DNA of 40,488 bases from Elusimicrobiota bacterium. Its GTDB lineage: Bacteria > Elusimicrobiota > Elusimicrobia > Elusimicrobiales > UBA9959. The stretch spans positions 1 to 40,488 of the forward strand of contig JAAYVG010000049.1 of NCBI GenBank assembly GCA_012517285.1. The letters run 5' to 3'. The position numbers and the translations under genes were made by a program. Below the pieces are notes generated by a model. The model did not search any database, had not been told where the DNA came from, and was given only the letters and a program-made list of their open reading frames with translations. This document shows, in pieces, positions 1 to 40,488 of this stretch; position 1 is the first letter of the stretch, and the number at the start of each line of letters is the position of its first letter.

Positions 1-30
1 ATATATAAACTTATGAGGCGGGAGTGGCGG

Positions 31-137
31 TTGACGCCTTACATAATCAAGAAAATGTAGTGCCCATGAAAAAAGGGTGTTTCTAAAATTCCCCTATGAG
101 AAAAGTTTTTTTAACTAAAAAAATGCGGAAGTCGGGA
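31..137 (-). mobile_element. Terminal repeat (right end) of an inverted-repeat element
   Basis: The last 19 bases (119-137) are the reverse complement of TCCCGACTTCCGCATTTTT. The whole 107-bp stretch matches 12973-13079 in opposite orientation with only scattered differences. The core AACTTTTCTCATAGGG and the segment up to the 'GGGCACTACA' motif recur a third time at 16783-16836. This looks like the end of a transposon-like element whose body lies left of the window. It cuts directly into a reading frame that continues from 139. No transposase is visible. The family is not recognised. Confidence 0.7.
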
Positions 138-138
138 G

Positions 139-321
139 ATAGACCCTTCTGTTGTAATAGTTTACCCAGACCACAGGGTAAAAAAGTATGAAAGCTTTAA
201 AGATATATATGAAAATGAATTTATAAAGGCTGAGCTTGTATATGAACACTCGGATTTCCATAACGGCGTAATACATAGGCATCCGCACTTGTTTTTTCAC
301 AGCCATAATGATATAAAATAA
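139..321 (+). pseudogene. C-terminal remnant of an unidentified His-rich protein
   Basis: An open frame runs from the repeat boundary to a TAA at 319-321 and encodes about 60 residues with ordinary protein composition. It contains VIVYPDHRVKKYESF and a histidine-rich tail, HRHPHLFFHSHND. There is no start codon; reading upstream, the frame enters the repeat element and meets a stop at 112-114. It therefore looks like the 3' end of a gene broken by insertion of the element ending at 137. The stop lies 5 bp before the methyltransferase start at 327, so the two were probably once co-transcribed. The His-rich tail could bind metal, but I do not recognise the family. Confidence 0.5.
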
Positions 322-326
322 TACTT

Positions 327-1073
327 ATGAGCAAGTTCTGGGACATAAAGTCAAAAAATTATTCAAGGCCATCTGATACTGATACTCTTCGTGAAACTGA
401 TGATATATTAAAAAAAATAGCTGATATGGGTGTTTGTTTTGATAATAGGAGTATAATTGATATAGGATGTGGTGGTGGAAACTATGCAATCCCACTTTCA
501 ATGATAGCAAAAAATATTTTATGTATCGATTTCTCAGATGGAATGCTTGATATTTTAAAGGAAGAAGTAAAGAAGAATAATATTAAAAATATAAAGTATT
601 TAAAAAGTGATTTTAAAAAATTTAATACTCAAAAATATTATAAAAAGTTTGATATATCCTTTGCCTCAATGACACCTGCTGTTAAAAGTGAGGATGATGT
701 CCTAAAAATGGAAATGCTTTCAAATGAATGGTGCGTTTTTATAGGTTGGGCAGGAAAGAGGAAGAATAGTTTGACTGAGAGGATAATAAAAGCCCATAAT
801 GTAAAACCATTTGTGCCTGATGGATTTGGTGATGTAAAAAAAATACTAAAAAAAAGAAATATACATTTCAAATCTGAGGTTTTTGAAACATACTGGCAGA
901 ATGAATTAAGCGTTGATGATGCTTTAGATGATATTTCTGCTACAATAAAACTTGATGGCGCAAAGCCTGATAGAGAGCTTATAAGAAGGATGCTTCTGGA
1001 TGAATTTTCTTCTGGAAGAATTATATCAGAGACCTATGGAAGAAAGGGGATATTGGTCTGGGTAGCAAATTAG
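327..1073 (+). CDS. Class I SAM-dependent methyltransferase
   Basis: A 248-residue protein. The Rossmann SAM-binding loop DIGCGGGNYAIPL (about residues 46-58) is followed by the acidic second-strand end LCIDFSDGML, which binds the SAM ribose, and by a motif III-like segment FDISFASMTPAV. These identify a class I methyltransferase; the substrate is not evident. The C-terminal third (about 160-248) is a less typical cap. The gene starts 5 bp after the stop of a broken upstream frame and has no clear Shine-Dalgarno sequence, so it may have been translationally coupled to the lost gene. An octamer-repeat spacer follows. The fold assignment is firm; the function is open. Confidence 0.8.
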   Translation: MSKFWDIKSKNYSRPSDTDTLRETDDILKKIADMGVCFDNRSIIDIGCGGGNYAIPLSMIAKNILCIDFSDGMLDILKEEVKKNNIKNIKYLKSDFKKFNTQKYYKKFDISFASMTPAVKSEDDVLKMEMLSNEWCVFIGWAGKRKNSLTERIIKAHNVKPFVPDGFGDVKKILKKRNIHFKSEVFETYWQNELSVDDALDDISATIKLDGAKPDRELIRRMLLDEFSSGRIISETYGRKGILVWVAN

Positions 1074-1242
1074 TTATTTAGTCATCTCGTTATCTGGTTA
1101 TTTAATCATCAAGATGAATACAGATTAAGTCGAGATGAAGACGGATAAATCAAGAAGATAGTTATTTAGGAAGAAGAATCATCAGGATGTAAACGGATAA
1201 GACATCAGATGAAAACAAATATAATAGTTATTTTTTGATTCT
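1074..1242. repeat. Octamer-repeat spacer
   Basis: This spacer is built from degenerate 8-bp units such as AGTTATTT, AGTCATCT, CGTTATCT, GGTTATTT and AATCATCA. Segment 1096-1147 recurs, with small differences, at 16625-16676. Segment 1159-1194 recurs at 35902-35937 with 34 of 36 bases identical. Related arrays lie at 11537-11587 and 17108-17147. No gene is visible. It separates two converging genes. Confidence 0.75.
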
Positions 1243-2847
1243 TTACATCCTTTCGGGAGCAGAGACTCCTAATAAATCAAGTCCCTTTTTTATAGTGAAT
1301 TTTATGGCTTTGAGTATGGTTATTCTTGCCAGTGTTGTGTCGGGGTTTGTCTCATCTATGACACGGTTCCTTTCATAGTAGCTATGGAATTCTTTTGCTA
1401 ATTCTATAAGGTATGTTGTGAGATGATGAGGCGATAAATCCTTGACACACTGGTTTAAAGACTTTTCAAACCAGAATAATTTTTTAAAAATTATTCTGTC
1501 ATCATCGCTTAGCTCATACTTACTAAGTTCTGATATGTCTGTGTCAAAGCCTTTAGCTTTTGCGTTTTCTATTACTGAGTTTATCCTTGAGTGGGCATAC
1601 TGAACATAATAAAGTGGGTTTTCAGAGGTTTGTTTTTTTGCTAAATCTATATCAAATATGATATGAGTATCTGGGCTTCTCATTGTAAAAAAGAATCGGA
1701 TAGCATCCTTTGATGTTTCTTCCATCATCTCCCTTAGTGTGTAGAATGTTCCAGATCGTTTTGACATTTTTAATATTTCACTACCTCGTTTTATTGATAT
1801 AAGCTGGTGAAGTATAACTGTAAATTTTGTCTCATCAAATCCTAACATCTTTACCCCTGATTTCATTCGGGAGATGTGTCCGTGATGATCTGCCCCCCAG
1901 ATGTCTATTATCCAGTTAAATCCTCTTTCATACTTTGTCCTGTGATATGCTAAATCATTTAAAAAATAGGTTTTAAGCCCATTTGATTTTACAAGGACAT
2001 TCTCCTTATCTATAAGGTTATCTGCACTTTTAAGCCATTTAGCACCATCACGGTATTCTACAGCACCACGATCTTCGAGCAGTTTTAATGTCTCATCTGA
2101 AATCCCTTTTTTATGAAGTTCTGATTCAAAAAACCAGTTATCAAAAGTAAGGCCAAAGTCTTCAAGATCTTTTTTTTGCTGTTCAAGTATTTCTTTAAGT
2201 GCAAAATCTGAAAACTTTTTTATATCATTGTTCTTAGCCCATTCTGCTGCAACATCAGGAAGTTTTTTTGCAATTTCTATAAGGTATTCCCCATGATATC
2301 CATCCTCAGGAAGTGGGGTATTGGTATATCTTGAAAGCAGAGATCTGCCCAGCATCTCAACCTGATTGCCTGCATCGTTTACATAGTATTCCTTAAAAAC
2401 GGTGTAGCCTAACTCTTTCATTATACTTGAAATTGAATCTCCAAGCGAAGCACTTATGGCAGAGGCTAAATGAAGTGGGCCTGTTGGGTTCGCTGATACA
2501 AATTCTATTATTACCTTCTTATCAGTATTTTCATTTTTTATAAATGGTGATGATGATGATAGTATCCCTGATATGTAGTTTGCGTATATGTTTTTACCAA
2601 AGTAAATGTTTATAAAACCACCGGCAAGCTCAGTGGAGATGCCTAAAGTATCAAGGTTATCAGATATCTTTTTATAAACATCAGCTATCTTTATACCATT
2701 TTTCTTGGCGACTATTATTGCAAAGTTTGTTGATGCATCAGCTTTTATATGTGAAGGTGGTTCTGTTATTGAAAAAAGATGGGCATCCTCAGGGAAGTTC
2801 TTTGATATTGTTTTTCTCATCAATGATTCTAATTCTGATAGTGTCAT
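1243..2847 (-). CDS. argS: Arginyl-tRNA synthetase
   Basis: A 534-residue class I aminoacyl-tRNA synthetase that charges tRNA-Arg with arginine. An N-terminal additional domain is followed by the catalytic core with FVSANPTGPLHLAS. The KMSKS-equivalent is KMSKRSG, the YVQYAHSRI segment is typical of ArgRS, and the C terminus LLGVSAPERM is the usual ArgRS ending. The HIGH motif is abnormal: it reads HLAS, so the second histidine is serine. The protein is somewhat shorter than many ArgRS (about 550-580). The start overlaps the rsfS stop as ATGA (4 bp), so translation is coupled, and it is the last gene of a six-gene minus-strand operon. The family is certain; full activity is assumed. Confidence 0.95.
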   Translation of the reverse strand: MTLSELESLMRKTISKNFPEDAHLFSITEPPSHIKADASTNFAIIVAKKNGIKIADVYKKISDNLDTLGISTELAGGFINIYFGKNIYANYISGILSSSSPFIKNENTDKKVIIEFVSANPTGPLHLASAISASLGDSISSIMKELGYTVFKEYYVNDAGNQVEMLGRSLLSRYTNTPLPEDGYHGEYLIEIAKKLPDVAAEWAKNNDIKKFSDFALKEILEQQKKDLEDFGLTFDNWFFESELHKKGISDETLKLLEDRGAVEYRDGAKWLKSADNLIDKENVLVKSNGLKTYFLNDLAYHRTKYERGFNWIIDIWGADHHGHISRMKSGVKMLGFDETKFTVILHQLISIKRGSEILKMSKRSGTFYTLREMMEETSKDAIRFFFTMRSPDTHIIFDIDLAKKQTSENPLYYVQYAHSRINSVIENAKAKGFDTDISELSKYELSDDDRIIFKKLFWFEKSLNQCVKDLSPHHLTTYLIELAKEFHSYYERNRVIDETNPDTTLARITILKAIKFTIKKGLDLLGVSAPERM

Positions 2848-3260
2848 CTGATTGTTTTTCTCCTGCTTTTAATTTTTTTAGGTTCTTCAGTTTTTTTAGT
2901 TTTAAGCTTCCAACTTACTTTTTCACAATCAGAGTATATCTTGTCTATACCGTAAAAATCTCTTTTTTCTTTATCAAAGATATGTATAACAAGACCGCCG
3001 TAGTCAAGAACCTTCCATTCCTCAGAAAATACGCCATCCCTGTGTAGAAGAAACTCATTCTTTTCAGTTTTAAATTTTTTGCTTATCTCTTCCTCTATTG
3101 CGTTTATCTGAGGTGATGAGATCCCTTCTGTTATAATGGCATAGTAAAACAGTCCTGTTTTTGTTTCAACATCGTATATGACTGTATTCTCAGCTTTTTT
3201 GTTGTCAGATATCCTTGCTGCATCAACAGCTAATTTTTTGTAATATTTTTTGTCCTTCAT
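2844..3260 (-). CDS. rsfS: Ribosomal silencing factor RsfS (Iojap/YbeB family)
   Basis: A 138-residue protein that matches the RsfS fold. Members bind ribosomal protein L14 and block subunit joining when nutrients are short. The diagnostic segment is EWKVLDYGGLVIHIF followed by KRDFYGIDKIY, equivalent to the family's W-x-V-x-D-x-G-x-x-x-x-H-x-F ... R-x-F-Y pattern. A basic tail of about 20 residues (KKIKSRRKTIR) extends beyond the usual domain. It overlaps argS by 4 bp and the cyclic-nucleotide-binding gene by 4 bp. Its place downstream of nadD-yqeK agrees with the order in many bacteria. Confidence 0.92.
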   Translation of the reverse strand: MKDKKYYKKLAVDAARISDNKKAENTVIYDVETKTGLFYYAIITEGISSPQINAIEEEISKKFKTEKNEFLLHRDGVFSEEWKVLDYGGLVIHIFDKEKRDFYGIDKIYSDCEKVSWKLKTKKTEEPKKIKSRRKTIR

Positions 3261-4102
3261 AGCTCTCCTTTTTTTTGTCTCAGTTTAGCAAGCAGATAAG
3301 CTTCTCTGTTATTGCGAGTCTTTTCTATTCCATTTGAGACTATATGAAATATTGTATTAAATATTGTTGTAAAATCATTGATCTCATTCTTTAAAAGTTC
3401 TTTTTTGGATATAAATATAAGGCTTGCAGCAATTTTTTCTTTCATTTTAATCTGCATTATATATGTTCTGTTATCTATCCACCGTGATGATGAGTAACCA
3501 CCTGGGTTTATCTTAGCATTAAGCTTGTCATCCAGTTCTTTTATCTTTTCAAACTCTTCATTGTATGGATTGTAATAGTATCCTTCTATATCCCACTCAG
3601 GGAAATAAAGCGATATTTCATCTATAACTGATGATATAAATTCCTTCTCATCCCTGTGCTCTTCAGAAAGTTCCTTTGATATATCATAGAGCAATGTGAG
3701 CTCTTCTGATGTGTGAGCTATCCTTGATGAAAGCGTCTTTATTATCAGTATGAGAATTCTGGCAAGCATCTCGGGATTGCTTTTTATAAGACCCAAAAAA
3801 TCTTCTTTTGTTATCTCAAAAAGTGATACATTGTTTAATGCCCTTGCCCTTGCTGTCCTTTTTGAGTTTTCAAAAACAGCCATCTCGCCTAAAAAACTTC
3901 CTCTTGAGATTATGGCTAAATCCTTGAACTCAGTTTTTTCTCTGTTTGTAGCCTTTTCTATTACGACATCACCATCACTTACTATGTATAGTGTGTGTGA
4001 ATCCTCATCCTCATCAAATATTATTTCATTCTCTTGATAATTTTTTAATATAAAATATTTTTTTACTTCATCATCGCTGAACAAATTCAGTAGATTCTCC
4101 AT
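3257..4102 (-). CDS. Cyclic-nucleotide-binding domain protein without HTH
   Basis: The N-terminal half (about residues 5-125) is a cNMP-binding beta-barrel. Its phosphate-binding cassette is GSFLGEMAVFENSKRTARAR, containing the GE and RTA residues that grip the cyclic phosphate. The remaining ~150 residues are mixed alpha/beta, perhaps GAF-like, with no helix-turn-helix, so it is unlikely to be a Crp-type DNA-binding regulator. I chose the ATG at 4102 because GGGAGGG lies 5 bp upstream. A longer frame reaches 4174 but has no ribosome site. It overlaps the end of pilT by 32 bp, so the two are probably translated together. A role as a second-messenger input to the pilus motor is inference. Confidence 0.82.
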   Translation of the reverse strand: MENLLNLFSDDEVKKYFILKNYQENEIIFDEDEDSHTLYIVSDGDVVIEKATNREKTEFKDLAIISRGSFLGEMAVFENSKRTARARALNNVSLFEITKEDFLGLIKSNPEMLARILILIIKTLSSRIAHTSEELTLLYDISKELSEEHRDEKEFISSVIDEISLYFPEWDIEGYYYNPYNEEFEKIKELDDKLNAKINPGGYSSSRWIDNRTYIMQIKMKEKIAASLIFISKKELLKNEINDFTTIFNTIFHIVSNGIEKTRNNREAYLLAKLRQKKGEL

Positions 4103-5165
4103 TAAACCCTCCCGTAACAAGTTTTCTAAACCCTTCTTTGTCAGTTGCTTTAGCAACTGCCTCCTCCAAATCAACCATATTGTTTTTCACAAGATTTGCA
4201 AGAGCTCTATCCATCGGTATCATCCCAAACTTTGCACCCGTTTCTATTGCACTGTATATAAGATGAGTCTTGCCTTCCCTTATAAGGTTGCTTATGGCTG
4301 GGGTCATTGTCATAAACTCCCTTGCAGCAACAACACCAGAGCCATCTTTTTTTGGTAAAAGCATTTGTGAGACAACTGCTTTAAGTGATGATGCTAATTG
4401 TATCCTTATCTGATTCTGTTGATGTGGTGGAAACACATCCACTATTCTATCCACAGTTGTTGCAGCATCCTGAGTGTGAAGTGTTGCAAATGTGAGATGT
4501 CCCGTCTCAGCGGTTGTTAGTGTAAGCTGTATGGTTTCAAGGTCTCTCATCTCTCCAACCAGTATGACATCAGGGTCTTCCCTAAGAGCTGATTTTAAAG
4601 CGTTTGCAAAGCTTTTTGTATGCTGGTTCACCTCTCGCTGTCTTATTATGGATTGGTTGTTTTCATATGTGAATTCAATAGGATCCTCTATGGTTATTAT
4701 GTTCATTTTGTACTTCTGATTTATAAGGTTTATAAGCGATGCAAGGGTTGTTGATTTCCCTGAACCTGTTGGTCCTGTAACAAGTATAAGCCCCTTCGGC
4801 AGATCTGTCATAGCAACTATTTCCTTTGAAAGCTTTATCTCCTCTGGGGTTGGTATTATTGATGGTATAATTCTTGCAACTGCTTCTATACCATTTTTTG
4901 ATACAAAAACATTCAGCCTGAATCTGCTAAGGCCTTTTATTGAAAACGAGCAATCTAACTCCCAGTTTTCTTCAAACTTAGCTTTCTGTGAATCTGATAA
5001 CAGGCTGTATATTATAGTCTTTGTCTGTTCTGATGATAAAACAGTATCATTTATTATGGGGACTATCTCATCCTTCAATCTCATCATAGGTGGTTTGCCA
5101 GGGGTTATGTGTATATCGCTTGCCCTGTGTTCTATTGCTGTTTTAAATATTGTCATCAGATCCAT
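4071..5165 (-). CDS. pilT: Type IV pilus retraction ATPase PilT
   Basis: A 364-residue hexameric secretion-type ATPase that powers pilus retraction at the inner-membrane base. An N-terminal PAS-like domain (IEHRASDIHITPGKPP) precedes the RecA-like core. The core has Walker A GPTGSGKSTT, the Asp box TIEDPIEF, Walker B ALREDPDVILVGEMRD and the His box TAETGHLTFATLHT. I chose the ATG at 5165 because AGGAGG sits 5 bp before it; the frame is open to 5207 but without a ribosome site. PilT versus the PilU paralogue is judged from length and overall pattern. No other pilus gene is in the window, and its position inside a nadD-rsfS operon is unusual. Confidence 0.93.
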   Translation of the reverse strand: MDLMTIFKTAIEHRASDIHITPGKPPMMRLKDEIVPIINDTVLSSEQTKTIIYSLLSDSQKAKFEENWELDCSFSIKGLSRFRLNVFVSKNGIEAVARIIPSIIPTPEEIKLSKEIVAMTDLPKGLILVTGPTGSGKSTTLASLINLINQKYKMNIITIEDPIEFTYENNQSIIRQREVNQHTKSFANALKSALREDPDVILVGEMRDLETIQLTLTTAETGHLTFATLHTQDAATTVDRIVDVFPPHQQNQIRIQLASSLKAVVSQMLLPKKDGSGVVAAREFMTMTPAISNLIREGKTHLIYSAIETGAKFGMIPMDRALANLVKNNMVDLEEAVAKATDKEGFRKLVTGGFNGESTEFVQR

Positions 5166-5202
5166 ATATCCTCCTGAGTTTTCAGTGAAAAACAAGACCA
5201 AA

Positions 5203-5245
5203 GGCAACCTACGAGGTTACATCTGTTTTCTGACTTCTGTTTCCA
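5203..5245. repeat. Small hairpin plus three heptamer units
   Basis: The 111-bp spacer between pilT and the LytR_C gene contains AACCTACGAGGTT, a 5-bp stem with a 3-base loop. Its CGWAGGTT-like tip resembles hairpins at 15333-15356 and 16708-16739. Three 7-bp units follow at 5225-5245 (GTTTTCT, GACTTCT, GTTTCCA), the reverse complement of the AGAAAAC/AGAAGTC family seen at 18459-18535. Because pilT has its own strong ribosome site after this spacer, a promoter or processing site could lie here, but none is clear. Confidence 0.45.
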
Positions 5246-5276
5246 TTAAACAACTATATAACCAGTGAACCCAGTA

Positions 5277-6080
5277 CTATCGATAGTCTTCTCCAAATAT
5301 TATTCTAACATCTCCTATCATATAATCATTTTCCAAATATACTTCTCTATCCTTTAGATGAATGATATCTATTATTTTTTTTGCCCTATCATAGTTTTCT
5401 ATATTGTTTATCACAACCCTTGTTTTTTCTCTTTTGTTTACATTCTTTTTTTCTATTATGTCTATGCCTGCCATTTTTAGATCACTAATAGCTTCTGTAA
5501 AATAGTTCTTATCAGCACCACTGTTTATAATCTCAACACTTATTGATAACTTATTCATATTTGATTGTATCTCATCATCTATTCGTATATCTGATCTTGA
5601 AAATATGATCTGAGAGGGTTCTCTATGAATGGCTTCAGTTATGAGTGTTATCCTGTCATAAATATTTATATTTGATTTAATGGAATAAAGAATTTTTATC
5701 AGTTTAAATATATCGGTTGGCCTCCTTTTCCAGTTATATAATCTCTTTTCAAATTCCTCTGTGTCAAAAGCTTTGTCACTAAGATCTATATATGGGATGT
5801 TCCTTTCTAATTCACCACCAAATCTGTTAAATATTTCAAATATCTCTTGGTTCAGGCTCGTATTCTTTTTTTTCTTTGATGAAGTGGAGGATGTTATATC
5901 TATAAGTCCTGTAAGAGGATCATATGTTATAAGGGATGGATATTTTGATAGACAGACTATCTTTATTTTTTTATTTTTGATAATAGAATTGCTCAAAGGG
6001 CTTCTTATAAAGATTACTGATATGATAATTATAAAAAAACATATAAGGGAGATCAGCACTCTTAATCTTTTTTCATTCAT
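5277..6080 (-). CDS. Membrane-anchored LytR_C-domain protein
   Basis: A 267-residue protein with one N-terminal membrane segment (about residues 5-24, LRVLISLICFFIIIISVIFI) and the remainder outside the cytoplasm. The C-terminal ~85 residues fit the LytR C-terminal domain: a strand SVEIINSG, a helix, GIDIIEKKNV, and a closing DVRIIFGEDY. The LCP phosphotransferase domain that usually precedes LytR_C is absent; the middle region (about 40-170) is not recognised. The start overlaps the nadD-yqeK stop by 8 bp. Genes of the LytR family often sit between yqeK and rsfS, which supports the assignment. Function in envelope assembly is inferred. Confidence 0.7.
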   Translation of the reverse strand: MNEKRLRVLISLICFFIIIISVIFIRSPLSNSIIKNKKIKIVCLSKYPSLITYDPLTGLIDITSSTSSKKKKNTSLNQEIFEIFNRFGGELERNIPYIDLSDKAFDTEEFEKRLYNWKRRPTDIFKLIKILYSIKSNINIYDRITLITEAIHREPSQIIFSRSDIRIDDEIQSNMNKLSISVEIINSGADKNYFTEAISDLKMAGIDIIEKKNVNKREKTRVVINNIENYDRAKKIIDIIHLKDREVYLENDYMIGDVRIIFGEDYR

Positions 6081-7158
6081 ATAAAAAACCGCCGTTTTTT
6101 TTCACAAATTCTCTTTTATAATCTCTGGTCTTGACAAAGGCATTTTCAATATCTTTAAATGCTATTTCCCTTATTTCCACTGCTTCTTTAAAGCTTCGTT
6201 TTTCAGATGCAAAATCACTTACATATATTATTTTATCTAATAATGACATTTTTTTATCACCGGTTGTGTGCTTAGATATTGCTGAAAGGATTTCAGTGTC
6301 TTTTATATTAAATATTTTTTTTGCTACGGCTGCTGATGCCCACTGATGTATTATATCAGGTGCCATAGCCTTGATCTTTTCAATATCTTTTATTTTTATC
6401 CCAGCTTTTTCTATCAACGATAACTGTTTTTTAATGCTCATATCTTTTGCTGAGTCGTGAAGCAGTGCTGAAAGAAATGCTTTTGTTATATCAACTTCAT
6501 ATTGCTTTGCAAGTTTTATCGCAAGTTTTACTGTTGATAGGATATGATCAAATCTTTCTCTGGTTACTATGTTTTTTACTCTATTTATAATATCTGAATA
6601 ATAGAGCCCATTATCTGTTATGTATTTTTTTACATAACTATCCAGTCCTGAATAATCAGTTGTAAACATCTTCATTCTTAAATCTGTGGAGGAGATATTA
6701 TCAAATTTTTCTTTTAATATAATTGCATTATATTTTCTCTTTATTGGATATCCCTTTCTGATACCAACAACAATATGAAAATATTTCAGTATATCCCTGT
6801 ATCTTTTCCACCTTTCAAACTCTTTAAATGAATCTGAACCCATAAGGAAATATAGATCAGAGTTCTTATATCTTTTTGCCATATATCTTGCGATTTCATA
6901 TGTATATACCCTTCTTTCTTTTTTATATTCAAAATCATTAATTTCAAAGTTTATATGATGTTTTATAAGCATTAATGATATCATTTTTTTCCTGTGCTCA
7001 TAATCTGCGGTATGTCTTGATTTAAAGGGAGATAGGTATGTCGGAATTATTATAATTTTCTCTGGCCTTATTCTTTTTATTGCTGCCTTAAGCAGTTTTA
7101 TGTGATAGCTGTGGGGGGGATCAAAGCTACCACCAAATACAATTATATTTGTTCTCAT
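6073..7158 (-). CDS. nadD: NadD-YqeK fusion: nicotinate-mononucleotide adenylyltransferase and HD phosphohydrolase
   Basis: A 361-residue two-domain protein. Residues 1-~185 are NadD, which makes deamido-NAD from NaMN and ATP: nucleotidyltransferase motif GGSFDPPHSYH, then PTYLSPFKS, FLMGSDSFKEFERW and ISSTDLRM. Residues ~200-361 are a YqeK-type HD domain, a family that hydrolyses Ap4A: H at DHILSTVKLA, LLHDSAKDMS, SKHTTGDKKMSLLDK and IYVSDFASEKR. The two are usually separate adjacent genes. The T/HxGH motif has tyrosine where glycine is expected (HSYH). The start has no Shine-Dalgarno site but a TATAAT lies 15 bp upstream. First gene of the minus-strand operon. Confidence 0.9.
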   Translation of the reverse strand: MRTNIIVFGGSFDPPHSYHIKLLKAAIKRIRPEKIIIIPTYLSPFKSRHTADYEHRKKMISLMLIKHHINFEINDFEYKKERRVYTYEIARYMAKRYKNSDLYFLMGSDSFKEFERWKRYRDILKYFHIVVGIRKGYPIKRKYNAIILKEKFDNISSTDLRMKMFTTDYSGLDSYVKKYITDNGLYYSDIINRVKNIVTRERFDHILSTVKLAIKLAKQYEVDITKAFLSALLHDSAKDMSIKKQLSLIEKAGIKIKDIEKIKAMAPDIIHQWASAAVAKKIFNIKDTEILSAISKHTTGDKKMSLLDKIIYVSDFASEKRSFKEAVEIREIAFKDIENAFVKTRDYKREFVKKNGGFLYE

Positions 7159-7165
7159 AAATTTG

Positions 7166-7179
7166 TATAATTTATTATA
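7166..7179. promoter_or_regulatory. Divergent promoter pair with two TATAAT boxes
   Basis: The 32-bp gap between two divergent starts holds TATAAT on the plus strand (7166-7171) and TATAAT on the minus strand (7179-7174). The boxes end 19 bp before the ATG at 7191 and 15 bp before the ATG at 7158. No Shine-Dalgarno sequence precedes either start, so transcripts would have leaders of about 10 nt or less. The -35 regions would fall inside the opposing genes. AT richness makes chance boxes possible. Confidence 0.45.
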
Positions 7180-7190
7180 TTAAATTAATT

Positions 7191-7949
7191 ATGAACAGAG
7201 AAAATTCAATTATATATTTAGTATCCTCTCCAGACTCTGATAGCACATTTGAAGAGTTAAAAGATGCCTTTGGTGCTGAAAGAGCCGTGGATATCAATAT
7301 GGACCTTTATATGAGGACATACTCTAAGATTATGGATTATAAGAACGCTGTCTTGATTATAGCTTATGCAAAGACAAGAAAATATTATGATCTCAGATGG
7401 CTTAGCTATGATGAGCCAGGCTTCCTTGATATATCAGGTAGATCCTATCACGATGCTTTTATCTCAACGGCTGATCTTGCCTTTAAAACTGGGGCCAGAA
7501 AGGTTTTATGGATTAACCACCTCTGTCCATTTATTACATCGGCTGATATAGCTCTTGCATTCTCAAATATCAATGAAAAAAATATTGTAATAGGACCGGC
7601 AAGCAATAAGGGACTTTATCTTGTTGGTTTTCAAAGAGATGCTCTTGATGTCTTTGATGATTTTTATCCTTTCAGAGATAATCTTACTGATGAGGTTATG
7701 GAGAGAATTAAAAAAAACAGATATTCTGTAGTGGAGATGAAAGAAAACATACTGGTAAAGGATGAGGATTCTTTAAAGATTCTGAGCGAAGGTGTTAAAC
7801 CTGATCTAAAAAACAGTGTTTTGACTGATGCTGATAACTCGGCTGTTTATGACAATAATATTAAACACAAAAAAAAGCATGATAGAAAGGATGATTCATT
7901 AAATAAAACCGCTGATTCTGTTGAGCTTGATTTAAACAAAAAAAACTGA
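7191..7949 (+). CDS. DUF2064-like glycosyltransferase-fold protein, motif-degenerate
   Basis: A 252-residue protein resembling the DUF2064 (GT-A-like) family. The central part has VLWINHLCPFITSADIALAF and VIGPASNKGLYLVGFQ. These align with the family's G-S-D-C-P ... GPA-x-DGGYYLIG pattern, but the metal/nucleotide-binding Asp and the DGGY are replaced (INHLCP; NKGLY). Catalysis is therefore doubtful. The last ~55 residues are a charged, lysine- and aspartate-rich tail of low complexity. It is 31 bp upstream of tldE on the same strand, with probable co-transcription. The family call is moderate; the role is unknown. Confidence 0.6.
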   Translation: MNRENSIIYLVSSPDSDSTFEELKDAFGAERAVDINMDLYMRTYSKIMDYKNAVLIIAYAKTRKYYDLRWLSYDEPGFLDISGRSYHDAFISTADLAFKTGARKVLWINHLCPFITSADIALAFSNINEKNIVIGPASNKGLYLVGFQRDALDVFDDFYPFRDNLTDEVMERIKKNRYSVVEMKENILVKDEDSLKILSEGVKPDLKNSVLTDADNSAVYDNNIKHKKKHDRKDDSLNKTADSVELDLNKKN

Positions 7950-7980
7950 CAGCTTGTTTTTATTTTATAAAGGGGGTTTT

Positions 7981-9297
7981 ATGAACAATACAATAATAGA
8001 AAAAATATTTAAACACACAAAGGGTTTTGACACACATATAATACTAAATTCAACCAAAGGCAGCCTGACAAGGTTTGGTGACAATGAAATATCGCAGAAT
8101 GTTTCTACTAGTGAGACCAGAGCTGATGTAAGGATTATAAGGGATGGGAAGATTGTTAAATTTATTATATCAAGGTTTTCTGATGATGATATAAAAATAG
8201 TTGTGAAAAAAGCGGTGGAAACACTCAATGTTTTAAAGAAGGCTCCGTTTATTCCAGAGCCAACAAGAACTGAGGTTAAGATTGATAGCAAAAGGTATTA
8301 TGATGAAAAAACAGCAAACATGTCACCCTCTGAAAGAGCATACTGTATAAAAGATATTTTAAAGTTTTGCAAAAAGACTCAGAGGCTTTCATATGGTATT
8401 GTGTCAAATTCTGAGGATGAGGTCGTCGTTGCTAATAATATTGGGCTTTATCAGAGATATAAGGCTACAAAGATAAATTATGAGATTATTGTAAATAAAA
8501 ACAATGCATATGGCAAAGCTGTTGGATATTCATATAAGAATGATATAAACTTTAATAGTATTAATGAAATAGCTGTAAAAAAATCTGATATGGCTTGTTC
8601 ACCTGTTGAGATAAAACCTGGCAGATACACTGTCATCATAGAGCCTCTTGCATTTGTTGAGGTCTTTAGTTTTTTTTCTTATCTGGGTTTCAATGCACTT
8701 GCTTATTATGAGAACAGAAGTTTTGCAAGCGGTAACCTCGGTAAAAAACTTTTTAGCGAAAAAGTGAATGTTATTGATGATCCATTTGATATGCCTGTTA
8801 TGCCATTTGATCTGGAAGGAATGCCGAGAGAAAGGGTTGTTCTTGTTGAAAACGGAGTTCTTAAAAATGTTGTTACTGATAAAAAAACATCCAAGCTTAC
8901 AGGACTTCCTTATACAGGCAATTCCATATTTGAGCCAAACAGTCATGGTGCTATATCTCTTTCTCTTTCAATGCTTCCTGGTAAAAAGACATCTGATGAG
9001 ATTATTGCCGATACTGACAGGGCTTTGCTTGTGACTGATTTCCACTATACAAACCCACTCAAACCAAAAAGCCTTGAGATAACTGGTATGACAAGAAATG
9101 GGACATATCTTGTTGAGAATGGTAAAATAAAAAAGGCTGTTAAAAATATGAGGTTTACTCAGAGTATGGTTGAGGCTCTCAACAATGTTGAGGATATAAG
9201 TTCTGATAGAAAAACTTTATCTGAATGGATAGCATCAATCTCTGTTCCAACTGTCAAGATAAAGAATTTTAATTTTTCATCAGGAACAGAGTTTTAA
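7981..9297 (+). CDS. TldE/PmbA-family metalloprotease subunit
   Basis: A 438-residue partner subunit of the TldD/TldE protease, which in Escherichia coli processes small peptides such as microcin B17 and CcdA. The family pattern shows in the N-terminal domain (RADVRIIRDGKIV) and the C-terminal part (FEPNSHGAISLSLSMLPG, then MTRNGTYLVENGKIKKAVKN). It lacks the zinc motif HExxxH, reading EPLAFVEVF in that place, as expected for TldE and unlike TldD downstream. The ATG at 7981 was chosen because AAGGGGG lies 5 bp upstream; an earlier frame start at 7954 has no such site. It probably forms an operon with tldD. Confidence 0.87.
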   Translation: MNNTIIEKIFKHTKGFDTHIILNSTKGSLTRFGDNEISQNVSTSETRADVRIIRDGKIVKFIISRFSDDDIKIVVKKAVETLNVLKKAPFIPEPTRTEVKIDSKRYYDEKTANMSPSERAYCIKDILKFCKKTQRLSYGIVSNSEDEVVVANNIGLYQRYKATKINYEIIVNKNNAYGKAVGYSYKNDINFNSINEIAVKKSDMACSPVEIKPGRYTVIIEPLAFVEVFSFFSYLGFNALAYYENRSFASGNLGKKLFSEKVNVIDDPFDMPVMPFDLEGMPRERVVLVENGVLKNVVTDKKTSKLTGLPYTGNSIFEPNSHGAISLSLSMLPGKKTSDEIIADTDRALLVTDFHYTNPLKPKSLEITGMTRNGTYLVENGKIKKAVKNMRFTQSMVEALNNVEDISSDRKTLSEWIASISVPTVKIKNFNFSSGTEF

Positions 9298-9299
9298 AT

Positions 9300-9404
9300 A
9301 GTGGTTAGTGATCGGTGGTTAGTAATAAGGAAATACCTTATTTAACTGAACACTACACACTATTCACTGTCCCTGCCTGCGCCGAAGCGGCTTCGGCAGG
9401 CAGG
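9300..9404. repeat. TldE-tldD spacer repeats with a GC-rich hairpin
   Basis: The spacer begins with GTGGTTAGT-like short-period repeats (9301-9323) and ends with a GC-rich 33-bp hairpin at 9372-9404. The hairpin arms CCTGCCTGC...GAAGC and GCTTC...GCAGGCAGG differ by a 2-base bulge. The same hairpin type occurs at 15410-15472 (twice), 35834-35866 and 40401-40433, always between genes. It stands out in AT-rich DNA and lacks a T-tract, so it is a REP-like repeat rather than an ordinary terminator. The GTGGAGG ribosome site of tldD follows directly. Confidence 0.7.
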
Positions 9405-9424
9405 CACTGTTTTGTGGAGGTTTT

Positions 9425-10861
9425 ATGAATGATATGTTAAAAAGAGCTGTTGAGATAATGAAGTTTAAAAGGGTTGATTTTGGTGATATAAGGATAATAG
9501 ATGAGCAGCAGCAAAACATCAACGTAAAGAACACTGAGATAACAGAGTTAAAAAATGATACGACACTCGGTTTTGGAGTCAGGGTATTATACAGTGGAGG
9601 CTGGGGATTTGCATCAAGCAACAAAATGACACTGCCTGAGGTTGAGCGTGTTGTGGAACTTGCGATTGATATAGCAAAGGCATCATCAAATCTTGTAAAC
9701 TCTAAGGTTAGACTTTCAAAAGAGGAGTCTTACACTGACGTATGGAAAACGCCATGTCTCATAGATCCATTTTCCGTGAGTGTTGAAAAAAAACTTGAAA
9801 CACTTTTCAGTGTAAATAATATACTTTTAAAAAATCCTAAGATAAAAACAGCAAATTCAAAGATGAGTTTTATAAAGACCCATAAATATTATGCCTCTAC
9901 TGAAAATTCTTTTATAGAACAGGTGCTTATCTACAGTGGTGCGGGGTATAATGCTGTTGCAATAGGTGATGATGTTCAGGTGAGATCCTATCCGGGTGCT
10001 CATGCGTTTATGCTTTCTATGGGCTATGAATATGTGGATAGCTTAAAGCTTGTTGAGAATGCAGAAAGGGTAAGGGAGGAGGCTATTGCTCTTCTAACCG
10101 CTCCGCTCTGCCCGTCTGATGATAGAGATTTAATAATATATGGCGATCAGTTGGCGCTTCAGATTCATGAATCCTGCGGTCATGCATCTGAGCTTGACAG
10201 GGTGCTTGGATATGAGGAATCCTATGCTGGTTCAAGCTTTCTTACAACAGATAAGTTGGGCAAATTCAGGTATGGAAGTGATATTGTTAATCTTGTGGCT
10301 GATACCACTCTTCCTGGTGGGCTTGCCACATGTGGCTATGACGATGATGGAGTGAAAGCTCAGAGATGGCATATTGTAAAGAATGGTATATTATCAGGTT
10401 ATATGACAAACAGGGAGTTTTGTAACCGAATTGGTGACAAAAAAAGCATGGGTGCAAACAGGGCAGATTCATATCATAGCATTCCAATAATAAGAATAAC
10501 AAATCTTGGTCTTATGCCGGGTGAGTGGGAGTATGATGATATAATAAAGAGCACAAAAAAAGGTGTGATTTTAGAAAACAACAGATCATGGAGCATAGAT
10601 CAGAAAAGACTTAACTTTCAATTTGGCTGTGAAATAGGATGGCTTATCGAGAATGGTAAAATTAAGAAGATGGTTAAAAACCCTGTTTATCAGGGGATAA
10701 CTCACAAATTCTGGGGAAGCTGTGATGCAATAGCAAACGAAAAATACTGGAAGCTTTATGGAGTTTCAAACTGTGGAAAAGGACAGCCAGGTCAGATATT
10801 TAAAATGACACATGCATCAAGCCCCGCAAGGTTTAAAAACGTAAAAATATTTGGAAGATAA
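9425..10861 (+). CDS. tldD: TldD-family zinc metalloprotease
   Basis: A 478-residue catalytic subunit of the TldD/TldE protease. The zinc motif is HESCGH in LQIHESCGHASELDR (HExxxH), about residue 246. The conserved downstream block has TCGYDDDGVKAQRW and the C-terminal NSRWSID-like segment NNRSWSIDQKRLNFQFG. The start is fixed by GTGGAGG 6 bp upstream. It follows tldE after a repeat-filled 127-bp spacer and converges on the arginine decarboxylase gene with only 3 bp between stops, so no terminator is visible there. The peptide substrate is unknown; no bacteriocin precursor was seen nearby. Confidence 0.92.
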   Translation: MNDMLKRAVEIMKFKRVDFGDIRIIDEQQQNINVKNTEITELKNDTTLGFGVRVLYSGGWGFASSNKMTLPEVERVVELAIDIAKASSNLVNSKVRLSKEESYTDVWKTPCLIDPFSVSVEKKLETLFSVNNILLKNPKIKTANSKMSFIKTHKYYASTENSFIEQVLIYSGAGYNAVAIGDDVQVRSYPGAHAFMLSMGYEYVDSLKLVENAERVREEAIALLTAPLCPSDDRDLIIYGDQLALQIHESCGHASELDRVLGYEESYAGSSFLTTDKLGKFRYGSDIVNLVADTTLPGGLATCGYDDDGVKAQRWHIVKNGILSGYMTNREFCNRIGDKKSMGANRADSYHSIPIIRITNLGLMPGEWEYDDIIKSTKKGVILENNRSWSIDQKRLNFQFGCEIGWLIENGKIKKMVKNPVYQGITHKFWGSCDAIANEKYWKLYGVSNCGKGQPGQIFKMTHASSPARFKNVKIFGR

Positions 10862-10864
10862 ATT

Positions 10865-11413
10865 TTATTCAACAAATACAGCAGCAGAAACAACTGTTGT
10901 CCACAGCCCTGATTTACCTATTGCTGATTGTGTTATGTTAACTGTTTTAACAATCTTTCCGCTCATCTCCCACTGCTTTTCTTTTTCATCCCATGATGCC
11001 TCAGCGGCAAACTCTATGCCGAGTGTTGTTGATAGCATCATTGCTGCAAGATCTTCAGCGTATTCACCTGATGCAGAGTCTGTTTCACCAAAGCTGTGAT
11101 GCTCTGATATATATCCATGATTTGTTCTATCCTTTGGTATGGCAAGACCTATTGAAGCTGTTATGAGCCTATGGTTTTCATTAGTAGTATTTCTTGCAAG
11201 AACCAGATGAACTATCTGTCCACTTTTTAACTTGGTGAGTCCTAAATCCCTGTTTATAAGCTTGCACTTAGGAGGAAAGATACTTGAAACATGAACCAAA
11301 TTGAATCTTGCTATCTGTGCATCCCTTAATGCTTCCTCAAAGCTTGCTAATTTTTCCTTATGCCTTCCAACACCCTTTGTTAGAAAAATACTTTTGGCAA
11401 CCATACTTTCCAT
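10865..11413 (-). CDS. Pyruvoyl-dependent arginine decarboxylase
   Basis: A 182-residue proenzyme of the PvlArgDC family, which converts arginine to agmatine, the first step of one polyamine route. The self-cleavage site is NLVHVSSIFPP: cleavage between Ser43 and Ser44 would turn Ser44 into the pyruvoyl group. Further family marks are AIPKDRTNHGYISEHH and AEDLAAMMLSTTLG, with the catalytic glutamate probably in the ISEHH region. The ATG at 11413 has AAGGAGG 7 bp upstream, and a TATAAT box lies on the minus strand at 11467-11462. Converges with tldD. The enzyme is common in archaea and scattered in bacteria. Confidence 0.92.
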   Translation of the reverse strand: MESMVAKSIFLTKGVGRHKEKLASFEEALRDAQIARFNLVHVSSIFPPKCKLINRDLGLTKLKSGQIVHLVLARNTTNENHRLITASIGLAIPKDRTNHGYISEHHSFGETDSASGEYAEDLAAMMLSTTLGIEFAAEASWDEKEKQWEMSGKIVKTVNITQSAIGKSGLWTTVVSAAVFVE

Positions 11414-11503
11414 AATTTTCCTCCTTAATTTCTTTCTGTTAAAATATCTATAACATATTTTATTATATATTAATTTTGTTCAATCTTGTATATTTTTTAA
11501 AAG

Positions 11504-11539
11504 AATCAAAAGTAATCTATTCGGTTACTTTTGATTTTT
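11504..11539. terminator. Hairpin followed by a T-run (bidirectional terminator-like)
   Basis: AATCAAAAGTAA (11504-11515) pairs perfectly with TTACTTTTGATT (11525-11536) around a 9-base loop, and a short T-run follows. It lies in the 258-bp spacer upstream of the arginine decarboxylase and downstream of abiEii. A related hairpin with the same AGTAAC/GTTACTTTTG core is at 16708-16739. Confidence 0.5.
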
Positions 11540-11601
11540 CTTCCTAAATAACTAAATAACCAAACAACCAAATAACCAGATAGATAACTTTTTCACTACC
11601 C
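11537..11601. repeat. Octamer array ending in a CTTTTTCACTACCCC motif
   Basis: After the hairpin come 8-bp units (AAATAACT, AAATAACC, AAACAACC, AAATAACC) in reverse orientation to the array at 1074-1110. CTTTTTCACTACCCC follows at 11587-11601. The latter resembles the end motif at 17145-17159, which also lies next to an octamer array. No gene is seen in 11414-11671. Confidence 0.6.
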
Positions 11602-11671
11602 CATAAATATATGTTATAGCAACTTAAAGATTTAATCTGTTAATGAAAATCATATAAAGGAAGATGATGGC

Positions 11672-12337
11672 TTATCTTTCTAATTTTTCCTGTAACTTTG
11701 AAAGAAGTATTTTAAAATTTGAGTTTTTATAATAATCTCTTTTTTCTTCAGGAAGTATTGTTGATAGTTTGACCCTGTAATCATTCTTTGTAAGGTTATC
11801 TATATTTTTTATAATTGCTAAAGCTTTTTCTCCTGTTATATTTAGATTTATTCCTTTTTTAACCATAAATTCAATATCATAAACATCTCTTATTTCCTTC
11901 CTGTTAAGAAATGCATCTACTTTAAATTTCATCATATCATCAAGAATTATTGAGTTTAATAATACCTGTTTCTCACTGTGGGTAGAATAGGCAATGTTTT
12001 TTTCCATTCTTAATTTCTTTTTTTCCTTTCTTATTTCTATTTTTAATGAGCTTGGATATTCATCTGATCTTATTTCAAAAACTATAGAAAAAAATTTGTT
12101 ATGACAATCTTTAATGACATACTTCTTTTCAAGTAATTTCTTTATCTTCTCAAAAAATAAGTTAAAGTTTAAATTTTTATAAACCCAGAAGTCCAGATCA
12201 ACTGAATATCTATCAAGTCCGTAACACAACCTTAACATTGTCCCACCAACAAAAACCAGATTATTAAGGATATTATTTTTGTTGAGGTATTCAATGACCT
12301 CTATTTCAAATATCTCATGTCTTATTAAATCCTGCAT
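11672..12337 (-). CDS. abiEii: AbiEii toxin, nucleotidyltransferase
   Basis: A 221-residue DNA-polymerase-beta-like nucleotidyltransferase, the toxin of the type IV AbiE system. The core motif is VFVGGTMLRLCYGLDRYSVD followed by LDF: Gly31-Gly32 and the metal-binding pair Asp47/Asp49. The later family block is DDMMKFKVDAFLNRKEIRDV ahead of YDIEF. Related enzymes transfer nucleotides to tRNA or other targets in vitro; the target here is unknown. Its start overlaps the antitoxin gene by 13 bp, the usual AbiE layout, implying coupled translation. The code is very AT-rich. The pair sits beside a repeat-element end, consistent with mobile defence cargo. Confidence 0.9.
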   Translation of the reverse strand: MQDLIRHEIFEIEVIEYLNKNNILNNLVFVGGTMLRLCYGLDRYSVDLDFWVYKNLNFNLFFEKIKKLLEKKYVIKDCHNKFFSIVFEIRSDEYPSSLKIEIRKEKKKLRMEKNIAYSTHSEKQVLLNSIILDDMMKFKVDAFLNRKEIRDVYDIEFMVKKGINLNITGEKALAIIKNIDNLTKNDYRVKLSTILPEEKRDYYKNSNFKILLSKLQEKLER

Positions 12338-12921
12338 ATTTTCTCCATAGCCCTTATTGTTTTATTAGGATATTTTTTTGATAATTTTTTTAGTTTTTTG
12401 ATATCTATCTTATTTAGATCAATGGCATTTAAATCAAGGGAGTATTTCCCAAATGAGTAAAGATATATGCAATCCAAAAATGCTTTTTCTTTTTCTGCTA
12501 TAAAAAAGTTTTTTTCTTTCTTAAAGTTACTATAAAATTTTTCCTTTATTTTAAAGTATTTAAATATCCTCCCATTGATATTATATTCTTTTGTCATACC
12601 AAGTGTTATCCCTTCTACAACAGTAGCAGGCATCTGAGTGGTTATACCATAATAATAAAGAGCATTTGAAAGAGAAACATAGGATGGGACTCTTAAAACA
12701 GAGAGGATTGAGAAATAATCTGTTAAAGAATTTTTATCCCATTGTGAATAAAAGCAGTAATAATTTTGTTTTATCTTTATAAAAAGCTTTTTCTTTACAT
12801 ATCTTGAGCAAAAAACCCTTGCTCCATCAATAGTTATTCCTAATTTATTTGATATATCATAAACAGTAAAATATGGCTTGTCTATCAGGTCTGATATCTT
12901 TATAATATTTTTACTGAGCAT
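12325..12921 (-). CDS. abiEi: AbiEi antitoxin and repressor
   Basis: A 198-residue protein with an N-terminal winged helix-turn-helix (about residues 8-55, FTVYDISNKLGITIDGARVF) followed by the AbiEi core, with VSLSNALYYYG and the C-terminal KEKAFLDCIYLYSFG. In studied systems AbiEi neutralises AbiEii and represses its own promoter by binding inverted repeats. No Shine-Dalgarno sequence precedes the ATG. Instead a perfect palindrome begins at the first base of the start codon (12921-12950), with TATACT just ahead of the ATG. It is the first gene of the two-gene operon. Confidence 0.88.
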   Translation of the reverse strand: MLSKNIIKISDLIDKPYFTVYDISNKLGITIDGARVFCSRYVKKKLFIKIKQNYYCFYSQWDKNSLTDYFSILSVLRVPSYVSLSNALYYYGITTQMPATVVEGITLGMTKEYNINGRIFKYFKIKEKFYSNFKKEKNFFIAEKEKAFLDCIYLYSFGKYSLDLNAIDLNKIDIKKLKKLSKKYPNKTIRAMEKICRI

Positions 12922-12950
12922 AGTATATTATCACTTATGATAATATACTA
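12921..12950 (-). promoter_or_regulatory. Palindromic operator/promoter of abiE
   Basis: TAGTATATTATC (12921-12932) and GATAATATACTA (12939-12950) form a perfect 12-bp inverted repeat with a 6-base spacer. It abuts the abiEi start codon and contains -10-like boxes. AbiEi proteins are known to bind inverted repeats at their own promoter, so this is the likely autoregulatory site. The overlap with the start suggests a leaderless transcript. Confidence 0.7.
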
Positions 12951-12972
12951 TATTTAGAAGCAAACAATCAAA

Positions 12973-13079
12973 TCCTGACTTCCGCATTTTTCAAGTTATA
13001 AAAACTTTTCTCATAGGGAAATTTAAAACATACCCTTTTTTCATGGGCACTACATTTTCTTGATTATGTAAGGCGTCAA
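12973..13079 (+). repeat. 107-bp terminal repeat (left end)
   Basis: It matches 31-137 in reverse orientation over its full length. It comprises the 19-bp terminal motif, the AACTTTTCTCATAGGG core (from 13004), and an inner part ending TTATGTAAGGCGTCAA that is absent from the third copy at 16783-16836. It begins 22 bp past the abiE operator. Confidence 0.75.
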
Positions 13080-13193
13080 TCATCACTTTTAACTGAATCT
13101 GTTTATTACTTCTGTGTGGCTCAGTAAGATTATTAACAAAACAAAATTATGAAATTACACAAAATTCTTAACATTACCCTCCCTTACATTTAT

Positions 13194-13220
13194 TTGACAA
13201 AAAGCATTACTTTTTATAAA
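13194..13220 (+). promoter_or_regulatory. Putative sigma-70-type promoter
   Basis: TTGACA (13194-13199) and TATAAA (13215-13220) are separated by 15 bp, about 90 bp upstream of the start at 13313. The -35 is a perfect consensus, and the spacing is slightly short. The rest of the 13080-13312 spacer holds nothing recognisable. Confidence 0.5.
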
Positions 13221-13312
13221 CTATGTTTGTGATTAAATAAGGGCTATATTTTTGAAGGCTTATGGTGAACCAAGGACAAAGAATATATAATAAATTAATA
13301 GTTGGAGGAATA

Positions 13313-15004
13313 ATGGAATCACTACACGACGATTACATATCCCAAAAAACCATCCCGATTTATAAAAAAAAGACGACTTTGCTCCTATATACAATCTTCC
13401 TGTTTATGGGTTTTTTCTCAACAGGTTATGCGATTGGAGTTGAGGTTCCGACTGCTAAATATGCAGAACAGGAATACAAAAATGCCGTTGACATACTGGC
13501 ATCACAAAATGTACACCGGCAACATGATAGAATCAAGACAGCCAAATTATCATATTTCTTGGGTTGGGCTGGTGGGGAGAATTTTTATCTACACCAATAT
13601 ATTCGGTTTGGCATATTTATAACTATAGCAATATGGGCGATATGGTCGATTATAGCGACATTAATTTCAGGCGAATTCGGAGTTGTAGCGACATTAATTT
13701 CAGGCGAATTCGGAGCTAAAAAACTTTTTTTCCCCGCTATTGTAGGATTATATTCTATAATCAATGGCCGCGCATATTCCGAAATGTCGGACCAGCAATT
13801 TGATCAAATTTACAATCCAGAATTCTTTGGACAAGTAGCACAGGTGATTGGATTAAAAAGAGATGAAGATAGACAGAAACAGACCATCAGTAAGTTAAAC
13901 AAAATGATTGACGATTGCCGAACCATTTATACTGCGGGTGATTACGATGAAGCATTGACTACTTGCCAGTCCGCAAAATTTAAATCTGAAATTAGCTCAG
14001 ATAAAAACTTAAAATCAGCAATACACGAGTTAATGGGGAATATCTATGAAAAACTTGGCGACAACTTAAACGCAAGGAAAGAATATGCGATAGCCATTTC
14101 TAACGCACAGGATGTATCTGCCAAAGCGAGACTCGAAAAAGATTTTAAAAGAACAGAAGAAACATTCGTCAAGACTTTCCTAAATGAAGATTATCAAAAG
14201 AGAAAATTCATAATGCCCGTTGACAACGCACAGGTGGTTGAACCATCAGCAGAACACATAAATATTCTGGATATCAAAAAAATACCGAACATAGAGTTTC
14301 GCGATGGAAGCCCCGCCATTAACCAGCTTTATATTGGACATCCATATATTGATAAAGAATACATCCCTTTTGAAGATTCTCAATTTGAAATTTTGCGAGA
14401 GAGGGTTGGGGAGTTTTTTGAACTTATGCAAGCACTTGGTGCAACAAAAGTTGACGTAAAAAGCGTTGTTATTAATAAACATGAGTATATTATAGAATCC
14501 AATATAGAAGCCGGTGGGCATGTATCGGCTAATCCAGCCAAGGTTGTTAGTAAACTGGGTATGCTTCCTGCATCTGCATCAAACTATCTATTAAAAATAC
14601 TGCCAAATGATGAAATAAAAGCAGGTGCAACCTATAAAAAGCAGGAAAACAAATCTACGACTGAGGTCTCACTTCATGAGCTCAAAATAAACCAGGTCTT
14701 TCACCCAACAAAAAAACCCTTCCTGCCTGAAGGGTTAATCTGGTATAAACATGAACCATCTTGGCAACAACTCTATAGGCAAAGACTTCGTGGCGACTTG
14801 CTGCAACACACAGAAAGGATTAGCACCAAAAACAACAATCTTATACAAGACTCTGAGATATCACAAATAGCGGGGGAATTGGGAATAATACTGGCTGGCA
14901 GAGATATAAACGTGAAAAAACCCATAAAACAGAAAATGGAGATTCAAGAGGATGTCGAATTAGTTATTGATGTTAAGTTCGCACCTTTGGATTCATTGAG
15001 GTGA
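13313..15004 (+). CDS. Membrane protein with TM2-like and TPR-like regions
   Basis: A 563-residue protein of unknown function. The ATG at 13313 follows GGAGG with 4 bp spacing; an earlier ATG at 13262 has none. An N-terminal hydrophobic segment (about 22-44, LLLYTIFLFMGFFSTGYAIG) is a signal peptide or anchor. Next comes a TM2-like module with LGWAGGENFYLHQYIRFG and two further membrane stretches. A helical region with TPR-like spacing (about 200-290) includes YTAGDYDEALTTCQSA and GNIYEKLGDNLNARKEY. The last ~250 residues are not recognised. A 33-bp in-frame tandem duplication lies in the second membrane stretch (ATLISGEFG twice). Codon use differs from flanking genes. The gene ends just before a small TM2 gene. 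Confidence 0.65.
   Translation: MESLHDDYISQKTIPIYKKKTTLLLYTIFLFMGFFSTGYAIGVEVPTAKYAEQEYKNAVDILASQNVHRQHDRIKTAKLSYFLGWAGGENFYLHQYIRFGIFITIAIWAIWSIIATLISGEFGVVATLISGEFGAKKLFFPAIVGLYSIINGRAYSEMSDQQFDQIYNPEFFGQVAQVIGLKRDEDRQKQTISKLNKMIDDCRTIYTAGDYDEALTTCQSAKFKSEISSDKNLKSAIHELMGNIYEKLGDNLNARKEYAIAISNAQDVSAKARLEKDFKRTEETFVKTFLNEDYQKRKFIMPVDNAQVVEPSAEHINILDIKKIPNIEFRDGSPAINQLYIGHPYIDKEYIPFEDSQFEILRERVGEFFELMQALGATKVDVKSVVINKHEYIIESNIEAGGHVSANPAKVVSKLGMLPASASNYLLKILPNDEIKAGATYKKQENKSTTEVSLHELKINQVFHPTKKPFLPEGLIWYKHEPSWQQLYRQRLRGDLLQHTERISTKNNNLIQDSEISQIAGELGIILAGRDINVKKPIKQKMEIQEDVELVIDVKFAPLDSLR
13653..13715 (+). repeat. 33-bp in-frame tandem duplication
   Basis: The 30-bp segment at 13653-13682 recurs identically at 13686-13715, a 33-bp period. 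It duplicates 11 codons including ATLISGEFG. Because even synonymous positions are identical, the duplication is recent. It lies in a predicted membrane or loop stretch of the host protein. Confidence 0.9.
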
Positions 15005-15018
15005 TAGGAGACAAAATT

Positions 15019-15243
15019 ATGACAGAAGAAATCAACCATGCAAACCACAGTAAAATAGCCGCCGTTCTATTTGCTTTCTTTTTAGGAGGGATTGGCGCAC
15101 ACAAATTCTATCTCGGCAGCACAAAACTCGGCATATTATATTTGATCTTTTTTTGGACAGGTATCCCATTATTAATTGGCTTTATTGAGGGTATTATTTA
15201 TCTAACAATGTCCACCGAAGAATTCAATGCAAAATATAATTAA
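15019..15243 (+). CDS. Small TM2-domain membrane protein
   Basis: A 74-residue protein that is almost entirely a TM2 domain: AAVLFAFFLGGIGAHKFYLG forms the first membrane helix with the family's G-x-H-x-F-Y-L-G turn, followed by a second helix LGILYLIFFWTGIPLLIGF. The acidic and charged ends are predicted cytoplasmic. The ATG at 15019 has AGGAG 8 bp upstream. The gene lies 14 bp after the stop of the larger TM2-like gene, so they form a pair. TM2 proteins have no single known role. Confidence 0.85.
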   Translation: MTEEINHANHSKIAAVLFAFFLGGIGAHKFYLGSTKLGILYLIFFWTGIPLLIGFIEGIIYLTMSTEEFNAKYN

Positions 15244-15332
15244 TATCTCGAATAGAATCTTTCAAAAATCTAACAAGGTGCATTTGTGTTTCAAATTATT
15301 GCTAATCTCTGAAGAGGAGGAATGAACCACCT

Positions 15333-15472
15333 CTGTCCAACTTCGTAGGTTGACAGGTTATAACGCTTTTATTCAATACTTTATTCTCACTTTTTCAGTC
15401 TCGTCTTCTGCCTACGCCGAAGTAGCTTCGGCAGGCAGGCCTGCCTGCGCCGAAACGGCTTTGGCAGGCAGG
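15333..15472. repeat. Hairpin and two tandem GC-rich hairpin repeats
   Basis: The 15244-15638 spacer has no gene. It contains a hairpin CTGTCCAAC / GTTGACAG (15333-15356, one bulge) with no T-run. Two GC-rich REP-like units follow head to tail (15410-15439 and 15440-15472), matching those at 9372, 35834 and 40401. Confidence 0.65.
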
Positions 15473-15526
15473 TTGTATTGGATAATTCTGTTCCAGCTGT
15501 AAGAGTCGGTAATGTAAAATATTATT

Positions 15527-15542
15527 TGGATAACTTTATCCA
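15527..15542. promoter_or_regulatory. Inverted repeat upstream of the thermonuclease
   Basis: TGGATAACTTTATCCA is a perfect inverted repeat (7-bp arms, 2-bp centre). Its right half is part of TTATCCACA (15536-15544), the consensus DnaA box, and the left half is close to a second box in opposite orientation. It lies about 95 bp before the thermonuclease start. It may be an operator or simply chance; a replication origin is unlikely with so few boxes. Confidence 0.35.
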
Positions 15543-15638
15543 CATGCCTAAAAAGTTCAATATGTTATGGATACTTATATTTTATTGATACTACTCTTCA
15601 AAACAAATTATAATTATCTTTATTCTCCGGGAGGAAAT

Positions 15639-16382
15639 ATGAGCAATATATTCAAGAGATGCTTTCTTGTTGTTTTTTTGGTTTTGGGTTTAATTGGGAC
15701 CAATGTCCAATTAGCCAAGGCGGACTGCAACGGTAAGATCATATCTGTTGCAGATGGCGATACGCTGACTGTGGAATGCGATAACAAGCAAATAGAAGTT
15801 CGTCTTGACGGAATTGACGCGCCGGAAACAAATCAGTCATACGGAGACAAGGCTACGGAATTTCTGTCTTCTTTAGTTTTTGATAAAACTGTTAATTTAA
15901 TTGAAAAAGGCAAGGACAAATACGGCCGAACGCTGGGTGTGATTCTTCTGTCAGACGGAAGAATATTAAACCGCGAAATAGTAAAAGAAGGTTTTGCTTG
16001 GCATTATAAGCAGTATTCCAATGACACAACTTTAAATAAATTGGAAAAAGAAGCCAAGTCTTCTCATAAAGGACTGTGGAACGATGTTGATCCAACTGCT
16101 CCATGGGATTTCCGTCATTCAACAGAAATAATAGATGAAACTTCCTCTGCAAAAATTAAATCTGATTCAAACCAAAAACCTTCCACTTCACAAAAGACAC
16201 AAGAATTTAAACCAGAAAAAAAATCAGAACAAAAAGAAATTATCGTTTATATCACCCGTACTGGGACAAAGTATCATCGCGTTGGGTGTCAATATCTTAG
16301 AAAAAGCGTGATTCCGATAAGTCTTAAAGAAGCTAAGAATAGAGGATATCTTCCTTGTTCAAGATGTAACCCGCCGTATTAA
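15639..16382 (+). CDS. Secreted thermonuclease (SNase family) with C-terminal zinc-ribbon-like domain
   Basis: A 247-residue nuclease. A signal peptide (about 1-28, ending QLAKA) is followed by the staphylococcal-nuclease fold: VADGDTLTV, EVRLDGIDAPET (Arg55, Asp60, Glu63) and KYGRTLGVIL (Arg97), the counterparts of the catalytic Arg35, Asp40, Glu43 and Arg87. A Ser/Lys/Gln-rich linker leads to a C-terminal module of about 45 residues, YHRVGCQYLRK ... LPCSRCNPP, with one Cys and one CxxC plus His, a metal-binding pattern found on some secreted nucleases. The ATG at 15639 has GGGAGG 5 bp upstream. Arginine codons are often CGN, unlike the neighbours, suggesting transfer. Confidence 0.92.
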   Translation: MSNIFKRCFLVVFLVLGLIGTNVQLAKADCNGKIISVADGDTLTVECDNKQIEVRLDGIDAPETNQSYGDKATEFLSSLVFDKTVNLIEKGKDKYGRTLGVILLSDGRILNREIVKEGFAWHYKQYSNDTTLNKLEKEAKSSHKGLWNDVDPTAPWDFRHSTEIIDETSSAKIKSDSNQKPSTSQKTQEFKPEKKSEQKEIIVYITRTGTKYHRVGCQYLRKSVIPISLKEAKNRGYLPCSRCNPPY

Positions 16383-16561
16383 AAGAACTTTACAAAAAAA
16401 AAGGCAATTTCATCTATAATACCAGTACATAAAAAAATGCCCTTTTAAAATATATAAATTATAATCAACTTTATGAGGAAATAGATTTCGCTTGGCAATG
16501 CATAAACAATTTAAAACTTTTATGGACAATGCCGAGATGATGTGTTAAACTACTATTATCT

Positions 16562-16921
16562 TCCCGATTTCCGCATTTTTAAATCATCAGGATGTAAACA
16601 GACATAGTAGTTATTTGGTCATCTGGTTATTTAATCATCGAGATAAAGACAGATTAAGTCAGGATGAAAACGGATAGTTTAGTTATTTTGGAATGCAGTG
16701 ATCCTACACCCAAAGTAACCGCGTAGGTTACTTTTGGGTTTTGACCTGTACTGTATAAAATTGTGGGCAAAGTCATGTAAAAAACTTTTCTCATAGGGAA
16801 ATTTAAAACATACCCTTTTTTCATGGGCACTACATCGGCCTTACGGACTTTTTGAAAACTCTATCATTTGGAAAAAAAATTACACATATCTCATTTTATT
16901 GAAAAAATGCGGAAGTCGGGA
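16562..16921. mobile_element. Small inverted-repeat element interrupted by an octamer block
   Basis: It is bounded by TCCCGATTTCCGCATTTTT (16562-16580) and the complement AAAAATGCGGAAGTCGGGA (16903-16921). The subterminal core AACTTTTCTCATAGGG, which lies 13 bp inside the end at 12973, here lies about 200 bp inside. The intervening 16581-16780 is octamer-repeat sequence (matching 1096-1147) plus a hairpin. The simplest reading is a MITE-like element into which the octamer block was inserted. No coding capacity was found. The remaining 16383-16561 shows no intact gene. Confidence 0.5.
16708..16742. terminator. Hairpin with short T-run
   Basis: ACCCAAAGTAACC (16708-16720) pairs with GGTTACTTTTGGGT (16726-16739) with one bulged base and a 5-base loop, followed by TTTTG-like sequence. 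It is terminator-like in both directions and shares its GTAAC/GTTACTTTTG core with 11504-11536. It lies about 330 bp after the thermonuclease stop. Confidence 0.45.
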
Positions 16922-17054
16922 ACTGTAGAAGAAAAGTCAAAAGCAGTAGTAACCCAATTTTTTGTTTATATTATTTTTACCTAACTCTTCTCAAAATCTA
17001 TACGATCGTGTCAGAATGAAGTAAAACTATTTTAAATTTTATATATAAAGTTTT

Positions 17055-17159
17055 AGGGGACACTGAAAAAGCCTAACAATGGAGATTTTATAAATGAAAG
17101 ACTGCAGATAACCAAATAACTAAACAACGAGATAACCAGATAACCTTTTTCACTGCCCC
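17055..17159. repeat. Short element with GGGG...CTGAAAAAG ends
   Basis: It starts AGGGGACACTGAAAAAG (17055-17071) and ends CTTTTTCACTGCCCC (17145-17159), imperfect inverted repeats. Between them is an octamer array (17108-17147). The first ~46 bp resemble the reverse complement of 21520-21565. The right end abuts the mltA stop codon at 17160. Confidence 0.55.
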
Positions 17160-18440
17160 CTACTTAATGATCAGCAAGTAAAAATTGCCCTTTTCCCACA
17201 CCGAGTATGCAAACTTTTTAGCCTTCTCACCTGTGCCTGCAAAAAAATCAACCCTTGCACCATTGATAGCTCCACCAGTGTCCTGACAAAAGACAATTTT
17301 TTTTGAATTATTAAATGAAGATATATTTAAAGAATCATCTATCACTGGAAGTTTTACATTTATAACTGCTGGTGTCCCCATAGGTATCAATGAGTTGTCC
17401 ACAGCCACTGATCTCTGGGCAACAAGATTGAGACCGTATGTTCCTATCGGTCCCTCATCAAGCGATTTCAGATCGGCAATAGAAAAAAATACATATCTTT
17501 TATTCTGTCCTATTATTTTTCTATGAAGCTCTGGATGGTCATTTATAAACTTCTTTGATCTATCATAAAATGTTTTATCATCACCCACACCACCATCTCT
17601 TTTGATATATCCACCTTCTAACAGTGCTGTCATCCATCCTTTAAATTTTAATGAGTTTGTAGCAGCAAATCTTGCCCTTTTATAAATGCCATCCTTCATC
17701 TTTAAAACTCCTGATCCCTGAGTATGTATATCAAGGAGATCTGCAATATCTTTCATATAGGCTATCTCATAACCCTTGCCACTCAGTATCCCGTCAAAAT
17801 CTATCTCTTCCCTTGAATAGTATGGAATCAGTCTGTTTGACTCAAGCCTACCCGTAAGTTTCTGTCCCTTGTATCTTTCAGCATCAAAGCTTTCAAGGTT
17901 TATATCTATGAGGTCATCAGGTCTTCTGTAAAGCGGATATCGGTATATGTCGTCTTTGGTTATGGATGCTTCAAATATTGGTTCATAGTATGAGCTAAAA
18001 ACCACGGGATTTGTTCCACTTTTTAATTCATAAACATCAAATCTTTCTCTAATCTTTCTGTTGAACTCCTCATCATTTTGTGAAGTTTTTAATATATCTT
18101 TTAATGCCAGTGTCGATTTCAATAAAACATCTTGAGTGATTCTTTTCCCTGCCAAGTTGTAAGATATATTTTTTGCTGATTCTGAATTAAGATATTTTAT
18201 GTTGAGATCAAAGATTTTTTCTATGTCACTGCCAGAGTCCAATCTAAAATCAGGAATATCATTGTCTTGCAATTTTACAATCATAGCAGTGGCTTTTGCT
18301 TCTTTTTTTGTGCAGGCAAGCATCTCATCCTCTTTGCAAACAGGTCTGGATGAAAGAACTGTAGTATCCTTTTTTATACCGTTGTGACAGGCTGACAAAA
18401 AAATTGACAAACATGCTAATATGTAATAATTTTTTTTCAT
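17160..18440 (-). CDS. mltA: Membrane-bound lytic murein transglycosylase A (lipoprotein)
   Basis: A 426-residue lipoprotein: signal peptide with lipobox LSAC, lipidated at Cys18, so probably attached to the outer membrane facing the periplasm. It cleaves peptidoglycan glycan strands, forming 1,6-anhydro ends. The MltA domain (about 140-300) shows FSSYYEPIFEAS, YPLYRRPDDLID, LIPYYSREEID and DIHTQGSGVLK. The C-terminal 3D domain contains QDTGGAINGARVDFFAGTG, where the catalytic aspartate lies. The start has AGGAGG 6 bp upstream. It is preceded by heptamer repeats and ends at a repeat element, so it is probably transcribed alone. Confidence 0.92.
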   Translation of the reverse strand: MKKNYYILACLSIFLSACHNGIKKDTTVLSSRPVCKEDEMLACTKKEAKATAMIVKLQDNDIPDFRLDSGSDIEKIFDLNIKYLNSESAKNISYNLAGKRITQDVLLKSTLALKDILKTSQNDEEFNRKIRERFDVYELKSGTNPVVFSSYYEPIFEASITKDDIYRYPLYRRPDDLIDINLESFDAERYKGQKLTGRLESNRLIPYYSREEIDFDGILSGKGYEIAYMKDIADLLDIHTQGSGVLKMKDGIYKRARFAATNSLKFKGWMTALLEGGYIKRDGGVGDDKTFYDRSKKFINDHPELHRKIIGQNKRYVFFSIADLKSLDEGPIGTYGLNLVAQRSVAVDNSLIPMGTPAVINVKLPVIDDSLNISSFNNSKKIVFCQDTGGAINGARVDFFAGTGEKAKKFAYSVWEKGNFYLLIIK

Positions 18441-18458
18441 AAAAACCTCCTCTAAGAC

Positions 18459-18535
18459 AGAAGTCAGAAGTCAGAAAACAGAAGTCAGAAAACAGATGTC
18501 AGAAAACAGATGTCAGAAAACAGATGTCAGAAAAG
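18459..18535. repeat. Array of eleven 7-bp units
   Basis: Eleven contiguous heptamers fill the mltA-SIS spacer: AGAAGTC twice, then AGAAAAC alternating with AGAAGTC or AGATGTC, ending AGAAAAG. The alternation gives a 14-bp superperiod. Related heptamers occur at 5225-5245 and 35945-36014. It has no spacers of independent sequence, so it is not CRISPR. Confidence 0.9.
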
Positions 18536-18571
18536 CAAATATTTGATACTCTATACCTCTAATTTAAGCTA

Positions 18572-18589
18572 ACACACTTTATAGTGTGT
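18572..18589 (-). terminator. Hairpin overlapping the SIS-gene stop codon
   Basis: ACACACT and AGTGTGT (7-bp arms, TTAT loop) form a hairpin that includes the TAA stop of the SIS gene. Downstream on the minus strand there is no strong T-run, so termination would be weak. It may instead protect the 3' end. Confidence 0.35.
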
Positions 18590-19580
18590 AGGTTACCTTT
18601 GATAAACCCTTTGGGTTATCAGGGTTCAATCCTTTTTTAACTGCTAACTTAAGAGCTGTAAGCTTTAAAAAAACATCTGTTTCAAGTGCATTAAATGGAT
18701 AGTTATCGCTAAAAGGTTCTAAGATTATGTAATTAACTCTTTTTTCTTGAAGCTTTTCCTTAACAAGTATCAGATCATCTGTTAACCTTTTTTCACCTGA
18801 AAGTATTATAACAGTATCCTTTGATGTAAATGAACCAACAGGGCCATGCAAAAATTCTGCTGCAGAATATCCTAAGGAGTGGATCTGAGCCATCTCTCTG
18901 AATTTAAGAGCAGAGTCCTCTGCTATAGCATTGAACGGACCTCTTCCTACAAAGCCTGTCATACCATCAGATAAGATTTTATCAAATTTGTATCTGTTAT
19001 AAAGTGTTTCAAAGTTATGTATTATATCTGATATCTTATTTTGTGTTTTCATAAAATTCTTTTCACCAAATGATGCTCCCATAATATTTGAAAGTCTCAA
19101 CACTGCCCAGAGCTGGAGTATAAAACTTTTTGTTGCTGCTACAGGAATTTCTTTTGAGTTTGAAAGAAGAATGTGATGTTCAGATATCTTTGCAAGCGGG
19201 TTTGATTTTAGATCAGATTCATTTGTTATGCCGATTAACTTAGCCCCCATATCCTTTATTATTTTTGAACACTTAACTATATCAGGACTCCTACCTGATT
19301 GTGAGAGAGAAAAAAGCAATCTCTTATTAAAATCAAGTTTTTTCTTGTGGTTGAATATGGAGAATGGATGAACTATATTGCTTATGACTCCGCAGTATAT
19401 CTCCCATACATATTTTGCAAAAAGGGTTGCGTTTCCTGAGCTGCCGCGTCCGAGCAGATAAACTTCTTTATATTTTTTAAATATATTTTTATTTATTTTA
19501 AAAGCATTATCAAATTGATTTATAAGATTCGGGATCTCTGATATGTCTTTGTATGTAAGTGTTTCAGTGTATTTTTCCAT
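18579..19580 (-). CDS. Double-SIS sugar-phosphate isomerase/deaminase-like protein
   Basis: A 333-residue protein of the GlmS-isomerase/AgaS type with two SIS domains and no glutaminase domain. The first has LLGRGSSGNATLFAKY, LFSLSQSGRSPDIV and the family signature EIPVAATKSFILQLW. The second has GRGPFNAIAEDSALKFREM and YSAAEFLHGPVGSF. Such proteins isomerise or deaminate amino-sugar phosphates; the exact substrate is not evident. The start has AAGGAG 6 bp upstream and lies 11 bp after the histidine-kinase stop, so they are co-transcribed. A link to cell-wall amino-sugar turnover with the nearby MltA is plausible but inferred. Confidence 0.85.
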   Translation of the reverse strand: MEKYTETLTYKDISEIPNLINQFDNAFKINKNIFKKYKEVYLLGRGSSGNATLFAKYVWEIYCGVISNIVHPFSIFNHKKKLDFNKRLLFSLSQSGRSPDIVKCSKIIKDMGAKLIGITNESDLKSNPLAKISEHHILLSNSKEIPVAATKSFILQLWAVLRLSNIMGASFGEKNFMKTQNKISDIIHNFETLYNRYKFDKILSDGMTGFVGRGPFNAIAEDSALKFREMAQIHSLGYSAAEFLHGPVGSFTSKDTVIILSGEKRLTDDLILVKEKLQEKRVNYIILEPFSDNYPFNALETDVFLKLTALKLAVKKGLNPDNPKGLSKVTYTL

Positions 19581-19591
19581 AGATATCTCCT

Positions 19592-21451
19592 TTATTTTGC
19601 TTTTAGAAGAGCAAAATAAAATTTACTGCCCTTTCCCTTTTCAGATTCGAACCATATCTTGCCATTGTGTTTTTCTATTATTGTTTTTGTTATTGAAAGC
19701 CCAAGTCCATTGCCTTCCACATCAAGCATGGTTTCCCTTGATCTGTAAAATTTTTCAAATATATGTTTTTTATCCTCTTCGTCAATCCCAATACCATTGT
19801 CAGAAACTTCAAAGACCGTAAAGCTTCCCCTGTCATACAACCTTATATTTATTTCAGTTTCTTCCTTTGAATACTTTATAGCATTATCAATTAAATTGGT
19901 TATTGCCTGAACAAGCCAATGCCTGTCTCCCATTATAAAAGAATTTTCTGTATTTCTATCAAATTTTATCTTTATTTTTTTTGCATAGGCTTTGGATTTC
20001 AGTGAGCTTATGGAGTTATCTATCAGCTCGGTTATATCACAGCTCTCAAGTTCAAAGTCTGAGATTGAATTGAGCTTTGATATGTCAAGGAGATTGGTTA
20101 CTATATTTATAAGCCTGTCGGTGGCATCATCAACCATTTTTAAAAACATCATCTGTTGGTCATTTAAGTTTCCTGCCTCACCGTTAAGCATCACAGATAC
20201 AAAGCCTTTTATTGTTGTAAGCGGGGTTTTTATCTCATGGTTTACTGTTGCTAAAAAATCATCCTTAATCCTGTTGAGATTTGCGAGGTTCACAGTATCA
20301 GATGAAAGTTTATTGTATAGCTCAAAAAGATTTACCATTATAGCAAGTTCCTCGGAGATCATCTCCACAAGTTTTATGTCATCACTTATAATATTCTTTC
20401 CCTCCTGTATAGCTATCAGTAAGACTCCAAACCTTGATGTGGCTGTGTATATAGGGGATATTATGGCAGTTTTTATATCATTTTCTTTGAGTATATCATC
20501 AGTTTCTTTGTCATCGTAAATATAAAGAATATTCTTGTTTGTAAACGATTTGACTATAACTGAGTTATGATCATTAATATCTACTGGTTTTACTGATTTT
20601 ATACTTTCAGGAAAAAATGAATAAGGAGTGAGTGAGTTAACCTTGTCATCATATGAAAAATATACAACAAACAGTGGATTTAAATATTTATACACCAGCT
20701 CCATAAGATATTTTATTGGATTATCTATGTTTGAGGTGAAGCTTGTTATACCTTCATAGACGAGCTTTGCCTCTCTGCTTTTTTTTATGAGTCTTGAACC
20801 CTGATTCTCAAATTCCCTTACAACAGCATCTATCTCATTCTTCAGCTTTTTGTTCTCATTCTTTATTTGCTCTGTTCCCTTATAGATGTTAGACAAAAAG
20901 TTTTTAACCATTAAAATAAATTCAGCACAGTTCATCAGCTCATCGGTTATAGAATTGTTTGAAATTATTACCGAAACAATCCTTCTATCGGAGATGCCAA
21001 CTGATATAAATATTGCATTCTTGTTTTTCTTTGGAACGAGCTCAGTATTTTTTTCAAGTTTAATTTCTTCTTTGAAGTTATTTAATGCCTCATTTATTTT
21101 AGAAAATATAAGATTTTCTTTAAGATTATTTATCCCTCGAATATAGCTCCAGTTTTTGGCGTCGTTTTCGAATATGTATGCTGATGTTTCAGGAAATGTG
21201 GAGTTGAGCTTTACAAATATCATATTGAGAAGATTGATATAGTTGTTCATATCAAAGAGATTTGATGATAGAACTGATGATACGAATGTTTTCAATCTTC
21301 TACTCGCATCCAACTGATTTTCAATCCTTTGCTGAAGTGGTAATATCTTCTTAAACCTTATATACCAATATATGAAAAACGCTATAACAAGAAGCATTAT
21401 TGAGTATATATATATCATATGGATCACTGAAAAAGATGGTAAAAACTGCAC
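19592..21451 (-). CDS. Membrane sensor histidine kinase with GAF-like domain
   Basis: A 619-residue hybrid-free kinase: one membrane segment (about 12-31), a coiled coil (40-65 and 190-230), a GAF-like sensor (about 235-380), then HisKA and HATPase. The phospho-acceptor is His405 in FLATVNHEIKTPLTTIKG. ATP-site boxes are N (AITNLIDNAIKYSKE), G1 (VSDNGIGIDEED), F (IFEKFYR) and G2 (GNGLGLSITKTIIEKH). No receiver domain or response-regulator gene is adjacent. The start is GTG at 21451, reached after TATAAT (minus strand, 13 bp upstream); an internal ATG at 21418 is the alternative. The start region overlaps an inverted-repeat element (21424-21559), so the N terminus is uncertain. Confidence 0.9.
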   Translation of the reverse strand: MQFLPSFSVIHMIYIYSIMLLVIAFFIYWYIRFKKILPLQQRIENQLDASRRLKTFVSSVLSSNLFDMNNYINLLNMIFVKLNSTFPETSAYIFENDAKNWSYIRGINNLKENLIFSKINEALNNFKEEIKLEKNTELVPKKNKNAIFISVGISDRRIVSVIISNNSITDELMNCAEFILMVKNFLSNIYKGTEQIKNENKKLKNEIDAVVREFENQGSRLIKKSREAKLVYEGITSFTSNIDNPIKYLMELVYKYLNPLFVVYFSYDDKVNSLTPYSFFPESIKSVKPVDINDHNSVIVKSFTNKNILYIYDDKETDDILKENDIKTAIISPIYTATSRFGVLLIAIQEGKNIISDDIKLVEMISEELAIMVNLFELYNKLSSDTVNLANLNRIKDDFLATVNHEIKTPLTTIKGFVSVMLNGEAGNLNDQQMMFLKMVDDATDRLINIVTNLLDISKLNSISDFELESCDITELIDNSISSLKSKAYAKKIKIKFDRNTENSFIMGDRHWLVQAITNLIDNAIKYSKEETEINIRLYDRGSFTVFEVSDNGIGIDEEDKKHIFEKFYRSRETMLDVEGNGLGLSITKTIIEKHNGKIWFESEKGKGSKFYFALLKAK

Positions 21452-21559
21452 GCTTTTTTAACATTATATGTCAAAAACTTTGCAGCTTTGATATAATTTT
21501 TTAAACTTTTTATATAGTTTTTCATTTACAAAAACTCCACCGTTAGCCTTTTTCAGTGA
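21424..21559. repeat. 136-bp segment with 12-bp inverted terminal repeats
   Basis: TCACTGAAAAAG (21424-21435) and CTTTTTCAGTGA (21548-21559) are perfect inverted repeats. The right side, read in reverse, begins GGGGTCACTGAAAAAGG directly after the DnaA-like gene's TGA and resembles 17055-17100. The left end lies inside the first codons of the histidine kinase. It may be a MITE-like insertion. Confidence 0.5.
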
Positions 21560-21563
21560 CCCC

Positions 21564-23402
21564 TCATATAAGATCAAGGATTGCTGATAGGTAAACAGAG
21601 TTTGCTTTCAATCTGTTTGAATAAAACCATGCACTCTTGATGTTGATGCTTTCCATTATCTTTTCAGTAAGATGTCTAAACTCCTCTTCCTTAGCGCTTA
21701 AAGCACTTGTTGTTGGAGGCCCTATTACAATGAGTCCATTTATGTTTTTATCAATAACAAAGTTTCCTATTTTAAAAGGGATACCATATATCTCATCTGG
21801 ATCATACTCCTCAGTGAATACAGTTTCCCATGATAGTTCGGTTGAAAGGTTTTTAGATGCAACCTCTTTCATTCTTCGAGAGATGTATCCTATGACATCC
21901 TTCATCCCCTTTGGATAAAAAATTCCCCATTTATAGAAACTTTCATCGCTGGTGCCAGAATAAAAGTTAGCTCCCTTTAACTCATCAGCTCCAGGTATGG
22001 TTAAATCATCCTTTTCACCTGTGAGCATCTCAATCATATCCTGATGCAGAATCGAATTATTTGTTTGAGATATGTACCTCTCTAATTTTTTAGCTCTAAA
22101 AAGTATTTTGCTTACCGTCCTAAAATCCAAATTTTTTGACACAAAGAATTTTTTTATATGATCCTCTGCTAACTTTATATCCATATTGTTTAGAAGCTGG
22201 TCAAGAATAGATCTGTATGTGTTTGAGTTCGGTTGCTTTATATCAACCATCCAGCCCTGTGAAAACTGAATACCAATCATATTTTCAAGCGGTTCCAGTT
22301 CCTGAGGTGAAAACAGTGATGAAAATACAACCTGCTTGTTTGACTGCATTGACTGACTGAGTATTTTTGATATAAATGCCTTGTTCTCCTTGTTTATAAG
22401 CATAAGATGAATATCGTCTATGATTATTACCTTGCAGTCATTTATTATCCTTTCAATCTTGTCCAAAAAATTACCCTTTATTGCAATATTAACCCCTATT
22501 GAGAGTTTAACACCATTTGTAACAAATATATTCTTCTGGCCTATTGATGACGAAAGCCCGTATGACATAGAGTGGATGAAGTGAGATTTACCATTTCCAA
22601 CAGGTCCATATATAAGTATTGGATTGTACATCACTCCAGGGTTTTCCACAACGGCCATAGCTGCAGCATGTGCAAAGCGGTTGTGTGAGCCGGTTATAAG
22701 GGTTTGAAAGCTCAACATAGGATTTAATGGCAGTTCTATTGACCATTTCAGTTTAAGTCTTTCTGCAGTTCTTTTGGTTATGGCTGTATCATCTGAAGAT
22801 TTAGTATCACCTTCAACTTTGCTTACAGTGTTTTCTTCTTTCTTATCATCTGTTGGATGATCATTGCTTTCACCGATCTGATTGTGTTTTATATTCTGGC
22901 TGGATGGTTCAATGCTGCCTTTCTTGGGTTTATTCTCTCTTGCTGCTGCGACAGTGTCTGGAACCTGAATTTTTTCCGGGTCTTTTATTACCGGTTCATC
23001 TTTAATATCCGATGACTTTAGCTCTTCTTCTTTATTGACATTTTCTTTTATCTCAAGATCTGGCATAGGGATATCTATGGTATCGGCTACTGATGCAGAT
23101 CTGTTGGTTGCCGGTACATAACTTGGAGCTTGAACATTTGCCGGGGTGAATCTTTTCTGATTCGGAGATTTAGATTTTGATATATCATCAAGAATATTTT
23201 TAAACTTTTCTTCAATTCCTGCATCATATTCAAAAAGATATATTAAAAAATTATAATCATTTGATATAATCCTCTCAGGTCTTGAACAAACTGCACCAAG
23301 AGATTTTATTATTTTTAATATGTCCTTCAGTTCACATTTCAACAGCAATCTGTATTTCTTTTTTGGATCACCTGTTTCAGCTATCTCCCATTTGGTTATC
23401 AT
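21564..23402 (-). CDS. DnaA-like AAA+ ATPase lacking DNA-binding domain
   Basis: A 612-residue protein. A small N-terminal alpha/beta domain (1-~75) is followed by a disordered, charged linker (~80-215) and a DnaA/Hda-type AAA+ core (~218-430). The core has NPMLSFQTLITGSHNRFAHA, Walker A GPVGNGKS (266-273) and Walker B VIIIDDIH (325-332). The expected arginine-finger region (RxRSRF in DnaA) reads LENMIGIQFSQGWMVDI, without the arginines; a sensor-2-like Arg remains in LDFRTVSKILFRAKK. DnaA domain IV (DNA-binding HTH) is absent; instead the last ~170 residues form an unrecognised domain. It is therefore not the replication initiator. The start lies 2 bp after the acidic partner's stop. Confidence 0.8.
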   Translation of the reverse strand: MITKWEIAETGDPKKKYRLLLKCELKDILKIIKSLGAVCSRPERIISNDYNFLIYLFEYDAGIEEKFKNILDDISKSKSPNQKRFTPANVQAPSYVPATNRSASVADTIDIPMPDLEIKENVNKEEELKSSDIKDEPVIKDPEKIQVPDTVAAARENKPKKGSIEPSSQNIKHNQIGESNDHPTDDKKEENTVSKVEGDTKSSDDTAITKRTAERLKLKWSIELPLNPMLSFQTLITGSHNRFAHAAAMAVVENPGVMYNPILIYGPVGNGKSHFIHSMSYGLSSSIGQKNIFVTNGVKLSIGVNIAIKGNFLDKIERIINDCKVIIIDDIHLMLINKENKAFISKILSQSMQSNKQVVFSSLFSPQELEPLENMIGIQFSQGWMVDIKQPNSNTYRSILDQLLNNMDIKLAEDHIKKFFVSKNLDFRTVSKILFRAKKLERYISQTNNSILHQDMIEMLTGEKDDLTIPGADELKGANFYSGTSDESFYKWGIFYPKGMKDVIGYISRRMKEVASKNLSTELSWETVFTEEYDPDEIYGIPFKIGNFVIDKNINGLIVIGPPTTSALSAKEEEFRHLTEKIMESINIKSAWFYSNRLKANSVYLSAILDLI

Positions 23403-23404
23403 AA

Positions 23405-24262
23405 TTATCTCACTATAAGATCAATTATAAAATCGATCAGCCTGCTCTTTGTTATATTATTTTTATTAAACTCTGTAAAATATATGCCGTTTTGGGTTAG
23501 AGCATTTTCTATATCATATTTTAATTCCACCGGCATCTCTCCAACAAGTACTACTGCTATAACCTTTTCAGAGTCTGCGTTTAAGAGCATGGCTTCCTTT
23601 GAAAAACTATCATCATATCTCATAACAAATGCCCTTTTTATAAACATTGGTTTTTCTTGACAAGATTGGGTTATATCATCAACACCTTTAAGGCACTCTG
23701 TAAATATTTTATCATCATCAGAGCTGTATATAAATCCAACATTCTTTATCCTTTCCCCATCAACATTTGGTGGGGGATCCTTTGATATCAAAGCATTTAA
23801 TTCGTCAGAAAAACTATTTATAGGAAAATCATTTTTTCTGTCCTCAACTACGGGTATGGTGTTTGCTGTATTATTTTCTGTAGTAATATTAAACTTTTTT
23901 TCGTCACTGCTTATATCCTCGTGATTTGGTTCACTTGTGTTGTTCAGTCCAAGACCCTGATTTTCTGCTGCACCGCTATTCTCATCAACGTTCAGATTTA
24001 GTTTAATCTCGATTTCTTCATCTTTTTTTAAAACGCTGTTGCTGTTTATTTCAGTTGGGTTTATGGATGATGAAGTTTCTTTTTCTGGGTTGTCCTGATT
24101 TTTATCTGTTCCTTCCATTTTTTGATCTTCATTTATATCATTTATGCTGTTAAGTATATCAGGCATCTTTTCCAATAAAGAATCAAGATTTCCAAGTACA
24201 TCCTCATAACCTTCTTTCTTTTCTTTTTCATTATCACTTTTTTCTTTGTCTTGCATAACCAT
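23405..24262 (-). CDS. Acidic low-complexity protein with C-terminal alpha/beta domain
   Basis: A protein of about 285 residues with no recognised family. A short helical head (DVLGNLDSLLEKMPDILNSI) is followed by about 130 Asp/Glu/Asn/Ser-rich residues without fold signature. The C-terminal ~115 residues look folded, with strand-helix alternation: NVGFIYSSDDDKIFTECL, KRAFVMRYDDSF, KVIAVVLVGEMP and LIDFIIDLIV. The ATG at 24262 was chosen because TATAAT lies 12 bp upstream and GAGAG just before; an upstream GTG at 24283 overlaps that promoter box. It is translationally close to the DnaA-like gene (2-bp gap), so the two probably act together. Function unknown. Confidence 0.65.
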   Translation of the reverse strand: MVMQDKEKSDNEKEKKEGYEDVLGNLDSLLEKMPDILNSINDINEDQKMEGTDKNQDNPEKETSSSINPTEINSNSVLKKDEEIEIKLNLNVDENSGAAENQGLGLNNTSEPNHEDISSDEKKFNITTENNTANTIPVVEDRKNDFPINSFSDELNALISKDPPPNVDGERIKNVGFIYSSDDDKIFTECLKGVDDITQSCQEKPMFIKRAFVMRYDDSFSKEAMLLNADSEKVIAVVLVGEMPVELKYDIENALTQNGIYFTEFNKNNITKSRLIDFIIDLIVR

Positions 24263-24274
24263 CTCTCTAAATAA

Positions 24275-24320
24275 ATTATACACTATTTATTAAATCAAAT
24301 ATCAATAAAAATGTTATAAT
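24275..24320. promoter_or_regulatory. Divergent -10 boxes between the acidic protein and the aminotransferase
   Basis: On the minus strand TGTATAAT (box at 24280-24275, extended -10) lies 12 bp before the ATG at 24262. On the plus strand TATAAT (24315-24320) ends only 6 bp before the ATG at 24327, which has no Shine-Dalgarno sequence. That spacing is what a leaderless transcript would have. No good -35 is visible. Confidence 0.55.
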
Positions 24321-24326
24321 AAATTT

Positions 24327-25751
24327 ATGATAACCAAAAAAAATCTAAATCCAAACTTACTACGAGCAGAATACGCTGTAAGAGGCGAAATAGTACAGCG
24401 CGCTTATGAGCTTGAAAAAGAAGGGAAAAAGATTATCTACTGTAACATAGGTAATCCTCAGGCTCTCAAGCAAAAGCCTATAACATATGTCAGACAGTTG
24501 TTGTGTCTAACAGAATACCCTACACTTATCACTGATCCCATTGCAAAGAACAGCTTTCCATCGGATGTCATTGAAAAGGCAAAATATGTTTTAAGCGAGA
24601 ATCCTATCGGGCTCGGTGCATACAGTCAGAGCGAGGGTATGGTATTCATAAGAAAGGCTATAGCTCAGTTTATAAAAAACAGGGATGGGATTGAATCTGA
24701 TCCTACAAGGATCATCATTACCGATGGTGCATCAAAGGCTATACAGTCTGTATTTACACTCTTGATGAAAAATTCAAACTCAGGATTTATGACCCCCATA
24801 CCTCAGTATCCGCTTTACAGTGCCACAATAGAGCTTTACGGTGCCAAGCAGATAAAGTATTATCTTGATGAGGAAAAGCACTGGGAGTTAAATGAGTCAG
24901 AGTTGGAGTCAAGCATAAAAGAAGCCAAAAAGAGTGGCATAGAGCCTGTTGCAATAGTTGTGATCAACCCGGGGAACCCTACTGGTGCAGTGCTCTCAAA
25001 AGAAAATATAAAAATGATAATCAACTTCGCAAGAAAACATGATATATCAATACTTGCTGATGAGGTCTATCAGGAAAATATTTACTCTGAAAACAATAAG
25101 TTTTACTCATTTGCGAAGATTATGAATGAGATGAAGATAACAGATGTTCCACTTTTCAGCTTTCACTCCACATCAAAGGGTTTTTTTGGTGAATGCGGAC
25201 ACAGGGGTGGTTATGCTGAGATAAGAAATCTTCCTGCTGAGGTTTATGAGGAGATAGTAAAACTTCAATCAATAGGTCTGTGTTCAAATACTGCTGGTCA
25301 GATAGTAACCTATGCGATGGTGAATCCTCCTAAGGAAAACGAGGAAAGCTATGATTTGTATATAAAAGAAAAGACAGCAATACTCAAGGAGTTAAAGAAG
25401 AAAGCTGAAATACTTGCTGAAGAAATCAATAAAATAAAGGGCATGTCTCTTAAGTCTCCGCAGGGAGCTATGTATGCATTTGTGAGGATAGATCTGCCTG
25501 ATGAAAAGGGTGTAAATCTTAAAAATATGACTGAAAAAGAGATTTCTGAGTATGAGGCCAAAAGGGATGGTGAATATTGTCTTAGACTTCTTGAGGAGAC
25601 TGGTATATGTGTGGTTCCCGGTTCTGGTTTTGGCCAGAAACCTCATACATATCATTTCAGAATGACATTCCTTCCACCGCTTGAAGATATAAAGGAGCTT
25701 GTAAAAAAATTGAAGGATTTTCATCTGAAGTATTTAAAGAGGTTTGAATAG
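24327..25751 (+). CDS. Alanine aminotransferase-type class I/II aminotransferase
   Basis: A 474-residue PLP enzyme that fits the eukaryote-like glutamate-pyruvate transaminase group, interconverting alanine/2-oxoglutarate and pyruvate/glutamate in the cytoplasm. Family marks are GNPQALKQKPITYVRQ at the N terminus, VINPGNPTGAVLS, ILADEVYQENIY and the PLP-lysine segment SFHSTSKGFFGECGHRGGY. The C-terminal GICVVPGSGFGQ and HFRMTFLPP complete the fold. Length is normal for the group. The start has no ribosome site but a TATAAT box 6 bp upstream, so the mRNA may be leaderless. It stands alone before the hypA operon. Confidence 0.9.
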   Translation: MITKKNLNPNLLRAEYAVRGEIVQRAYELEKEGKKIIYCNIGNPQALKQKPITYVRQLLCLTEYPTLITDPIAKNSFPSDVIEKAKYVLSENPIGLGAYSQSEGMVFIRKAIAQFIKNRDGIESDPTRIIITDGASKAIQSVFTLLMKNSNSGFMTPIPQYPLYSATIELYGAKQIKYYLDEEKHWELNESELESSIKEAKKSGIEPVAIVVINPGNPTGAVLSKENIKMIINFARKHDISILADEVYQENIYSENNKFYSFAKIMNEMKITDVPLFSFHSTSKGFFGECGHRGGYAEIRNLPAEVYEEIVKLQSIGLCSNTAGQIVTYAMVNPPKENEESYDLYIKEKTAILKELKKKAEILAEEINKIKGMSLKSPQGAMYAFVRIDLPDEKGVNLKNMTEKEISEYEAKRDGEYCLRLLEETGICVVPGSGFGQKPHTYHFRMTFLPPLEDIKELVKKLKDFHLKYLKRFE

Positions 25752-25840
25752 TCCTTTTGATTTCTATCTCATATTGAATTTATCATTTTACAGATCTTAG
25801 CTGAACATGATTATTTTTAATTTTATGTAATGGAGATGAT

Positions 25841-26218
25841 ATGCATGAATGGGCACTTGCAGAGTCAGTTATAAAAACAGTTGAGACAAAACCAGAGCTT
25901 AAAAACAAAAAAATAAAAATACTCCTTGGTGAGCTGCAGGATATTGATGAGGAGATATTTAGATTTGCTATGGATGAGCTTTTAAAGCAGAGGGAGTCTC
26001 AGATAAAATACAGCATTGTTGTTGATGAGGCAGTATTTAAATGTAATGAATGTGGTAGGGAATTTTTTATGTCTGAGATAACAAAAAAAAGCAAGGCTCA
26101 ACGAGAAAACATCCATTTCATACCTGAGATGGTGAAGGCTTTTGTAAAATGTCCAGTATGTGACAGTATTGATTTTGATATAGTTAAAGGAAGAGGGGTG
26201 ATGATTTCGTATGACTAA
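25841..26218 (+). CDS. hypA: Hydrogenase/urease nickel-maturation protein HypA
   Basis: A 125-residue HypA. The N-terminal MHEWALAES carries the nickel-binding His2 (with Glu3), and the zinc site is two CxxC pairs, Cys68/Cys71 (CNECG) and Cys104/Cys107 (CPVCD). HypA delivers nickel to [NiFe]-hydrogenase (sometimes urease) together with HypB. The ribosome site is GGAGATGAT directly before the ATG. It overlaps the next gene by 8 bp. No hydrogenase structural gene is in the window, so its client is elsewhere. No nickel or cobalamin riboswitch could be recognised in the 89-bp upstream spacer. Confidence 0.92.
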   Translation: MHEWALAESVIKTVETKPELKNKKIKILLGELQDIDEEIFRFAMDELLKQRESQIKYSIVVDEAVFKCNECGREFFMSEITKKSKAQRENIHFIPEMVKAFVKCPVCDSIDFDIVKGRGVMISYD

Positions 26219-26909
26219 TCTTATAGATCCAAGAGAAAATATAATAGCTGAAAGATTTAAGGATGTGAAAAAAATTTTTCTTGTAAGTGGTTTTAAGGGT
26301 GGGATAGGAAAAAGTCTTATAAGCTCTTCGCTATCACTTGCGATGAATGATCTCGGGTTTAAAACTGGACTCCTTGATATGGATATAACATCTTCAACAG
26401 ATCATATAATACTAGGGGTTAAGGATAAATTTCCTGAGGAAAAAAATGGAATTCTTCCTGTTGAAATTTATGGAATAAAATTTATGAGTTTTTATTTTTT
26501 TACAATGTCAAAGCCATTTGCATTGAGAGGCAATGATATAAAGGATGCTGTGAAGGAACTTTTGTGTGTGACGGTATGGGATAAACTTGATTGCTTAATA
26601 ATTGATATGCCTCCGGGTTTTTCTGATGCTGCATTAGAGCTTATGAGGCTGATAAATAATTTTAAAGTCATACTTGTTAGAACACCATCACCTCTGTCAA
26701 TAGATATTGTCTCAAGAATGTCAGGGATTTATAAGGATAAGGGCTTTAAGACCATAATTGTTAATAATATGTCAAAGGATACAACTATGGGAAACAGCAT
26801 AAGGTATGATACAAGCATAGATGATGCCATAGGCAATGTAACTGCTATTAAAAAAACGCAGTTTTACAGAGATGTGTTATCGCTATCTTCGGATATGATA
26901 AAGGCTTAA
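26211..26909 (+). CDS. Mrp/MinD-type ATPase, probable HypB-equivalent
   Basis: A 232-residue SIMIBI P-loop ATPase with the deviant Walker A FKGGIGKSLISS, a switch-like GLLDMDITSS and DMPPGFSDAALELM. This is the Mrp/MinD group, not the GTPase HypB of Escherichia coli. In Thermococcus kodakarensis an Mrp/MinD-type ATPase fills the HypB role and forms a complex with HypA. The 8-bp overlap with hypA here makes that the best explanation. The CxxC found in Mrp/Nbp35 iron-sulphur scaffolds is not present, arguing against that alternative. The btuF-like gene starts 1 bp after its stop. Confidence 0.78.
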   Translation: MTNLIDPRENIIAERFKDVKKIFLVSGFKGGIGKSLISSSLSLAMNDLGFKTGLLDMDITSSTDHIILGVKDKFPEEKNGILPVEIYGIKFMSFYFFTMSKPFALRGNDIKDAVKELLCVTVWDKLDCLIIDMPPGFSDAALELMRLINNFKVILVRTPSPLSIDIVSRMSGIYKDKGFKTIIVNNMSKDTTMGNSIRYDTSIDDAIGNVTAIKKTQFYRDVLSLSSDMIKA

Positions 26910-26910
26910 T

Positions 26911-27708
26911 ATGATAAAAAATATTCTTATATTATTTATGTTCTTTGTATTTTTCACTCCATTGCTTTATTGTGCGAGAATAATTTCACTTCTTCCATCA
27001 TACACCGAGATAATATTCAGTCTTGGCAGTGGTGGGGAACTTGTTGGGGTGACCAACTACTGTAATTATCCTGATGAGGCAAAGAAGATAGAGAGGGTTG
27101 GGGATTATCTTGCTCCAAATGTTGAGAAAATTTATTTATTAAAACCTGACATAATATTTATTGGAGGATGGAAGAACAGTTTTATAAAGGATATAAATAA
27201 ATTGCATACTAACACTGTGGTAATTCCAGATGAAACAAGCATTGATGATATATACAGAAGTATAAGAGTGATAGGTAAGTATCTTGGCAAGGAGAATGAA
27301 GCAAACGAGCTTATAGGAAAAATGAAAAAAGAACTTGCTGAAATAAAGGAAAAGTCCTATAAAAAGGTTTATGTTGAGGTTGATGATGGTGGTTGGACAT
27401 CCGGGGAGAACAGCTTCATAAGCGATGTCATATCAAAGGCAGGCGGGATAAATGTTTTCAATGATATAAAAACCTCCTATTTCAAGGCTGATTGGGAGGA
27501 AGTCATAAAAAGAAATCCTGATGTCGTTATACTTTTAAACACATCTAAAAAAAGTTTTTTAAAGAGGCCAATGGCTTACAAAATATCAGCTGTTAAGAAT
27601 AAAAGTGTTTATATGCTTAAAAGTGAAGAAAGGGATATGTTATCAAGACCTAGTCCGAGGATTGTTGGGCTTATAAAAAAGTTAAATGATATTTTTAATA
27701 AAAAATAG
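26911..27708 (+). CDS. BtuF-type periplasmic metal-chelate binding protein
   Basis: A 265-residue ABC-importer binding protein of the BtuF/TroA-helical-backbone type. A signal peptide (about 1-21) precedes ARIISLLPSYTEIIFSLG, GVTNYCNYPDEAKKIERVGD and LLKPDIIFIGG, the usual BtuF pattern of the N-terminal lobe. The C-terminal lobe has VYVEVDDGGWTSGENSFISD and SRPSPRIVGLIKKL. Ligands of this family include cobalamin, haem and siderophores. Direct linkage to HypA and HypB suggests a nickel or cobalt compound, but the sequence does not settle it. First gene of a btuFCD set in the hyp operon. Confidence 0.82.
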   Translation: MIKNILILFMFFVFFTPLLYCARIISLLPSYTEIIFSLGSGGELVGVTNYCNYPDEAKKIERVGDYLAPNVEKIYLLKPDIIFIGGWKNSFIKDINKLHTNTVVIPDETSIDDIYRSIRVIGKYLGKENEANELIGKMKKELAEIKEKSYKKVYVEVDDGGWTSGENSFISDVISKAGGINVFNDIKTSYFKADWEEVIKRNPDVVILLNTSKKSFLKRPMAYKISAVKNKSVYMLKSEERDMLSRPSPRIVGLIKKLNDIFNKK

Positions 27709-27717
27709 CAGAAATCT

Positions 27718-28659
27718 ATGAATAATAGAATTAAGATAATTATTTCAGTGGCTGTCTTCATATCTCTTTCATATCTATCATTATCGCTGCCATTTGGCTG
27801 TGATAGCGATATACTCATCAATCTCAGAATCCCTAAGTTTCTTGGTATATTCATAAGTGGTTTTTCGCTTGCAACAGCTGGTATGGTGCTCCAGCTTGTA
27901 ACAAAAAATCCACTTGCGGATCCATTTGTTATTGGAACATCTGCTGGTTCAATGCTTGCGATAATACTGCTTGAAATCCTTGGAATATACAGCTATGGTT
28001 TTGTATCATTTTTTTTTATAACCATCTCAGCACTTTTTTTTACCTATTTAGCATACAGGATTTCAAGATTTTCTAATTCTGCATCCATTAATATGCTGCT
28101 CAGCGGTGTTGCAGTAAATTCATTTGTGCTTTCAATAATAGTTCTTTTTGTCATATTTTCAAAGGAGCAGAGCCTTTATTTCTTTCATCTCAGCTTTGGA
28201 AGCTTCTCATATTCAAACTATACATCAATAATTTATTCCTTTTTGACCATCATAGTATCATCTGTCTTTTTGTTGATAATGATGAACAGGATAAGCATAC
28301 TATCCTTTGATGAGGAAAAAGCCTCTACGCTCGGTGTAAATGTTGAGCGTATAAAATTTATTCTTTTTATTATTGTCTCACTGCTTGTATCTGCAAGCGT
28401 TTCGTTGAGTGGAATCATAGGTTTCATAGGTCTTATGATTCCTCATATAACAAGGTATTTTTTTAGGGGAATGAGCCTTAAATCTCTTTTTTTAATGAAC
28501 TCGGTCTATGGTGCATCATTTCTTCTTCTTGCTGATGTCATATCAAAAAAGTTTTTTTATCCACTTGAGATACCACCTGGTGTTATATCATCAATATTCG
28601 GTGCCATTTTTTTTATATATTTAGTGATGGGTTCAAACGGAAGAAAAAGGACAAATTAG
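27718..28659 (+). CDS. FecCD/BtuC-family ABC transporter permease
   Basis: A 313-residue integral membrane protein with about nine or ten membrane segments. The FecCD signature is clear: LRIPKFLGIFISGFSLATAG, GMVLQLVTKNPLADPFVIGT, and LSGIIGFIGLMIPHITRYF near the C terminus, where the coupling helix contacts the ATPase. It would form a homodimeric channel with the ATPase encoded next (1-bp gap). The start is 9 bp after the binding-protein stop, and the ribosome site is weak, fitting coupled translation. Confidence 0.9.
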   Translation: MNNRIKIIISVAVFISLSYLSLSLPFGCDSDILINLRIPKFLGIFISGFSLATAGMVLQLVTKNPLADPFVIGTSAGSMLAIILLEILGIYSYGFVSFFFITISALFFTYLAYRISRFSNSASINMLLSGVAVNSFVLSIIVLFVIFSKEQSLYFFHLSFGSFSYSNYTSIIYSFLTIIVSSVFLLIMMNRISILSFDEEKASTLGVNVERIKFILFIIVSLLVSASVSLSGIIGFIGLMIPHITRYFFRGMSLKSLFLMNSVYGASFLLLADVISKKFFYPLEIPPGVISSIFGAIFFIYLVMGSNGRKRTN

Positions 28660-28660
28660 T

Positions 28661-29419
28661 ATGAATAAAATAGTTGAGATAAGAGATCTTAAATTCTCAT
28701 ACCCTAATGGTAATAATGTTTTAAATGGTATTGATATGAATTTTTATGGTTCTGAGATCTGTGGAATATGCGGGCCAAACGGCTGTGGAAAAACCACATT
28801 ATTAAAAATCATTGCTGGAATATTTAAAAAATATTACGGTGATATAAGGATAAACAATTGCGAACTTTCATCGCTCGGATACAAAGAAATATCAAGGCTT
28901 GTTTCATATGTCCCGGGTGATATAAACACTCCATTTGATTTTACTGTTTATGATGTGATACTTATGGGTAGGGCTCCATATCTCGGTTTTATGGATTCAT
29001 ATAGTAATAGTGATAGAAAAGCAGTAGTAGATGTTTCTGATATGCTCGGTATAGGATATCTCTCTGAAAGATATTTTTCAAGTCTCTCAAACGGTGAGAA
29101 GCAGATAGTTCTTATAGCCCAGTCATTGGTTCAGAAAACCCCTCTTATCCTTATGGATGAACCAACCTCACATCTTGATATAAACCACAGGCTTAAAATT
29201 TTTGACACATTAAAAAAAGTTTCTGAAAAAGAAGGAGTAAGTATTCTGGTAGTAATCCATGATATAAAGCTTGCAGCTGATTATTGCAACAGGCTTGTAT
29301 TCATAAAAAATGGTGTCATAAGCCTTGATTCAAGAGCTGATAATATAATCAACAGTATAGAAAAGCTTTCTGATATATACAGTATATCTCCTGCCAGCGT
29401 AAAGAGATATATAGTTTAA
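28661..29419 (+). CDS. BtuD/FepC-type ABC transporter ATP-binding protein
   Basis: A 252-residue ATPase that powers the upstream permease. Motifs in order: Walker A CGPNGCGKTTLLKI (about 38-51), Q-loop SYVPGDINTPF (Gln replaced by Gly-Asp at the usual place), signature LSNGEKQIVLIAQSL, Walker B LILMDEPTSHLDI and H-loop VVIHDI. The signature is LSNGE rather than LSGGE, a tolerated variant. It starts 1 bp after the permease stop and closes the five-gene hypA operon. No terminator is obvious downstream. Confidence 0.9.
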   Translation: MNKIVEIRDLKFSYPNGNNVLNGIDMNFYGSEICGICGPNGCGKTTLLKIIAGIFKKYYGDIRINNCELSSLGYKEISRLVSYVPGDINTPFDFTVYDVILMGRAPYLGFMDSYSNSDRKAVVDVSDMLGIGYLSERYFSSLSNGEKQIVLIAQSLVQKTPLILMDEPTSHLDINHRLKIFDTLKKVSEKEGVSILVVIHDIKLAADYCNRLVFIKNGVISLDSRADNIINSIEKLSDIYSISPASVKRYIV

Positions 29420-29461
29420 TAAAACACTGTTTAGAATTTAATGGAAAATATTATCGTATAA

Positions 29462-29533
29462 ATTGATTATTGCATAAAATCAATATCAGAATGCTATTGA
29501 CATATCAAGTGCCTTTTGTTTCTGTGTCAATAG
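29462..29533. promoter_or_regulatory. Inverted repeats upstream of the subtilase
   Basis: In the 192-bp spacer there are two inverted repeats. ATTGAT (29462-29467) pairs with ATCAAT (29479-29484), and CTATTGACA (29494-29502) pairs perfectly with TGTCAATAG (29525-29533) around 22 bases. They may be a structured leader or operator. No T-run follows. No known riboswitch is recognised. Confidence 0.35.
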
Positions 29534-29611
29534 GACTAAAAATCTTGAAAAATAAAGGATTAAAATGTAAAAATATGATAAGTTGTAGAATTTTTTTTTC
29601 AAGGAGTGATA

Positions 29612-30808
29612 ATGAACAGAATTATTTTGATTGTGAGTATGTTATTTCTTTATTCATATGGATATTCTGCACAAAAGATAGTTATGATTAAAGAAAATAA
29701 ATCTATATCCTTGACACAGAGTGATATAGAAAATATGGGTGGGAAGATAGTTAGAAGGCTTGATTTCATAAACGCTGTTGTTGTTGATTTTCCTGATTAT
29801 ATAAAGGATGCTGAGATATATTCACTTGACAGCGTTAAAAGTGTTGAGGATGATAAATATATCAAGTGGATAGAAGAAGTCGATTATCCTGCTTTTCCAT
29901 CGGTTGAGGATGTTTCTAAAAACATAGAATTAAATAATTATGATTATGATATATCTGTTCCATCGTTTGTTGTTGAGAGATTGAGTGATGAAGAGATGAA
30001 AGAAATACCATGGGGGGTTAAAAGGCTTAATGCATATTCAGCATGGGATAGGACTACAGGAAAAGGTGTAAAGGTTGGTGTTATAGATACAGGCATAGAT
30101 TATAACCATACTGATCTGGCTAAAAATTATGCTGGTGGGTATAATGTTATATTTACAACGAAAACTCCACTTGATGACCAAGGGCATGGAACCCATGTTG
30201 CAGGAACAATTGGTGCTGTTAAAAATTTAAAGGGTGTTATAGGTGTTGCACCTGATGTGAGTCTTTATGCTATTAAAGTTCTGGATTCAAGCGGTTCGGG
30301 CCAGTATTCATGGATAATAGATGGAATACAGTGGGCTGTAAATAACAAGATGGATGTTGTTAATATGAGTTTGGGTGCACCACAGGGAAGTGATGCATTA
30401 AAGGCAGCCATTGATGCAGCTTACAAAGCTGGTGTAGTGATTGTGTGTGCTGCAGGAAACGATGGTGGAGCAGTAAACTATCCTGCTAAATATCCAGGGA
30501 CAATCGCTATTTCTGCTCTTGATTCATCGGATAAAATAGCATCCTTTTCATCAAGGGGTGCTGAGATAGCATTTATTGCTCCCGGTGTAAACATAAATTC
30601 AACATATAAGGGTAATTATTACAGAACAATGAGTGGGACATCTATGGCAAGTCCTCATATAGCAGGTTTGAGTGCTCTTGTGGTTGGGCTTGGTGTTAAA
30701 GATCCTGATGAGGTTAAGTCTATGCTCATCAAAGCTGCTGTAAAGCTTCCAAACCTTAAGGACACTGAACAGGGATACGGGCTTATTGATGCGTCAAGAC
30801 TTAAATAG
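29612..30808 (+). CDS. Secreted subtilisin-like serine protease (S8)
   Basis: A 398-residue protease precursor. A signal peptide (about 1-20) is followed by an I9-type inhibitor propeptide (about 22-90, VMIKENKSISLTQSDIENM), a short linker, and the catalytic domain (about 135-398). The triad is Asp159 (VGVIDTGIDYNHTDL), His192 (DDQGHGTHVAGTIG) and Ser344 (MSGTSMASPHIAG), with oxyanion Asn283 (AAGNDGG). All catalytic residues are present, so it should be active after propeptide removal. The ATG at 29612 has AAGGAG 5 bp upstream; an overlapping GTG at 29606 is less likely. A strong hairpin follows, so it is a single transcription unit. Confidence 0.93.
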   Translation: MNRIILIVSMLFLYSYGYSAQKIVMIKENKSISLTQSDIENMGGKIVRRLDFINAVVVDFPDYIKDAEIYSLDSVKSVEDDKYIKWIEEVDYPAFPSVEDVSKNIELNNYDYDISVPSFVVERLSDEEMKEIPWGVKRLNAYSAWDRTTGKGVKVGVIDTGIDYNHTDLAKNYAGGYNVIFTTKTPLDDQGHGTHVAGTIGAVKNLKGVIGVAPDVSLYAIKVLDSSGSGQYSWIIDGIQWAVNNKMDVVNMSLGAPQGSDALKAAIDAAYKAGVVIVCAAGNDGGAVNYPAKYPGTIAISALDSSDKIASFSSRGAEIAFIAPGVNINSTYKGNYYRTMSGTSMASPHIAGLSALVVGLGVKDPDEVKSMLIKAAVKLPNLKDTEQGYGLIDASRLK

Positions 30809-30827
30809 TTTCTGAGCTAAGAAATTT

Positions 30828-30889
30828 AAAGGGTGTGATATCATTCTGGTTTGAAAAAGGCCGCATTGAGTGGTTGTCACACCCTTTTT
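30828..30889 (+). terminator. Long-loop hairpin with T-run
   Basis: AAAGGGTGTGA (30828-30838) pairs perfectly with TCACACCCTTT (30877-30887), followed by T's to 30889. The loop is 38 bases. It sits 20 bp after the subtilase stop and is a likely Rho-independent terminator. Confidence 0.65.
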
Positions 30890-30906
30890 ATTTGTATGTC
30901 AATTTT

Positions 30907-30912
30907 TATAAA
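30907..30912 (+). promoter_or_regulatory. -10 box of the radical SAM gene
   Basis: TATAAA ends 8 bp before the ATG at 30921, with no Shine-Dalgarno sequence, immediately after the preceding terminator. The arrangement suggests a leaderless or nearly leaderless mRNA. Confidence 0.4.
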
Positions 30913-30920
30913 ATTTATTA

Positions 30921-32057
30921 ATGAGCAAAAAATTTAATCTTTTATCCTGTGTCTGGGAACTTACTCTTTCCTGCAATCTTAACTGCATACACTGTGGCTC
31001 AACAGCTGGTAAGAAAAGAGACAATGAATTAAACCTTGATGAATCTTTTAATTTGTGTGAGGATTTGAAAAAAACTGGATGCAGATCGGTTGCTCTTATG
31101 GGTGGAGAACCATTAATTCATAAAAATTTCTGGAGTATAGCAGAAAAAATAAGGGAACTGAATATGAACCTTTGTATCATTACAAACGGGACCGTTTATG
31201 ATGATACAACCTTTAAAAAATTAAAATCACTTTCACCTGAGGCTGTGGCAACAAGCCTTGATGGGGCGAGTGAAGAAACCCATGATAAAATAAGAGGTGT
31301 TAATGGTTCATTTAAAAAAACTACTAATTTTATAAACAGGGCACTAAAAGAAGGACTTCCAGTAAGTGTTATAACAACAGTTTCAAAGCTAAACATATCG
31401 GAATTAAATGGGCTCAAGGATTTTATAAAAGGGAAAAAAATAGCATGGCAGATACAGACTGCTGGTGCCGAGGGAGAGAGGTTCCCTGCGGCTTATCTCC
31501 TTGATGAAAATGAGTTCTATTCTGTTGGCCTTTTTATAGAGATGCTCAGAAATAACTATGATATCTCAGATATGCCTGTCATAGGGGCACATGATATGGG
31601 TTATAACTCCTGTGTTATAAAACATACTGCGCTCTATGAAAAATGGCCAGGCTGTCAGGCAGGTATGAGCGTGGTTGGTATAAGAAGCAATGGAGATGTT
31701 CTTGGATGTCTCTCGTTAAACAATGAAAAATTTATAGAAGGAAACCTGAGAAATAGAAGTTTATATGATATCTGGAATGATGAAAACTCATTCTCTTATA
31801 ACAGAACTGATCTTAAAAAACCTGGGAAAAGCTGTAGCGGGTGTAAGTATTTCAGTGATTGTGGTGGCGGGTGTATGGAGATGTCGTTTATGAAGACAGG
31901 GGAACTTCACAATGATCCATATTGCTTTTACAGGATTGAAAAAAAATTGTTCAATCCTATAAAAAGATATTTTCTTTCGTTCAGATCCAGTTTTTCTGGG
32001 CATAGCAGGGAAAGACTTGAATTTTTAAATAAATTTTTTGGTGGGACAAGAAAATAA
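30921..32057 (+). CDS. Radical SAM protein with SPASM domain
   Basis: A 378-residue radical SAM enzyme. The [4Fe-4S] motif CNLNCIHC (Cys18, Cys22, Cys25) follows WELTLSC, and the SAM-binding GGEP is in MGGEPLIHKNFW. A SPASM domain for auxiliary clusters occupies the C-terminal third: GCQAGMSVVGIRSNGDVLGC, then CSGCKYFSDCGGGCMEM and a final DPYCFY. SPASM proteins modify peptides or make cofactors; the substrate is unknown. Its stop shares one base with the start of the next methyltransferase, so the pair acts as an operon. No start-proximal ribosome site. Confidence 0.88.
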   Translation: MSKKFNLLSCVWELTLSCNLNCIHCGSTAGKKRDNELNLDESFNLCEDLKKTGCRSVALMGGEPLIHKNFWSIAEKIRELNMNLCIITNGTVYDDTTFKKLKSLSPEAVATSLDGASEETHDKIRGVNGSFKKTTNFINRALKEGLPVSVITTVSKLNISELNGLKDFIKGKKIAWQIQTAGAEGERFPAAYLLDENEFYSVGLFIEMLRNNYDISDMPVIGAHDMGYNSCVIKHTALYEKWPGCQAGMSVVGIRSNGDVLGCLSLNNEKFIEGNLRNRSLYDIWNDENSFSYNRTDLKKPGKSCSGCKYFSDCGGGCMEMSFMKTGELHNDPYCFYRIEKKLFNPIKRYFLSFRSSFSGHSRERLEFLNKFFGGTRK

Positions 32058-32992
32058 TGAAACTGAATGCTGGATGTGGATATAAAAAACTTAATGGATA
32101 TTTAAACATAGATATAAATCCTGATGTAAAACCTGATTATGTTATGGATGTTTGTGCTCTTGGTTTTTCAGATAAATATTTTGATGAGGTTAATGCTGAA
32201 GAGGTTATTGAGCACTTGGGTTTTTTTAGAACTAAATATTTTTTTTCAGAGATCAACCGTGTTTTAAAGAACGGTGGCAAATTTATTATTGAAACACCGC
32301 ATATAGAAAAATCGTTTGAAATTTTTTTAAGTTCAGAATCCACTGACGATAGGGAAAAAATTCTCGGCTGGATTTATGGCTCAGAGTCCATGGGAATGGG
32401 TCATAGGTATTGTTTTCCAGTTGAACTTATGAATCTGCTTTTTGATGAGTTTGGGTTTGAGCTCCTCAGCAGAAGTTTTTTTGACTATGAAACACTCAGA
32501 CCTGCTGTAAGATATATTATTTTAAAAAAGACTGATTATAAGAAGGCTGAATTGAGAAAAGCCTTGTTTTCAAGAAATATATTTTTTGCTGATGATGAGA
32601 TATATCTTAATGAATATGAGGGAGTGATAAAAAGACTTGATCTTGAAAAAATTGATTCAAATTTTATAATAGAGTCAGCTTTCATATCGCCTATTCTTTC
32701 TCTTGCCATTGGTAACTGTGTGGGTAAAAGAGAGTATGATGATATCTTAAAGATTCTTTATGAAAAAAAATTTACAGGTTGGCTTTTTGATCTCTGTCTT
32801 GATTATGAAAAGGAATCAAACGACATAGAAAATGCCTATGAGAAAATAAAAAAACTCTTTTTTAATGATCCACTTGGATTTATAAACGATTTCATAAAAA
32901 ATAAAAAAACTGGTAGCAGAGATATCTTTCTCTTTAATAAAAACACGCTTCATTATGAAAGAAACCGTATAAAAAATAACAAAAGAAATTAA
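32057..32992 (+). CDS. SAM-dependent methyltransferase with extended C terminus
   Basis: A 311-residue protein. Residues 1-~155 are a class I methyltransferase of the type 11 kind: MKLNAGCGYKKLNGYLNIDI (SAM loop and acidic strand), FDEVNAEEVIEHL and NRVLKNGGKFIIETPH. The remaining ~155 residues are helical, lysine-rich and unrecognised. The start overlaps the radical SAM stop by 1 bp (TAATG), which implies translational coupling. A shared substrate with the radical SAM enzyme is likely, but its nature is not shown. Confidence 0.82.
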   Translation: MKLNAGCGYKKLNGYLNIDINPDVKPDYVMDVCALGFSDKYFDEVNAEEVIEHLGFFRTKYFFSEINRVLKNGGKFIIETPHIEKSFEIFLSSESTDDREKILGWIYGSESMGMGHRYCFPVELMNLLFDEFGFELLSRSFFDYETLRPAVRYIILKKTDYKKAELRKALFSRNIFFADDEIYLNEYEGVIKRLDLEKIDSNFIIESAFISPILSLAIGNCVGKREYDDILKILYEKKFTGWLFDLCLDYEKESNDIENAYEKIKKLFFNDPLGFINDFIKNKKTGSRDIFLFNKNTLHYERNRIKNNKRN

Positions 32993-33002
32993 ATTAACAA
33001 GG

Positions 33003-33015
33003 CACTATTTTAGTG
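33003..33015. promoter_or_regulatory. Inverted repeat CACTA-TTT-TAGTG before the phosphate operon
   Basis: CACTATTTTAGTG is a perfect inverted repeat with a 3-bp centre, about 90 bp upstream of the DUF47 gene. Its arms TAGTG/CACTA are those of the palindrome TAGTGTTAACACTA at 34728-34741, arranged the other way round. A short hairpin or an operator are both possible. Confidence 0.35.
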
Positions 33016-33104
33016 TAAAAGGCTTTTATAAGAATTTTAAATTATATATAATTTTTTTATAGGAAGATTTTTACACTGTCTTATATTCCGGTCCGGAGGT
33101 ATAT

Positions 33105-33728
33105 ATGCCGTTGATTCCAAAAGAAACAAAATTTTTTGATATGACAACAGAACAGACAAGAGTCATAGGTGAGGCTGTTAATTTGATGAAAAAAATGATA
33201 AAGGATGATGACATCTCATTTGAGTCTGTTAGAAGGATAAAAGAGTTGGAACAGAACTGTGATACCATATCCCACGAGATAATCCATGCTTTAAATGAAA
33301 CATTTATAACCCCGATTGATAGAGAGGATATATACAAGCTTGTAAATGAGATAGATGATATAATGGATCTTTTGAATGTTGTTGCAAACAGATTATATAT
33401 ATTTAGAATAAAGAGTGCTAAGGATACTTATCTTAATGAGTTTATAGAGACTATAGATGAGGCTGTGACGATGGTTGGAAATGTTCTGGTTGGATTAAAG
33501 GAAATGAAGAAAAAAACAAGAATACTTGATTACTGCATAGAGATAAATAGGCTTGAGAACAGTGGCGATTCACTCAGAGAAAAAGCAATAATGAATCTTT
33601 TTGAAAAGGAAACAGATCCTATAAACATAATCAAATGGAAGGAGTTATATGAGGTGTCAGAGACAATACTTGATGCCTGTGAGAAGGTGGCAAAGACTGT
33701 TGAAGAGGTTATGGTAAAAAATGGATAA
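33105..33728 (+). CDS. DUF47 PhoU-like phosphate transport regulator
   Basis: A 207-residue all-helical protein of the DUF47/PhoU-like family. Marks are QNCDTISHEIIHALNETF, then ITPIDREDIYKLVNEIDDIM, where acidic residues bind metal clusters in PhoU proteins. It usually partners PiT-type phosphate permeases and adjusts their activity. The ribosome site is CGGAGG 6 bp before the ATG. It overlaps the permease gene by 8 bp, giving a two-gene operon. Confidence 0.92.
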   Translation: MPLIPKETKFFDMTTEQTRVIGEAVNLMKKMIKDDDISFESVRRIKELEQNCDTISHEIIHALNETFITPIDREDIYKLVNEIDDIMDLLNVVANRLYIFRIKSAKDTYLNEFIETIDEAVTMVGNVLVGLKEMKKKTRILDYCIEINRLENSGDSLREKAIMNLFEKETDPINIIKWKELYEVSETILDACEKVAKTVEEVMVKNG

Positions 33729-34719
33729 CAATCTTTTAGCAATAATAGCAATAATTTTAATAGCACTTGTGTTTGACTTTTATAACGGTGCAAACGATGC
33801 TGCTAACTCCATATCAACAATAGTTGCAACAAAGGTTTTAAAGCCATTTCCCGCAGTTCTTTGGGCAGCCTTCTTTAACTTCATATCATTTTTTATTGTT
33901 GGAACGGCTGTTGCCACAACCATAGGAAGTGGAATAATAGAACCTAATATAGTAGATAACTCTCTTATTGCTGCTTCTCTTACCGGTGGAGCACTCTGGA
34001 CAATAATATGTACACACACCGGACTTCCCATAAGTGCATCTCATGCATTGATTGGAGGGTTAGTTGGCTCTGCAATAGTTAAGGCTGGAACCTCTGTGAT
34101 AATAAAGAGTGGTATTTACAAAACATTGCTCTTTATCATACTATCGCCTATATTGGGTTTGATAGTAGGTATATTTATAATGATATTATTCTTAAATATA
34201 TTTAAAAAGTCCAATCCGTACAGACTTGAAAACTTTTTTAGAAAAGGTCAGCTTTTTTCATCAGCTCTATATGCTATGGGACATGGTGGAAATGATGCTC
34301 AAAAAACGGCGGGTATAGTTTCTCTTCTTTTATACGCAAATGGTTATTTAGGAGATAAATTTTATATACCTTTTTGGGTTGTTCTTATGTCTTTTACAAC
34401 AATAGCACTTGGAACACTTCTCGGTGGATGGAAGGTTGTTAATATGATGGGCCAGAGGCTTACAAAGCTAAGACCTATAGATGGCTTTGCAGCAGAGTTA
34501 GGTGCAGCTATAACTCTACATGCTGTGACAATGTTTGGTATTCCTGTTAGCACAACTCACACTATAACAGGCTCCATAGCAGGTGTGGGTTCAGTTAAAA
34601 GGCTTCATTCAGTTAGATGGGGTGTTTCAAAGAGCATTGTCTGGGCATGGATACTTACCATACCGGGTGCTGCTCTGATATCTGCTATAACGTATTATAT
34701 AATATCTTTGATTTTTTAA
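33721..34719 (+). CDS. PiT-family inorganic phosphate permease
   Basis: A 332-residue inner-membrane phosphate transporter with about ten membrane helices and the two inverted PiT signature repeats. The first is DFYNGANDAANSISTIVATK and the second is MGHGGNDAQKTAGIVSLLLY, with ISASHALIGGLVGSA and VSTTHTITGSIAGVG as the matching re-entrant pairs. The long central loop of some PiT proteins is missing. Driven by the proton or sodium gradient. Translated with the DUF47 gene (8-bp overlap). Confidence 0.93.
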   Translation: MDNNLLAIIAIILIALVFDFYNGANDAANSISTIVATKVLKPFPAVLWAAFFNFISFFIVGTAVATTIGSGIIEPNIVDNSLIAASLTGGALWTIICTHTGLPISASHALIGGLVGSAIVKAGTSVIIKSGIYKTLLFIILSPILGLIVGIFIMILFLNIFKKSNPYRLENFFRKGQLFSSALYAMGHGGNDAQKTAGIVSLLLYANGYLGDKFYIPFWVVLMSFTTIALGTLLGGWKVVNMMGQRLTKLRPIDGFAAELGAAITLHAVTMFGIPVSTTHTITGSIAGVGSVKRLHSVRWGVSKSIVWAWILTIPGAALISAITYYIISLIF

Positions 34720-34727
34720 TTGTTATT

Positions 34728-34741
34728 TAGTGTTAACACTA
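34728..34741. promoter_or_regulatory. Perfect palindrome TAGTGTTAACACTA before the aldolase
   Basis: A 14-bp perfect palindrome lies in the 36-bp gap between the phosphate permease stop and the aldolase start, 4 bp before its AAGGAGG site. A dimeric repressor site is a reasonable guess; as RNA it would be a weak hairpin near the ribosome site. Confidence 0.4.
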
Positions 34742-34755
34742 TTTAAGGAGGAGTT

Positions 34756-35730
34756 ATGGTATTATACAAGGAATTAGGTTTCGTCAACACGAGGGAGATG
34801 TTTAATGATGCTATGAAAAATGGTTATGCAGTTCCAGCATACAACTTTAACAATATGGAACAGCTTCAGGCTATCATTACAGCATGTGTTAGATCACGCT
34901 CTCCAGTGATACTTCAGGTTTCAAAGGGAGCAAGGGAGTATGCCAATGCAACGCTTTTGAGATGGATGGGAAAGGGTGCAATAGAGATGATGAAGGAAAT
35001 GACCCCAAAGCCAATCCCTGTTGCTCTTCACTTAGACCACGGAGATTCTTTTGAGCTGTGCAAATCCTGTGTCGATAATGGTTTTTCATCTGTTATGATT
35101 GATGGTTCATCACTCCCCTATGAGGAGAATGTAAAAATAACAAAGCAGGTGGTTGAATACGCTCATAAATATGATGTAACTGTTGAGGGTGAGTTAGGAG
35201 TCTTAGCAGGTATAGAAGAGCATGTTTCAAGCGAGAAGTCTCATTACACGAATCCTGATGATGTGGAAGATTTTGTTAAGAAAACTGGAGTGGATTCGCT
35301 TGCTATATCAATAGGTACAAGTCACGGAGCATACAAATTTAAAGTAAAACCAGGAGAGGAAGTTCCTCCTCTAAGGTTTGATATACTGGAAGAGGTGGAA
35401 AAAAGGATTAAAGGATTTCCAATAGTTCTTCATGGCTCTTCAAGTGTGTTGAAAGAATATATAGATATGATAAATAGGTATGGTGGTAAGATGGAGAATG
35501 CTGTTGGAGTACCTGAGGATCAGCTCAGAAAAGCAGCGAAATCAGCAGTATGTAAAATAAACATAGACTCTGACGGAAGGCTTGTTATGACTGCTATAAT
35601 AAGAAAAATTTTTGCTGAAAAGCCATCTGAGTTTGACCCAAGAAAATATTTAGGACCTGCAAGAGAAGAATTAATAAAGATGTATATATCCAAGAATGAA
35701 AATGTTCTTGGATCTGCAAATAGAGTTTAA
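34756..35730 (+). CDS. fba: Class II fructose-bisphosphate aldolase
   Basis: A 324-residue zinc aldolase that cleaves fructose 1,6-bisphosphate to dihydroxyacetone phosphate and glyceraldehyde 3-phosphate, or the reverse. Motifs: VPAYNFNNMEQLQAI at the N terminus, ALHLDHGDSFELC (zinc and catalytic residues), SVMIDGSSLPYEENV, TVEGELGVLAG with metal ligand Glu, SIGTSHGAYKF (zinc His) and PIVLHGSSSV (zinc His). A close ketose-bisphosphate aldolase such as tagatose aldolase cannot be excluded. The start has AAGGAGG 5 bp upstream. Repeats follow the stop at once. Confidence 0.93.
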   Translation: MVLYKELGFVNTREMFNDAMKNGYAVPAYNFNNMEQLQAIITACVRSRSPVILQVSKGAREYANATLLRWMGKGAIEMMKEMTPKPIPVALHLDHGDSFELCKSCVDNGFSSVMIDGSSLPYEENVKITKQVVEYAHKYDVTVEGELGVLAGIEEHVSSEKSHYTNPDDVEDFVKKTGVDSLAISIGTSHGAYKFKVKPGEEVPPLRFDILEEVEKRIKGFPIVLHGSSSVLKEYIDMINRYGGKMENAVGVPEDQLRKAAKSAVCKINIDSDGRLVMTAIIRKIFAEKPSEFDPRKYLGPAREELIKMYISKNENVLGSANRV

Positions 35731-35833
35731 ACAGTGATCAGTGGTCAGTGGACAGTGATCAGCAAAACCAGTGAACAGTGATCAGCAAAACCAGTGGACA
35801 GTGATCAGCAAAACCAGTGAACAGTGATCAGTG
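35731..35833. repeat. 23-bp tandem repeats in a CAGTGAT heptamer background
   Basis: The spacer opens with heptamers of CAGTGAT type. Then three 23-bp units that differ at one position run head to tail (35752-35774, 35775-35797, 35798-35820) with a partial fourth to 35833. There is no reading frame through them without stops. Confidence 0.9.
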
Positions 35834-35866
35834 CCTGCCTGCCGAAGCCGTTTCGGCGTAGGTAGG
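35834..35866. repeat. GC-rich hairpin repeat
   Basis: A 33-bp REP-like unit with arms CCTGCCTGCCGAA and TTCGGCGTAGGTAGG (imperfect), of the same family as 9372-9404, 15410-15472 and 40401-40433. It is embedded between the 23-bp repeats and an octamer array. Confidence 0.75.
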
Positions 35867-35885
35867 GTCAGCAAAGCTGGTTTTC

Positions 35886-35940
35886 TGGTTATTTGGTTAT
35901 ATAGTTATTTAGGAAGAAGAATCATCAAGATGGAAACAAA
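35886..35940. repeat. Octamer array and 36-bp dispersed repeat
   Basis: Octamers GGTTATTT, GGTTATAT and AGTTATTT lead into a 36-bp segment (35902-35937) that matches 1159-1194 at 34 of 36 positions. It shows that octamer arrays carry a conserved flank. Confidence 0.75.
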
Positions 35941-35944
35941 GGTC

Positions 35945-36014
35945 AGAAGTCAGAAGACAGACGGCAGAGGTCAGAGGACAGAAGTCTGAAATCAGAAGTC
36001 AGAAGACAGAAATC
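35945..36014. repeat. Array of ten 7-bp units
   Basis: Ten contiguous heptamers of AGAAGTC type (AGAAGTC, AGAAGAC, AGACGGC, AGAGGTC and variants), the same family as 18459-18535 but more degenerate. A reverse-orientation copy (CTTCTGATTTCTG, 36046-36058) follows, so the region could fold back on itself just before the transketolase start. Confidence 0.8.
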
Positions 36015-36063
36015 AGATAAATAAGGAGTTCCTTTTGACATCTGCCTTCTGATTTCTGTTGTT

Positions 36064-38496
36064 ATGCTGTTGATTTTTAGGATTATGCAAGATAAAGAAT
36101 TGTTTGATAATGTAAAGCCATCGGGGTTTAATATAAGAAGCAGAGAAGCAAAATACTTTGATGTTTCTGATATTATTTCAGCTTCATCATATAAGATAGA
36201 TCCTGTGGATATAGATTTCTTTGAACGGCTCGATTTAATTTACAGGACACTATGTGTTATACTTTATAATTTTGTTCCAACGTCGGGTCATCCGGGGGGA
36301 AGTATATCAAGTGGAAGAATAGCTGAGGGACTCCTCTTTGAAAATATGTTTTATGATCTTTCAGATCCTTTGAGAGATGATAATGATTTACTGGTTTATT
36401 CTGCTGGACATAAGGCTATGGGACTTTATGCTTTGTGGGCTATAAGAAATGAGCTGATAAAAGCTTCTGAGATTCCACTTCTTCCTCGGGATGAAAGATA
36501 TCAGCTGAGATTGGAAGATCTTTTAGGTTTCAGAAAAAATCCAAAACAGGACACTCCACTTTTTAGAAAATTTAGATCAAAATCTCTTGATGGCCACCCA
36601 TCACCCGCAACGCCTTTTGTAAAGGTGACAACAGGAGCAAGTGGTTTTGGAGTGGGTTCATCAGTCGGGCTTGCTATTGCTGCTATGGATAGTTATAGGA
36701 TAAATTCTCCAAGAATAAATTTAATAGAAGGTGAAGGGGGACTAACCCCTGGAAGAGTTGGTGAAGCTCTGTCATCGGCATCGGTTTCAAAGCTTAATAA
36801 TTTTATAATGCATATAGATTACAATCAGTCATCCATAGACTCAGACACTGTTACATCAGAGCAGAATAAAACTGGAGAATATGTTCCATGGTATATTGAT
36901 GAGTTTTTTTATATGCACAATTTTAATACCATAAATGTATCAGACGGTCATAATTTTCTTCAGATTTTGTCGGCTCAGAAGTTTGTAAATCTTCTTCAAA
37001 CAAAACAACCAACAGCAATCATCTACAGGACAACAAAGGGTTGGAAATACGGTATTGAAGGAAAATCATCACATGGAAGCGGTCATAAATTTTTGTCGGA
37101 TGGATATTATAATGCACTCTCTGAATTTGAAAAGAAATTTAATAAAAAATTTAAAAGATATTCTGATATAACTGTTCAGCCAGAGTTCGTAGAAAAAGCT
37201 TTTTATGATGCTCTGATGCTAATAAGAGAGGTTATTGACGAGGATGAAGCTCTAAAAAGCAAAGCTGCAGAAAAAATATCAAACATAAAGAGAAAACTTG
37301 ATCAGTTGAAAAGAAGAAAAAGAAGCGATATGCCTGATCTATCAAAAGCTTATGGGCTTAACATAGAGACTCCAACCGAGCTTAGGCTTTTTGTTGGTGA
37401 CAGAGTAACACCAAAGGAAGTTCTTGGTAAGGCATTGAACTATATAAATAAGGTTACTAATGGGGCAATCTTTGTTTCATCAGCTGATCTTTATAGCTCA
37501 ACTGGTGTCAATATAATAAATAAAGGGTTTCCAGAAGGTTTTTATAATTCAGTTTCAAATCCTGACTCAAGGCTTGTATCAGCAGGCGGAATATGTGAGG
37601 ATGCTATGGGTTCGATTGCATCAGGGATATCATCATATTCAAAACATATTGGTGTTTCATCATCATATTCAGCCTTTATATCACCGCTTGAGCATATATC
37701 TGCAAGGCTTCATTCAATAGGAGAACAGGGGAAAAAGGATCTGACAGGAAATTGCTATAATCCGTTTATAATTATAAATGCACATTCAAGCATAAAAACA
37801 GGAGAGGATGGCCCAACACATGCTGATCCTCAATCCTTGCAGCTTTTACAAAACAATTTTCCAGATGGAATGATGATAACCCTAACACCTCTTGAACCAT
37901 CTGAGATATGGCCGCTTATCTCATACTCACTAAGCCTCAGGCCTGCTGTTATAGCACCTTTCATAACAAGACCCAAAGAAACTATAATAGACAGAAAATT
38001 ACTCAATATCCCTGATGCAACGGAATCTTTAAAAGGTTTGTATTATCTTATGAGAGCTGATATGAGCTCAAAGCAGTATAACGGAACTTTTGTTATTTTA
38101 GGTAATGCCTGTGGTATGACATTTGTCAAAGATGTTATGCCAGAAATAAAAAAATCAGGATTCAATATGAATGTTTTATATATAACGAGCAAGGAATTAT
38201 TTGATAGGCTTTCCCCTGCTGAAAAAGAAGCTTTATATCCTGAGTACCTATCATTTCATTCTATTGGCATAACAGATTTTACCCTGCCGGTGCTTTATTA
38301 CTGGGTTAGATCCAACTATGGGCTTGACTCATCGCTTTATCCATTTAAACACAAAAGATATACTGGAAGTGGAAGTTTTAATTATGTTATGAAAGAGGCA
38401 GGCGTTGATGCATACAGCCAGATAAAAAAAATAAAGGAGTATGCTCTCTATATAGAAAAGAATAAAATAATGAGTGTAATGCCCGGAGGGCACTGA
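36064..38496 (+). CDS. Long transketolase-like thiamine-diphosphate enzyme
   Basis: An 810-residue protein with transketolase layout: an N-terminal ThDP-binding domain, a pyrimidine-binding domain and a C-terminal domain. Marks are VPTSGHPGGSISSGRIAEG, VYSAGHKAMGLYALW, the diphosphate loop LIEGEGGLTPGRVGEALSSA, HIDYNQSSIDSD and KTGEDGPTHADPQSLQLL. Usual transketolases are about 620-670 residues, so this has ~150 extra, including a basic helical insert (about 395-425, KLDQLKRRKRSDM). The diphosphate loop reads EGEGG rather than GDGE. Phosphoketolase is similar in size but does not fit these motifs. The start could also be the ATG at 36085; neither has a strong ribosome site. Confidence 0.8.
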   Translation: MLLIFRIMQDKELFDNVKPSGFNIRSREAKYFDVSDIISASSYKIDPVDIDFFERLDLIYRTLCVILYNFVPTSGHPGGSISSGRIAEGLLFENMFYDLSDPLRDDNDLLVYSAGHKAMGLYALWAIRNELIKASEIPLLPRDERYQLRLEDLLGFRKNPKQDTPLFRKFRSKSLDGHPSPATPFVKVTTGASGFGVGSSVGLAIAAMDSYRINSPRINLIEGEGGLTPGRVGEALSSASVSKLNNFIMHIDYNQSSIDSDTVTSEQNKTGEYVPWYIDEFFYMHNFNTINVSDGHNFLQILSAQKFVNLLQTKQPTAIIYRTTKGWKYGIEGKSSHGSGHKFLSDGYYNALSEFEKKFNKKFKRYSDITVQPEFVEKAFYDALMLIREVIDEDEALKSKAAEKISNIKRKLDQLKRRKRSDMPDLSKAYGLNIETPTELRLFVGDRVTPKEVLGKALNYINKVTNGAIFVSSADLYSSTGVNIINKGFPEGFYNSVSNPDSRLVSAGGICEDAMGSIASGISSYSKHIGVSSSYSAFISPLEHISARLHSIGEQGKKDLTGNCYNPFIIINAHSSIKTGEDGPTHADPQSLQLLQNNFPDGMMITLTPLEPSEIWPLISYSLSLRPAVIAPFITRPKETIIDRKLLNIPDATESLKGLYYLMRADMSSKQYNGTFVILGNACGMTFVKDVMPEIKKSGFNMNVLYITSKELFDRLSPAEKEALYPEYLSFHSIGITDFTLPVLYYWVRSNYGLDSSLYPFKHKRYTGSGSFNYVMKEAGVDAYSQIKKIKEYALYIEKNKIMSVMPGGH

Positions 38497-38577
38497 AATA
38501 CTTATTAAAAATGGAAAAGATATTTGACTATTTATTGCTACTTAATTGCTAAAAACTAAAATTTTAATGGAGGAATT

Positions 38578-39030
38578 ATGCTAAACGAAAAACCATATCT
38601 TCTTGGCAGAACTTTTATATTCTCCGTGGCAAAGGGAGAAGATCTGCTCCCACTGTTGCAGGAGTTTTGCAAGGAGAATCAGATAAAGTTTGGTATCATA
38701 ACGTCAGCAATAGGTTCTGTGAACAAGGCAACTTTTGGTTTCTATGACCAGAAGAACAAAAAATATAACAAAATAACTGTTGATAAGGAGCTTGAAATAT
38801 TATCTATACAGGGAAATATAAGCCTTTACGAGCACAAACCAATGATCCATGCTCATATAACTTTTTCTGATGCTGATGGGAAAATTTATGGAGGGCATAT
38901 GATGTCCCCAACAAATATTTTTTCCTGTGAGATGATGATACAGGAAATAACCGGCAGTGAGATTAAGTCAAGAAAGCTTGATAAGTGTACTCAGCTGCTG
39001 CTTTGGCAATCAGTATCAACAAAAAAATGA
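38578..39030 (+). CDS. PPC-domain (DUF296) protein
   Basis: A 150-residue single-domain protein of the plants-and-prokaryotes-conserved domain. Family marks: SVAKGEDLLPLLQEFCKEN, ITSAIGSVNKATFGFYD, ILSIQGNISLYEHKPMIHAH and DGKIYGGHMMSPTN; the His pattern HAH ... GGH resembles the metal site of the trimeric prokaryotic forms. Function in bacteria is unclear; DNA binding should not be assumed since the AT-hook is absent. GGAGG lies 5 bp before the start. The stop overlaps era as ATGA. Confidence 0.88.
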   Translation: MLNEKPYLLGRTFIFSVAKGEDLLPLLQEFCKENQIKFGIITSAIGSVNKATFGFYDQKNKKYNKITVDKELEILSIQGNISLYEHKPMIHAHITFSDADGKIYGGHMMSPTNIFSCEMMIQEITGSEIKSRKLDKCTQLLLWQSVSTKK

Positions 39031-39929
39031 CAGATTACACCAATTACAGAGCAGGATTTATATCTATATCAGGGCTTCCAAATGTTGGCAAATCAACGCT
39101 TATAAACGCTCTCTGCGGCACTGATCTGTCAGCTGTTTCACCGAAGCCTCAGACGACAAGATATCATCTTAAAGGGATATTAACAACAAAGGATTATCAG
39201 ATGATCTTCATAGATACCCCTGGATTTATAAATCCAAAGACAAAGCTTGAAAAGATAATGCATGCACAGGCACTAAAAGCAGTTAAGGAAGATGCTGATA
39301 TAGTTATAGTTTTAATAGAACCAGACATCAAAAAAATAAATGATAAGATAGTTTTTTTTGACAGTATATTTAAAATTGAAATACCAATAATTGTTGTTAT
39401 AAATAAAATTGATATATACGGAGCAACGCCCATATCAGAGGTAAAAGATTTTTTATTAGAAAGATATCATCATGGAGTTGATCTGGAAATATCAGCTAAG
39501 GCTAAGAAAAATATTGAGCATCTTAAAAAAATAATAATTGATAAACTTCCTGTATCACCACCATATTACTATGATGAAATACTTTCTGACCGATGGGAGC
39601 GATACTTTGCGGCTGAAAAAATAATGGAACAGATCTTCAACCTTTACCATGATGAAATACCGTATTCGTCGGCAGTTGAAATAGAAATGTTTAAAGAGGA
39701 TATGGATCCAGTTTATATACTTGCAAACATTTATCTTTCAAAAAAATCACACAAGCCAATAATAATAGGAGAAAGAGGAAGAGCAATAGGAAGGCTCAGA
39801 GAATCGGCTGAGAAAAAAATAAAAGAGTTTATGGGGCGTGATGTAAAGCTTGAGCTTTTTGTTAAAATAAGAGAAAACTGGCAGAATGATCCTGTGTTTT
39901 TGGAGAATCTTACAAAAGATTACAGATGA
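39027..39929 (+). CDS. era: GTPase Era
   Basis: A 301-residue ribosome-assembly GTPase that binds the 3' end of 16S rRNA. The GTPase domain has G1 GLPNVGKSTL, G2 PKPQTTRYHL, G3 DTPGF, G4 NKIDIYG and G5 EISAKAKKN. The KH domain follows, with PIIIGERGRAIGRLRESAE and the closing VKLELFVKIRENWQND. The ATG at 39027 overlaps the preceding stop by 4 bp; an in-frame start at 38985 is inside the upstream gene and unlikely. It overlaps the next gene by 4 bp. Confidence 0.95.
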   Translation: MTDYTNYRAGFISISGLPNVGKSTLINALCGTDLSAVSPKPQTTRYHLKGILTTKDYQMIFIDTPGFINPKTKLEKIMHAQALKAVKEDADIVIVLIEPDIKKINDKIVFFDSIFKIEIPIIVVINKIDIYGATPISEVKDFLLERYHHGVDLEISAKAKKNIEHLKKIIIDKLPVSPPYYYDEILSDRWERYFAAEKIMEQIFNLYHDEIPYSSAVEIEMFKEDMDPVYILANIYLSKKSHKPIIIGERGRAIGRLRESAEKKIKEFMGRDVKLELFVKIRENWQNDPVFLENLTKDYR

Positions 39930-40351
39930 AAAAAAGCTTTATAACAGAATTGAACATATTTCTTTTTATGCTCTGGGTAGAGATCATGGTTTTTGTATCA
40001 GCCCTTATAATATCGGTATATGCAATAAAACCATTTTCTGGTTTTATAGTTGATAGATACAGCTTCCAAACCTATGATGCAGCAAGAATAGCTTTGATCT
40101 TTTTTCTTATATCTATTATTCAGTTCATATACAAAAGGCTTCTTATAAGTGTAAGAAGAATCAATATGATAACTCTTATAACTGTTATAAATACTGCGGC
40201 GTTATCTTTGTTTTTTATATCAAGAATTATATCAAGGACTGTGCTTTCAAATTATCATATCATATACACAGGAATATTTCTCAGTTTTTTATTCCCATTC
40301 TATGATGATTTCGTAAGAATATTTTTCAAGAAAAACTTATCAAAAAATTAG
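39926..40351 (+). CDS. Small four-helix membrane protein
   Basis: A 141-residue hydrophobic protein with four predicted membrane helices (about 8-32, 48-68, 79-101 and 112-130), e.g. LFMLWVEIMVFVSALIISVY and IALIFFLISIIQFIY, with basic loops RRLLISVRRIN and FFKKNLSKN. No family is recognised. The start overlaps era by 4 bp (ATGA), so translation is coupled. The TAG stop runs straight into a GGGGTCACTGAAAAAG repeat end. Confidence 0.65.
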   Translation: MKKSFITELNIFLFMLWVEIMVFVSALIISVYAIKPFSGFIVDRYSFQTYDAARIALIFFLISIIQFIYKRLLISVRRINMITLITVINTAALSLFFISRIISRTVLSNYHIIYTGIFLSFLFPFYDDFVRIFFKKNLSKN

Positions 40352-40488
40352 GGGTCACTGAAAAAGTCTATTTGAGCTATAAATTAGCCAATTTTTTAAG
40401 CCTGCCTACGCTGAAACAGCTTCGGCAGGCGGGCGAGACGAGGAACGAGGAGTGAGCATACCTGAATAAGGTCTGTAAACGACGAGTG
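40350..40488. repeat. GGGGTCACTGAAAAAG repeat and GC-rich hairpin at window end
   Basis: The segment begins AGGGGTCACTGAAAAAG at the stop codon of the last gene, matching ends at 17055 and (reversed) 21548-21566. A GC-rich hairpin repeat follows at 40401-40433, and then unidentified sequence to the end of the window. No gene is seen. Confidence 0.65.

Follow-up and report, generated by a model that had tools for sequence, protein, structure and literature searches.

A DnaA-type AAA+ protein of Elusimicrobiota with new terminal domains and an acidic partner that shares one of them

AAA+ proteins of the DnaA clade are known as starters or regulators of replication, and a member without the DNA-box-reading domain IV raises the question of what such an ATPase might do. 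A protein of this kind, here called DnaA2, is encoded in the analysed stretch of DNA (the window, 40,488 nucleotides; contig C21 of an Elusimicrobiota genome of 1.96 Mb), and no description of it was found in a literature search of open-licence papers. An ATPase of the kind that starts replication seems here to have taken on a different role: this DnaA-clade member, conserved through much of the phylum, no longer has the domain that reads DNA boxes and has acquired two undescribed ones, of which one is common to its operon partner.

Domain architecture and motif states

The open reading frame at 21564..23402 is real, lies on the minus strand and encodes 612 amino acids; numerous stops interrupt the plus strand. 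Four segments were delimited, all on the minus strand: an N-terminal domain (NTD; residues 1-80, 23163..23402) with a conserved KW(E/D)(I/V)...RP motif and a predicted beta-beta-alpha-beta-alpha order, a low-complexity linker (residues 81-221, 22740..23162) rich in K, E, S, D and P, a DnaA-type AAA+ core with lid (residues 222-483, 21954..22739), and a C-terminal domain (CTD; residues 484-612, 21567..21953) in the place of DnaA domain IV. Residues 226-386 matched Pfam Bac_DnaA (PF00308) at 2.1e-27, above its cut-off, and PDB DnaA chains were matched down to 7e-24. The NCBIfam DnaA model (TIGR00362) was matched at 1.3e-37 with 129.9 bits, below the equivalog cut-off of 343.9. Both Walker motifs, A (GPVGNGKS, residues 266-273) and B (IIIDDIH, residues 326-332), are intact. 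Within the finger block, LENMIGIQF, Q379 aligns with the R285 finger of E. coli DnaA; the sensor II position holds an arginine (R428) that most of the window's clade lacks. Residue roles in E. coli DnaA were taken from published work (PMC5742627, PMC6127211). No match to domain IV (PF08299) was found in the gene, the sole match in the genome being the true dnaA on contig C13. The window protein has the AAA+ core and both Walker motifs of a DnaA, and lacks domain IV, the arginine finger, the ssDNA-binding arginine and an equivalog-level score. The sequence-only reading, which had described a core of DnaA/Hda type lacking both finger and domain IV, was thus borne out.

The same reading had called the C-terminal domain new and the N-terminal one unfamiliar. 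Pfam returned no family for residues 1-80 or 484-612 of the window protein and no consistent family in scans of 23 and 29 family members; PDB sequence searches with NTD, CTD and the partner protein described below gave nothing consistent, and Pfam likewise gave nothing consistent for the partner. The AlphaFold model of the CTD (pLDDT 94.7) consists of four beta-alpha units in a Rossmann-like arrangement, with the most conserved residues in the loops after strands. Foldseek placed the folds of Argonaute MID and lumazine synthase nearest to it (best E 4e-5, TM about 0.4-0.66), a likeness at fold level only, with 5-18% identity and no common motif shown. The NTD model (pLDDT 86.7) had no significant fold match, the best being RNA polymerase subunit L at E 7e-3. 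At sequence level the NTD resembled a phenylalanine hydroxylase ACT domain (E 0.044), but the fold search did not uphold this, ACT-like folds reaching 0.12.

Between two species of the genus, dN was 0.25, 0.14 and 0.20 for NTD, AAA+ core and CTD and 0.84 for the linker (dS saturated). Since the three folded segments change slowly whereas the linker changes fast, the gene is under purifying selection. Linker length is very variable across the family; in family f2 (L043, L044, L045, L050) linkers of about 450-1150 residues carry recurring short motifs, for example LEDILAAKTVMDVYAD in L043 and VDDIFAAETICEFYAD in L045. In another locus (L108, 7471-10239) the DnaA2 gene has its NTD in tandem duplicate.

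With DnaA, the protein has in common the initiator-clade AAA+ core with Walker motifs and lid and the layout of N-terminal domain, linker and AAA+ core; it differs in the missing domain IV, the other NTD, the new CTD and a neighbourhood of kinase, partner and PilT genes. The helicase-loader group DnaC/DnaI/IstB has a related AAA+ core, but scored below DnaA and has no flanking domains in common with DnaA2. Searches of DnaA2 and its partner against PADLOC models gave partial ATPase- and kinase-level matches only, with none for the partner, and the defence and phage libraries gave no specific match.

Spread of the family and order of changes

The true dnaA of the genome lies on contig C13, as the sequence-only reading had left to be located, so that DnaA2 is not the only dnaA-like gene of its genome. 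One complete chromosome carries both genes, with dnaA at about 1 kb and DnaA2 at 163 kb. True DnaA was separated from all DnaA2 at 100/100 in a tree built from 98 AAA+ domains, which is to be read with caution for its long branches. The genome's true DnaA (G000:C13:22260-23201, L001) itself has an unusual Walker A, SRPGLGKT instead of GGVGLGKT, and sensor II RSLKG; a Walker A starting with S recurs in most DnaA proteins of f1, the window's family, and f2.

DnaA2 distribution was searched within Elusimicrobiota, where the CTD profile was present in 41 of the 58 genera sampled, with no CTD-bearing homologue found to have domain IV; the architecture is conserved. Among the listed genomes of family f16 there were no CTD matches. 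Within the class, strong combined AAA+ and CTD matches occurred in families f1, f2, f3, f10, f11, f14 and f15, and weaker matches in other families may be true DnaA; one copy is kept across the class. The window protein itself fits the family definition of NTD, DnaA-type AAA+ and CTD without domain IV. Twenty loci from other families and classes (L096-L115) encode a DnaA AAA+ domain after a proline-rich linker, followed by the CTD and no domain IV, mostly with the NTD.

These relatives bear on the earlier claim that loss of the finger argues against DnaA-style filaments. Finger and sensor II arginine are kept in 19 of the 20 loci (L100 belongs to the finger-less clade), and the ssDNA-binding (ISM) position is Arg or Lys in 18 of the 19 finger-bearing loci, L097 being the exception. 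Across the alignment, the E. coli R285 finger position is Arg in 24/25 DnaA rows. The E. coli R245 position is Arg in 25/25 DnaA rows and Arg or Lys in 20/20 canonical-finger rows (18 distinct loci), against Arg in 0/53 DnaA2 rows without canonical finger context, the window's among them. The finger-less clade that holds the window (51 rows) forms one side of a 100/100 branch, and three of its rows have an arginine at the aligned finger position, but not in RxxSRF context. Every row retains Walker A, and almost every row Walker B. Loss of the finger is a late change within this one clade; the architecture elsewhere in the phylum retains finger, sensor II and, with few exceptions, the ssDNA-binding arginine, and is therefore no argument in itself against ATP-dependent assembly of DnaA type. 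With these residues present in relatives beyond the window's clade, the simplest reading is that domain IV was replaced first and that the canonical finger and ISM arginine were lost later, once.

The acidic partner and the gene neighbourhood

Directly upstream of DnaA2, at 23405..24283 on the minus strand, a 292-residue acidic protein is encoded, with a conserved N-terminal motif (VLGNLDSLLEKMPDIL at residue 29), an acidic region and a CTD-like domain (residues 165-292, 23408-23791, minus strand). This last domain is homologous to the CTD of DnaA2: the two sets of profiles aligned over 118 columns with E=8.8e-14 and a score of 80.3, compared with a maximum of 19.0 in column shuffles (n=100) and 14.7 for the reversed profile. 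With the window's clade alone the match was suggestive (E 6e-4 and 5e-5), and deeper relatives raised it. The C-terminal domain is accordingly new in having no described family, but it is not unique to DnaA2.

The partner is adjacent in nearly all members of the window's own family, as had been asked of homologues, and a single copy of it was found in 33 of 37 f1 genomes. In f2 it was found in none of 24 genomes, and the DnaA2 linker there is very long. Among loci with enough flank it lies upstream of DnaA2 in 42/67. The upstream partners of L105 and L096 start, in addition, with an NTD-like segment (weak but significant matches), so that both flanking domains are common to partner and DnaA2 there. 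L105 further holds, at 5079-7351, two AAA-less genes of NTD, linker and CTD in a row between a PilT gene and DnaA2.

Downstream of DnaA2 in the window follows a sensor histidine kinase gene (HisKA, HATPase_c; 19592..21451, minus strand). Among loci with enough flank, a histidine kinase gene follows DnaA2 directly in 55 of 71, phylum-wide, and a PilT-type ATPase gene precedes it in 19 of 41, counts in which, as in that for the partner, loci from related genomes are not independent and in which neighbours other than PilT were named from sequence rather than by profile. The genes for PilT, DnaA2 and kinase overlap by 4 bases in L098. The PilT in question (TIGR01420 family, with Walker A) precedes DnaA2 in many relatives, is a different protein from DnaA2 and does not adjoin the window's gene. 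In a tree with 22 other PilTs, the eighteen that neighbour DnaA2 grouped as a separate clade at 100/100; as this clade was sampled from neighbouring copies only, the tree shows a distinct paralogue rather than strict co-inheritance. No AIRNLIRE motif was recognisable in these PilTs, which makes a role in retraction unsure. PilT occurred in 30/30 DnaA2 genomes tested and in 8/14 without DnaA2, a comparison confounded by kinship.

Other PilTs were found in G000, G050, G159, G052 and G019, and none of the DnaA2-adjacent clade among those sampled. The window's lineage (f1) and f2 are without the distinct PilT, and f2 is also without the partner and mostly without the kinase; since DnaA2 is kept in both, it can work without them. 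A PilT gene of the window at 4071-5207 was considered as the missing one and falls in another PilT clade. It is part of a minus-strand stretch (3257-5207) with a PilT-family ATPase gene followed by a gene for a cyclic-nucleotide-binding protein. In G052 (C1:84750-85771) a PilT-like gene is broken by a TAA stop and is possibly a decaying copy.

Readings of the function

The reading that we favour, at about even confidence, is that DnaA2 is a non-replicative DnaA paralogue that serves a signalling module as its AAA+ scaffold or switch, and that this module has, or at least ancestrally had, a link to type IV pili. It would work with the partner and the sensor histidine kinase, joined in many lineages other than the window's by the distinct PilT-type ATPase; it would contact the partner CTD to CTD, and as an ATP-dependent scaffold or switch would couple the kinase to the pilus-related ATPase. 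ATP binding, partner contact and pilus control are inferences, the pilus connection from gene order in relatives, and the window's lineage has lost that PilT. Within the window's clade, assembly and hydrolysis residues have decayed with Walker A and B kept, so that the window protein is probably a nucleotide binder whose main role is that of a scaffold. A fuller version is tentative and, on balance, doubtful: an initiator-type AAA+ protein recruited as a pilus-linked signalling core, with ATP-driven assembly or switching, CTDs paired with an AAA-less partner of shared descent and a kinase coupled to its own PilT, the finger-bearing form possibly gripping imported ssDNA.

The sequence-only reading had suggested a scaffold or regulator, perhaps of replication initiation or of polar or regulatory complexes. 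Kinase and PilT neighbours are closer to the second; replication is not what the context indicates. A replication regulator, Hda-like or other, whose AAA+ core co-assembles with the true DnaA as NTD and CTD take in signals, is unlikely, even though its core belongs to the initiator clade and contact with ATP-DnaA would be open to the relatives that bear a finger. Hda is a DnaA-related AAA+ protein that inactivates DnaA (PMC5742627) and, like DnaA2, is a DnaA-type AAA+ protein without domain IV. The window protein nevertheless matched the Hda model (TIGR03420) weakly, at 30.5 bits against an equivalog cut-off of 194.8, has large additional domains at both ends and lacks the arginine finger. Clamp binding and stimulation of ATP hydrolysis by DnaA are the biochemical marks of Hda. 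It is also without the ISM arginine, finger and ISM arginine serving DnaA-DnaA and DnaA-ssDNA contacts, and no replication-initiation gene is among the conserved neighbours.

Next in order, and rather improbable, stands a factor for DNA uptake or ssDNA handling, in which the finger-bearing form would coat incoming ssDNA and be coupled to the PilT motor and to DNA-catabolic genes. The Arg or Lys at the ssDNA-binding position of nearly all finger-bearing loci is consistent with this, as are the ComM-, DprA-, TopA- and XerC-like genes that many loci of the class have downstream and the neighbouring DeoC, RpiB and microcompartment genes, the latter of the SPU type, for which a role in DNA catabolism has been proposed. 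On the other hand, dprA-topA-xerC is a common cluster by itself, comEC occurs also in genomes without DnaA2, and the window's form lacks the ssDNA-binding arginine and has neither ComM nor DprA as neighbours.

Quite improbable is a signal-input module of a microcompartment or sugar-phosphate operon, with the CTD as metabolite sensor and PilT and kinase as mere operon neighbours. In several families DeoC, RpiB, TpiA and SPU-type shell genes adjoin the module, and the conserved loop residues of the CTD are placed as in many ligand pockets. In the window's family those genes are non-adjacent, yet partner, DnaA2 and kinase stay together. PilT genes also adjoin sugar-phosphate and microcompartment genes, so that the neighbourhood may be a mixed super-operon. 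SPU-type genes lie directly upstream of the module in L098, L100, L101, L105, L113 and L115. That DnaA2 is a functionless, decaying dnaA duplicate is scarcely credible: finger loss in the window's clade would fit, but purifying selection, the single copy kept across the class and the conserved Walker motifs already contradict it.

The passage from finger-bearing to finger-less members offers a natural series for probing DnaA-type ATPase function without an origin, and the module a concrete gene set for testing in Elusimicrobiota, whose biology is little known. Elsewhere in the window, at 11672-12921 on the minus strand, an AbiEii-like nucleotidyltransferase gene lies beside an unmatched 198-residue open reading frame, possibly an AbiE-type toxin-antitoxin pair.
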